A stretch of DNA of 48,094 nt from Hyphomicrobiales bacterium. Its GTDB lineage: Bacteria > Pseudomonadota > Alphaproteobacteria > Rhizobiales > Xanthobacteraceae. Position 1 is the first letter of the stretch, and each line of letters begins with the position of its first letter. Below are positions 1-48,094 of the stretch, piece by piece. Made by a program: the position numbers and the translations under genes. The notes under the pieces are model-generated. The model ran no database searches and had not been told where the DNA came from. It was given only the letters and a program-made list of their open reading frames with translations. The stretch lies in contig JACPOA010000010.1 of NCBI GenBank assembly GCA_016185205.1, positions 1 to 48,094 on the forward strand, given 5' to 3'.

Positions 1-1
1 A

Positions 2-642
2 ATCGGGATAGGGGGGAGCCTCGCGGCTCCTCCCCTCCCACACCACCGTACATACGGGTCCGTATACGGCGGTTCGCTGGATTAAGCGTTGGCGATCTTT
101 CGCGCCAACGCCGGAGGCTTTAATAATGGAGCCCGCCGCACCGGCTTCGGTCCCTTCGAGCGGCGCCGTCCGGGCTTCACCCTTTCCCGTCGCTCCAAAG
201 GCCAGGCACCTGGATATTCGGCCGCATGGCCGGTCCGAGGTCTCCACGTTCAAGCGTCCTGCCAACGTTCGGGCCTTCGGCGAAGCGCGCTCCGCCTACT
301 ATGCCCTCTGCTGACTTCTGCGCTGCGGTCAGATCGCCTTACGACGATCTTAGTCCCGAAGGACACAGCGCAGACCTCCCGAGGTAAGACCGACCGCCTT
401 CACCGCGCACCCGCCGGATTTACCACCCCGGTCCTTGATGACCATGGACTTCGCGATCACTTGCCCGCTCGTCCGGCCGGGTAGGCCTCGTATCCGGTTC
501 TTGTCCATCGGGTCGCGGTTTTGCTTCACGCTTCCTTCAGACCCCGCCTCGCGGCGACGCCCTTGCGCTTCGCTAGCCCTTCGCCGTCATCAGGCTGGAC
601 AGAGGACTTCCACCTCCAAGCTGTCGATCATGCTCGGCACAC
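2..642 (-). mobile_element. ORF-less group II intron, probably class C (IIC-like)
   Basis: Read on the minus strand, the element begins at 642 with the group II start motif GTGTG, followed by sequence typical of bacterial domain I (for example GACAGCTTGGAGGTG near 630-616). It ends with a domain V-like hairpin (43-72: arms CCGCCGTATACGG and CGTATGTACGGTGG) and a domain VI-like hairpin (11-35) followed by CTATCCCGAT at the 3' end. Total length is about 641 nt, whereas copies that encode a reverse transcriptase/maturase usually approach 2 kb. No RT motif is present in any frame, so the domain IV ORF is missing. Open frames seen inside (for example 89-484) are non-coding by-products. The 5' flank is a strong hairpin plus GCATTT, the usual target type of IIC introns. 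Splicing would need a maturase from elsewhere. Domain boundaries are read by eye. Confidence 0.8.
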
Positions 643-648
643 AAATGC

Positions 649-676
649 AAAGGCCCGGGAGCGATCCCGGGCCTTT
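649..676 (-). terminator. Hairpin (12-bp perfect stem) next to the intron 5' end
   Basis: AAAGGCCCGGGA (649-660) pairs perfectly with TCCCGGGCCTTT (665-676) around loop GCGA. On the minus strand the stem is followed by TTTGCATTT and then the intron start at 642, so it has the form of a rho-independent terminator pointing left. No minus-strand gene lies immediately upstream, so the transcript it once ended is not obvious. It fits the hairpin that class IIC introns use as an insertion target. Confidence 0.65.
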
Positions 677-682
677 CGCATA

Positions 683-731
683 GCGCATGATCCCGAAAAG
701 TGGGAACCGGTTTTCGGTTAAGATCATGCGC
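683..731. repeat. Palindromic interspersed repeat, copy 1 (GCGCATGATC...GATCATGCGC)
   Basis: The terminal inverted arms GCGCATGATC (683-692) and GATCATGCGC (722-731) surround an inner part containing CCCGAAAAGTGGG and GGTTTTCGG. The 47-bp core 684-730 recurs at 34222-34268 with three mismatches. This is an intergenic palindromic element of a kind frequent in Bradyrhizobium-like genomes. It sits 6 bp from the terminator hairpin and 41 bp from the intron edge. Function is unknown. Confidence 0.85.
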
Positions 732-1061
732 GAATAAAATTCGCAGCGCCGAAAATGAAAACGACCACAAATGAGAGGCGCGGGTACATCCGCCGTCGCC
801 TTAAGTCTCATCGTGGCCGTCAGGGCGATCGGTACTCAACGGTTTCCGACCATCGCTTACGCGTTGAATAGCCACTTTGCATGACAAGACGATGACAGCG
901 AGGCGGCGCCGACGCGCGGCGGTGCCCGAGTGCGGCGCCCGTTAACCTTGGCGCGCGGTCTGCGTATTTTTACCCATTAGTTTTCCTTCGCCACATGTGT
1001 AAACAAATCCCTAAGGGAGGCGTCTTCAACCGAACACGTGAGATGGTCGAGGGAGACGTCG
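732..1061. other. Gene-free stretch upstream of the adhesin gene
   Basis: About 330 bases with no convincing gene on either strand. It must hold the promoter of the adhesin gene, but no clear -35/-10 pair could be picked out. GAGGGAG at 1049-1055 is the ribosome binding site that decides the adhesin start. No RNA gene was recognised. Confidence 0.6.
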
Positions 1062-2159
1062 ATGCTAACGTTTGCTTGCTGGCGCCGGTTTGCGCTAAAA
1101 TTTTTTCTGATCGCCGCAGTGTCTGTGAGCGGCATGACGGTTGTCCCGGCGATTGCCGGCGATGGCTGGCTGATCACCTCGAAGACGCCGCTTGCCAACG
1201 CGCCACCGGCCAATCTAGCGGTCGCCAGCGGCGTCAACAGCATGGCATTCGGCCAATACGCCGTCGCCAGCGGCGATAACAGCGCGGCCTTCGGCTACTA
1301 CAGCCAGGCGGCCGGCGCCAACAGCATCGCGCTCGGTCAGTACAGCAGGGCAACCGGCAACAATAGCGTCGCGGTCGGTGTTCAAAGCCAAGCGAGCGGG
1401 GCCAACACCACGGCAGTCGGCACGCAAGCCAAGGCCACCGGCGACAATAGCGTCGCCTTCGGCGTGCAAAGCCAGGCGACCGGCAATAACTCAACCGCCT
1501 TTGGGAATCTGAGTGCAGCAACCGGAGAAAACTCCACCGCGGTCGGCATTCTCAGCGAGGCCTCAGGCGCAAATGCGACCGCGATCGGCAATCAGGCCAG
1601 CGCGACCGGCGCCAACAGCACCGCCATTGGGACGCTGGCGAAAGCCACCGGCGACAATAGTTTGGCGTTCGGCAATCAGGCCATTGCGAGCGGTGCCAGC
1701 AGCACGGCATTCGGCAACCAGGCCGTTGCGAGCGGCGCCAATTCGGTCGCCATCGGCAACGGGTCGGTCGCGACCAGGGCTAATACGGTCTCGGTCGGCT
1801 CAGTCGGCAACGAACGCACCATCAGCAATGTCGCCGCCGGCGTCGCGCCGACCGATGCGGTGAACATGCAGCAATTCCAAAGCGGGATGTCCTCGCTGAG
1901 CACACAGATCGACAATGTCGACCGGCAGGCAAAACGCGGTATCGCGGCGACCGCCGCGCTGGCGCCAACAATCATGCCGTCGCGCCCCGGACGCACGACG
2001 GTTTCGCTCAACAGCGGCTTCTACCGCGGGGAAACTGCGCTCAGCGTCGGTCTCGCCCACAGGCTCGACTTGTCGATGCCGACCGTGGTCTATGGCAGCT
2101 ACGCCAATGCCGGCGGAGTCGAGCATGTCGGCCGCGTCGGAGTGGCGATGGAATTCTAG
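1062..2159 (+). CDS. Short trimeric autotransporter adhesin (YadA-like)
   Basis: A 365-residue surface adhesin of the type V secretion (trimeric autotransporter) family. An N-terminal signal peptide of about 32 residues (WRRFALKFFLIAAVSVSG... ending near AIA) leads into fourteen consecutive 14-residue head repeats of the form NSxAxG-x5-AxG (DNA about 1236-1800). A short neck follows (RTISNVAAGVAPTDAVNMQQF), then a brief heptad region (MSSLSTQIDNVDRQ) and a C-terminal YadA membrane-anchor beta domain ending in Phe (GVAMEF). There is almost no stalk, so it is much shorter than classical YadA. Three copies would form one 12-strand pore in the outer membrane and display the left-handed beta-roll head. 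The ATG at 1062 has GAGGGAG six bases upstream and is preferred over a GTG at 1038. The ligand is unknown. Confidence 0.88.
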   Translation: MLTFACWRRFALKFFLIAAVSVSGMTVVPAIAGDGWLITSKTPLANAPPANLAVASGVNSMAFGQYAVASGDNSAAFGYYSQAAGANSIALGQYSRATGNNSVAVGVQSQASGANTTAVGTQAKATGDNSVAFGVQSQATGNNSTAFGNLSAATGENSTAVGILSEASGANATAIGNQASATGANSTAIGTLAKATGDNSLAFGNQAIASGASSTAFGNQAVASGANSVAIGNGSVATRANTVSVGSVGNERTISNVAAGVAPTDAVNMQQFQSGMSSLSTQIDNVDRQAKRGIAATAALAPTIMPSRPGRTTVSLNSGFYRGETALSVGLAHRLDLSMPTVVYGSYANAGGVEHVGRVGVAMEF

Positions 2160-2226
2160 AACCCTATATACGGTCATCGGCTATAGGAATTCGCGGGGGC
2201 CTTGTAACCCGCAGCGACGAGCTCCG

Positions 2227-2679
2227 ATGCCACCGCTCTTCACCATCGGCTACGAACAGGCCAAGCCCGCCGCGGTCTTGCGCGAACTCAAGCGCGCCAA
2301 GGTTAAGCTCGTCGTCGATACCCGCGCGGTCGCCGCCTCGCGCCGTCCGGGCTTCTCCAAGCGCCAGCTAGCGGCCACGCTGGACGAGGCCGGCATCGGC
2401 TATATCCATCTGCAGAAACTCGGCACGCCGGCGGAAGGCCGACAGGCGGCGCGCGGCGGCGATCTCGACGCGCTCTGGCGCATCTACGACAAGCACATCA
2501 AGATGCCGGAGGCACAAGCCGCGCTCGCCGAACTGATCGCGCTGATCAAGTCGGGCAAGCGCATCGCCCTGCTCTGCTACTGCCGCGACCCGAAAGCCTG
2601 CCATCGCGACCGCATCGTGACGAACGTCAAGAAGCGCACGCGCGTCAAGGTCGAGGACCTGATCCCGGCGCTGTTTTAA
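2227..2679 (+). CDS. DUF488 family protein
   Basis: A 150-residue cytoplasmic protein with the features of DUF488: N-terminal FTIGYEQ, a VDTRAVAASRRPGFSK segment (the family's D-R-P-S/G-F-like region), YIHLQKLGTP, and the C-terminal cysteine motif CYCRDPKACHRD. The biochemical role of the family is not settled; members are often near stress or DNA-related genes, and the conserved Cys/His residues suggest a nuclease-like or metal-dependent site. It starts 67 bases after the adhesin gene but is probably independent. Its TAA stop lies 3 bases from the stop of the convergent MFS gene. The ribosome binding site before the ATG is weak (AGCGACGAG), so the start is less certain than the family assignment. 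Confidence 0.85.
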   Translation: MPPLFTIGYEQAKPAAVLRELKRAKVKLVVDTRAVAASRRPGFSKRQLAATLDEAGIGYIHLQKLGTPAEGRQAARGGDLDALWRIYDKHIKMPEAQAALAELIALIKSGKRIALLCYCRDPKACHRDRIVTNVKKRTRVKVEDLIPALF

Positions 2680-2682
2680 AGC

Positions 2683-3909
2683 TTATTCCGCCGGCTGAGC
2701 GACGCGGCGCGCGCGCTCGACACCCGACACCAGGAACACGATGCCGAGCACGCCTACCAGGAACACCGCGGCGATACCGGTGACCGCCATCAGCAGCAGG
2801 TCGAAACCGCCGCGGCTGTAGAGGAAGGCGATGATCGACACCGCCGCGCCGGCCGAAACGAAAGTGAGGAAATAGCGCACTGCATAGACGCGGCCGCGCC
2901 AGGCGTCCGCCGTGTAGCGCGCGATCACCAGATCGCCGACCGTCACCTGCCCGTAGATCGCCACCATGGTGACGGCAAGCGCCAGGATCAGCATCATGCC
3001 GCTGGTATTGGCTGCCCATAGGATGCCGAGGAATTGCAGCACCACGATCACGGCGAACAGCTGATAGGGCGCGATCTTCTCGACCAGCCGGCCGACTATG
3101 ATCTGCCCCACCGCGCCGCACATGAACACGGCGGTGGCGAGCCAGCCGACCGCGAGCAGCGACACGCCCTCGCCCAGGCGCTCGTCGACGATCTTGGGCA
3201 GCGCGATCGAGACGGTGTTGAAGGTCAGTCCGCCGGCGAGCGAGATCACCACGTAAAGCGAGAACATGATAATTGCCGCGCGCTGCGACAGCACTACGTC
3301 AGCGACTTTCTTGCGCGCCGCCGTGCGGTGGCGATCGTCCGGCACCAGCATGACATAGGCGATGCCGGTGGCGATGCACACCACCGCCGGCACCAGGAAA
3401 GCGGCGCGCCAGCCGAGCCAGGAGGCGATGGCGGCAGCGATGCCGGCGGCCAGCGCCGCGCCCAGATTGCCGCACACGCCGTTGAACGCGACCGTGCGGC
3501 CTTGCGCCTGCGAGGCTTCCAGCAGCATCGGCATGCCGACCGGGTGATAGATGGCGGCGAATACGCCAAGCGCGAACAACGCCAGTGCCAACATGAGCAA
3601 GTTGGGGGACAGCGCGATGCCGGCAAGCGAGACGCCACAGCCGATATAGAACGCCGCCATCATGTTGCGGCGGCTCCAGCGGTCGGCGAGCCAGCCGGCC
3701 GGCAGCGAGAACACACCGAAGGCCACGAAGGCCGCGGTCGACAGCGCGATCAGTTCGGCATAGGGGCGTTTGTAAATCACCTCCAGGCCGATCACGACGG
3801 TCGGATAGATCAGCAGCACGAAATGATCGAGCGCATGCGCCCAGTTGAGGAAGGCGATGGAGCGGCGGCGGGCGGCCTGGTCGGGCGCGGTGGTGGAGGG
3901 TTCGATCAT
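2683..3909 (-). CDS. MFS transporter, fosmidomycin-resistance-like
   Basis: A 408-residue inner-membrane protein with about 12 hydrophobic segments. It carries the MFS motif A region after helix 2 (GWLADRWSRRNMM), and the sequence IYHPVGMPML, which resembles the YHP motif conserved in Fsr-type (fosmidomycin resistance) exporters; the GNLGAALAAGIAAAIASWLGWRAAF stretch corresponds to helices 5-6. Family members export fosmidomycin or other small molecules using the proton gradient, but the substrate here cannot be read from sequence. The gene is monocistronic, convergent with the DUF488 gene and divergent from the BcsS-like gene across about 175 bases. Shadow frames on the opposite strand are not genes. 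Confidence 0.85.
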   Translation of the reverse strand: MIEPSTTAPDQAARRRSIAFLNWAHALDHFVLLIYPTVVIGLEVIYKRPYAELIALSTAAFVAFGVFSLPAGWLADRWSRRNMMAAFYIGCGVSLAGIALSPNLLMLALALFALGVFAAIYHPVGMPMLLEASQAQGRTVAFNGVCGNLGAALAAGIAAAIASWLGWRAAFLVPAVVCIATGIAYVMLVPDDRHRTAARKKVADVVLSQRAAIIMFSLYVVISLAGGLTFNTVSIALPKIVDERLGEGVSLLAVGWLATAVFMCGAVGQIIVGRLVEKIAPYQLFAVIVVLQFLGILWAANTSGMMLILALAVTMVAIYGQVTVGDLVIARYTADAWRGRVYAVRYFLTFVSAGAAVSIIAFLYSRGGFDLLLMAVTGIAAVFLVGVLGIVFLVSGVERARRVAQPAE

Positions 3910-4085
3910 GTCGGTAAAATCTCGCTGGGAATCCTACTATAGCACCGCGTTTCGGCGATTGCCCGACCCTGTGCGACCAGCGGACATTGCAATTCTAGGC
4001 CGAGAATGCTGGACAACAACCTGAGGACGCGCTTAAGTTGCAATGGTACTCCAGTGCGTAGTGGCGTGGAGGCTTGGGGGCCTCG

Positions 4086-4832
4086 ATGTGTCGCGGAGGG
4101 TGCGTCAGCGCGGCAATGCGCATCGCCGCGGCCTTTGTTATCGGTAGCGTCTGCGTGACGGCGGCTCCCGCGCGGGCGGCCGACGACGAGGAAACGCGCA
4201 TTCTATTGTTCTCCGGCCGCGACCTCTGGCGCAACGGCGCCTTCGCTTACGGCGGCCTGCTGGTGGCGCCGGGCGGCGTCGATCAGGACGGCATCGCGCT
4301 CAAGCTCATGCTCGCGGGCGGACTGTACCGCTACAACGCCGGCAGTCTCGGCGGCGAACGCGTGGTCGGCGCCGAAACGGCGCTGATGGTCATGCCGGGC
4401 TGGCGGGTCAAGCGCGGCGATCTCGAGGTCAAGGTGTTCTTCGGACTCGACGTCGAGAACCATCGCCTGTGGCCGGACGATCCGGCCAACCGGTTGCGCG
4501 GGCATGCCTTCGGCCTGCGGTTCGCGACCGAAGTCTGGTACGAGCCGACTGCGACGACCATGCTCGCGGGCGACGCCGCGCTGTCATCGATCGCCACCCA
4601 GCAGACGCTGCGCTTAGCCTTCGGCTGGCGCGTGCTCGATCAGTTCTATTTCGGACCGGAGACCCAGTATTTCGGCTCCGACGGCTATCGCCATTGGCGT
4701 CTCGGCGCCCATTTCACCGCGTTGAAGACCCGCGATAACGAATGGCTGGCGGCCGGCGGCTGGGCACGCGATTCCGACGGGCGCTCCAGCCCCTATGTGC
4801 GGCTCGGCGTGACGATGCGGCCGCAATTTTAG
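4086..4832 (+). CDS. BcsS-like outer membrane beta-barrel protein
   Basis: A protein of about 248 residues resembling the cellulose biosynthesis protein BcsS family of Hyphomicrobiales: an N-terminal signal peptide (MRIAAAFVIGSVCVTAAPARA, cut near ARA-ADD), then alternating amphipathic strands typical of a small barrel (LLFSGRDLWRNGAFAYGG; VFFGLDVENHRL; FYFGPETQYFGSDGYRHWRLG) and a terminal Phe (RPQF). The family is thought to act at the outer membrane during exopolysaccharide or cellulose export, but no bcsA/bcsB is in this window. ATG 4086 is chosen; ATG 4116 gives a cleaner signal peptide and is a real alternative. The 3' end overlaps the stop of the convergent ABC permease gene by 4 bases. 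Confidence 0.75.
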   Translation: MCRGGCVSAAMRIAAAFVIGSVCVTAAPARAADDEETRILLFSGRDLWRNGAFAYGGLLVAPGGVDQDGIALKLMLAGGLYRYNAGSLGGERVVGAETALMVMPGWRVKRGDLEVKVFFGLDVENHRLWPDDPANRLRGHAFGLRFATEVWYEPTATTMLAGDAALSSIATQQTLRLAFGWRVLDQFYFGPETQYFGSDGYRHWRLGAHFTALKTRDNEWLAAGGWARDSDGRSSPYVRLGVTMRPQF

Positions 4833-5989
4833 TCTAGCGTCCTTCGGAACCGCGTCACCGCGATGGTCATCGCGATCAGCATGAGCACGAACATCGCGGC
4901 CGCGTCGTAATGCAGGTCGGCAACCGAGGAGCCTTTCAGCATGATCGAGCGCACGATGCGCAGATAATGCGTGAGCGGCAATGCCTCGCCGATCCATTGC
5001 GCCCAGTTCGGCATGCCGGAGAACGGGAACATGAAGCCGGACAGCAGAATGTTGGGCAGAAAAAACATGATCGACATCTGCATCGCCTGCAATTGATTTT
5101 GCGCGATGGTCGAAAACGTGTAGCCGATCGACAGATTGGCGGCGATGAACAGCGTGCTCAGCGCGGCGAGCATTGCCAGGCTGCCGACAATCGGCACACC
5201 GAACAAAAATACGCCGATGCTGATGATCATCGCCGCTTGTATGAAGCCAACAAAAACATAGGGAATGATCTTGCCGAGCATGATCTCGACCGGCGTGATC
5301 GGCATCGACAGCAAATTTTCCATGGTGCCGCGCTCGATCTCGCGCGTCACCGACAGCGCCGTGAAAATCAGCATGGTCATGGTGAGGATGGTGCCGACCA
5401 GCCCGGGCACGATGTTGAGCTGGGTTACGCCGGCCGGATTGTAGCGCGCATGGGTACGGATCTCGAACGGCAGGCTCATGCTGTCGGGAATGGCGCGGTC
5501 GTGCGACAGCGCGGTCTGCAGCACCTGTCCGAGCGCGCTCAGTGCCGTGCCGGCGGCGACCGGGTCGGTGGCGTCGGCCGCCACCAGCATGGCCGGCCTG
5601 TCGCCGCGGCGCACCGCGCGCTCGAAATTGGCCGGGATTTCCACCGCGAACAACACGCTGCCCGAGGCCAGCAACTGATCGACCTCGGCTTCGGTCTTCG
5701 GCAGGTGGGTGACCTTGAAATACCGAGTGTTCTCCAGCGCCGCCAGGATCGAGCGCGTGAGATCGTTGTGTTCCTGCAGCAGCACAGCGGTCGGCAGATT
5801 GCGCGGCGTTGTATTGATGGCGTAGCCGAACAGCATCAGCTGCACCAGCGGCACCATGGCGATCATGGCGAATGACACGCGGTCGCGCTTGAGCTGGATG
5901 AACTCCTTCAGCAGCACCGCCCAGGTCTTGCGCCAGAAGCCGTTGCCGGCAAGACGACGCGGCGCCTGGGTCGGGAGCAAATGGGTCAT
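4829..5989 (-). CDS. ABC-2 type transporter permease (YbhR/YhhJ-like)
   Basis: A 386-residue inner-membrane permease of the ABC-2 drug-efflux type. One N-terminal helix after a cytoplasmic start (LLKEFIQLKRDRVSFAMIA) is followed by a large periplasmic domain (about residues 55-205) and then five further helices (IVPGLVGTILTMTMLIF, IIPYVFVGFIQAAMIISIG, and so on). The signature ALSVTREIERGTMENLLSMP sits at the start of the membrane part, as in YbhR/YhhJ. It pairs with the ATPase encoded upstream; the ATPase stop and this ATG overlap by 4 bases, implying translational coupling. With the HlyD-like lipoprotein it should form a tripartite exporter. The substrate is unknown, and TetR control suggests a toxic hydrophobic compound. 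Confidence 0.9.
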   Translation of the reverse strand: MTHLLPTQAPRRLAGNGFWRKTWAVLLKEFIQLKRDRVSFAMIAMVPLVQLMLFGYAINTTPRNLPTAVLLQEHNDLTRSILAALENTRYFKVTHLPKTEAEVDQLLASGSVLFAVEIPANFERAVRRGDRPAMLVAADATDPVAAGTALSALGQVLQTALSHDRAIPDSMSLPFEIRTHARYNPAGVTQLNIVPGLVGTILTMTMLIFTALSVTREIERGTMENLLSMPITPVEIMLGKIIPYVFVGFIQAAMIISIGVFLFGVPIVGSLAMLAALSTLFIAANLSIGYTFSTIAQNQLQAMQMSIMFFLPNILLSGFMFPFSGMPNWAQWIGEALPLTHYLRIVRSIMLKGSSVADLHYDAAAMFVLMLIAMTIAVTRFRRTLD

Positions 5990-6924
5990 GGGAAATTGTC
6001 CTGCGACCGGCGCATCAGATCGATGAACACGTCCTCGAGCGAGGGCTCGGAGCGCTGCCAGTCGAGACCCTTGCGCTTGCGATAGGGCGCGATCGCCGCC
6101 TCGAGCTTGGCGGCGTCGCGCCCCGACACATGCAGGCTGGTGCCGAACGGCGCCACCATGTCGATGCCGGGTTTACCGGTGAGCTGTACGGACAGTGTGT
6201 TGAGATTGCCATCCTGGGCGCCGCCGACGATGTAGGTGGTCAGGTGCGACGACGCGATCACCTCATCGACCGTGCCGTGCACCAGCAATTCGCCATAGGC
6301 GATGTAAGCGATCTCGTGGCAGCGCTCGGCCTCGTCCATGTAATGGGTGGAGACCAGCACGGTGAGGCCGTTGGCGGCGAGCGCGTGGATCTCGTTCCAG
6401 AACTCGCGTCGCGCCTTGGGATCGACGCCGGCGGTCGGCTCATCGAGCAGCAGCAATTGCGGGCTCGGCAAGGTGCAGGCTCCGAGCGCCAGCCGCTGCT
6501 TCCAGCCGCCCGACAATTCGCCAGCGATCTGGTTCTCGCGGCCGCTGAGGCCAAGCCGCTCGATCGCCGCGCGCGCGGCGGCGACCGGCTGCGCGATGCC
6601 GTAGATGCGGCCGACAAATTCCAGGTTCTCGCGCACCGAGAGGTCCTGATACAGGCTGAAGCGCTGCGTCATGTAGCCGACCTGGCGCTTGATCTTGTCG
6701 GTCTCGGTCAGGATGTCGTAGCCGAGGCAGGTGCCGGTGCCTTCGTCGGGCGTCAGCAGGCCGCACAGCATGCGGATGGTGGTGGTCTTGCCGGAGCCGT
6801 TGGGGCCGAGGAAGCCGTAGATGCTGCCGCGCTTGACCTGCATGGACAGGTTGCGCACCACCGCGCGGCCATCGAATTTCTTGGTCAGGCCGTGGACATC
6901 GATGGCGATGTCGGAACCGTTCAT
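5986..6924 (-). CDS. ABC transporter ATP-binding protein
   Basis: A 312-residue ATPase subunit. Walker A is GPNGSGKTT at residues 40-48, the signature LSGGWKQ at 137-143 and Walker B LLLLDEP at 157-163, followed by a D-loop (GVDP) and H-loop (STHYMDEAERC). The C-terminal extension of about 90 residues and the FLGPNGSGKTTTIRMLCG context match the CcmA/YbhF-type ATPases that drive ABC-2 permeases. It is cytoplasmic and energises export through the permease encoded just downstream (4-base overlap). Upstream, its ATG overlaps the stop of the HlyD-like gene by 4 bases. Some YbhF homologues are double ATPases; this one is single, as in many alphaproteobacterial operons. Confidence 0.92.
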   Translation of the reverse strand: MNGSDIAIDVHGLTKKFDGRAVVRNLSMQVKRGSIYGFLGPNGSGKTTTIRMLCGLLTPDEGTGTCLGYDILTETDKIKRQVGYMTQRFSLYQDLSVRENLEFVGRIYGIAQPVAAARAAIERLGLSGRENQIAGELSGGWKQRLALGACTLPSPQLLLLDEPTAGVDPKARREFWNEIHALAANGLTVLVSTHYMDEAERCHEIAYIAYGELLVHGTVDEVIASSHLTTYIVGGAQDGNLNTLSVQLTGKPGIDMVAPFGTSLHVSGRDAAKLEAAIAPYRKRKGLDWQRSEPSLEDVFIDLMRRSQDNFP

Positions 6925-7685
6925 TTCGGCGGTTCTTTCGGCAGGCTGACGGTGACCGGCTGGCCGACGCGAAATTTCTCCGGCTGGTCGGGCCGCGCTT
7001 CGATCAGGAACACCAGCTTGGCGCGCTCATCCAGGCTGTAGATCACCGGCGGGGTATATTCGGCGCTGCGCGCGATGAAGCTCACTTTGCCGGTCAGCCC
7101 CTTCTGGCAGCCGTCGCAGGAGATGACGACGCTGTCGCCGAACTTGATCTCGGGCAGTTGCGTCTGTGGCGCAAAGAAGCGGATTTTCAGATTGCCCGGC
7201 GGCAGCAGCGCCACCACCGGGCGGCCGGCCGGCACGGTTTCGCCCGGCCGGTAGTAGACCTGCTGGATGGCGCCTTCGGCGGGGCTGAGCGCGCGCCGGC
7301 GCGCCAGCCGCGTTTCCGACCAGGCCAGATTGGCATTAGCTTGCCGCAGTGCCGCTTCGGCGTCGTCGAAATTCTTCTGCGTGCCGGCGGCGGTCTTCAG
7401 CAATTCCTTGGCGCGATCGAAAGCCTGCTGCGCCGTGGTCACGGTGGATTTCCGAATCACCAGGTCGGCACGCTGCAGGTCGTCGTCGACCGTGAACAAC
7501 AATTCGCCTTTTTCCACCCGGCTGCCTTCGCGAACTTTAAGCGTTTCGACGCGGCCCTGCTCGTCGGGCGAGATGAAGATCAGCTCGGCCTCGACCCAGC
7601 CTTGCAGCAACTGGCTCTTGCCGCTGTCGCAGCCGGCAAGCGCGAGCGCTGACAGCGCCGCCAGACCGGCCAGGATCATCCTCAT
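6921..7685 (-). CDS. HlyD-family periplasmic adaptor lipoprotein
   Basis: A 254-residue membrane-fusion protein. The N-terminus is a lipoprotein signal with lipobox LAGC (Cys19), so the protein should be anchored in the inner membrane facing the periplasm. The biotinyl-lipoyl-like half motif appears as GRVETLKVREGSRVEKGELLF, then an alpha-hairpin coiled coil (about residues 75-130, QQAFDRAKELLKTAAGTQKN...) and the second half GAIQQVYYRPGETVPAGRPV, followed by a beta-barrel domain. It resembles YbhG and links the ABC-2 permease to an outer membrane channel. No TolC gene is nearby, so a general one is probably shared. A CDGC pair (residues near 190) is unusual for the family. Confidence 0.88.
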   Translation of the reverse strand: MRMILAGLAALSALALAGCDSGKSQLLQGWVEAELIFISPDEQGRVETLKVREGSRVEKGELLFTVDDDLQRADLVIRKSTVTTAQQAFDRAKELLKTAAGTQKNFDDAEAALRQANANLAWSETRLARRRALSPAEGAIQQVYYRPGETVPAGRPVVALLPPGNLKIRFFAPQTQLPEIKFGDSVVISCDGCQKGLTGKVSFIARSAEYTPPVIYSLDERAKLVFLIEARPDQPEKFRVGQPVTVSLPKEPPK

Positions 7686-8371
7686 GCGGCCCTCCTCGGC
7701 GCCAGCAGCAATTCAACATGCGTCTTCATCATCGCGCGCACGTCGAGCGGCTCGAAGCGTTCGAACAAGCCGCTCCAGACGATGGCGACGAGGCCGGGCG
7801 CGGCGATGATCTGCGGAAAATCCGCCAGCCCGGCCGGCACTTCGCCGCGCGCGGCGGCGCGGCGCAGAACCGCACGCATGGCGGCGATGATGCGCGAGAG
7901 CACCTCGCGATAGTAGAACTCGGCAAGCTTGGGGAAGCGGCGGCCTTCCGCGATCATCAAGCGAATAACGTCCTTGCGGCGGGTCTCAAAGACCTCGCGC
8001 ACAAACAAGTCGACGAGTCTGTCGGCAAGCAGGTTCACCGGCAGGTCGGCCGCGCCCAATGTCTCGATGGTGCCGACGATCGGCGTCAGCATGGTACGGA
8101 TGAGCTCCTGGAACAGGCTCTCCTTGTCGCGGAAGTAGAGATAGATGGTGCCCTTGGCGATGCCGGCGCGCCGGGCCACGTCGTCGAGCCGGGTCGCCTC
8201 GAAGCCGCGGTCGGAAAACTCCTCGAGCGCGGCGGCCAGGATGGCATCGCGCCGGGCGGCGCTGCGCTGCTTGCGCTTGCCAGCCGAGCGTTGCTGTACG
8301 CCCGATGCGCTGCGGTGGGCGCTACGCGGACGCTCGTTCGGGGTCGCTGTCGTGGTGCGGGGACGGCTCAT
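7682..8371 (-). CDS. TetR/AcrR family regulator of the efflux operon
   Basis: A 229-residue transcriptional regulator. After a basic, low-complexity N-terminal tail of about 35 residues comes the TetR helix-turn-helix (RRDAILAAALEEFSDRGFEATRLDDVARRAG... GTIYLYFRDKESLF, residues about 40-87), then an all-helical ligand-binding domain. It is the first gene of the operon and overlaps the HlyD-like gene by 4 bases, so it is autoregulated together with the transporter. A palindromic operator lies 13 bases upstream of the ATG. The basic tail may be shorter if a downstream start is used, but no better ribosome binding site was seen. The inducer is unknown. Confidence 0.9.
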   Translation of the reverse strand: MSRPRTTTATPNERPRSAHRSASGVQQRSAGKRKQRSAARRDAILAAALEEFSDRGFEATRLDDVARRAGIAKGTIYLYFRDKESLFQELIRTMLTPIVGTIETLGAADLPVNLLADRLVDLFVREVFETRRKDVIRLMIAEGRRFPKLAEFYYREVLSRIIAAMRAVLRRAAARGEVPAGLADFPQIIAAPGLVAIVWSGLFERFEPLDVRAMMKTHVELLLAPRRAA

Positions 8372-8384
8372 CGGCGTAACACAC

Positions 8385-8402
8385 TGACTGACTGGTCAGT
8401 CA
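8385..8402. promoter_or_regulatory. TetR-type operator palindrome
   Basis: TGACTGAC and GTCAGTCA form perfect 8-bp arms around a TG spacer. The half-site matches the TGACTGAC/GTCAGTCA sites bound by many AcrR/TetR efflux regulators. It lies 13 bases before the TetR start codon, where bound repressor would block transcription of the tetR-hlyD-ABC operon. Confidence 0.85.
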
Positions 8403-8506
8403 TTATGTAGCGCGAAGGCGAGACGCCCGCAAGCGCTATTATGCGACTTAATAGTTCTGTCAAATCAATGAGATGACTTAAATTGACGGCGAGCCGCGGT
8501 GCGGCT

Positions 8507-8908
8507 TCAGCCCCTGGCGTCGCAGAAGAAGGTGCGGATCACGCATTCCTTGCCGCCGTCGCGGTAGCACGAGCGCAACGCCTCGTTCTGGGTCACGCCG
8601 AGCCGCGGCCCCTTGCCCCAGCCATGCGCGCCGCAGGCATTGGTGAAATCGACCGCGAAGGCGGCGCAGCCGCGCTTGACGGTGGTTACCACCCGGCAGG
8701 TGTCGGCCTGGCACTTGGACAGCGCGCTTTTGCGCGCGTCGTCGATGGTGCGGAAATCATAGGCCTCGCCGAACGCCCCGCACGAGCCGATCGCCAGCGC
8801 TCCGGCCGCGCGCGCGGTATTGAGCGTGACCAGCATCAGCGTCGCCGTCGCCAGCAGCAGGCTCGCGACCACGAGCGCGCGTATCGCCGGAGTATAGATA
8901 TCCGTCAT
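8507..8908 (-). CDS. DUF4189 family exported protein
   Basis: A 133-residue protein with one N-terminal hydrophobic segment (LVVASLLLATATLMLVTLNT), either an uncleaved anchor or a signal ending at ARA-AGA. The remainder matches DUF4189: GALAIGSCGAFGEAYDF, DDARKSALSKCQ, CRVVTTVKRGCAAFAVD and a cysteine-rich C-terminus (six or more Cys, probably disulfide bonded in the periplasm). Function is unknown; related domains occur in secreted peptides of alphaproteobacteria. It stands alone on the minus strand between the tetR promoter region and the cofactor genes. A weak hairpin (GAGCCGC/GCGGCTT, 8491-8507) at its stop codon may terminate the transcript. Confidence 0.82.
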   Translation of the reverse strand: MTDIYTPAIRALVVASLLLATATLMLVTLNTARAAGALAIGSCGAFGEAYDFRTIDDARKSALSKCQADTCRVVTTVKRGCAAFAVDFTNACGAHGWGKGPRLGVTQNEALRSCYRDGGKECVIRTFFCDARG

Positions 8909-8974
8909 CGTCCCTTACCCGAACGTTGGCATCACCTAAGCGGTGAGTCGCGGGCACGATCAACGATTCGAGTC

Positions 8975-10609
8975 TCAGGCGCGTTCGATTTCGGCCTTGA
9001 CGGCGGAAAGCGACTCGGGCGTGTCCACGTCGGTCAGCGCACCCGCGCCGACGACCGGCACTTCCGCGACCGCCTCGGCATAACTGCCGATCAGGTGGCG
9101 AGCGCCTATGTCGCCGGTAATCGACATCAGATCGTGGAAGAAGCGGCGCGACCATACCACCGGATTGCCGCGCCGCCCGTCGATGCTCGGCACCACCACC
9201 AGCGCGCCGCGTTCCGGATCGAAAGCCGCGATCAGTCTGTCGATCAGCGCGGCATCGACCTGCGGCATGTCACCGAGACAGACGATCGCGCCGTCGGCAT
9301 CCTCCGGCACCGCGGCAATGCCGGCCTTCAGCGAGGTGCCGAGGCCGTCGGCATAGCCGGCATTGTGCACGAAGCGCACACTCAGGCCGGCGAGCGCCGC
9401 TTCCACGCGCTCGCGCTCATGGCCGGTGACGACGATGACGGGCTTGGCGCGCGAGGCCAGCGCCTGCTCGGCGGCGATGCGCACGAGCGGCTTGCCGCCG
9501 ATCTCGGCCAGCATCTTGTTGACCGCGCCCATGCGGGTCGAGCGACCGGCCGCCAGCACCACGGCGGCGACGCGTTGATCCTTCTTTGGGCCTTTCTCCG
9601 GCGGCGGCTCGGTGCGCGGTTGCGGCCGCGTCACGATCTCCATCAGCAACCCGCCGACGCCCATGCCGGTGATGTCGGCGCGGCTCACCGGCAGGCCTGC
9701 GAGCAACCGCATCAGCACCCAGTCGAAGCCGTTCTCCTTAGGGCTGCGCGCGCAGCCGGGCGCGCCTACCACCGCGGCGCCATTCAGGCGGCCGATCAGC
9801 ATGAGATTGCCGGGATCGACCGGCATGCCGAAATGCTCGATCTCGCCGCCGGCCGCAGCTATTGCGGCCGGAATGACGTCGCGCCGATCGGCAATGGCGG
9901 AGGCACCGAATACGATCGTGAGCTCGGCGCCGGCTTTGCGCAGCTCATCGATGGCGCGCGTCAAGGCCGCCTGCTCGTGCGGCACGCAGCGCTCGGCGAC
10001 GATGCTGGCGCCGGCCGGCGCGATGCGCGCGGCGGTGATCTTGAGCGTCTTCTCAACGACTTTCGGAGAAAGCCCCGGCAGCAGCGTCGACACGATGCCT
10101 AACTTGCGGATTGTGTAGGGCGCGACGCGGATGACCGGCTTGGCCTTCGCGGCTTCCGCCACCGCTTGGTCGCGGGCATTGGCTGCTACGGCAAAGGGTA
10201 TGATCTTCACGGTGGCGATCATCTCGCCCTCGACCACCGGTTTGAACGCGGCCAGCGTCGCCAGCGTCACCGCTTCGTCGATGCGATTGAGCCGGTCGAC
10301 CGCGTCCTTGTCGACTACCAGCACGCCGGCGGTCTCGGCGAACAGATTGCAGCGGCCGGTGAAGGCATGGTCGACGCGCACGCCCTCGCCCGCCACGCTG
10401 GCCGCGATCTCGGCGGCGGCTTGATCTTCAGAGACGTCGCCCGGCTCAAGCCGCGCGACCACAATCTCCTTGACGCCCGCGGCGTTGAGCGCGGCGACTT
10501 CGGCCTCCCCGATCAGCGTGCCCTTCTTGAGTACCAGCTCGCCCTGGCGGATCGAATGCACCGCCGTGGCGCCGAGCGCATCGCGCGGAGCGACCGGGCC
10601 GAACTTCAT
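8975..10609 (-). CDS. Fused molybdopterin-binding (MoeA/MogA-like) and MobA-like nucleotidyltransferase
   Basis: A 544-residue cytoplasmic two-domain protein. Residues about 1-335 resemble the molybdopterin-binding fold (IRQGELVLKKGTLIGEAEV; FGASAIADRRDVIPAAI; PVDPGNLMLIGRLNGAAVVG). Residues about 345-544 are an NTP transferase of the MobA/MocA type with the nucleotide-binding start VVLAAGRSTRMG, metal-binding CLGDMPQ and GRRGNPVVW. In MocA the product is molybdopterin cytosine dinucleotide, the cofactor of xanthine oxidase-family enzymes such as CoxL. The ATG at 10609 overlaps the stop of the XdhC-like gene by 4 bases, so translation is coupled. A reading frame continues further upstream but only as a shadow of xdhC. 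The likely role is cofactor supply for the coxSLM enzyme encoded about 9 kb away. Confidence 0.85.
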   Translation of the reverse strand: MKFGPVAPRDALGATAVHSIRQGELVLKKGTLIGEAEVAALNAAGVKEIVVARLEPGDVSEDQAAAEIAASVAGEGVRVDHAFTGRCNLFAETAGVLVVDKDAVDRLNRIDEAVTLATLAAFKPVVEGEMIATVKIIPFAVAANARDQAVAEAAKAKPVIRVAPYTIRKLGIVSTLLPGLSPKVVEKTLKITAARIAPAGASIVAERCVPHEQAALTRAIDELRKAGAELTIVFGASAIADRRDVIPAAIAAAGGEIEHFGMPVDPGNLMLIGRLNGAAVVGAPGCARSPKENGFDWVLMRLLAGLPVSRADITGMGVGGLLMEIVTRPQPRTEPPPEKGPKKDQRVAAVVLAAGRSTRMGAVNKMLAEIGGKPLVRIAAEQALASRAKPVIVVTGHERERVEAALAGLSVRFVHNAGYADGLGTSLKAGIAAVPEDADGAIVCLGDMPQVDAALIDRLIAAFDPERGALVVVPSIDGRRGNPVVWSRRFFHDLMSITGDIGARHLIGSYAEAVAEVPVVGAGALTDVDTPESLSAVKAEIERA

Positions 10610-11295
10610 GCGGCCTCCGGCTTCTGCCGCAGCCGTTCGGTGATCTCGCCCATGATCGAAACCGCGATCTCGGCCGGCGACACCGCGCCGATATCGAGCC
10701 CGATCGGCGCATGGATGCGCGCGATGTCGGCGTCGCTCAGGCCGGCTTCCTTCAGCCGCGTCACGCGCTTGGCATGGGTCTTCTTGGAGCCGAGCGCGCC
10801 GATATAGAAACAGTCGCGCGCCAGCGCGTGCTTGAGCGCCGGATCGTCGATCTTGGGATCGTGCGTGAGCGCGACGAAGGCCGTGTAATGGTCGACATTG
10901 AGCGGCGGCAGCGCCACGTCCGGCCACTCGGCGATCACCTTGACGTCGGGAAAGCGCTCGATCGACGCAAACGCCGTGCGCGGGTCGACGATGGTGACGT
11001 CATAGCCGAGCAGTTGACCGATCGGCGCCAGCGTCTGGCTGATATGCACCGCGCCGGTGATGACGAGCTGCGGCGACGGCACGTGCACGGTGAGGAACAC
11101 GCGGCCCTGCGGCGTTTCCTCCATGCCGCTTTTCGCCATGCGGATGCGCTTGGCCAGTAGTTCTTTCAGGGGGTCCTTGGCGATGTCGGCGGCCTTGACC
11201 AGCCGCTGTTCGCCGTTCGCCACATCGGTGACGACCACCACCGCGCGCCGCGCGGCGCGTTCGGCATTGAGCGCACTCAGGATATCGAGTTTCAC
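10606..11295 (-). CDS. XdhC-family protein, Rossmann-domain half
   Basis: A 229-residue protein carrying the C-terminal part of XdhC/CoxF-type maturation factors: a linker region (residues 1-95) and an XdhC_C Rossmann domain (GAVHISQTLAPIGQLLGYDVTIVDPR, FVALTHDPKIDDPAL, YIGALGSKKTHAKRVTRL, IHAPIGLDIGAVSPAEIAVSI). XdhC proteins bind the molybdenum cofactor, help its sulfuration and pass it to xanthine-dehydrogenase-like apoenzymes. Here the N-terminal domain is a separate gene directly upstream (1-base gap), so the two are probably subunits of one factor. The last codons overlap the MoeA-MobA fusion gene. Confidence 0.88.
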   Translation of the reverse strand: MKLDILSALNAERAARRAVVVVTDVANGEQRLVKAADIAKDPLKELLAKRIRMAKSGMEETPQGRVFLTVHVPSPQLVITGAVHISQTLAPIGQLLGYDVTIVDPRTAFASIERFPDVKVIAEWPDVALPPLNVDHYTAFVALTHDPKIDDPALKHALARDCFYIGALGSKKTHAKRVTRLKEAGLSDADIARIHAPIGLDIGAVSPAEIAVSIMGEITERLRQKPEAA

Positions 11296-11296
11296 G

Positions 11297-11620
11297 TCAG
11301 CTCACTTTCTCGACATAGACGCGGATAGTGCCGCCGCACGACAGGCCTACATTCCAGGCTTGCTCGTCGGCGACGCCGAATTCCAGCATTTTCGACTTGC
11401 CGCTCTCGATCACGTCGATGGCTTCCGTCACCACCGCGCCCTCGACGCAGCCGCCGGAAACGCTGCCGAGGAAATTACCCTCGTTGTCGATCACCAGATT
11501 GGAGCCGACCGGCCGCGGCGCCGAGCCCCAGGTCTCCACCACGGTGGCGAGCGCCACGCCGCGCCCGGATTTGCGCCAGTCCTCGGCGGCCTTGAGAATA
11601 TCTTCATCGCGCGAGAGCAT
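11297..11620 (-). CDS. XdhC/CoxI-family protein, N-terminal domain only
   Basis: A 107-residue protein equal to the XdhC_CoxI N-terminal domain: VALATVVETWGSAPRPVGSN, GSVSGGCVEGAV and WNVGLSCGGTIRVYVE. The two conserved cysteines (SGGCVE and LSCGG) are in the positions of those implicated in cofactor binding in XdhC. It is followed after one base by the gene for the second XdhC half, and preceded 12 bases upstream by coxE. Separate N- and C-domain genes are known in cox-type clusters, so this is a split arrangement rather than a broken gene: both parts have their own start and no remnant is missing. Confidence 0.87.
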   Translation of the reverse strand: MLSRDEDILKAAEDWRKSGRGVALATVVETWGSAPRPVGSNLVIDNEGNFLGSVSGGCVEGAVVTEAIDVIESGKSKMLEFGVADEQAWNVGLSCGGTIRVYVEKVS

Positions 11621-11632
11621 GTCGGTCCTCCA

Positions 11633-12832
11633 TCAGGCAACCTGCCGCAGCAACGCCTTCGGATCGTAGCCCTTGGCCGCCGCGCCGGACAGCGCGCGCA
11701 CCAGGTCGTTCATCGAGTCCAGATTGTGGATGGGCCGCAGTTCGTCAACATGCGGCAGCATGGTGCGCACGCCTTTGGCGCGCGCCTCGAACCCGTCGAA
11801 GCGAAGCAGCGGGTTGAGCCAAACCAGCCGGCGGCACGAGCGGTGCAGCCGATCCATCTCGAACGATAGCGTGTCGTCGGCATCGCGTTCAAGCCCATCG
11901 GTGATCAGCAGCACCACGGCGCCTTGGCCCAGCACGCGGCGCGCCCATTGCTTGTTGAAGGCATGCAGCGAGGTGGCGATGCGGGTGCCGCCCGACCAGT
12001 CGACCACATGCGCCGAGCAGGCGGCGAGCGCCTCGTCGGGGTCGCGCTCGCGGATGGCACGGGTGACGTTGGTGAGCCGCGTGCCGAACAGAAAGGTGGT
12101 CACGCGTTTGCGCGCGTCGGTGATGGCGTGCAGGAAATGCAGGAACAGCCGCGTGTACTGGCTCATCGAGCCGGAAATATCCAGCAGCGCCACGATCGGC
12201 GGCTCCTTCACGCGGGGGCCGAGATATTTCAGATCGATCACTGCCCCGCCGGCCTTCATGCTGGCGCGCAAGGTGCGGCGGATGTCGATCATGTGGCCAT
12301 GGCGGCTAACGCGCAGCCTGCGCGTGCGCAGCTCATCGAGCGGCAGCGCGAGGCGCGCGATCGCCTGCTTGGCGGCGGCGATTTCGGCCGCGCTCATCTG
12401 CGCGAAATCTTTCTTCTGCAGGATTTCGCGGTCCGACACGGTGAGCCGCGCGTCGATCTCGACCTCGGATTTGTCTTCATCGCGTGCGAGGCCGGAGAAC
12501 AGCGCCTCCTGGATGCGCTGGGCGCCCGGCGGCGGCGCTTTGGGCGCGGTCGCGGCGGTCTCCGGCAGCATCGAGGCGATCAGCTTTTCGATATAACCGC
12601 GCTTGCGGAAGAAAATGCGGAAGGCCTGGTCGAACAGCATGCTGTGCTCGTGCCGTTTCACGAACACGGCATGCAGCGTCCAGTAGACATCGTCGCGGTC
12701 GCCGACATGGGCGACACTGAGCGCTTCAAGCGCATCGAGCACCGCGCCGGGCCCAACCGGCATTCCGGCGGCGCGCAACGCGCGCGCGAAGTAAAGGATG
12801 TTTTCGGCGAGCCGGCCTTGAGTCTCAATCAT
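11633..12832 (-). CDS. coxE: CoxE-like VWA domain protein
   Basis: A 399-residue protein with the CoxE architecture: an N-terminal helical region (NILYFARALRAAGMPVGPG...), a charged middle part, and a C-terminal von Willebrand A domain whose MIDAS motif is DISGSMS (in VALLDISGSMSQYTRLFLHF), with the later T and D of the site in GGTRIATSL and LLITDGLERD. CoxE works with the AAA+ ATPase CoxD to mature the active site of form I CO dehydrogenase, where CoxD helps to build the Cu-S-Mo cluster. It lies 84 bases after coxD, and a palindromic repeat fills that gap. The function in a form II cluster is inferred from these relatives. Confidence 0.9.
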   Translation of the reverse strand: MIETQGRLAENILYFARALRAAGMPVGPGAVLDALEALSVAHVGDRDDVYWTLHAVFVKRHEHSMLFDQAFRIFFRKRGYIEKLIASMLPETAATAPKAPPPGAQRIQEALFSGLARDEDKSEVEIDARLTVSDREILQKKDFAQMSAAEIAAAKQAIARLALPLDELRTRRLRVSRHGHMIDIRRTLRASMKAGGAVIDLKYLGPRVKEPPIVALLDISGSMSQYTRLFLHFLHAITDARKRVTTFLFGTRLTNVTRAIRERDPDEALAACSAHVVDWSGGTRIATSLHAFNKQWARRVLGQGAVVLLITDGLERDADDTLSFEMDRLHRSCRRLVWLNPLLRFDGFEARAKGVRTMLPHVDELRPIHNLDSMNDLVRALSGAAAKGYDPKALLRQVA

Positions 12833-12844
12833 TTTCGTTCCTAT

Positions 12845-12905
12845 CCGCTCGTCCCCGCGAAAGCGGGACCCAGAACTGGATTCCCGCTTGCGCGGGAATG
12901 AGCGG
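12845..12905. repeat. REP-like palindromic element between coxD and coxE
   Basis: Outer arms CCGCTC (12845-12850) and GAGCGG (12900-12905) enclose two hairpins, CCCGC-GAAA-GCGGG and CCCGC-TTGC-GCGGG, separated by ACCCAGAACTGGATT. This is the double-hairpin design of interspersed palindromes common in alphaproteobacteria. In an operon mRNA it could slow 3' decay or give partial termination between coxD and coxE. Confidence 0.75.
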
Positions 12906-12916
12906 AGTTCGTGAAT

Positions 12917-13837
12917 TCACTCCGCCGCGCGCAGTTCCGACTTCACCTCGTCGAGCAGCGCCTTCACCTTGCTGCCATCGAGCCGGGCGATGTCGTCCTG
13001 GTATTTCAGCAGCGCGCCGAGCGTATCGGACACCGTGGCCGGATCGAGCGCGACCACGTCGAGCTCGGTGAGCGCGCCGGCCCAGTCGAGCGTCTCGGCC
13101 ACGCCGGGCGACTTGAACAAATCTTCCTTGCGCAGCGTCTGCACGAAGGCGACCACCTGCTCGGACAATTTCTTGGCGATGCCCGGCAACTTGGCGCGCA
13201 GGATTTTCAATTCGCGCTCGGCATCGGGATAGCCGACCCAGTGATAGAGGCACCGGCGCTTGAGCGCGTCATGCACTTCGCGCGTGCGGTTGGACGTCAC
13301 GACGACAATAGGGGGCGCCGCCGCCTTGACGGTGCCGAGTTCCGGCACGGTGATTTGGAAATCGGCCAGCACTTCGAGCAAAAACGCCTCGAATGCCTCG
13401 TCGGTGCGGTCGATTTCGTCGATCAGCAGCACCGGCGGGCCGTTTGGGTCGACTTCGAGCGCCTGCAGCAGCGGCCGCTTGATCAGGTAATGCTCCGAGA
13501 ACACGTCATGCTCGATGCGAGCTCGGTCATGCTCGCCCCCGACCTCGGCCAGCCGGATGGCGATCATCTGCGCGCCATAGTTCCATTCGTAGACCGCCGA
13601 CGACACATCGAGGCCCTCGTAGCATTGCAGGCGGATCAGCCGGCGGCCGAGCGCGGCTGACAGCACCTTGGCGATCTCGGTCTTGCCGACGCCGGCCTCG
13701 CCCTCGACGAACAGCGGCCGCCCCATGCGCAGCGCCAGATACAGCACCGTCGCCAGCGAGCGGTCGGCGATATAGCCGGCCTTGGCCAACAGGCCGAGGG
13801 TGGCATCGATGCTGCCGGGTAGTGGTGTAATGGGCAT
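12917..13837 (-). CDS. coxD: CoxD-like MoxR-family AAA+ ATPase
   Basis: A 306-residue AAA+ ATPase of the MoxR group. Walker A is GEAGVGKTE, Walker B VLLIDEIDRTDE, sensor 1 VVVTSNRTRE and the second-helix region (RRCLYHWVGYPDAEREL) is typical of MoxR/CoxD. Such ATPases act as chaperones with a VWA partner, here the CoxE-like protein encoded immediately downstream. In form I CO oxidisers CoxD is needed to insert sulfur and copper into the molybdenum site. It is the first gene of the minus-strand maturation operon coxD-coxE-xdhC(N)-xdhC(C)-moeA/mobA; the next gene upstream is divergent. Some MoxR proteins serve other metalloenzymes, but the context makes the Cox role likely. Confidence 0.9.
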   Translation of the reverse strand: MPITPLPGSIDATLGLLAKAGYIADRSLATVLYLALRMGRPLFVEGEAGVGKTEIAKVLSAALGRRLIRLQCYEGLDVSSAVYEWNYGAQMIAIRLAEVGGEHDRARIEHDVFSEHYLIKRPLLQALEVDPNGPPVLLIDEIDRTDEAFEAFLLEVLADFQITVPELGTVKAAAPPIVVVTSNRTREVHDALKRRCLYHWVGYPDAERELKILRAKLPGIAKKLSEQVVAFVQTLRKEDLFKSPGVAETLDWAGALTELDVVALDPATVSDTLGALLKYQDDIARLDGSKVKALLDEVKSELRAAE

Positions 13838-13929
13838 AAGCAGGTATCCTCGGTGACACTTTAACCGACGGGCGCCGCAGCATACATCGGTAACTCGTCC
13901 GCAAAGTTCAACAGCCAGGGATAGCTGCC

Positions 13930-14451
13930 ATGTCCAGCCCCGCCTCCACTGAGCCGGCCCCCCTGCGCCTGCCCACCATCGATGCCGGCGTGCGCATCGG
14001 CCATGTGCACCTGAAGGTCGCCGACCTGCAGCGCGCGCTCGATTTCTATTGCGGGGTGCTGGGTTTCACCCTCACCACCAGCCGCCCGGGCGCCGCCTTC
14101 ATCTCAGCCGGTGGCTATCACCACCATCTGGGCTTGAACACCTGGGAGAGCCTGGGCGGGCAGCCGCCGGCGCAAGGCACCACCGGCCTTTACCATACCG
14201 CCATTCTGTACCCGACCCGGCGGCTGCTGGCCGACGCGCTGCACCGACTGATCGTCGCCAAGATCCCGCTCGAAGGCGCCAGCGACCACGGCGTGTCCGA
14301 GGCGCTCTATTTGCGCGATCCGGACGACAACGGCGTCGAGCTCTATCGCGACCGGCCGAAGGAGGAGTGGCCGAAGAAGCCGGACGGCTCGTTACAGATG
14401 TACACGCACCCGCTCGATTTGCATGATCTGCTGGGGGAGCTGGATAAGTAA
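13930..14451 (+). CDS. VOC family protein, CatE-like extradiol dioxygenase
   Basis: A 173-residue vicinal-oxygen-chelate protein. One recognisable VOC module spans residues about 20-150: IGHVHLKVADLQRALDFY, then YHHHLGLNTWES, LYHTAILYPTRRLLADAL, DHGVSEALYLRDPDDNGVEL. Metal-ligand candidates are the His of GHVHL, the His of LYHTA and the Glu of GVELY. The pattern resembles CatE-type catechol 2,3-dioxygenases and related glyoxalase-like proteins, so it may open an aromatic ring or act on a lactoyl-type adduct; sequence alone cannot decide. It is transcribed away from coxD across a 92-base gap and ends 107 bases from the convergent dehydrogenase gene. No terminator was recognised in that gap. 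Confidence 0.8.
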   Translation: MSSPASTEPAPLRLPTIDAGVRIGHVHLKVADLQRALDFYCGVLGFTLTTSRPGAAFISAGGYHHHLGLNTWESLGGQPPAQGTTGLYHTAILYPTRRLLADALHRLIVAKIPLEGASDHGVSEALYLRDPDDNGVELYRDRPKEEWPKKPDGSLQMYTHPLDLHDLLGELDK

Positions 14452-14558
14452 GCAACGTCACCCGGTCGCAAGGTGGCGCAGAAGTCGCACGCGAGACCCA
14501 AAGCAGTCACTCGCGGAGCATACTTTGCATCTCGCGTCCTAGGACGAAAGCGGCCGCA

Positions 14559-15515
14559 TCAGACGATTTGGTTGCTGGGCCGGCCCATGTGGAAATTTTC
14601 AATGTGCAGGACTACCTGATTCCACAGCGTTTGCATCGCCTCGTTGCTGGCCCACGCGATGTGGGGTGTGACAATCACATTGGGGCGGCCGAGGATTTTC
14701 AATAGCGGATTTTCCGGCGTGGGCGGCTCGGACGTGAGGCAGTCAATGCCGATGCCGGCGATCTGGCCGCGGTCGAGCGCGTCGACGAGATCAGCCTCAT
14801 TGACCAATCCGCCGCGCGAGCAATTGATCAGCAGCGGCCGCTTTTTCATCATCGCGAATTCCGGCGCGCCGATCATATTGCGCGTCGCCGGCATGAGCGG
14901 ACAATGTAGCGTGATCACGTCGGCCGTTGCCAGCACCTCGTCGAACGGCGTGTAGAGCGGGCCCAGTCCTTCGACGTTCTTGTGCGCGGCAAACAGCGTG
15001 CGCATGCCGAACGCCTGGCCGAGCCGGGCGACGCCCTGGCCGAGTGCGCCCTCGCCGAATATGCCGAGCGTTGCGCCCGCCAGGTCGTTGATCGGGTGGG
15101 AAAAGAAGCAGAACTGCGCGGCCTCCTGCCAGCGGCCGTCGACGACGTCCTGCCGGAATCCGACCAGCCCGCGGCGCAGGGCCAGGATCAGGGCAAAGGT
15201 GTGCTCGGGCACCGTGTTGGTGGCATAGCCCCGCACATTCGAGACCACGATGCCGCGTTCCTTGCAGGCGCCGATGTCAAACGCATCGTAGCCGGTGGCG
15301 GGAATGCAGATCATCTTGAGGTCGGGCAGTTGTTCGATGGCCGCGCGCCGGATCGGGACCTTGTTGCAGACCGCGATGTGCGCGCCCTGCAATCGCTCGA
15401 CCACCTGATCCGGCCGCGTGCGGTCGTAATCGACCCATCCGTGAGGAAATGACGGTTTCGAAAGCGTGACAGACGGCCCAATGGTGGAACGGTCGAGGAA
15501 GACTATCCGCAACAT
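14559..15515 (-). CDS. D-2-hydroxyacid dehydrogenase, hydroxypyruvate reductase-like
   Basis: A 318-residue NAD(P)-dependent dehydrogenase. The nucleotide-binding loop is GEGALG (154-159), and the catalytic residues of the family are present: Arg234 in NCSRGGLVNE, Glu263 in TSEPP and His285 in TPHIAW. Overall it resembles glycerate dehydrogenase/hydroxypyruvate reductase (HprA) of methylotrophs and related D-isomer-specific enzymes. The next gene upstream, 32 bases away, encodes serine-glyoxylate aminotransferase, whose product hydroxypyruvate would be the substrate here, giving glycerate. The pair are two consecutive steps of the serine cycle or of glyoxylate assimilation. Other 2-ketoacid substrates are possible. 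Confidence 0.86.
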   Translation of the reverse strand: MLRIVFLDRSTIGPSVTLSKPSFPHGWVDYDRTRPDQVVERLQGAHIAVCNKVPIRRAAIEQLPDLKMICIPATGYDAFDIGACKERGIVVSNVRGYATNTVPEHTFALILALRRGLVGFRQDVVDGRWQEAAQFCFFSHPINDLAGATLGIFGEGALGQGVARLGQAFGMRTLFAAHKNVEGLGPLYTPFDEVLATADVITLHCPLMPATRNMIGAPEFAMMKKRPLLINCSRGGLVNEADLVDALDRGQIAGIGIDCLTSEPPTPENPLLKILGRPNVIVTPHIAWASNEAMQTLWNQVVLHIENFHMGRPSNQIV

Positions 15516-15547
15516 GAAAAGCTCCGGCCCGCAAAGCGCCGAGTAAC

Positions 15548-16738
15548 TTACTCGGCGGCTATGCGCGTCGCCTCTCCCGCTTTGGAGAGATGATACACGG
15601 CAGCGCCGACGCCGGAGCCGGGCTCGAACTTTATGCCGACTTCATGCATCGCCAGTTCAACGCCGCCAAGCGCTTGCAACACCATGATCTCGTTCAGCCA
15701 TCCTAGATGTCCGATGCGGAAAACCTTGCCGGCGAGCTTGTTCAGCCCGCCACCGAGCGATAGATCAAAGCGGTTATAGGCCGTCCTGATGATGTCGTTG
15801 GCATCGAAGCCTTCAGGCGCCATGACGGCGGTGACCGTGTTCGAGTACCACTCGGGACCGTGCGCGCAAATGCGCAATCCCCACGCCGCGACCGCGGCGC
15901 GGACGGCGCTCGCAAGAAGGTGGTGGCGGGCGAATACGTTCGCCAAGCCTTCTTCCAGCAGCATGTCGACCGACACACGAAGTCCGCGCAGCAGGGTCGC
16001 CGCTGGCGTATAGGGGAAATAACCCTGCGCATTGGCCTTGAGCATGTCCTTGTAGTCGAAGAAGCAGCGCGGCAGCGCCGCCGTCTCGTTCGCCTTCAGG
16101 GCTTTCTCGCTGACGCAGACGATGGCCAGTCCGGTTGGCAGCATGAAGCCCTTTTGCGAGCCTGCGACCGCGACGTCCACGCCCCATTCCTCCATGCGGA
16201 AATCAATCGACGCAATCGAACTGACGCCGTCGGCGAACAGGAGCGCAGGATGGCCAAGGTCGTCGAGAATGCGACGCACGCCGGCGACATCAGACGTCAC
16301 GCCGGTCGCCGTCTCGTTATGAGTCACAAGAACGGCCTTGATGGTGTGCTGTTTATCGGCCGCGAGCTTGGCCCGGTATTGGTCGAGCGGGACGCCCTTG
16401 CCCCAGTCGACCGGGATGGCATCGACCTTCAGGCCGAAGCGCTGACAAAGGTCGACCCAGAGCAGCGAGAACTGGCCGAACACCGAGGCCAGCACCGTAT
16501 CGTTCGGCGACAGTGTATTGGCGATAGCAGATTCCCAGCCGCCTGTTCCCGAGCCGGGGAAGACGAGGACGTAACCGGTCTTGGTCTGGAAGACTTTTTT
16601 TAGGTCAGCGAGCAGCGGCAGCACGAACTGTGGAAAATCCGGAGCGCGGTGGTCTTCCAGGGCAATGTCCATTGCCTGGCGGACGCGGAACGGCATGTTG
16701 GTGGGGCCGGGGACGTAGAGGCCTCTATATCCTGGCAT
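15548..16738 (-). CDS. Serine-glyoxylate aminotransferase (SgaA-like)
   Basis: A 396-residue class V PLP-dependent aminotransferase. The N-terminus GLYVPGPTNMPFRVRQAMDI with EDHRAPDFP, the VTHNETATGV segment and the PLP lysine K196 in AGSQKGFMLP match serine-glyoxylate aminotransferase of methylotrophs closely along the whole length, including GYFPYTPA and GKVFRIGHLG. It would convert glyoxylate plus serine to glycine plus hydroxypyruvate. The downstream gene encodes a hydroxypyruvate reductase-like enzyme. Related family members use alanine or ureidoglycine as amino donor, which the sequence does not rule out. Upstream, 54 bases away, is the ketopantoate reductase-like gene, and all three probably form one minus-strand operon. 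Confidence 0.88.
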   Translation of the reverse strand: MPGYRGLYVPGPTNMPFRVRQAMDIALEDHRAPDFPQFVLPLLADLKKVFQTKTGYVLVFPGSGTGGWESAIANTLSPNDTVLASVFGQFSLLWVDLCQRFGLKVDAIPVDWGKGVPLDQYRAKLAADKQHTIKAVLVTHNETATGVTSDVAGVRRILDDLGHPALLFADGVSSIASIDFRMEEWGVDVAVAGSQKGFMLPTGLAIVCVSEKALKANETAALPRCFFDYKDMLKANAQGYFPYTPAATLLRGLRVSVDMLLEEGLANVFARHHLLASAVRAAVAAWGLRICAHGPEWYSNTVTAVMAPEGFDANDIIRTAYNRFDLSLGGGLNKLAGKVFRIGHLGWLNEIMVLQALGGVELAMHEVGIKFEPGSGVGAAVYHLSKAGEATRIAAE

Positions 16739-16792
16739 TCGACAGTTCCTTGTTGTGTGTCTAGATCGATGCTCCGGGCCGGAAACAGCGCT

Positions 16793-17887
16793 CTATATCT
16801 TGCCGCCCAGACGCGATTGAGTTGCTGTGTACGCTGAGGTGGCGCAGAGCCGGTTTCGAGCCAACTTTGCGTTGATTACCGCAACGGTGTGGTCGATCGC
16901 GGGATGGGTAATTCCGTGTTGGTGGCCGATCAGTTGAACCAGTTTATCGACCCGTTCGGCCATCAGCGCACCCGCAGCGATCGCCCGCGCGGCCGACGAT
17001 GGATTGGTCAACTGCTCGGCCGCCATCGCGTATTTTTCGAACGCGACCATGTCTTCGCGTCGCGCACCGAGACGCAGCACAATCGACTCGACCGCTGCAT
17101 AGATGTCGCGTGAAAGACCGATATCGGTGTGCACGGCGTCGCGGATTGAGATGGGCGCACCGGCAGTCACGCAGCGGTAATTGCCAGTCAGCAGCATGGC
17201 CCACTTCGCGAACGGAACGAACAGCGAGTCATGCACGCGCAGTTTCACCGGCACGTCCAGCCCGTCGATCTGCGCGCTGTCGATGCCGTCGGCGATCGTG
17301 GTCAGCATCGCGTTGTGCTTCGGCGAGGCGTAAGCGGCGGTCTTGAAATTCGTCGGTAAGCCGACATGCAAGACGTTCGCAGCCTCGTCGGCAGGGCGAA
17401 AGGCCTGCGGGTCAGGCGAGCAGAGCGTCATAAGTTGCGGATCGAACCGATCCCAAACACGGGCATTGGCATAAGCCGCTTCGATGGCGGACGCGTCGAT
17501 GGCCACGATCCGCTTGAGATAGGGGAGCGGTGGCATGTTCATCAACGACAGACAGGGAATCCTTGCCTCGGCGATGCGCGTCAGCAACAGGCGGATCGTG
17601 GAACTGAGGTATTGCGGTTCCTGCATGGCGAGCACGATGAGGTCATAGCCGCTCGGGGCGACCGTCTCCGGCGGCATGGCGTCGAGCTGGCCCGGCAGGT
17701 CGGTGGAGCGGATCGCGCGATGTGCGTTGTCGCCCTTCAGCTTCAGGCGGACTTCGGTGCCGCGGGCATTGATGAGTTCGGCCGTCGCCGTCCGGCAGAC
17801 CAGGGTGACATCGTGGCCAGCCATGAGGCATTTGGTGCCGAACAGGGAGCCGTAAGACGCACCCAGTATCAGGATTCTGTAGGCCAT
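16793..17887 (-). CDS. Ketopantoate reductase-like (ApbA/PanE) oxidoreductase
   Basis: A 364-residue protein. The N-terminal Rossmann domain starts RILILGASYGSLFG in place of the usual GxGxxG, followed by GHDVTLVCR and YDLIVLAMQEPQYL. The C-terminal part is helical (KWAMLLTGNYRCVTAG; DMVAFEKYAMAAEQLTNPSSAARAI) and includes the LTNPSSAARAI region, comparable to the S-S/x-D segment of ApbA-type dehydrogenases. PanE proper is about 300 residues, so this longer protein probably reduces a different 2-keto or 2-hydroxy acid. ATG 17887 has GGAGG about six bases upstream and is chosen over an earlier in-frame ATG at 17932. It is first in the operon with the aminotransferase and dehydrogenase, and divergent from the XRE regulator. 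Confidence 0.75.
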   Translation of the reverse strand: MAYRILILGASYGSLFGTKCLMAGHDVTLVCRTATAELINARGTEVRLKLKGDNAHRAIRSTDLPGQLDAMPPETVAPSGYDLIVLAMQEPQYLSSTIRLLLTRIAEARIPCLSLMNMPPLPYLKRIVAIDASAIEAAYANARVWDRFDPQLMTLCSPDPQAFRPADEAANVLHVGLPTNFKTAAYASPKHNAMLTTIADGIDSAQIDGLDVPVKLRVHDSLFVPFAKWAMLLTGNYRCVTAGAPISIRDAVHTDIGLSRDIYAAVESIVLRLGARREDMVAFEKYAMAAEQLTNPSSAARAIAAGALMAERVDKLVQLIGHQHGITHPAIDHTVAVINAKLARNRLCATSAYTATQSRLGGKI

Positions 17888-17991
17888 AATAACCTCCCCG
17901 GATTCTACCGAACCCTTCGAGGGGGCCGGCATCTTTGCCTAGTGGCATAACGCCTGGACCGGGGCGGGTACATTCTTTTTAGGTAAACGTG

Positions 17992-18020
17992 TTGCGTGTA
18001 TGTATACAAAATAGCATAAT
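17992..18020 (+). promoter_or_regulatory. Probable sigma-70 promoter of the XRE regulator with an internal palindrome
   Basis: TTGCGT (17992-17997) and CATAAT (18015-18020) are separated by 17 bases. The 8-bp palindrome TGTATACA (18001-18008) lies in the spacer, where a bound regulator would block RNA polymerase. The surrounding DNA is AT-rich compared with its neighbours. Autoregulation by the XRE protein encoded downstream, and control of the divergent operon, is inferred. Confidence 0.55.
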
Positions 18021-18048
18021 CTGTTGTATTGTATATATGGAGATGGCC

Positions 18049-19455
18049 GTGGCAAAGACATTCGTCGGTCCACAGCTTCGTCAACTGCGACGAGAGCGCA
18101 AGCAGACGCAAGCCGAGATGGCGAAGGCGCTAGGGATCAGTCCCGGTTACGTGAATCTGCTTGAGAACAACCAGCGCAGCTTGTCGGTGCGGCTGCTGAT
18201 GGCACTTGCCGATGTCTATCAAGTCGACTGGCGCAGCATCGTCCGCGACGAGGCGTCGAACCTGCTTGCAGAGCTTCGCAATGCCATCCGCGATCCGATG
18301 TTCTCAGGCGGCGTGCCGGATTTGCAGGAATTGCGTGCGGCCATCGATCATGCCCCGCGGCTGGTCGAGCATTTCCTGAACCTATACGGAATTCACCGAA
18401 CGACGATCGAGCGCATCATGCGGCAGGGTGCGGGAAGCATGCCGGAAGGCCTGCTGGCAACCTCCGGGGAAGCCGTCATCCATGACTTCTTTCGCGACCA
18501 TTCCAATTATTTCCACCGGCTAGAAATTGCGGCGGAGAAATTGCGCGAGGCCGAGCCTTGTGAGACCGACGACATTTACACTGTGCTCAAGGCGCGCCTG
18601 TCCAATGCGCACGGGATTCGGGTCAGACGAAGAGCCGCCGAGGAGATGACCCAGGCCTTGCGTGTCTACGACCGTGAGGAGCGCGTCATTCATCTGTCCG
18701 AGGCCCTCGATCACTGCAACCAGGTCTTCCAGCTTGCCCACGTACTGTGCCTTGTCGAGTTACAGAATCTGCTGGATGACCTGACGGCGGATAGCGGTAT
18801 CACGAAAGGAACGAGCCTTGCGCGGTGCCACATCGAGCTCGCCAACTATTTCGCGGCTGCATTCGTCATGCCCTACAAGCCATTCCTGCGCATAGCTGAG
18901 AGCACGACCTACGACATCGACCGAATTTCCGCGCGTTTTGCGGTCTCGTTCGAACAGGCCTGTCACCGACTCACCACCTTGCAGCGGCCGGGGGCGCAAG
19001 GTGTTCCGTTCTTCTTCCTACGCGTCGACAAGGCCGGTAACGTAACCAAGCGGTTCAATTCCACCTCCTTCCATCTCGCCGAATACGGCGGCGCTTGCCC
19101 GGTGTGGAACATCCACATGGCGTTCCGCACGCCCGGCGTCATCCTTCCGCAGTTCGTCGAGCTTCCCGACGGCGACCGGTTTTTCACGATCAGCCGGACG
19201 GCGGATCGCCCCGCAGTCAATTTCGAAACGCAGGATCATCGTCTCGCCGTCGCGCTGGGATGTGAGTTTCAGTACGCGAACAAACTCGGCTATGCCGCCT
19301 CGTATAATCTCAATGACCAGTTGATGTTCAGTCGAATCGGCATCAACTGCCACCTGTGCCCGCGGCAGGCCTGCTCGCAGCGTGCGCATCAGCCGGTTTT
19401 CATGGAGCTGCCGCTCGACACCACGCGGCGCGGCAACACCCGCTACGAAAGCTAG
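18049..19455 (+). CDS. XRE-family short-chain acyl-type regulator (DUF2083 domain)
   Basis: A regulator of about 468 residues. The Cro/XRE helix-turn-helix is near residues 10-62 (LRQLRRERKQTQAEMAKALG, ISPGYVNLLENNQRSLSV). The middle (about 150-290) resembles the ImmA/IrrE-like region but reads FQLAHVLCLVELQ instead of HExxH, so it is a sensor rather than a protease. The C-terminus is a DUF2083-type domain ending with a cysteine cluster (NCHLCPRQACSQRAHQP). Relatives (ScfR/RamB-like) respond to short-chain acyl compounds and control glyoxylate, propionate or acetate metabolism, which suits the divergent glyoxylate-aminotransferase operon. GGAG at 18039-18042 fits the GTG at 18049; ATG 18037 or 18043 are alternatives, at most four residues longer. 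Confidence 0.83.
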   Translation: MAKTFVGPQLRQLRRERKQTQAEMAKALGISPGYVNLLENNQRSLSVRLLMALADVYQVDWRSIVRDEASNLLAELRNAIRDPMFSGGVPDLQELRAAIDHAPRLVEHFLNLYGIHRTTIERIMRQGAGSMPEGLLATSGEAVIHDFFRDHSNYFHRLEIAAEKLREAEPCETDDIYTVLKARLSNAHGIRVRRRAAEEMTQALRVYDREERVIHLSEALDHCNQVFQLAHVLCLVELQNLLDDLTADSGITKGTSLARCHIELANYFAAAFVMPYKPFLRIAESTTYDIDRISARFAVSFEQACHRLTTLQRPGAQGVPFFFLRVDKAGNVTKRFNSTSFHLAEYGGACPVWNIHMAFRTPGVILPQFVELPDGDRFFTISRTADRPAVNFETQDHRLAVALGCEFQYANKLGYAASYNLNDQLMFSRIGINCHLCPRQACSQRAHQPVFMELPLDTTRRGNTRYES

Positions 19456-19518
19456 CCGCGTCGCCATTTGGCACAAGGTGAAATGTCGACCGCGTTGGCA
19501 ACCGCCGGCTTTGCTCGG

Positions 19519-19558
19519 AAAAACGGCCTCGGACAATCTTGCCAGCCGAGGCGCCGTT
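19519..19558 (-). terminator. Rho-independent terminator of coxSLM
   Basis: On the minus strand, just after the coxM stop, AACGGCG-CCTCGG pairs with CCGAGG-CCGTT (19558-19546 with 19532-19522) across a 13-base loop, and is followed by a run of five T residues (19523-19519). Position and shape fit a terminator ending the coxSLM transcript. Confidence 0.72.
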
Positions 19559-19566
19559 GATGCGTC

Positions 19567-20367
19567 CTACGCCGTCGCTTTCGCCAGCGCACGGCGCGCC
19601 AGCACACCGACCAGGTGCGCGCGATATTCGGCGCTGGCGTGGATGTCGCTGTTCATTCCCGTTGCCGGGATGGTCATGCCTTCGAGCGACTTGGCCGCGA
19701 AGCGCTTCTTGAGCGCTTCCTCGAACGATTTCACCCGGAACACGCCATTGCTGCCGGCGCCGGTCACCGCCACGCGGATGTCAGCGCCACGCTTGGATAC
19801 GAACACGCCGACCAGCGCGAAGCCGGATGCCGGGTGCTTGAACTTCTCGTAAGCCGCCTTCTTGGCGATCGGGAAGCTGATCTTGACGATGATCTCGCCG
19901 TCTTCCAAGGCGGTCGAGAACATGCCGGTAAAGAAATCGTCGGCCGCGATGCGCCGCTTGTTGGTGATGATGGTGGCGCCTAAGCCCAGCACGGCCGCCG
20001 GATAATCGGCATTCGGATCGTTGTTGGCGACCGAGCCGCCGATGGTGCCGCGGTTGCGCACCTGCGGATCGCCGACCGCGGCCGGCACCGCCGCCAAGCC
20101 CGGCAGCGCCTGCTGCAACACCGGCGAAATGGCGGCGTCGGCATGCCGCGTCATGGCACCGATCACGATCGAGCGGCCCTTCTGCTCGACGCCGGTCAAG
20201 CCCTCGACCAGCGACAGATCGATCAGCGCCGAAGGCTGCGCCAGCCGCTGCTTCATCACCGGGATCAGCGAGTGGCCGCCGGCCAGAAGTTTGGCCTCCG
20301 GATTGCGCGCCAAGAGGCCAGCCGCCTGGCGGACCGTGGTCGGACGATGGAAGGTGAAATTGTACAT
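19567..20367 (-). CDS. coxM: Form II CO dehydrogenase-like medium subunit (FAD)
   Basis: A 266-residue FAD-binding subunit. The two FAD motifs of this family are AGGHS (residues 29-33) and TIGGS (108-112, in RNRGTIGGSVANNDPNADYP); a C-terminal CO-dehydrogenase flavoprotein domain follows. It passes electrons from the iron-sulfur subunit CoxS to the acceptor. The gene is last in the S-L-M order that marks form II clusters (form I is M-S-L). ATG 20367 (MYNFTFHRP, with GGAGA upstream) is the typical CoxM start; the longer open frame overlaps the end of coxL and is not likely translated. A terminator follows. Confidence 0.92.
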   Translation of the reverse strand: MYNFTFHRPTTVRQAAGLLARNPEAKLLAGGHSLIPVMKQRLAQPSALIDLSLVEGLTGVEQKGRSIVIGAMTRHADAAISPVLQQALPGLAAVPAAVGDPQVRNRGTIGGSVANNDPNADYPAAVLGLGATIITNKRRIAADDFFTGMFSTALEDGEIIVKISFPIAKKAAYEKFKHPASGFALVGVFVSKRGADIRVAVTGAGSNGVFRVKSFEEALKKRFAAKSLEGMTIPATGMNSDIHASAEYRAHLVGVLARRALAKATA

Positions 20368-20392
20368 GCGTGTCTCCTTTAAGCGGCAATAC

Positions 20393-22756
<2,364 letters not shown>

Positions 22757-22786
22757 GGCGGTCTCCTCCCTGACTTTTATCGACGC

Positions 22787-23284
<498 letters not shown>

Positions 23285-23452
23285 GACCTTCCTCCCAAAT
23301 TCGGGGCCAAAAGCCCTCTTTTCGCCGCGCCCATTGCGGGCATCCGCCGTTCGGGCCCGAAAACGAGCCGATTTCTACTTAACTTTGGACCCCAGTCCGC
23401 GTCCGGGTCAAGGGACTGTTGTTCCCCTCCCCCTTGTTGGAGCGGGTAAAAG

Positions 23453-23902
23453 CTAGCCGGCCGCAACCGCAGCGGCGAAATTCTTGAAAAAGTCGTCGGC
23501 GATCTTCTTGGCGGCGCCATTGACCAGCCGCTGGCCGAGCTGGGCGAGCTTGCCGCCGATCTGCGCCTCGACATTGTAGGTGAGCAGCGTGCCGCCGTCC
23601 TTTTCCGTGAGCGCGACCGTCGCCCCGCCCTTGGCGAAGCCGGCCACCCCGCCCTCGCCCTCGCCGGAAATCCGGTAGCCATTGGGCGGATTGAGATCGG
23701 TCAGATTCACCTTGCCTTTGAAGCGCGCCTTGACCGGCCCGATTTTGACGACGGCGGCCGCCTGCAATTCGGTATCGGAAATCTTGTTGAGCTCCTCGCA
23801 GCCGGGGATACAGGCCTTGAGCACCTCGGCGTCGTTGAGTTTTGCATAGACAACCTCGCGGCTGGCGGGAAGTTGCACCTCCCCCGTCATCACCATCGCC
23901 AT
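23453..23902 (-). CDS. coxG: CoxG-like SRPBCC protein
   Basis: A 149-residue START/SRPBCC-fold protein of the CoxG family: [52 protein letters not shown] and [21 protein letters not shown]. In Oligotropha CoxG is linked to membrane recruitment of CO dehydrogenase, and CoxG-like proteins bind hydrophobic ligands such as quinones. The ATG at 23902 follows GGGAG at a spacing of about nine bases. It is upstream of coxS by 168 bases, possibly in the same operon, and divergent from the PcaD-like gene. An earlier in-frame start exists but would cross the divergent promoter region and is not favoured. Confidence 0.88.
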
Positions 23903-24051
23903 CGGCACTGTCTCCCTCTTACGCAGCCTCAGCAACGGCTTAAGCCCTTGGCGAGCCCATGAAAAGAGCTTTGCAGCCGGCATGGACCGCTTTAAGTGTG
24001 TGACCTGACGCCACACCGAAACAACCAAAATCCGGAAATGGGGGGTATGCA

Positions 24052-24834
24052 ATGCCGATGATCACTGCCGACGACGGCTGCCCGATCAATGTCGAAGTCA
24101 CCGGTCGCGATGGCGCGCCGGCGCTCATGCTGTCGAATTCACTCGGCACCAATCTGCATATGTGGGACGAGCAGGCGGGCGAATGGGCGAAGCACTTCCG
24201 GCTGGTGCGTTATGACCGCCGCGGCCATGGCAAGTCGGGCGTGCCGCAGGGCCCCTATTCCATGGAGCGGTTCGGCCGCGACGTGCTGGCCGTGCTCGAT
24301 GCGCTCAAGATCAAGAAGACCAACTGGTGCGGACTGTCGATGGGCGGCATGGTCGGCCAGTGGTTGGGAGCCAATGCGCCCGACCGCGTCGAGAAGCTGA
24401 TTCTGTCCAACACCAATTTCCATTACGCCGACAAAGGCCCGTGGAACGACCGCATCAAGTTCGTGCGCGAGAAGGGTCTCGCCGCGCTGGTCGATGCCAA
24501 CATGGAGCGCTGGTTCACGGCCGGCTTCCGCGCCCGCGCGCCGCAGGCCATCGCCCGCATGAAGGAGATGTTCCTCGCCACCGATCCGGCGGGCTACATC
24601 GCCAGCAGCGAGGCGGTGCGCGACATGGATTTCACCGCGTCGAACCCGCGCATTACAGCGCCGGTTTTGGTGATCGTCGGCAAGCAGGATCCGGCGACGC
24701 CGCCGGCCGCCGGCGAAGCGATCGCCAAACAGATCAAGGGCGCCAAGCTCGCGGCGCTTGACGCCGCGCATATCTCCAACATCGAGCAGCCGCAGCTTTA
24801 CACGGAGACAGTGCTTAACTTCTTGAGAGGCTAG
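24052..24834 (+). CDS. PcaD-like 3-oxoadipate enol-lactonase
   Basis: A 260-residue alpha/beta hydrolase. The nucleophile Ser96 is in GLSMGG, the acid Asp213 in GKQDP and the base His240 in AAHISN; the oxyanion region NSLGTNLHMWDEQ is typical of 3-oxoadipate enol-lactonase. PcaD hydrolyses the enol-lactone in the beta-ketoadipate pathway to 3-oxoadipate. The next gene is a PcaC-like decarboxylase (4-base gap), the step just before. No pcaGH, pcaB or pcaIJ genes are in the window, so the pair may serve another lactone. It is divergent from coxG, sharing a 149-base control region. Confidence 0.85.
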   Translation: MPMITADDGCPINVEVTGRDGAPALMLSNSLGTNLHMWDEQAGEWAKHFRLVRYDRRGHGKSGVPQGPYSMERFGRDVLAVLDALKIKKTNWCGLSMGGMVGQWLGANAPDRVEKLILSNTNFHYADKGPWNDRIKFVREKGLAALVDANMERWFTAGFRARAPQAIARMKEMFLATDPAGYIASSEAVRDMDFTASNPRITAPVLVIVGKQDPATPPAAGEAIAKQIKGAKLAALDAAHISNIEQPQLYTETVLNFLRG

Positions 24835-24838
24835 ACCC

Positions 24839-25228
24839 ATGGATGAGAAAGAGCGTCACGAGCGCGGCATGGCCCGGCGCCGCAAGGTGCTGGGCAATGC
24901 CTGGGTCGATCGCGCCAATGCGAAGAAGACGCCGTTCAACGCTGAATTTCAGGATTTCATCACCCGCGCCGCCTGGGGCGAGATCTGGACGCGGCCGCAT
25001 TACGACGAGCGCACGCGCCGCATCCTGGTGATCGGCACCATGCTGGCACTCGACAAGTGGGACGAATTCCGCATGCATGTGCGGGCGGCGCTCGCCGAAG
25101 GCGGCTTTACCGAAGACGACATCAAGGAAATCATCATGCAGCAGGCGATCTACTGCGGCGTGCCGGCGGCCAATCACGCCTTCAAGGAAGCCGCCGAGGT
25201 AATCGCCGAAGTCACCGAGGACAAATAG
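24839..25228 (+). CDS. PcaC-like 4-carboxymuconolactone decarboxylase
   Basis: A 129-residue member of the carboxymuconolactone decarboxylase family: ERGMARRRKVLGNAWVDRANAK at the start, then EFQDFITRAAWGEIWTRP, ERTRRILVIGTMLALDKWDEF and IMQQAIYCGVPAANHAF. The core matches PcaC, which decarboxylates 4-carboxymuconolactone to the enol-lactone used by PcaD. The cytoplasmic oligomer has no metal or cofactor. It is coupled to the PcaD-like gene. AhpD-type peroxidases share the fold, but their CxxC motif is missing here (only a single Cys, in IYCGVP), which favours the decarboxylase. Confidence 0.87.
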   Translation: MDEKERHERGMARRRKVLGNAWVDRANAKKTPFNAEFQDFITRAAWGEIWTRPHYDERTRRILVIGTMLALDKWDEFRMHVRAALAEGGFTEDDIKEIIMQQAIYCGVPAANHAFKEAAEVIAEVTEDK

Positions 25229-25319
25229 CGCAGTGCATCACGCCGCATTGACGCGCTCGTCATTTCGACTTGAAACGACGTAAGGTTAACCATGGCCCAT
25301 TCCATCAGGGGGGTAACCC

Positions 25320-26399
25320 ATGGCCAAGATCGACGTGCGCAAGGGCATGCCGAGCGTCCAACTCGACAAAGCCGAGTTCAAGAAACGGTTTCTGGCTAGG
25401 TTCTACGACCCAGATTACGAGCCGCTCAAGCGCGAACTCGACAAAATTGTCGACGCCGCCTGGATCGCCTACGACGAATATCACAAGAGCCCGCGCACGA
25501 AGAAAGCCGGCGCGGGTTTCGCCGACCCCCATTTCGATGTGCCGGCCGAATGGCTGGCGACCCGCGCCAACGTCCAGGCCGCCGAGCGCAAACAAAAGAA
25601 CAGGAAAACACCCTCGCGCATCCTCATCGTCAACGGCTCTTCGCGCAACGACCAGACCTGCCCGGGCGAAATGTCGAAGACCTGGCGGATGGTGACGCTG
25701 GCAAAACAAGCGATCGAAAAAACCCGCGGCTTCGACGTCGACATTCTCGATCTGTCACGGCTCACCGCCGAATACGGCAAGGTGATCTATCCGTGCAAGG
25801 CCTGCGTCTCCACCGCGCAGCCGCTCTGCCACTGGCCGTGCAGTTGCTATCCCAACCACGCGCTCGGCCAGACCGGCGACTGGATGGCGGAAATCTATCC
25901 GCAATGGGTGGCGGCGCACGGCGTGATGATCATATGTCCGGTCAACTGGTACCAGGCGCCCTCCTCGCTCAAACTGATGATCGACCGCTTGGTTTGCGCC
26001 GACGGCGGCAATCCGGACTTCACCTCGACCGGCGGCAAGGACCCCGCGAAAGCCAAGGCGCTGGAACTGGAGGGCTGGCCCTATCCGCGCCATTTGGCGG
26101 GCCGCGTGTTCGCGGTCGTCGTGCACGGCGACGCCGCCGGCACCGAGAACCTGCGCCGTATCCTGTCGGACTGGCTGCAGGACATTGGCCTCATTCCGTC
26201 GGGCCACCAGGGCCAGATCGACCGCTATGTCGGCTATCTAACGCCCTACGCAACGAGCCACGACGACCTCGATCGCGACACCGATTTTCAGCAGGACGTG
26301 CGCAACGCGGCGCTCGCGCTGGTGCAGGCGGTCAAAGATCGGCGCAGCGGAAAATTGCAGCCGCCCGATCGCGGCTTGCACGAGGCGCGCCCGAAGTAA
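25320..26399 (+). CDS. NAD(P)H-dependent FMN reductase-family protein with N-terminal extension
   Basis: A 359-residue protein. Residues 1-95 are a charged helical extension (KFKK-type segments, YDEYHKSPRTKK...) of unknown role. From about residue 98 a flavodoxin-like fold begins: SRILIVNGSSRNDQTCPGEM (phosphate-binding loop), IYPCKACVSTAQPLCHWPCSCYPN, and MIICPVNWYQAPSSLKLMIDRLVC, typical of NADPH-dependent FMN reductases and NAD(P)H-quinone oxidoreductases. Six Cys in a short stretch (CKAC, C-x-W-P-CSC) are unusual and may bind metal or form a redox site. It lies 91 bases after pcaC with its own ribosome binding site (GGGGGGTAACCC), and could supply reduced flavin or detoxify quinones from the neighbouring aromatic enzymes. 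Confidence 0.78.
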   Translation: MAKIDVRKGMPSVQLDKAEFKKRFLARFYDPDYEPLKRELDKIVDAAWIAYDEYHKSPRTKKAGAGFADPHFDVPAEWLATRANVQAAERKQKNRKTPSRILIVNGSSRNDQTCPGEMSKTWRMVTLAKQAIEKTRGFDVDILDLSRLTAEYGKVIYPCKACVSTAQPLCHWPCSCYPNHALGQTGDWMAEIYPQWVAAHGVMIICPVNWYQAPSSLKLMIDRLVCADGGNPDFTSTGGKDPAKAKALELEGWPYPRHLAGRVFAVVVHGDAAGTENLRRILSDWLQDIGLIPSGHQGQIDRYVGYLTPYATSHDDLDRDTDFQQDVRNAALALVQAVKDRRSGKLQPPDRGLHEARPK

Positions 26400-26405
26400 C
26401 GGCTG

Positions 26406-26945
26406 TCAGCGGAACGGCGAGAACCAGGGCGCCCCACGCGGCGTGGCGGTCAACTCGGTCATCACGGCGGATTTGGCGTTCCCTTCCGGGCGGCCATAGC
26501 TGCGCTCGACGATGCAGAGCGCGGTGGCGAGCGCGGCGAGCGAAAGCTGGATCACATGCTCTCGCACCAGATCGGCATTGTGCGACCACACCGCCGGGCC
26601 GACCGAGGCAATGGTGATCAGCACCACCAGGATGAGGCCGCCTTCCAGCACGTCCGACGCCGGCGTGCCACCGGCGAGGCAGCGCAAGCGATCGGCGATG
26701 TGCACGGCGCAGATGGCGGCAACCGCGAGCTTGAGCGTGCCGAAGAAGGCGGCGAGCTTGATCAGCCCGATCGGCCCCAGCCCGAACAGCCGGCCGATGC
26801 CGAACACGAATTGCGAACGCCACACGTCCTCGAGCCCGTAGGTCGGCGAGGTCAACATGCGCAGTGCGTCGAAGCCCCAGAACAGCGTGAAATAGAGGGC
26901 GATGCCCAGGATCATGGCCACGGTAGCGCCGGAGACTTTCCGCAT
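26406..26945 (-). CDS. Unknown membrane protein, four predicted helices
   Basis: A 179-residue protein not recognised by family. Hydrophobic stretches near residues 5-25 (VSGATVAMILGIALYFTLFW), 70-95 (LIKLAAFFGTLKLAVAAICA), 102-125 (LEGGLILVVLITIASVG) and 135-150 (IQLSLAALATALCIVE) suggest four helices; a soluble tail follows. ATG 26945 is preceded by GAGGAGG at five bases and is far better than an earlier ATG at 26999. It is convergent with the FMN reductase-like gene. The next minus-strand gene upstream is the AraC regulator, whose stop lies 87 bases away, so the two could be cotranscribed. Confidence 0.7.
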   Translation of the reverse strand: MRKVSGATVAMILGIALYFTLFWGFDALRMLTSPTYGLEDVWRSQFVFGIGRLFGLGPIGLIKLAAFFGTLKLAVAAICAVHIADRLRCLAGGTPASDVLEGGLILVVLITIASVGPAVWSHNADLVREHVIQLSLAALATALCIVERSYGRPEGNAKSAVMTELTATPRGAPWFSPFR

Positions 26946-27032
26946 GCGTTCCTCCTCAAACAGGAACTCACGCGTAATCGCTTTAAATGCGAACTTCAAA
27001 GCAAACCAAAACTTTACCTTACCTATTAAAGG

Positions 27033-27923
27033 TTAACCGCCACGGCCCTCGCGGAACGCCTGCGGCGTCATGCCGGTCTGCTTGCGGAAAAACCGCGTGA
27101 AGTGGGAAGGGTCGGAGAAGGCGAGGTCGTAGGCGATCTCGTGGATCGGCTGGCCGGTGAACACGAGCTGGCGTTTGGCCTCGGTCAACACGCGCTGGCG
27201 GATCAGGTGGCCGGCGGTCACGCCGGTGGCGCGCTTGACGTGGTCGTTGAGGCGGTCGGGCGTCATCGCCAGCCGACCGGCATAGAAGCTGATCAGACGC
27301 TCTTTGCGGAAATGCTCGTCGACCAGCTGCCGCAAGGCCTCCACCCGCGCATCGGCGCGCGACAGCGTCACCTCGCCGCTGCGCGCGCGGCTGACGCCGA
27401 GCCGCACCACCTCGATCGCGATCAGCGCCAGCAGTCCGCGCATGGCAATCCGATAGCCTTCGCGCGCCAGCGAGGTTTCCTCGTTCAGATCGGCGCACAG
27501 CATGGCGAGACGTTTGGCCTCAGTCGCGCTCGTCAGCGGCAACAGCGGATCGACCGCCACCGCCTTGAGCCGCGCCAGCGCCTCGCCCGACTGGTCGCCG
27601 AGCGCGTCGGCGACGTCCTCGGTGAAGCTCACCACCCATCCGTTGGTGACCCGCGGGGTGAAGCGGAAACCATGCGCGATGGTGGCCGGCACCAGGATCA
27701 CGGCCGGCGCCGTGAACGGCACGGTCGCGGTTTCGAAGCTCATCTCGCCGCCACCCTGCTCGATCAGCAGCAGCTGGAACAGGTTGCGGTGGCGGTGGGC
27801 GCGGATCGTCCAGTCATGCACCGAGGAGCGCGACGCGATGGTTTCGATATGGATGAAGTCAAATACCGAGTCGTCCGGCGGATCGCCGTATAGGTGAAAC
27901 AGCGGCAGCGCGGAGGTCGCCAT
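27033..27923 (-). CDS. AraC-family transcriptional regulator (PobR-like)
   Basis: A 296-residue regulator with an N-terminal cupin-like sensor domain (about residues 35-110: IRAHRHRNLFQLLLIEQGGG, VPATIAHGFRF) and a C-terminal AraC DNA-binding domain with two helix-turn-helices (MTPDRLNDHVKRATG... FSDPSHFTRFFRKQTGMTPQAFR). The overall shape resembles PobR-type activators of aromatic acid catabolism. The 4-hydroxybenzoate gene pobA is not in the window, so the target may be the membrane protein downstream or distant genes. It ends a small minus-strand unit and is separated from the Q-rich gene by a terminator at 27988-28011. Confidence 0.85.
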   Translation of the reverse strand: MATSALPLFHLYGDPPDDSVFDFIHIETIASRSSVHDWTIRAHRHRNLFQLLLIEQGGGEMSFETATVPFTAPAVILVPATIAHGFRFTPRVTNGWVVSFTEDVADALGDQSGEALARLKAVAVDPLLPLTSATEAKRLAMLCADLNEETSLAREGYRIAMRGLLALIAIEVVRLGVSRARSGEVTLSRADARVEALRQLVDEHFRKERLISFYAGRLAMTPDRLNDHVKRATGVTAGHLIRQRVLTEAKRQLVFTGQPIHEIAYDLAFSDPSHFTRFFRKQTGMTPQAFREGRGG

Positions 27924-27987
27924 GGCGCGCCAAGCATATGCGAGCGCGCGCGCCAGGCCAAATGGAACGCGGGGACGTTAAATCGAA

Positions 27988-28011
27988 AAGCCCCGCCAAC
28001 TGGCGGGGCTT
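27988..28011 (-). terminator. Rho-independent terminator of the Q-rich gene
   Basis: AAGCCCCGCC (27988-27997) pairs with GGCGGGGCTT (28002-28011) around a short loop. Read on the minus strand the stem is followed by TTCGATTT. It lies 26 bases after the Q-rich gene's stop codon and 65 bases before the AraC gene start, so it ends that small transcript. Confidence 0.8.
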
Positions 28012-28036
28012 CCGTTCGTCGATCTAAGTGGCGGTC

Positions 28037-28219
28037 TCAGTGGCGGTCTTCGCCGTGCTGGCTATGCTGGCCGCCCTGGCCGGGGCGATCCTGCTGCTGC
28101 TGTTGGCCGGGCTTTTGCCCGCCGCCCTGCTGCTGCTGACCAGGCTTCTGCTGGCCGGGCTGTTGATTGCCCTGCTGCTGCTGACCGGGTTTCTGGTTGG
28201 GGTTCTGGTTCTGATTCAT
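28037..28219 (-). CDS. Q/G/P/N-rich 60-residue peptide
   Basis: A 60-residue low-complexity protein: MNQNQNPNQKPGQQQQ followed by repeats of the type QKPGQQQQ and a charged tail (QDRPGQGGQHSQHGEDRH). About half of the residues are Gln or Gly and there are no hydrophobic residues, so it should be disordered and soluble. GGAAGG lies a few bases upstream of the ATG, and a terminator follows the stop, so despite the low complexity this is a proper transcription unit. Similar short peptides are common in Hyphomicrobiales, with unknown function; they may be stress or desiccation proteins. The Leu-rich open frame on the opposite strand is a shadow. A GGAAC-type promoter lies upstream. Confidence 0.72.
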   Translation of the reverse strand: MNQNQNPNQKPGQQQQGNQQPGQQKPGQQQQGGGQKPGQQQQQDRPGQGGQHSQHGEDRH

Positions 28220-28331
28220 TCAATTTCCTTCCAACGTTGGTGGCTTTCCTGGCTCGAAGACACGCTTCGAATCCTTCGGGCCAAGATGATAACGCTCCGT
28301 CGAGTGTATCGTTCCTTTCGCAATGGTATGC

Positions 28332-28358
28332 GGAACTCTACGCACCACTGGGAGTTCC
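28332..28358. promoter_or_regulatory. Possible bidirectional EcfG-type (GGAAC) promoter
   Basis: GGAAC (28332-28336) is followed after 16 bases by AGTT (28353-28356). The same pattern reads on the opposite strand: GGAAC (28358-28354), 16 bases, AGTT (28337-28334). The consensus for alphaproteobacterial general-stress sigma factor EcfG is GGAAC-N16/17-CGTT, so the -10 part has one mismatch. The site lies between two divergent tiny genes; the + copy would start transcription about 30 bases before the ATG at 28394. Confidence 0.5.
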
Positions 28359-28393
28359 ATTTCAATACCAATGGAAAGCGAAGGGATAACGCC

Positions 28394-28477
28394 ATGGGAC
28401 GCTACGCACTGCTTTGGATGATCGGGGTTCCGGTCCCCATCCTGGTGCTGATCTGGCTTTTCGGCGGCCTAAACTAG
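28394..28477 (+). CDS. 27-residue single-helix membrane peptide
   Basis: A 27-residue peptide, MGRYALLWMIGVPVPILVLI plus WLFGGLN. It is one long hydrophobic helix with a basic N-terminus, so probably inserted N-in in the inner membrane. AAGGG at 28381-28385 lies eight bases before the ATG. The stop codon TAG overlaps the stop of the convergent sterol-desaturase-like gene by four bases. The peptide resembles small membrane peptides encoded in many Rhizobiales, but no function can be named. An upstream GGAAC promoter suggests stress induction. Confidence 0.6.
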   Translation: MGRYALLWMIGVPVPILVLIWLFGGLN

Positions 28478-29271
28478 GACGCGTCGCGGAACGGCTGCGT
28501 CAGCAGCCTGACGATCCGCGATTCCGCGGCCTCGCGAAATACCGGCAGGCCGATGGTCATGACCTGCTCGCCGGCCGCCGGATTGGCGCGATAGGTGCCG
28601 AACAGGCGATCCCACCACGGCAGATTGAATCCGAAATTGCTGTCGGTCTCCTCGCGCGCGATCGAATGATGCACCTGGTGCATCTGCGGCGTGACCACGA
28701 TCCAGCGCACGATTGGCTCGAGCCGCGGCGGCAGCGCCACGTTGCTGTGGTTGAACATTGAGGTCGCGTTGAGCAGCACCTCGAAGATCAGCACGGCCGG
28801 CGCCGGCACGCCGAGCGCCACGATCGCCGCCATCTTGATCGCCAGCGACAGTAAAATCTCCAGCGGGTGGAAGCGCAGGCCGGTGGTCACGTCGATGTCG
28901 AGATCGGCATGATGCATGCGGTGCAGTCGCCACAAAACCGGCACGTGATGAAAGACGACGTGCTGGGTGTAGATGACGAGGTCGAGCGCGATCACGCCGA
29001 GCACGATCGCCGCCCACAACGGCAAGCCGGCCAGGGTGAACAGGCCCCAGTTCTTGTCCGCCGCGATCAGCGCCACGCCGACCGCGGTGGTCGGCACCAG
29101 CAGCCGCACCGCCAGGATGTCGAGCGCCAGGATGCCGAGATTGCCCGGCCAGCGCGGCGCGCGGCCGACCGCAAGCGCCCGCCGCGGGGCGAGCCACTCC
29201 CACAGCGCCATGCCGCTGAAAACCACGGCGGCGCCAGCGACGCGGACGGCTATTTCCAGGCTGGGGGACAT
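28474..29271 (-). CDS. Sterol desaturase/fatty acid hydroxylase family protein
   Basis: A 265-residue membrane di-iron enzyme. The His motifs of the family are present: QHVVFHH (H104, H108, H109), HRMHH (H117, H120, H121) and MHQVHHS near residue 210, with further H in the C-terminal part. Four or more hydrophobic helices bracket them. Members hydroxylate or desaturate sterols, hopanoids, carotenoids or fatty acids at the membrane with O2; the substrate is not determined here. It is convergent with the 27-residue peptide gene, and an orphan minus-strand terminator lies about 105 bases upstream of its start. Confidence 0.85.
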   Translation of the reverse strand: MSPSLEIAVRVAGAAVVFSGMALWEWLAPRRALAVGRAPRWPGNLGILALDILAVRLLVPTTAVGVALIAADKNWGLFTLAGLPLWAAIVLGVIALDLVIYTQHVVFHHVPVLWRLHRMHHADLDIDVTTGLRFHPLEILLSLAIKMAAIVALGVPAPAVLIFEVLLNATSMFNHSNVALPPRLEPIVRWIVVTPQMHQVHHSIAREETDSNFGFNLPWWDRLFGTYRANPAAGEQVMTIGLPVFREAAESRIVRLLTQPFRDAS

Positions 29272-29374
29272 GGATCCTTGCCTTGCCCTTGGCTTGCGAC
29301 CAGAAGACTTAATAACACGCTTTGCCTACCAGCGTTGCCGCTCCCGCGCCGCCCTGTTAAGCCTTAAGAATCGG

Positions 29375-29399
29375 AAAAAAGGCCGTCAGCCGGACGGCC
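29375..29399 (-). terminator. Orphan rho-independent terminator facing left
   Basis: GGCCGTC (29381-29387) and GACGGCC (29393-29399) form a 7-bp stem. Read on the minus strand the stem is followed by six T residues (29380-29375). No minus-strand gene lies upstream, because the livH gene on the plus strand starts at 29424. It may stop antisense transcription from the liv operon before the sterol-desaturase-like gene, or end a small RNA antisense to livH. Confidence 0.65.
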
Positions 29400-29423
29400 G
29401 CGCGGAAGGCGTGAGCGTTACGC

Positions 29424-30341
<918 letters not shown>

Positions 30342-30342
30342 G

Positions 30343-31706
<1,364 letters not shown>

Positions 31707-31707
<1 letters not shown>

Positions 31708-32615
31708 TGGGCAGCGCTGATGACATCCTGCTCCGCGTCGAGCATCTGACCATGCGCTTCGGCGGCTTGGTCGCGGTCGACGATCTGTCGTTTACGGCGC
31801 AGCAGGGCAACATCACCGCGCTGATCGGTCCGAACGGCGCCGGCAAGACCACGGTGTTCAACTGCATCACCGGCTTCTACAAGCCGAGCGAAGGCCGCCT
31901 GGGCTTGCGCCACGGCGACGCCGCGGTGTGGAGCGAGCTGGAAGCGCTCACCGACAGCGGCCAGCGCAGCCTGGCGCTGAGCCACGGCGCGCTCTACCTG
32001 CTCGAACGCATGCCGGATTTTCTCGTCACCCAGCAGGCGCGCGTCGCCCGCACCTTCCAGAACATCCGGCTGTTTCCCGGCATGACGGTGCTGGAAAACC
32101 TGCTGGTCGCCCAGCACAACCGGCTGATGCTGGCGTCGGGCTATACCCTGCTCGGCGTGCTCGGCTTTCCGTCTTATGCCGCGGCCGAACGCGCCGCCAT
32201 CGAGACGGCGCGCGATTGGCTCGATCGCATCGGTCTGCTTGGGCGCGCCGACGATCCGGCCGGCGACCTGCCCTACGGCGCGCAGCGGCGGCTGGAGATC
32301 GCGCGCGCCATGTGCACCGAGCCGGTGCTGCTCTGTCTCGACGAGCCGGCCGCCGGCCTCAATCCGCGCGAGAGCGCCGAACTCAACGCGCTGCTGCTGG
32401 CGATCCGCGACGAGCACGCCATCTCGATTCTGCTGATCGAGCATGACATGTCGGTGGTGATGGAGATTTCCGACCACGTGGTCGTGCTCGACTATGGCGT
32501 CAAGATCGCCGACGGCGCGCCGGCCGCGATCCGCGACGATCCCAAGGTGATCGCCGCCTATCTCGGCGTCGCCGACGAAGACGTCGCCAAGGTGGAAGCG
32601 GAGGTGGGGTTATGA
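31707..32615 (+). CDS. livG: Branched-chain amino acid ABC transporter ATPase LivG
   Basis: A 302-residue ATPase. Walker A GPNGAGKTT is at residues 41-49, the signature region is LPYGAQRRLEIARAM and Walker B VLLCLDEPAAG, with the H-loop IEHDMS. Between Walker A and the conserved ARTFQNIRLF there is an insertion of about 30 residues (GLRHGDAAVWSELEAL... LLERMPDFLV), which explains the length over the usual 255; similar inserts are seen in rhizobial LivG. It drives import with LivF. Its stop (TGA at 32613-32615) overlaps the ATG of the following DUF559 ORF by four bases; in most genomes livF follows directly. Confidence 0.93.
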
Positions 32616-33114
32616 CCGCACCGCGCACTCCAACCTCCCCCTGCAAGGCAGGGCTATCGCATGTTCAGGAGCATATCGACGAGGAAGCTGTCGTCCCAGG
32701 CAGCCCGTTTGAGTTTGCCTCGCAAAGAGATCTTTGTGTCGGGATGAGCGCGAGCGATATTGAGTGCAAGTCGCCGCAGAACGGCTTGCGGCGGGATCAA
32801 ATCGATAATCTGAGTTTCAGACGGCAGCATCCCGTCGGAGCTTTCACACTCGATTTTTATTGTCCGTCGCTTCGGCTCGCCATCGAAGTGGATGGCGGGC
32901 AGCACGCCGAAGGCATTGGAAAGCGTCGCGATGAACAACGGACGACTTGGCTCGAGTCAAAAGGGATCGTCATCATCCGCTTTTGGAATAATGACGTCCT
33001 AACGAATTTGAACGGCGTCTTGGAGGTAATCGCGCAGGTCGCTTCGCAACGTCGCGCGCTGACCCCCTCCCCAACCCTCCCCCTTTCAGGGGGAGGGAGA
33101 ACAAAGGCTGTGCC

Positions 33115-33118
<4 letters not shown>
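32612..33118 (+). CDS. DUF559 (Vsr-like nuclease fold) ORF inserted between livG and livF
   Basis: A 168-residue open frame containing a DUF559 core from about residue 65 to 143: FRRQHPVGAFTLDFYCP, LAIEVDGGQH and IVIIRFWNNDVLTNLNGVLEVI. The D, E-x-D-G and Q-H residues are those of the PD-(D/E)XK-type fold of Vsr/DUF559 endonuclease-like proteins; activity is unproven. Residues 1-60 and the Pro-rich tail (LTPSPTLPLSGGG) are translated repeat sequence, and the native start could be ATG 32744 (MSASDIECKS). It begins in an ATGA overlap with livG and ends in an ATGA overlap with livF, so it bridges the two. Its 5' part (32647-32774) is identical to the window's last 128 bases. Confidence 0.75.
32647..32774. 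repeat. Interspersed repeat, copy A (128 bp, identical to copy B)
   Basis: These 128 bases match 47967-48094 without a mismatch. Both copies are preceded by a C-rich stretch (CCTCCCCCT-like), which could form a hairpin with GGCAGGG. The DUF559 ORF runs through it. At the right end of the element a second palindrome, CCCTCCCCC/GGGGGAGGG (33075-33097), lies 17 bases before livF. Identity over the whole visible overlap suggests recent copying of the unit. The true left edge is probably near 32633 and the right edge near 33114. Confidence 0.9.
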
Positions 33119-33836
<718 letters not shown>

Positions 33837-33840
<4 letters not shown>

Positions 33841-34202
33841 CCGCCTTCTCCATCCCCGAACTGCTCTACGAGGAAGGCTCGTTCGGCGTCTTCCTTCTGG
33901 TCACTATCGTCCTGGGCGGCGGGGCGGCGGTGCTGTCCGGGCGCGCCATTGCCGCCACCTGGCGGCCATGGTGGCAAATTGTCGCTTATAGCTTCATCCT
34001 CGGCCTGGCCGTGCGATTCATTCATTTCAGCCTGTTCGACGGCACCCTGCTGTCGGCTCATTATTATCTGGTCGACAGCGCGGCGTGCATGGCCTTCGGA
34101 TTCTTAGGCTTTCGGGCCGCCCGCGCGGCGCAGATGATCGCGCAATATCGCTGGATCAACGAGGGAGCCGGCCCCCTGCGCTGGCGCCGGAAACCGCCCT
34201 GA
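33837..34202 (+). CDS. Small membrane protein of the liv operon (DUF6867-like)
   Basis: A 121-residue protein with three probable helices (FGVFLLVTIVLGGGAAVL, WWQIVAYSFILGLAVRFIHF, YYLVDSAACMAFGFLGF) and a basic C-terminal tail (RWRRKPP). The sequence resembles a Hyphomicrobiales family found beside livF, which I believe is DUF6867; the name is from memory. It overlaps livF by four bases, and so is probably translated with the transporter. A palindromic repeat separates it from livK. Function is unknown; an accessory or assembly role for the permease is only a guess from position. Confidence 0.75.
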
Positions 34203-34221
34203 CGTAACATTTAACCGTTAC

Positions 34222-34268
34222 CGCATGATCCCGAAAAGTGGGTACGGGTTTTCGGATAAGATCATGCG
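34222..34268. repeat. Palindromic interspersed repeat, copy 2
   Basis: CGCATGATC and GATCATGCG arms enclose CCCGAAAAGTGGG and GGGTTTTCGG; 44 of 47 bases equal 684-730. It lies between the small membrane gene and livK, 43 bases before the livK start, so it is part of the intergenic mRNA if the operon is read through. It could form a hairpin that sets relative livK expression. Confidence 0.88.
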
Positions 34269-34311
34269 CAAGCAATATCGAGCCTACCGGCTCCACCAAA
34301 GGGGAAGACGG

Positions 34312-35454
34312 ATGAACAGGATCACCACGCTCAGCCTCGCGCTGGGCTTCGCGATCGCCACGGCGGGAACAGCGGCGGCCCAGGTCAAATTCGCCGTCGG
34401 CGGACCGATCACCGGACCGAGCGCCGCCACCGGCGCGCAGATGAAGAACGGCGTCGACCAGGCGGCCGAAGACATCAACAAAGCCGGCGGCATTCTCGGC
34501 CAGAAACTCACGGTCGCCTACGGCGACGACGTCTCCGATCCCAAACAGGGCGTCTCGGTCGCCAACAAGTTCGCCGCCGACGGCATCAAATTCGTGATCG
34601 GCCACTACAATTCCGGCGTGACCATACCATCATCGGAGGTCTATCAGGAAAACGGCATCCTCGCGATCACGCCGGCCTCGACCAATCCGAAGGTCACCGA
34701 ACGCGGCATGTGGAACATCTTCCGGGTCTGCGGACGCGACGACCAGCAGGGCGCGGTGGCCGGCGCGTATATCCTCAAGCACTTCAAGGGCAAGAAGATC
34801 GCCTTGGTGCACGACAAGACCACCTACGGCAAAGGCTTGGCCGATGAGGTGCGCAAGGCGATCGCCAAAGGCGGCATGAAGGACGTGCTGTACGAAGGCA
34901 TCAACACCGGCGACAAAGATTTCTCCGCGCTGGTGTCCAAGATCAAGCAGTCGGGCGCCGACTTGGTCTACTGGGGCGGCCTGTACACCGAGGGCGGCTT
35001 CATTGTGCGGCAGATGCGCGACCAGGGCGTCAAGGCCATACTGATGGGCGGCGACGGCATTACCTCGGACGAGTTCGCCTCGGTCGGCGGGCCGGGCGTG
35101 GAAGGCACGCTGATGACCTACGGCCCCGATCCGCGCAACAAACCGGAAGCGAAGAAAGTGGTGGAGGAATTCCGCGCCAAGAAGTTCGAGCCGGAAGCCT
35201 ACACGCTCTACAGCTATGCCGGCGTGCAGATCATCAAGCAGGCGGCGGAAGCGGCGAAATCGCTCGACCCCAAGAAGGTCGCCGAGAAGATGCATTCCGG
35301 CATGCACTTCAAGACCGTGCTGGGCGACATCTCGTACGACAAGAAGGGCGACATCACCAAGCTCGATTACGTGATGTACATCTGGAAGAAGGACGCCAGC
35401 GGCAAGATCAATTACGTCGAGTGCCCGGGCTCGGACTGCTCGAAGCTGAAATAG
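34312..35454 (+). CDS. livK: Branched-chain amino acid ABC transporter substrate-binding protein
   Basis: A 380-residue periplasmic binding protein with a signal peptide (LSLALGFAIATAGTAAAQ, cut near AAA-QVK). It is a type I periplasmic-binding fold: FAVGGPITGPSAATGAQMKNGV at the N-lobe, FVIGHYNSGVTIPSSEVYQENGI, GKKIALVHDKTTYGKGLADEVRK and GGDGITSDEF. This is the LivK/LivJ type feeding LivHMGF. ATG 34312 has AAGGGGAAG upstream and is preferred to an earlier in-frame ATG at 34225, which would run through the repeat. A palindrome at 35464-35514 follows. The amino acid or amide ligand is not readable. Confidence 0.93.
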   Translation: MNRITTLSLALGFAIATAGTAAAQVKFAVGGPITGPSAATGAQMKNGVDQAAEDINKAGGILGQKLTVAYGDDVSDPKQGVSVANKFAADGIKFVIGHYNSGVTIPSSEVYQENGILAITPASTNPKVTERGMWNIFRVCGRDDQQGAVAGAYILKHFKGKKIALVHDKTTYGKGLADEVRKAIAKGGMKDVLYEGINTGDKDFSALVSKIKQSGADLVYWGGLYTEGGFIVRQMRDQGVKAILMGGDGITSDEFASVGGPGVEGTLMTYGPDPRNKPEAKKVVEEFRAKKFEPEAYTLYSYAGVQIIKQAAEAAKSLDPKKVAEKMHSGMHFKTVLGDISYDKKGDITKLDYVMYIWKKDASGKINYVECPGSDCSKLK

Positions 35455-35463
35455 GCACGTCTG

Positions 35464-35514
35464 CGTGTCCCGGGCGCAGCGCATCACGCAGTGGTGCACC
35501 GCGTCCGGGACACG
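35464..35514. repeat. Palindromic element, likely bidirectional terminator
   Basis: GTGTCCCGG (35465-35473) and CCGGGACAC (35505-35513) form the outer arms, with GCGCAG / GCGTCC-type imperfect inner pairing around GCATCACGCAGTGGTGCAC. It lies between convergent livK and ccdA and probably ends both transcripts. Similar palindromes are scattered in Bradyrhizobium-like genomes. Confidence 0.72.
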
Positions 35515-35521
35515 AGTTAGA

Positions 35522-36256
35522 TTACCCGATCCGCCCGAGCACCGGGAACAGCTCCAGCAGCCAATAGCTCAATAAGTTGATGCTGCCGGTGAGGAACGCG
35601 ACGCCGGTGAGCACCAGCAGCGCGCCCATAGCCATCTCGACCTTGGCGAGATGCTTCTTGAAGCGCGCCAGAAACGCCGCGAACGGCTCGATTGCGAAGG
35701 CGGCGATGATGAACGGAATGCCGAGGCCCGCCGAATAGACCGCCAGCAGGCTGGCGCCCTTGCTCACCGTCTGTTCGGCGGCCGCCACCGTCAGGATCGC
35801 GGCCAGGATCGGCCCGATGCACGGCGTCCAGCCGAAGGCAAAGGCGAGCCCCATCACATAGGCGCCCCACAGCCCGACCGGCTTGGCCACCTCCAGCCGC
35901 TTCTGCCGATGCAACAGCGCGATCTTGGTGATGCCGAGGAAGTGCAGCCCCATGATGATGATGACCACGCCGGCGACGGTCGCCAGCGGTTCGGAATAGG
36001 CTCGGATCAGTCCGCCGATCACGCTGGCGCTGGCGCCGAGCGCCACGAACACGGTCGAGAAGCCGAGCACGAACAGCGCGGCCGCCACCACGGTCTCGCG
36101 TTTGACCAGCGGCTCCGGCTCCTTGTCCGCAAAACGCTCCAGCGAGGTGCCGGCCAGGTACACCAGATAGGGCGGCACCAGCGGCAGCACGCAGGGGGAG
36201 AGGAAGCTGACCAGGCCCGCGATCAGGGCGGCCAGATAAGTGACATCGCCATTCAT
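35522..36256 (-). CDS. ccdA: Cytochrome c biogenesis protein CcdA-like
   Basis: A 244-residue inner-membrane protein with about six helices. The two redox cysteines of CcdA/DsbD are in FLSPCVLPLVPPYLVYLAG and AFGWTPCIGPILAAI. It moves reducing equivalents from cytoplasmic thioredoxin to periplasmic thiol proteins used in cytochrome c maturation. The ATG at 36256 (MNGDVTYLAALI) is the normal start; the frame extends further upstream but into the opposite strand of the peptidase gene. It is convergent with livK across a palindromic terminator and divergent from the P1 peptidase gene. Confidence 0.9.
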   Translation of the reverse strand: MNGDVTYLAALIAGLVSFLSPCVLPLVPPYLVYLAGTSLERFADKEPEPLVKRETVVAAALFVLGFSTVFVALGASASVIGGLIRAYSEPLATVAGVVIIIMGLHFLGITKIALLHRQKRLEVAKPVGLWGAYVMGLAFAFGWTPCIGPILAAILTVAAAEQTVSKGASLLAVYSAGLGIPFIIAAFAIEPFAAFLARFKKHLAKVEMAMGALLVLTGVAFLTGSINLLSYWLLELFPVLGRIG

Positions 36257-36356
36257 GGCCCCTAGATGCCCCGGCAACTGTGGCGATGGCAAGTCGGCCG
36301 GCCGGGGTCTGACTTTCAAGTGATCGGCCGTGATAGGCTTCGGGTCTGGAGTATCA

Positions 36357-37352
36357 ATGACCACGCGCAATCTCATCACCGATATTCCCGGCGTGCGGGT
36401 CGGCCATGCCGGCAACGCCAAGCTCGGCTCCGGCACCACCGTCGTGCTGTTCGACACCGCCGTGGTGGCGAGCGTGGATGTGCGCGGCGGCGGGCCGGGC
36501 ACGCGCGAGACCGCTTTGCTCGATCCGGCGCAGACGGTGGACGGCATTGACGCCATCGTGCTGTCCGGCGGCTCCGCCTTCGGGCTCGATGCCGCCTCCG
36601 GCGTACAAGCTTACCTGCGCGAGCAGGGCCGTGGCTTTCAGGTTGGCAGCGCGCGGGTGCCGATCGTGCCGGGGGCGATCCTGTTCGACCTGCTCTCGGG
36701 CGGCGACAAGGCCTGGGGCCGCTACCCGCCCTATCGCGAGTTCGGCTACGAGGCCGCCAAAAGCGCGGGCGCCGATTGCGCGCTCGGCAGCGTCGGCGCC
36801 GGGCTGGGCGCCACCACCGTCAACCTGAAGGGCGGGCTTGGCTCGGCCTGCGCGCAGACGCGCGATGGGCTGACCGTCGGCGCCATCGTGGCGGTGAACG
36901 CCGCCGGCAGCGTCACCGTCGGCGATAGCGAGCATTTCTGGGCGGCGCCGTTCGAGCTCAACAAGGAGTTCGGCGGCCGCGGCTGGCCGCCGGCGTTCTC
37001 AGCCGATGCGCTGGCGCTGCGCAGCAAAGGCTTACCCGCCCAGAGCACCACGCTCGCGGTGGTGGCGACCGACGCGAAACTGACCAAGGCGCAGGCCAAC
37101 CGGCTGGCGGTGATCGCGCAGACCGGCCTGGCACGTTCGATCTATCCGGTGCACACGCCACTCGACGGCGACGTCGTGTTCGCAGCCAGCACCGGGCAGA
37201 AGCCGCTGGCCGATCCGGTCTATGCGATGAGCGAACTCGGCATGGTAGCGGCCAATGTCCTGGCGCGCGCGGTGGCGCGCGGCGTCTATGAGGCGACCGC
37301 GCTGCCGTTCGCGGGCAGCCTGCCGAGTTGGAAGGACAAGTTCAAAGGCTAG
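36357..37352 (+). CDS. P1 (S58) family peptidase, DmpA/NylC-like N-terminal nucleophile hydrolase
   Basis: A 331-residue protein of the DmpA/BapA/NylC family, which self-cleaves into two chains and uses the newly formed N-terminal residue as nucleophile. Landmarks are ITDIPGVRVGHA, IDAIVLSGGSAFGLDAASGV, GSVGAGLGATTVNLKGGLGSA and, near the cut site, PAQSTTLAVVATDAKLTK. By alignment from memory the cut would fall before Thr231, with Ser230 in the position where NylC has Asn. Substrates may be small peptides, D-amino acid amides or oligoamides. CTGGAG lies six bases before ATG 36357. The last four bases overlap the stop of the convergent DadA-like gene. Confidence 0.85.
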   Translation: MTTRNLITDIPGVRVGHAGNAKLGSGTTVVLFDTAVVASVDVRGGGPGTRETALLDPAQTVDGIDAIVLSGGSAFGLDAASGVQAYLREQGRGFQVGSARVPIVPGAILFDLLSGGDKAWGRYPPYREFGYEAAKSAGADCALGSVGAGLGATTVNLKGGLGSACAQTRDGLTVGAIVAVNAAGSVTVGDSEHFWAAPFELNKEFGGRGWPPAFSADALALRSKGLPAQSTTLAVVATDAKLTKAQANRLAVIAQTGLARSIYPVHTPLDGDVVFAASTGQKPLADPVYAMSELGMVAANVLARAVARGVYEATALPFAGSLPSWKDKFKG

Positions 37353-38593
37353 AGAAAGCGCTCGGCCCGATATGGCGCCGGATCGCAGAACGGCGTCTCG
37401 CCCGAGATCATTTCCGCGATCATGCGTCCGGTGGCGGGGCCGAGCGTCAGGCCCCAATGCGCGTGCCCGATCGCCAACCACAGGCCGGCAAGCCCCGGTG
37501 CCGGTCCGATGACGGGGCGTGAATCCGGAAAACACGGCCGGCTGCCGAGCCAGGTTTTATCATCGGCCGTCGGCCCAAGCGGAAACAATTCGCGCGCCTT
37601 CGGCAGCAGATGCTCGAACTGCACGGGTGTCGGCTTGGCATCGCGCGCGGCGATTTCGACGCCGGTGGTCATGCGGATCCCCTGCTCCATCGGCGTGATC
37701 ACATAGCCGGCGTCGGCATCGAGCACCGGACGCGACAGGCCCGCATTGCCTTGGGCGTGGAAATGCCGGTGATAGCCGCGCTTGACCATGAGCGGCAGCT
37801 TGAGGCCGAGCGACCTGAACAGATCGCTCGCCCAGGGCCCGAGCGCCACCACGACCTCACGCGCGTCGACCCCGCCCTCGTTGGTCTCCACCCGCCAGCC
37901 TGGCCCGGCGCGATGCAGCGAGCGCGCGTCGCCGCTGAGCGTGACGCCGCCCAGCGCAGCAAAGCGCGCGGCATAGGCACGCGTAACGCCCAACGGATTG
38001 CTCACGCTCGCCGCCTGCGGCCAGAACACCGCGTGCGCGAACACCGGCCGCAACGCCGGCTCGAGCGCCTGCGCCGCCGCGATGTCGAGCGTCTGCAGCG
38101 GCAGGCCGAATTGCGCTGCGAGATCGAACTCGCGCCGCAAACCTGTAAAGCTGCGTTCGCTGCGATAAATCTTCAGCCAGCCGGTCTTGCGCAGGAAATG
38201 CGCGGCACCCGCTTCCGCCATCAGCGTCTCGTGCTCGGCCACCGCGCGCGCGAACAGCGGGCGCACCAGCCGCGCGTTCTCGATGAGCCGCGCCGGGCGC
38301 GAGGCCGCGCGGAACGCCAGCAGCCAGGGTAGCGCCTGCGGCAGAAACGACAAATGGTAATTGGCCTCGCCCGCGCGCTTGAGCGCGATGCGCAGCAGCG
38401 CGGCCGGATCGGCCGGAAACGCCGGCGGGAAGATTGTGTTGCCCTCGATGATGCCGGCATTGCCGAAAGATGTCTGCTCGCCCACGCCGGCGCGATCGAT
38501 CAGCGCGACGCTCAGGCCGCGCTTGGCGAGATGCAGCGCGATCGAGGTGCCGACAATGCCGGCGCCGAGCACGATCGCATCGGTGCGTGCCAT
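37349..38593 (-). CDS. DadA-like FAD-dependent D-amino acid dehydrogenase
   Basis: A 414-residue FAD oxidoreductase of the DAO/DadA family. The dinucleotide-binding loop is VLGAGIVGTSIALHLAKRG at the N-terminus, then TSFGNAGIIEGN, and the C-terminal second flavin-contact region GSRPCFPDSRPVIGPAPG with LWLAIGHAHWGLTLGPATG. Such enzymes oxidise D-amino acids (often D-alanine) to 2-oxo acids and pass electrons to quinone. ATG 38593 has GGAGAG upstream; an earlier in-frame start is unlikely. Being convergent and stop-overlapping with a DmpA-like peptidase, the two might act on peptides with D-residues, but this is inference. Confidence 0.85.
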   Translation of the reverse strand: MARTDAIVLGAGIVGTSIALHLAKRGLSVALIDRAGVGEQTSFGNAGIIEGNTIFPPAFPADPAALLRIALKRAGEANYHLSFLPQALPWLLAFRAASRPARLIENARLVRPLFARAVAEHETLMAEAGAAHFLRKTGWLKIYRSERSFTGLRREFDLAAQFGLPLQTLDIAAAQALEPALRPVFAHAVFWPQAASVSNPLGVTRAYAARFAALGGVTLSGDARSLHRAGPGWRVETNEGGVDAREVVVALGPWASDLFRSLGLKLPLMVKRGYHRHFHAQGNAGLSRPVLDADAGYVITPMEQGIRMTTGVEIAARDAKPTPVQFEHLLPKARELFPLGPTADDKTWLGSRPCFPDSRPVIGPAPGLAGLWLAIGHAHWGLTLGPATGRMIAEMISGETPFCDPAPYRAERFL

Positions 38594-38682
38594 GGACTCT
38601 CCTTTGCCCATATATGGATCATCGGCATTGAAGGCGCTACCAAGGCTCCACAGCCCAGCCGGGCAGCCGGAGTAGTCCCGCA

Positions 38683-39332
38683 ATGAATTGGCTTCGCCTG
38701 CCCGCGGCCGCGCTCAGTTTCGTCGGCCGCCACGGCACGCTGTTTGCCGCCGCCTCCATATTCGTCGGGTTGGCGGTGCCGCCGCTGGCCGCGGCGGTCA
38801 AGCCCCATCTCGGCGAAGCCATCGTCGTGATGCTGACGCTGGCCTTCCTGCGCGTCGATCCGACCGAGCTGCGCCATCATTTCACCCGGCCCGGGCTGAT
38901 CGCCGCCGCTACTTTATGGGTGATGCTGATCGTGCCGGTGGCGCTGGGCGCGTCTGGATCGAGAAGCAGCGCGAGCGCATCGACGGCCTGAGCGTGATCG
39001 CCATGTCTTCGTTCGCGGTGGCGGCGATGGACGGGGTCGTCGACCATTTTCGCGCTGACCCGCTGCTGGTCGTCGCACTCACCGCGCTCGCCTTCGCGCT
39101 GGCGCTCGGAATGATCGCACTCACCGCGCTGGTGTTCGCGCGCGCCGGGCGCGGGCGCGCCTTCGCGATCGGGCTGATCGCCGGCAACCGCAATATTGGC
39201 CTGATGCTGACGGCCACCGGCTTCGCGGTGCCCGATATGGCCTGGCTCTATTTCGCGCTGGCGCAGTTTCCGATCTACCTGCTGCCGCATCTGCTCAAGC
39301 CGCTGGCCAGGCGGCTGGCCGCCAATCGTTAA
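38683..39332 (+). pseudogene. Broken bile acid:Na+ symporter-like transporter gene
   Basis: The first 90 codons from ATG 38683 encode LRLPAAALSFVGRHGTLFA, LAFLRVDPTELRHHFTRPG and WVMLIVPVALGA; from about 38950 the matching continuation is in another frame ([39 protein letters not shown], and the end [20 protein letters not shown]). Together these look like a Na+-dependent (BASS-like) transporter of about 300 residues, but the total span of 650 bases is too short by roughly 80-100 residues and out of frame. The likely cause is an internal deletion near 38945-38955 (CTGGGCGCGTCTGG) removing middle helices. A sequencing or assembly error could explain the shift but not the missing middle. Confidence 0.7.
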
Positions 39333-39412
39333 CAGGACGGTGCACGGCGTGCCCGGCGGCGTTGCCCGTTCGCGCGGCGCGTGTTACGCGAACCTCGTTT
39401 GGAGGCCCTAGA

Positions 39413-40102
39413 ATGCCCCGCCCGCTCATCATCTCGCCGTCGATTCTGTCGGCCGACTTCGCCAAACTGGGCGAGGAAGTGCGCGCGGTCGAGGCCGCCG
39501 GCGCCGACTGGATCCATGTCGACGTGATGGACGGCCACTTCGTGCCCAATATCACCATCGGCCCCGAGGTGGTGAAGGCGCTGCGCCCGGTCACCAAGAA
39601 GACGCTCGACGTGCACCTGATGATTAGCCCTTGCGATCCCTATCTGGAGGCCTTCGCCAAGGCCGGCTCCGATATCATCACCGTGCACGTGGAGGCCGGC
39701 CCGCACGTGCACCGCTCGCTGCAGGCGATCCGCGCGCTCGGCAAGAAAGCCGGCGTCACCATGAACCCGGGCACGCCGGTGAGCGCCGTCGAGCACGTCA
39801 TCGACCTGGTCGATCTCATTCTCGTCATGTCGGTCAATCCCGGCTTCGGCGGACAGAGCTTCATTCCGGCCGCGCTCGACAAGATCGCCGCCGTGCGCGC
39901 GCTGGTGGGCGCCCGCCCGATCGACATCGAGGTGGACGGCGGCATCACGCCCGACAATGCCGAAAAAGTCGTGCGCGCCGGCGCCAATGTGCTGGTCGCC
40001 GGCTCCGCGGTGTTCAAAGGCGGTAATTTGGGCGGCAACTACAAGGCCAATATCGCCGCGATCCGCAACGCGGCGGCGCTGGCGCGCGGAGAAGCGGCGT
40101 GA
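39413..40102 (+). CDS. rpe: Ribulose-phosphate 3-epimerase
   Basis: A 229-residue TIM-barrel enzyme interconverting ribulose 5-phosphate and xylulose 5-phosphate in the pentose phosphate and Calvin routes. Metal and catalytic residues are in [48 protein letters not shown] and [16 protein letters not shown] at 39401-39405 lies seven bases before ATG 39413. Its stop overlaps the GTG start of purB by four bases (GTGA at 40099-40102). Length is normal for the family. Confidence 0.95.
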
Positions 40103-41406
40103 TCCCCCGTTACTCCCGCCCCGAGATGGTCGCGATCTGGTCGCCGGAGAGCAAGTTCCGCATCTGGTTCGAGATCGAGGCGCATGCCGCCGACGCCATG
40201 GCCGAGCTCGGCATCATCCCGAAGGAGGCCGCCAAGAAGATTTGGGACAAGGGCAGGACCGCCAAATTCGACGTCGCGCGCATCGACGCCATCGAGGCCG
40301 AGGTCAAACACGACGTCATCGCCTTCCTGACGCATCTGTCGGAAATCGTCGGCCCGGAAGCGCGCTTCGTGCATTCCGGCATGACCTCGTCGGACGTGCT
40401 CGACACCTGCTTCAACGTGCAGCTGGTGCGCGCCGCCGATTTCCTGATCGACGACATCGACGCCCTGCTCGCCGCGCTCAAGCGCCGCGCCTTCGAGCAC
40501 AAGCTCACGCCCACCGTCGGCCGCTCGCACGGCATCCATGCCGAGCCGACCACCTTCGGGCTCAAGCTCGCTTACGCCTACGCCGAGTTCGCGCGCGGGC
40601 GCGAACGGCTGGTCGCGGCACGAAAAGAAGTCGCCACCTGCGCGATTTCCGGCGCGGTCGGCACCTTCGCGCAAGTCGACCCGCGCGTCGAAGCGCATGT
40701 CGCCAAGGCGATGGGGCTCGCCGTCGAGCCGATCTCGACCCAGATCATCCCGCGCGACCGCCACGCCATGTATTTCGCCACGCTCGCCGTGGTCGCTTCG
40801 TCCATCGAGCGGCTGGCCACCGAGATTCGCCACCTGCAGCGCACCGAGGTGTTGGAGGCGGAGGAGTTCTTCTCCGAGAAGCAGAAGGGCTCCTCGGCCA
40901 TGCCGCACAAGCGTAATCCGGTGCTGTCGGAAAACGTCACCGGCCTGGCGCGCATGGTGCGCGGCTATGCGCTGCCGGCGATGGAGAACGTGGCGCTCTG
41001 GCATGAGCGCGACATTTCGCATTCCAGCGTCGAGCGCATGATCGGGCCGGACGCCACCGTCACGCTCGACTTCGCGCTGGCGCGGCTGGCCGGCATCATC
41101 GACAAGCTCTTGGTCTATCCGGCCACGATGCAGAAAAACCTCGACCGGCTCGGCGGCCTGATTCACTCCCAAAGAGTTTTGATCGCGCTGACGCAGAAGG
41201 GCGTGGCGCGCGAAGACGCCTACGCTTTGGTGCAGCGCAACGCCATGAAGGTGTGGGGCGGCGAAAGCGATTTCCTGTCGCTGCTCAAAGCCGACAAGGA
41301 CGTGCGCGCCAAGCTGAGCGACAAGGAAATCGAGGCCAATTTCAACCTCGACCATCATTTCAAGCACGTCGATACCATCTTCAAGCGGGTGTTCGGGACT
41401 ACGTGA
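40099..41406 (+). CDS. purB: Adenylosuccinate lyase
   Basis: A 435-residue enzyme of the fumarase/aspartase superfamily, making two steps in purine synthesis (SAICAR to AICAR and adenylosuccinate to AMP). The signature loop [11 protein letters not shown] is present ([19 protein letters not shown]), together with [13 protein letters not shown] and [12 protein letters not shown]. The start is GTG at 40099, overlapping the rpe stop; GGAG lies eight bases upstream. It is followed after three bases by murI. Confidence 0.96.
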
Positions 41407-41409
41407 CCC

Positions 41410-42192
41410 GTGCCGAACACCGCTGCGACCATCCTCGTCTTCGATTCCGGCCTCGGCGGGCTCACGGTGTTCCGCGAAATCGCCGCCGCGCGGCCGGACG
41501 CGCGCTTCGTCTATGTCGCCGACGATGCCGGCTTTCCCTACGGCAACATGCCGGAAGAGGCGTTGATCACGCGCATCCTCCACGTCATCGGCAAAGCCAT
41601 CGACCAGCACGCACCCGACCTGGTGGTGGTGGCCTGCAACACCGCCTCCACGCTGGCGCTCACGGAATTGCGCGCGCGCTTCAAGGTGCCCTTTGTCGGC
41701 ACGGTGCCGGCGATCAAGCCGGCCTGCGCGCAGTCAGCGACCAAACGCATCGCCGTGCTCGGCACGCAAGCCACTGTCGGCCGCGAATATACCCGCGCGC
41801 TGATCCGCGAATTCGCCGCCGGCTGCGACGTCGCGCTGGTCGGCTCGCCGCGGCTCGCCAGTTTCGCCGAAGCCGAACTCGCCGGCGAACCGGTGGCCGA
41901 TGCCGCCATCGCCGCCGAAATCGCCGGCTGCTTCGTCGAGGCGTCGGGCCGCCGTACCGACATGGTGGTGCTGGCCTGCACGCATTATCCGCTGCTGCTC
42001 GAGCGCTTTCGCGCCGTGGCGCCATGGCCTGTCGCCTGGCTCGATCCGGCGCCGGCGATCGCGCGCCGCGTCGCCGACCTGATGCGCAATGTGCCGGCGG
42101 CCGCAGCCCCGCCGTCGCCGCGCATCGTGTTCACATCGGGACGTGCGCCCTCGCCCACGCTGGTCAGGGCGCTAGCGAAATACGGCTTCTAG
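41410..42192 (+). CDS. murI: Glutamate racemase
   Basis: A 260-residue cofactor-independent racemase giving D-glutamate for peptidoglycan. The two catalytic cysteines are in VVACNTASTLAL and VLACTHYPLLL; FDSGLGGLTVFREI and DDAGFPYGNM are usual family landmarks. The start is GTG 41410 (MPNTAATILVFDSG), three bases after the purB stop. Its stop overlaps the stop of the convergent TerC-like gene by four bases. Length is normal. Confidence 0.95.
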   Translation: MPNTAATILVFDSGLGGLTVFREIAAARPDARFVYVADDAGFPYGNMPEEALITRILHVIGKAIDQHAPDLVVVACNTASTLALTELRARFKVPFVGTVPAIKPACAQSATKRIAVLGTQATVGREYTRALIREFAAGCDVALVGSPRLASFAEAELAGEPVADAAIAAEIAGCFVEASGRRTDMVVLACTHYPLLLERFRAVAPWPVAWLDPAPAIARRVADLMRNVPAAAAPPSPRIVFTSGRAPSPTLVRALAKYGF

Positions 42193-42821
42193 CCGCCGAA
42201 GGCGTGCGCCTGGATTTCCTGTGCACCACGCCAGATCATGTCGCCAGCGACGTAGAGGATGATCGCGAGGCCGACATAGGCGATCCAGCGGTGCCGGTTG
42301 AGCAACCGCGCGATGAAACTCGCGGCGACGCCCATCAGCACGATCGACAGGCCGAGCCCGAAGATCAGCGCGGCAGGGTGGTCGCGCGCCGCGCCCGCTA
42401 CCGCCAGCACATTGTCGAGTGACATCGAGACGTCCGCCATCAAAATCTGCCAGGCGGCCTGCGCGAAAGTCTTGCGCGGAACATGGGCCTCCCCGGCCGT
42501 CAATGCCGCCTCGCAATCCTCCGCGCTGGGGCCGCGCAGTTCGCGCCACATCTTCCAGGCCACCCACAGCAGCAGAATGCCGCCCGCGAGCAGCAGGCCG
42601 ACGATCTGCAGCAGTTCGAGGGCGACACCCGCGAACACCACGCGCAGCACGGTCGCGGCGATGATGCCGACCAGGATCGCCCGCTTGCGCCGCTCGGGCG
42701 GCAGCCCCGCCGCCGCCAGCCCGATGACGACCGCGTTGTCGCCCGCCAGCACCAGGTCGATCATGATCACCTGGGCGAAGGCCGCCAGCGCTTCTTGGGA
42801 GAGGCCGAAGTACTCAATCAT
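42189..42821 (-). CDS. TerC/YjbE family integral membrane protein
   Basis: A 210-residue membrane protein with about seven helices. The TerC landmarks are MIDLVLAGDNAVVIGLAAAG and ADVSMSLDNVLAVAGAARDH, with acidic residues in the helices proposed to bind metal. Members are linked to tellurite resistance and to manganese or calcium export to periplasmic enzymes. In many bacteria this family is under a yybP-ykoY manganese riboswitch; the upstream 424 bases did not show that element by eye. It is convergent with murI and divergent from rpsD. Confidence 0.87.
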   Translation of the reverse strand: MIEYFGLSQEALAAFAQVIMIDLVLAGDNAVVIGLAAAGLPPERRKRAILVGIIAATVLRVVFAGVALELLQIVGLLLAGGILLLWVAWKMWRELRGPSAEDCEAALTAGEAHVPRKTFAQAAWQILMADVSMSLDNVLAVAGAARDHPAALIFGLGLSIVLMGVAASFIARLLNRHRWIAYVGLAIILYVAGDMIWRGAQEIQAHAFGG

Positions 42822-42981
42822 GCGTATGGCTCCTGGGGCGCGATGGTGCTGAACCGCGCGCTCGCTAACGTAACGACTAAAGCTCTGGCGGGGTCGATCG
42901 GTTCATCGGGCCCTTCGGGACGCAATCAGTCCGACATCGCAGCCATACGGCTGCCAGAGGGGCCCGGCCTGATCGCCGCTA

Positions 42982-43011
42982 CCTTGCCCGACCGGCGGCC
43001 GTCCGGCAAGG
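42982..43011. other. Hairpin in the terC-rpsD intergenic region
   Basis: CCTTGCCCGAC and GTCCGGCAAGG form a nearly perfect stem around CGGCGGCC (one C-C mismatch). It has no T-run on either strand. It lies 161 bases upstream of the terC start and 56 bases before the rpsD -35 box. Between 42822 and 43066 no gene or riboswitch was recognised. Confidence 0.5.
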
Positions 43012-43066
43012 TTGTGGCCTGAGGCAAAGGAGCCCGGGCCGTAGCGGGCTACCCTTCCGTATAAGT

Positions 43067-43095
43067 TTGACACCCGTCTCTTTCACCCCTAAAAC
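43067..43095 (+). promoter_or_regulatory. Promoter of rpsD
   Basis: TTGACA (43067-43072), an exact -35 consensus, is followed after 17 bases by TAAAAC (43090-43095). Transcription would begin near 43102, leaving a leader of about 144 bases before the rpsD ATG. The leader holds GACCT/AGGTC and other short inverted repeats. This could be where S4 protein represses its own mRNA, but no known leader motif was identified. Confidence 0.65.
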
Positions 43096-43245
43096 CCGCG
43101 CGTCCTGCGGCTTTTCAAGGCCCAGCGGGGCGTTTCGCGACCTGTGGCAAGACCTTGCGCTTACGAGGTCCTGCCTGTCGGTTCCGGAGAAATCCGGGAC
43201 AAAGGAGGGCGCGGTTCCTCACACTCAAAACCAACAGAGGACGCG

Positions 43246-43863
43246 ATGACCAAGCGCCAAGAGTCCAAGTACAAACTCGACCGCCGGATGGGCCAGAATA
43301 TCTGGGGCCGCCCCAAGAGCCCGGTCAACCGGCGTGAATATGGCCCCGGCCAGCACGGCCAGCGCCGCAAGAGCAAGCTCTCCGACTTCGGCGTGCAGCT
43401 CAAGGCCAAGCAGAAGCTGCGCGGCTATTACGGCAATATTTCCGAGCGGCAGTTCCGCGGCATCTATGACGAGGCCATCCGCATGAAGGGCGACAGCGGC
43501 GCCCACATGATCGGCCTGCTCGAGCGCCGGCTCGATGCCATCATCTTCCGCGCCAAGTTCGTCCCCACCGTGTTCGCGGCACGCCAGTTCATCAACCACG
43601 GCCACATCAAGGTGAACGGGCGGCGCGTCAACATTCCGAGCTTCCGGGTCAAGGTCGGCGACGTGGTGGAGATCAAGGAAAAATCGAAGCAGATGAATCT
43701 GGTGCTGGAAGCGCAGGCCTTGGCCGAGCGCGACGTGCCCGACTACATCGACGTCGATACCGGCAAGATGACCGCCAAGCTTGCCCGCATCCCGGCGTTC
43801 ACCGATGTGCCCTATGCGGTACAGATGGAGCCGCATCTGGTGGTCGAATACTATTCGCGCTGA
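43246..43863 (+). CDS. rpsD: 30S ribosomal protein S4
   Basis: A 205-residue primary 16S rRNA-binding protein of the small subunit. The N-terminus [20 protein letters not shown] and [16 protein letters not shown] are typical of alphaproteobacterial S4; the S4 RNA-binding domain spans residues about 95-155 ([38 protein letters not shown]). AGAGG lies five bases before ATG 43246. The gene is monocistronic, with its own promoter and a terminator at 43896. Confidence 0.97.
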
Positions 43864-43895
43864 CGCCCAATCCGAATCGGATTTGTACGAAAGTC

Positions 43896-43924
43896 GAAGC
43901 CCCGGCCTTCAGCGCCGGGGCTTC
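43896..43924 (+). terminator. Terminator after rpsD
   Basis: GAAGCCCCGGC (43896-43906) and GCCGGGGCTTC (43914-43924) form a perfect 11-bp stem with a 7-base loop, 33 bases after the rpsD stop. The T-run is weak (GCACATTCG), so termination strength is uncertain. Confidence 0.75.
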
Positions 43925-44074
43925 GCACATTCGTCCACAGCGGACTCCCCATATTTGCGGCACAATCTCAATACGTTATCGCATTGCAATACAGAATGTG
44001 GTGTTTACATTGCCTCACATTACTAGATTTAGTAAGCCACGCTCGCTGAAATCTGAATCAGGGGAGAATCGCTC

Positions 44075-44308
44075 ATGAATGGGTTGAATGCCTTGAAAGG
44101 CTGGATCGGTGCGTTGACTGAAGTTGCGCTGATGCTGCTGGCTCTCGGCATCGTCTTGGCGTTGCTCGCCGGCCCGCAAGTGCCATTCCTTGGCAATGTC
44201 GTCGGCAACATCATCACTCTCATCACCGACCTGGGTAAGAACGGCGTTGCGGGCCTGATCGCCCTCGGCATCATACTCTGGTTGTTCTCCAAGCGCTCGA
44301 TGAGCTGA
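44075..44308 (+). CDS. Two-helix small membrane protein, first of a tandem pair
   Basis: A 77-residue protein, two hydrophobic helices (ALTEVALMLLALGIVLALLAG; NGVAGLIALGIILWLF) joined by a loop (NVVGNIITLITDLGKN) and ending with SKRSMS. GGGGAG at 44061-44066 lies eight bases before the ATG. It shares layout and several residues with the protein encoded at 44492 (W-x-x-x-E-(V/I) at the first helix, LGP/AGP after it, then L-I-x-(L/I)-G-I in the second), so the two are probably paralogues. No named family is recognised. The size and topology are holin-like. The upstream 150 bases are AT-rich, with AATGTG/CACATT (43995-44021) as a possible operator. Confidence 0.75.
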   Translation: MNGLNALKGWIGALTEVALMLLALGIVLALLAGPQVPFLGNVVGNIITLITDLGKNGVAGLIALGIILWLFSKRSMS

Positions 44309-44365
44309 ACCCGGACGAGCCCGGGTACAACTCACTGCCGACCGCGGGTTGCGCGGCCGGCCCCT

Positions 44366-44392
44366 TTGGGTGGGGACACCTTCCCCACCCAA
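44366..44392. other. Strong hairpin between the two small membrane genes
   Basis: TTGGGTGGGGA (44366-44376) pairs perfectly with TCCCCACCCAA (44382-44392), an 11-bp stem with a 5-base loop. No T-run follows on either strand. A second, smaller inverted repeat, ACCCGG/CCGGGT, lies at 44309-44326 right after the first stop. One or both may attenuate read-through into the second gene. Confidence 0.6.
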
Positions 44393-44491
44393 TCGTCCTG
44401 AACCGCCGGCGGATGGTCGAATTGGCCTCGGGCGCCGGGCCCGAACATTCGCTCAATGCGACCCGCATTATTGCGCCATCATAGGTGAGCC

Positions 44492-44740
44492 ATGATGGAC
44501 ATTCTCGACAAGACCAAGCGTTACCTGTGGGCGTTCGTCGAGATCGGCTTTGCCGGCATTCTCGCGATTATGCTGATTTATTTGATCCTCGGGCCAAATT
44601 CCGGGGTCTTCGTGCTGTCGGTGGCGGACAATGTCATGAAATTTGCTAACGCCGTGCCGACGCCGAGCCTGATCGGGATCGGCCTCATCCTCGGCCTTGT
44701 CTATATCGTTATGCAGCGCATACCGCCGCGACGGCGTTAA
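44492..44740 (+). CDS. Two-helix small membrane protein, second of a tandem pair
   Basis: An 82-residue protein with an N-terminal cytoplasmic start (MMDILDKTKRYL), helix 1 (WAFVEIGFAGILAIMLIYLI), a loop (GPNSGVFVLSVADNVMKF) and helix 2 (LIGIGLILGLVYIVMQ) ending PPRRR. GGTGAG is the probable ribosome binding site. It is likely a paralogue of the 77-residue protein encoded 183 bases upstream; both have the E-(V/I) near the start of helix 1. A Tat-exported metallo-hydrolase gene follows 42 bases later. The function is unknown. Confidence 0.74.
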   Translation: MMDILDKTKRYLWAFVEIGFAGILAIMLIYLILGPNSGVFVLSVADNVMKFANAVPTPSLIGIGLILGLVYIVMQRIPPRRR

Positions 44741-44782
44741 GGCCGCTGGCAGCGCTGGCCGCTACGGCGTAAAAGGCCTCGC

Positions 44783-45721
44783 ATGGCTTCCACGAAATCC
44801 GGTCGCGCTGCCATGCGCCTGACCCGCCGCTCGCTTCTTGCCGCTACCGCCGCCAGCCTCGCTGCGCGCGCGCTGCCGGCCTTCGCCGCGCCCGTCACGT
44901 TCCAGCACGGCGCCTTTGCGGTGACGGTGGTGAGCGACGGCCATCTGGTGCTGCCGGTAAGCTTTCTGGCGCCCGACGCGCCGCCGGCCGAGCGCGCGGC
45001 CCTGCTGAAAGCAGCCGGCGAGACCGGCGAGCAATATAATTCGCCGACCAATGTCACGCTCATTCGCGCCGGCGCCGACCTGATTCTGGTCGACACGGGC
45101 TCCGGCGACCGCTTCATGCCGAGCGCCGGCAGACTGTGGGACAATCTGAAGGCCGCCGGCATCGACAAGGGCAAGATCAGCAAGGTGATCTTCACCCACG
45201 GCCACCCCGATCATCTGTGGGGCGCGGTGGACGAACTCGACGAGCTGGTGACGCCGGAGGCCAGCTTCTACGTGGCAAGCGCGGAGTGGGATTTCTGGAC
45301 CGGCGACAATGCGCTGCGCGGCCTGCCGGCCGAGCGCGCCGGCTTCGTCACCGGCGCGCGGCGCAATTACGCGGCCATCAAGCAGCGGGTAAAGATGGTC
45401 AAGCCGGGCGACGATATCGTGACCGGCCTGCGCGTGCTCGCCACGTTCGGCCACACCCAGGGCCACGTCGCGCTCGAACTCGCCGGTGGCGACGGGTTGA
45501 TCGTGGTCGGCGACGCCCTCGCCCATGCGCTGATCTCGTTCCAGCATCCGGAGTGGAGAACGGCCGCCGACCATGTGCCGGACCAGGCCGTGGCCACCCG
45601 GCGGGCGCTGCTCGACCGGCTCGCCGCCGACCGCGCCAAGCTGATCGGCTTCCACCTGCCATATCCGGGTGTGGGCGTGGTCGAGCGAAAAGATGGCGCC
45701 TACCGGTTCGTGGCGGTTTAA
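44783..45721 (+). CDS. Tat-exported metallo-beta-lactamase-fold hydrolase
   Basis: A 312-residue protein with a twin-arginine signal (LTRRSLLAATAASLAARALP, cut near AFA-APV), so it is exported folded to the periplasm. The MBL-fold metal motif is HGHPDH at residues 139-144, with later ligands in TFGHTQGHVALE and VVGDALAH; FVDTG-type ILVDTGSGDR precedes them. The group is diverse (lactonases, hydrolases, phosphodiesterases), so the substrate is unknown. ATG 44783 is chosen; ATG 44813 would give a shorter signal. It ends 36 bases from the stop of the convergent grxD gene. Confidence 0.86.
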   Translation: MASTKSGRAAMRLTRRSLLAATAASLAARALPAFAAPVTFQHGAFAVTVVSDGHLVLPVSFLAPDAPPAERAALLKAAGETGEQYNSPTNVTLIRAGADLILVDTGSGDRFMPSAGRLWDNLKAAGIDKGKISKVIFTHGHPDHLWGAVDELDELVTPEASFYVASAEWDFWTGDNALRGLPAERAGFVTGARRNYAAIKQRVKMVKPGDDIVTGLRVLATFGHTQGHVALELAGGDGLIVVGDALAHALISFQHPEWRTAADHVPDQAVATRRALLDRLAADRAKLIGFHLPYPGVGVVERKDGAYRFVAV

Positions 45722-45757
45722 CCGCTCAGTATGGCGCGGTGGGTCAGCTGCGTAGCG

Positions 45758-46090
45758 TCAGGCGTTCTGCTTGACCGGCACGCCCTTGTCCTTGAGCGTC
45801 TGCAGCAATTCGCCGGCCTGGAACATCTCGCGCACGATGTCACAACCGCCGACGAACTCGCCCTTGACGTAGAGCTGCGGGATGGTCGGCCAGTTCGAAT
45901 AGGCCTTGATGCCGTTCCGCAGGTCGTCGGATTCCAGCACGTTGAGGCCCTTATAGGTCACGCCCAGATGGTCGAGGATCTGCACCACCTGGCCGGAAAA
46001 CCCGCATTGCGGAAACTGCGGCGTGCCCTTCATGAACAGCACCACGTCGTTCGCTTTCACTTCATTGTCGATGAATTGCTCGATGCCCAT
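45758..46090 (-). CDS. grxD: Monothiol glutaredoxin (Grx4/GrxD type)
   Basis: A 110-residue monothiol glutaredoxin with the CGFS active site at residues 29-32 (PQFPQCGFSGQVVQIL) and the glutathione contacts WPTIPQLYVKGEFVGGCDI. It binds a [2Fe-2S] cluster with glutathione and works with BolA proteins in iron-sulfur transfer and iron sensing. The bolA gene lies upstream on the same strand, with a ridA-like gene between. It is convergent with the metallo-hydrolase gene. Confidence 0.95.
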   Translation of the reverse strand: MGIEQFIDNEVKANDVVLFMKGTPQFPQCGFSGQVVQILDHLGVTYKGLNVLESDDLRNGIKAYSNWPTIPQLYVKGEFVGGCDIVREMFQAGELLQTLKDKGVPVKQNA

Positions 46091-46197
46091 TGGCTTTCGG
46101 TCCTGTTGGGCGGCGCCAGACTTCGCCGCCTGCTTTTCCCCGATATATGTAGCCCAGATTCAGTTGCCACCTCAAATCGGCCGAAATACGTGGCCGG

Positions 46198-46593
46198 TCA
46201 AGGCTTTGGGGCCACGTAAAACGTGCCTTCCACCTCGAAAATATCGTCCTGATTGAGCCTTGCCACCTCGACGATGGTGCGCGGCGGATAGGGCCCGCCC
46301 GCCCACAGCTCCTCCTGCACCTTGTTCACCAGCGGGCGTAACGCTGCCATGTCAGTGACATAGACGGTCAGCCGCACGCAATCCGTGAGGCTGGCGCCCT
46401 CCGATTGCGCGATGGTTTTCATGTTCGTAAAAGCCCGCCGTATGCGCGCTTCCTCGGAGCCGAGCATGGCATTGCTCGCCGGATCGATGCCGCGCATGCC
46501 GGCCACGAAAACGAAATCGCCGGCACGTGCGCCCAGGCTCCAGGTGCCGGTCGGCGCAATGGCGCCCTTCGGGGAAAGGATTTTGACGCCCAT
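46198..46593 (-). CDS. RidA-family protein
   Basis: A 131-residue RidA/YjgF/Rid-family protein. The conserved arginine for imine deamination is in YPPRTIVEVARLNQ, and FVFVAGMRGIDPASN, AFTNMKTIAQSEGAS and VRLTVYVTDM are family regions. RidA destroys reactive enamine/imine intermediates such as 2-aminoacrylate. It sits between bolA (6-base gap) and grxD (107-base gap), a place usually empty or occupied by other genes. The arginine suggests activity, although Rid subgroups differ and the exact group is not assigned. Confidence 0.86.
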   Translation of the reverse strand: MGVKILSPKGAIAPTGTWSLGARAGDFVFVAGMRGIDPASNAMLGSEEARIRRAFTNMKTIAQSEGASLTDCVRLTVYVTDMAALRPLVNKVQEELWAGGPYPPRTIVEVARLNQDDIFEVEGTFYVAPKP

Positions 46594-46599
46594 AAAAAG

Positions 46600-46830
46600 T
46601 TACGGCGTGCCGGTCTGCAGCGCGAGCGCGTGCAGCACGCCGCCCATCTGACCTTTCAGCGCCTCATAGACCAGCTGATGCTGCTGCACCCGCGATTTGC
46701 CCTTGAACGAGGGCGCGATCACGGTGGCGGCGTAATGGTCGCCATCGCCGGCCAGATCGCGGATCGTCACCTCGGCGTCCGGAATGCGCACCTTGATCAG
46801 CCGCTCGATTTCACCGGCATCCATTGCCAT
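46600..46830 (-). CDS. bolA: BolA-like protein (IbaG type)
   Basis: A 76-residue BolA-family protein: IERLIKVRIPDAEVTIRDL, HYAATVIAPSFKGKSRVQQH, QLVYEALKGQMG and LHALALQT. The short length and IAPSFKGKSRV motif point to the IbaG/BolA2 class that pairs with monothiol glutaredoxin. ATG 46830 has GAGGAG upstream; the longer open frame beyond it is not supported. It begins the bolA-ridA-grxD group. PurL and other usual neighbours are not in the window. Confidence 0.93.
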   Translation of the reverse strand: MAMDAGEIERLIKVRIPDAEVTIRDLAGDGDHYAATVIAPSFKGKSRVQQHQLVYEALKGQMGGVLHALALQTGTP

Positions 46831-46991
46831 TTCGACTCTCCTCGCGCGGCACCCCTCGCGAATCCGCGACGCCCATTCCAGCGTTATTTGCGCCCAAATA
46901 ATTCCGGATGACAATATCCGAAACGGAATTACCATGACCCCAGGTGCTCCTCCAAGACGCACACCGAAAAAAGCAAAAACGGGGAAAACCC

Positions 46992-47897
46992 ATGACAACG
47001 CAGCGAACTCGATTGCACTGGGTATTTTGGCTGGGCGCAGCCGCGCTCGCCGTCGCCACGCTGACGGAACCCGCCACCGCCCAAGTGACGGCCGAGCAGC
47101 AGAGCGCCATTCGCTCGAACTGCCGCTCCGATTTCATGTCGAAATGCTCCGACGTCACTCCCGGCGGCAAGGATGCGCTCGTCTGCCTACAAAAGAACGT
47201 GGCAAGCCTGTCTCCCGGTTGCAAAACCGCCGTGAGCGCGACCATCCCAGCACCCGCCCCGGTGCAAGCCGCTCCCGCCCAAGCGGCCCCCGCTCAGGCT
47301 GCCCCAGTTCAAGCAGCACCAGCGCAAGCGGCGCCGCCCGCACCTGCGCGGCCGGCCATCACAGCCGCGCCGCCGCCGCCCATCGTTAAACCGCCGCAGG
47401 CACAGAAGCCGGCAACAGCGCCGAAACAGCCCGTTGCCGCGCCGCCGAAACAGGCCGTGATCGCCCCGCCGGCAGCCACCCCGCCCGCCGAAGTTGCGCC
47501 CGCTCCCACCGAACAACAAATGAAGGCGATCAGGTTCACCTGCCGCCGCGAGTTCGCCAACAATTGCCGCGGCGTGCCGCCGGGCGGCGCGGAGGCTATC
47601 GCTTGCCTGCAGCGCAACCCCGGCAAGCTCACGCCGGATTGCAAGATGTCGCTCGCCGCGCTCGGCGATGCGATGCCGCCCGCCGCCGGCCCGCTGCCGC
47701 CGCCAGCGACCCGCACGCCCAACGCGCCGGTCGTCATGACCGCCGTCATCGGGCGGGCCTGCATGCGCGATCTGCTCCTGCACTGCCGCGATATCAAAGT
47801 CGGCGACGGCAGGAAGATCGCCTGCCTCATGGAGCGCGGGCCCGCGCTGGCGCCGCTGTGCAAGGCGGCGTTGAACATCACGGAACCGGTGCGGTGA
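46992..47897 (+). CDS. Exported protein with three Cys-rich repeats and a Pro/Ala/Gln linker
   Basis: A 301-residue protein with a signal peptide (WVFWLGAAALAVATLTEPATA, cut near TAQ). Three cysteine-rich modules of the Golgi-protein (Cys_rich_FGFR) type are seen: NCRSDFMSKCSDVTPGGKD...CLQKN...SPGCK, then TCRREFANNCRGVPPGG...CLQRNPGKLTPDCK, then ACMRDLLLHCRDIKVGDG...CLMERGPALAPLCK. Modules 1 and 2 are joined by about 95 residues rich in Ala, Pro and Gln, including five or more AQAAP repeats. The modules probably form disulfides in the periplasm. The function is unknown. GGGGA lies shortly before ATG 46992. The direct repeats in the linker are coding, not a DNA repeat family. Confidence 0.83.
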   Translation: MTTQRTRLHWVFWLGAAALAVATLTEPATAQVTAEQQSAIRSNCRSDFMSKCSDVTPGGKDALVCLQKNVASLSPGCKTAVSATIPAPAPVQAAPAQAAPAQAAPVQAAPAQAAPPAPARPAITAAPPPPIVKPPQAQKPATAPKQPVAAPPKQAVIAPPAATPPAEVAPAPTEQQMKAIRFTCRREFANNCRGVPPGGAEAIACLQRNPGKLTPDCKMSLAALGDAMPPAAGPLPPPATRTPNAPVVMTAVIGRACMRDLLLHCRDIKVGDGRKIACLMERGPALAPLCKAALNITEPVR

Positions 47898-47966
47898 GAA
47901 AAGCGTCTTCCGTTTGAATCGACGCGTGATCGCGCCGCGAACTCTTAATGCCCCCTCCCCCTTGTG

Positions 47967-48094
47967 GGCAGGGCTATCGCATGTTCAGGAGCATATCGAC
48001 GAGGAAGCTGTCGTCCCAGGCAGCCCGTTTGAGTTTGCCTCGCAAAGAGATCTTTGTGTCGGGATGAGCGCGAGCGATATTGAGTGCAAGTCGC
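47967..48094. repeat. Interspersed repeat, copy B (truncated by the window end)
   Basis: It is identical over all 128 visible bases to 32647-32774. A C-rich stretch CCCCTCCCCCTTG precedes it, and with GGGCAGGG it could form a hairpin. It lies 69 bases after the Cys-rich protein's stop codon. Whether it also carries a complete DUF559 frame cannot be seen. Confidence 0.92.

Follow-up and report, generated by a model that had tools for sequence, protein, structure and literature searches.

A Decayed DUF559 Gene between livG and livF and a Candidate REP-Like System of Palindromes and Nucleases

An open reading frame that lies between livG and livF in the genome of a bacterium of the order Hyphomicrobiales is real but chimeric: it is the decayed copy of a nuclease element bounded by palindromic repeats. 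On its own, this feature is an ordinary pseudogene-like remnant, whereas the system from which it derives is out of the ordinary. We propose, with a probability that we put at about two in three, that nucleases of the DUF559 family and the palindromic ends of their own genes constitute a system resembling REPs and REPINs, in which the nuclease would spread (or maintain) the gene-bearing units and, in trans, gene-free palindrome doublets, and of which livG–livF would hold a decayed copy. We describe the anatomy of the site, the bracketing of DUF559 genes by palindromes, the variation of the palindromes with their cognate genes, and a link between the two at the level of whole genomes.

Results

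A Chimeric Reading Frame at a Tight Operon Junction

The window, by which we mean the whole stretch of DNA that was analyzed (48,094 nucleotides), is contig C9 of a source assembly of 4.38 Mb in 112 contigs. It carries intact copies of livG (positions 31707 to 32615, forward strand) and livF (33115 to 33840, forward strand), which encode two ATPases of the same branched-chain amino acid ABC transporter. The product of livG matches the Pfam families ABC_tran (6.2e-27) and BCA_ABC_TP_C (5.8e-11) and has relatives in the genus; that of livF matches ABC_tran (1.4e-33). Between them, on the same strand, the chimeric frame runs from 32612 to 33118 and encodes 168 amino acids. As a first-pass annotation of the window had it, the frame shares an ATGA with the livG stop (32612 to 32615), and its own end overlaps the livF start in another ATGA. 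The same annotation took the overlaps as a sign that translational coupling had been kept and the hexamer ATGACC at both junctions as a possible target duplication. Neither reading is well supported: a frame that stays open across both junctions is no evidence for coupling, and the two copies agree in ATGACC alone, the ATGA being livF's own start over the livG stop.

Read from left to right, the frame consists of a short leader, one arm of a palindrome, the end of an insertion sequence (IS) read in antisense, the remnant of a DUF559 gene, and a palindrome, the first three of which supply its first 57 residues. The arm (32634 to 32648, CCTCCCCCTGCAAGG) is the left half of a 5' palindromic unit whose loop was cut by the IS, and its left end is the same as that of an intact doublet elsewhere in the genome (G000:C5:92591–92715). 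The IS end (32649 to 32785, reverse strand) corresponds to the C-terminus of a transposase that probably belongs to the ISAs1 family, the remaining IS being missing. The DUF559 remnant follows (32783 to 33040, forward strand), and then comes an intact 3' palindromic unit (33063 to 33099, CCCCCTCCCCAACCCTCCCCCTTTCAGGGGGAGGGAG), which is made up of an inner tag, CCCCCTCCCC, and a hairpin, CCCTCCCCCTTTCAGGGGGAGGG (33075 to 33097), and which folds with a calculated energy of −12.3 kcal/mol (DNA parameters). Palindromic sequence is indeed present at each end, as had been reported, but at the 5' end half a palindrome is all that is left.

The match to DUF559 (PF04480) is likewise genuine (88.7 bits as compared with a cut-off of 20.6, E 2.9e-25), but it is limited to residues 58 to 143 of the frame and to profile positions 24 to 107 of 109. 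An alignment shows that the window remnant lacks an N-terminal part that is present in 19 homologues. The remnant retains the conserved D, E-x-D, and H: D42, E53, D55, and H59 (numbered as in the domain of L031) are invariant in all 20 sequences, the remnant included, and are probably catalytic. A frame pieced together in this way from a palindrome, IS sequence, and a truncated DUF559 gene is unlikely to specify a working nuclease.

The IS stretch (137 bases) has 10 other copies in the genome, all of them within 90 nt of a contig end, which marks it as a repeat that breaks assemblies. At the far end of the window, a second half-palindrome (47954 to 47968) is followed by the same IS end (47969 to 48094), which runs off the contig; the window itself stops there because C9 does. 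A repeat of 128 bases had been noted at this place and assigned to the unit in which the nuclease gene travels. A near-identical stretch is present (141 nt, 97%), but it represents the end of the ISAs1-family IS and not a DUF559 unit. A longer copy of the IS (L004), when translated outward, reads IENVLHWTLDVVLDEDQARSRKDHAP...LLNMR-stop, the tail of a transposase. This tail of 72 residues matches the NCBIfam model for ISAs1 with 51 bits (E 1.2e-13), a partial match that stays below the cut-off of 70 set for the full protein; a Pfam search of the tail gave no match. The IS is not assembled in full in any of its copies.

The sequence departs sharply from the IS after 32785, and the 10 other IS ends found are all at contig ends, as might be expected if the frame were an artifact of assembly in which an IS end and a DUF559 gene had been misjoined at that position. 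We consider such an artifact quite unlikely, given that this genome has a gene-free doublet whose two ends match the outer ends of the insert. For the same reason, an element is likely to be present at livG–livF even if the join itself is wrong.

Palindromes in the Source Genome

The doublet in question lies on contig C5 (92591 to 92715). Its left hairpin, CCTCCCCCTGCAAGGGGGAGG, and its right hairpin, CCTCCCCCTTTCAGGGGGAGG, are the two ends found at livG–livF, and its two halves fold onto each other. Because both outer hairpins match, the livG–livF insert looks like a gene-bearing form of this doublet that afterward received the IS and lost sequence inward as far as DUF559 profile position 24. 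The right end of the window's 3' palindrome is the same as that of gene-free doublets in this genome (L015) and at L069.

The palindrome CCTCYCC-N3-20-GGRGAGG has 118 matches in the source genome, a few of them overlapping, as compared with one match for the reversed control. Four intact standalone DUF559 genes were found in the source genome, and every one of them is preceded by a palindrome and followed by an inverted counterpart, in a variant particular to that gene; at one of them (L032) the downstream palindrome is again cut by the IS. The four genes and the window remnant lie between neighboring genes and are bounded by palindromes.

The Junction and Others Like It in Relatives

We collected 110 loci of livG relatives, in which some genomes may be represented in both locus sets, and measured the distance to livF in 108; L048 (livF absent from the contig) and L062 (an impossible gap) were left out of the count. 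Among the named loci, those whose livG is closest to that of the window belong to metagenome-assembled genomes labelled Rhizobiales and Xanthobacteraceae. The gap is 60 nt or less in 99 of the 108 loci and larger in nine, including the window (499 nt). None of the other eight larger gaps exceeds 220 nt, and they therefore have no room for a DUF559 gene. Thus, 0 of the 107 other measured junctions could accommodate the gene, which agrees with the first-pass view of an addition to the junction. Among the larger inserts at livG–livF, that of L042 is one palindrome of the type seen on the left in the window, that of L069 is a complete doublet of the window's type, and that of L139 (a Bradyrhizobium) is a collapsed doublet, while L038, L064, and L106 hold other repeats that resemble CGTC REPs by eye. 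The doublet of L069 sits inside a 14-nt direct repeat, GTCGGCCTATGAGC, an isolated case.

Elsewhere in the liv operon, three further genomes of the genus (L160, L161, and L162) have a DUF559 gene immediately before livM. It lies between livH and livM in L161 and L162; the contig of L160 covers the livM side only. A further junction, hemE–hemJ, was read in the 30 loci available for 38 hemJ entries. Three of these carry a gene with palindromes and four carry palindrome remnants (that of L325 is doubtful), while 14 junctions are 20 nt or shorter, seven hold other inserts or spacers, and two are unreadable. Repeats resembling CGTC REPs (by eye) occur at hemE–hemJ in other genomes as well.

Palindromes Bracket Standalone DUF559 Genes

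We searched 43 genomes of the genus, at least 42 of which have DUF559 matches, and examined 104 standalone DUF559 genes, a set that includes the window remnant and stop-carrying copies and from which eight short or truncated matches, among the matches listed, were left out. The control consisted of 12 long DUF559 fusions (about 400 amino acids) from among about 38 fusion-type genes in the matches listed. The palindrome has the form CCTCYCC-loop-GGRGAGG and is accompanied by an inner GGG[AT]G[AG]GG tag. Bracketing was counted for the 96 of 104 genes with at least 200 nt on both flanks (eight short-flank genes were excluded). An exact palindrome is present on both sides of 78 of the 96 genes, a number that rises to 87 when one mismatch is allowed. 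None of the 12 fusions is bracketed on both sides, and a single one has a palindrome on its 3' side only; of control windows 1 kb away, 4 of 187 contain a palindrome.

The inner tag is located on the gene side of the hairpin at 169 of 181 ends, as compared with 2 of 187 controls. When the left flank was scored against the inverted right flank, the median was 60 for standalone genes (n = 99) and 23 for fusions (n = 12), with values of 22 for shifted windows (n = 88) and 29 for mismatched pairs (n = 1,500). Only 38% of the self scores lie above the 95th percentile of mismatched pairs, because the palindromes all resemble each other.

Breadth of the Association

Beyond the genus we applied to the inverted-repeat score a threshold of 35, which was set after the genus data had been seen. 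Of 29 loci that represent 29 other families of the class, 22 reach this threshold and seven fall below it, as against 0 of 27 controls. A phylum-wide set gave 12 of 25 passing and 13 below (0 of 25 controls pass), with 6 of 11 passing outside the class and 2 of 7 in family f24. In a plasmid collection from which 39 records were listed and nine named loci scored, three of the nine pass. These are loci of Azospirillum lipoferum (score 52, control 17), of a Deinococcus (41, control 19), and of Sinorhizobium meliloti (208, control 21), the last being a DUF559 gene with a 114-nt doublet on each side, the two copies inverted relative to each other. With a score of 29 (control 19), a cyanobacterial locus whose hairpins are of the CCCC..GGGG form stays below 35. 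Also below 35 are three loci of A. brasilense, one of E. coli, and one of N. gonorrhoeae, where the 160 nt viewed contain such a palindrome on just one side of the gene. The association of palindromes with DUF559 is weaker outside the class.

The two also go together at the level of whole genomes. Among 114 other genomes of the class, we scored strong DUF559 matches (at least 90 bits) and richness in palindromes (at least 10). Of 29 DUF559-positive genomes, 24 are palindrome-rich and five have fewer than 10, as compared with 4 palindrome-rich genomes among the 85 without DUF559 (Fisher test, 7e-16, GC content not being a covariate). Among genomes of at least 3 Mb, the corresponding figures are 19 of 20 and 0 of 24. 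The bracketing tests described above, which rely on proximity, are independent of GC content. No such link is seen for the Y1 transposase (RAYT) domain: 5 of 21 genomes with it and 23 of 93 without it are palindrome-rich (p 1), and those five also have DUF559. The source genome has no Y1_Tnp match over the cut-off (best 21 bits, cut-off 23).

Palindromes Vary with Their Cognate Genes

For 94 genes, we compared 4,195 pairs without a matching neighbor on either side, although contig ends near a gene could hide shared sites. DUF559 identity correlates with palindrome similarity across these pairs (rho 0.26), a value that was reached in 0 of 1,000 permutations (maximum 0.15). Palindrome similarity is 0.74 in the 83 pairs with a DUF559 identity of at least 0.6 and 0.35 to 0.44 otherwise, and in 80 of 94 cases the palindrome of the nearest DUF559 at another site is more alike than average. 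The window remnant fits this cognate pairing. Its nearest DUF559s (L230, L242, and L233) and the fifth-nearest (L244), at 53% to 46% identity, have palindromes with a loop of the TGAAA/TTTCA type, as does the window's 3' palindrome; the fourth-nearest (L162) has another loop type.

DUF559 as a Putative Vsr-Type Nuclease

A profile of the 20 DUF559 sequences finds the endonuclease-like protein 3hrl in the PDB with an E value of 1.4e-35 and, weakly (E 0.0044), the mobile intron protein 3r3p, which we take to be I-Bth0305I, a Vsr-like homing endonuclease. PDB chains ranked below these two (E 0.07 or worse), which include toxin B subunits, were taken as chance. YcjD detects Vsr by profile (PMC1189080). 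On the strength of that relationship and of the two PDB matches, we take DUF559 to be a PD-(D/E)XK nuclease of the Vsr type. Matches of DUF559 in PADLOC and PHROGs were weak and added no function.

Turnover

The 104 genes of the genus are spread over no more than 53 different sites, a figure that is too high wherever a contig ends. Many sites are common to several species, which argues that movement is slow, and some orthologous sites carry different DUF559 lineages, often with different palindromes. Direct repeats in the 50 nt outside each element, the mark of a classical transposon, are not in excess (mean 5.4 for an element's own flanks and 5.5 for mismatched ones, n = 87); this systematic comparison also speaks against the target duplication that had been proposed for the element's ends. 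In Legionella, repeated segments with transposase and DUF559 genes are described as hotspots of mutation and recombination (PMC12308824).

Polymorphism was followed in S. meliloti with three regions of CP090106, for which 4 of 165, 4 of 203, and 4 of 103 records, respectively, cover at least 80%; one search, which mainly matched an adjacent IS, was set aside. A doublet on pSymB is missing in strain R14, which was inspected, and, as judged by coverage, in CP130056. Since S. medicae retains part of the doublet, its absence in R14 is probably a loss. S. meliloti 1021 has another doublet, in place of which S. medicae WSM1115 has no palindrome and two S. fredii records show a repeat of another kind. 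The patterns at hemE–hemJ, at orthologous sites, and in S. meliloti fit gain and loss, with no insertion caught in the act. The ycjD gene of E. coli was also tried as a case of presence and absence and was rejected: a single place accounts for 80% or more of the query in 3,364 of 5,426 genomes, and three inspected genomes without the gene (L374 to L376) have efflux-pump genes after sapF and offer no clean empty site.

Discussion

How might the insert have arisen? At livG–livF, a unit consisting of a palindrome, a DUF559 gene, and an inverted palindrome would have come first; an ISAs1-family IS would then have entered the loop of the 5' palindrome, and a deletion would have removed most of the IS together with the N-terminus of DUF559. 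More generally, we infer from sequence comparison that DUF559 proteins bind, cut, and mobilize the palindromes. Each protein would recognize its own hairpins and cut at or near them, after which repair or replication would copy or excise the bounded unit, and gene-free doublets would be moved by DUF559 in trans. Cutting and repair would be the simplest route because no general target duplication is seen, an absence more in line with a nuclease than with a DDE transposase. The first-pass idea of a mobile unit borne on repeats therefore survives in outline, in that DUF559 genes occur in repeat-bounded units at many sites, operon junctions included, but not in its details, which overlooked the IS end and the chimera and gave weight to the hexamer.

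A broader interpretation, on which we are evenly divided, is that DUF559 proteins would be the mobilizing nucleases of a third, widespread superfamily of REPs, RIME-like repeats included. They would form a class of mobile element without a transposase, in which a small Vsr-type nuclease co-evolves with its palindromic ends and acts in trans on units with the gene as well as on doublets that lack it, and the class may extend beyond the Proteobacteria (one Deinococcus locus, and a cyanobacterial one that is below threshold).

Homing would offer another account, in which the nuclease cuts gene-free doublets and repair copies the gene into them, so that the doublets would be empty sites and not non-autonomous movers. 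The weak profile match to the mobile-intron protein 3r3p is in keeping with this account, as is the presence of different DUF559 lineages at some orthologous junctions, and PMC9403480 assigns a DUF559 gene to the EDxHD homing family. Homing leaves the spread of the gene-free doublets unexplained, however, and a site that holds different lineages often has different palindromes as well; on balance we find it somewhat unlikely. A role in the host or in the processing of hairpins could also be the source of the association: DUF559 would then be a housekeeping hairpin or mismatch nuclease of palindrome-rich genomes, and the palindromes would have moved by other means with the gene riding along. 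Many DUF559 sites are shared across the genus, as would suit a housekeeping gene, and VsrA of Caulobacter, which belongs to the DUF559 family, has been connected with cytosine methylation and has a predicted role in mismatch repair (PMC12907096). Such a nuclease would not be predicted to have several bracketed copies per genome (there are at least 10 DUF559 matches in one genome, fusions and fragments included) or a palindrome variant that tracks DUF559 similarity at unrelated sites, and Y1 transposases do not track the palindromes. We judge this account to be unlikely.

It could be argued, finally, that the palindromes are mere terminators or elements of mRNA stability, being hairpins at gene ends, and that the DUF559 genes arrived by ordinary horizontal transfer. 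But the palindromes are also found upstream, inverted and with the GGG[AT]G[AG]GG tag facing the gene; the long fusions are not bracketed (0 of 12); and many copies of the palindrome lie elsewhere. This makes the terminator account very improbable.

The proposed pairing of nuclease and palindrome is best seen against the REP and REPIN systems. REPINs are inverted doublets of REPs that are linked to RAYTs (PMC3116915), and these systems comprise palindromes arranged as inverted doublets, gene-free copies, a gene flanked by its own variant, and several pairs of variant and gene per genome (PMC3116915, PMC3733652). The system described here shares these traits: the partner gene has palindromes on both sides, the palindromes also turn up as inverted doublets, and their variant matches the clade of the partner. 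It differs in the partner, which would be a Vsr-like PD-(D/E)XK protein of the DUF559 family and not a Y1 HUH transposase, and in the tag, which is GGG[AT]G[AG]GG; GTAG/CTAC is rare, being found within 8 nt of 6 of the 181 ends. GTAG-type REPs have a partner, the RAYT, whereas CGTC REPs were reported to be without a dedicated transposase (PMC3733652). CGTC-tagged REPs resemble our palindromes in being short, tagged, and common in alphaproteobacteria, with lookalikes (by eye) at livG–livF and hemE–hemJ in other genomes, but CGTC/GACG occurs within 8 nt of just 6 of the 181 ends. The CCTCYCC palindromes and DUF559 look like a REP-type system whose partner enzyme is unrelated to the RAYT. We found no report linking DUF559 to REP-like palindromes in the open-access literature, where the link is apparently new, although it may have been described elsewhere.

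The doublets of S. meliloti (CCCTCTCCCCGC..GCGGGGAGAGGG with TGAGGGGC ends) look like what we presume to be RIMEs, the Rhizobium-specific intergenic mosaic elements. In S. meliloti, a DUF559 gene is enclosed by two inverted 114-nt doublets, whereas the literature examined, which mentions RIMEs (PMC2573895), has no RIME-linked gene. The EDxHD homing endonucleases (I-Bth0305I, PDB 3r3p) are related by profile, weakly as noted, but the DUF559 gene here is free-standing between palindromes, with no intron or intein seen. YcjD of E. coli and VsrA of Caulobacter belong to the same DUF559 family; the ycjD relative in L340 differs in having such a palindrome on the 3' side only (160 nt viewed).

Palindromic intergenic repeats are common in bacterial genomes. 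If the proposal is correct, a cognate nuclease would be a plausible engine for repeats of the CCTCYCC class, and DUF559, which Pfam lists as a domain of unknown function and which is present in E. coli as YcjD, would acquire a testable role. The livG–livF site would also illustrate the origin and decay of insertions where the genes of an operon closely adjoin. And if a nuclease does move DNA without a transposase, the result would be a compact type of element amenable to study in the laboratory.

Finally, we note the surroundings of the IS end itself. It ends beside a CCTCCCC arm in 9 of the 11 copies in the genome; a tenth copy is one base off, and one is without the arm. In adjoining the arm so regularly, this ISAs1-family IS resembles insertion sequences of the type of ISPpu9, which is said to insert into REPs.

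Palindromes as an Apparent Target of an Insertion Sequence

The palindromes that bracket standalone DUF559 genes appear also to be the target of an insertion sequence, which we assign to the ISAs1 family from a partial match, below the full-length cut-off, of the transposase tail of one copy (L004). This element seems to target the palindrome because the CCTCCCC arm adjoins nine of the 11 copies (window 32649-32785 and 47969-48094; L002-L011, which are further copies of the IS end in the same genome). At a Sinorhizobium meliloti locus (L347), the start of an ISRm16 element apparently lies within a palindrome.

Repeats and DUF559 Genes at Other Loci

Long inverted repeats flank the DUF559 gene at L283, a locus in a small genome of the same class, their CCCCC..GGGGG hairpins being set in AT-rich sequence (inverted-repeat score 141, as compared with 16 for the control), and this arrangement is perhaps another version of the palindrome-DUF559-palindrome layout. 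At L290, near-identical inverted repeats of about 130 nt lie on both sides of the DUF559 gene (score 201, control 20), and the unit is possibly a recent insertion.

Three further genomes from the genus (L160, L161, and L162) have a DUF559 gene immediately ahead of livM in the same liv operon, and in L161 and L162 livH is located upstream of the DUF559 gene.

Unrelated palindromic repeats seem to land recurrently at the livG-livF and hemE-hemJ junctions. Repeats resembling, by eye, CGTC-tagged REPs are found in other genomes at livG-livF (L038, L064, and L106) and at hemE-hemJ (L314, L321, and L325).

Finally, the window contains a 60-nt repeat (681-740 versus 34219-34278, 87% identity) and, at 1249-1750, repeats spaced at 42 nt, which would correspond to 14 codons if the region is coding.
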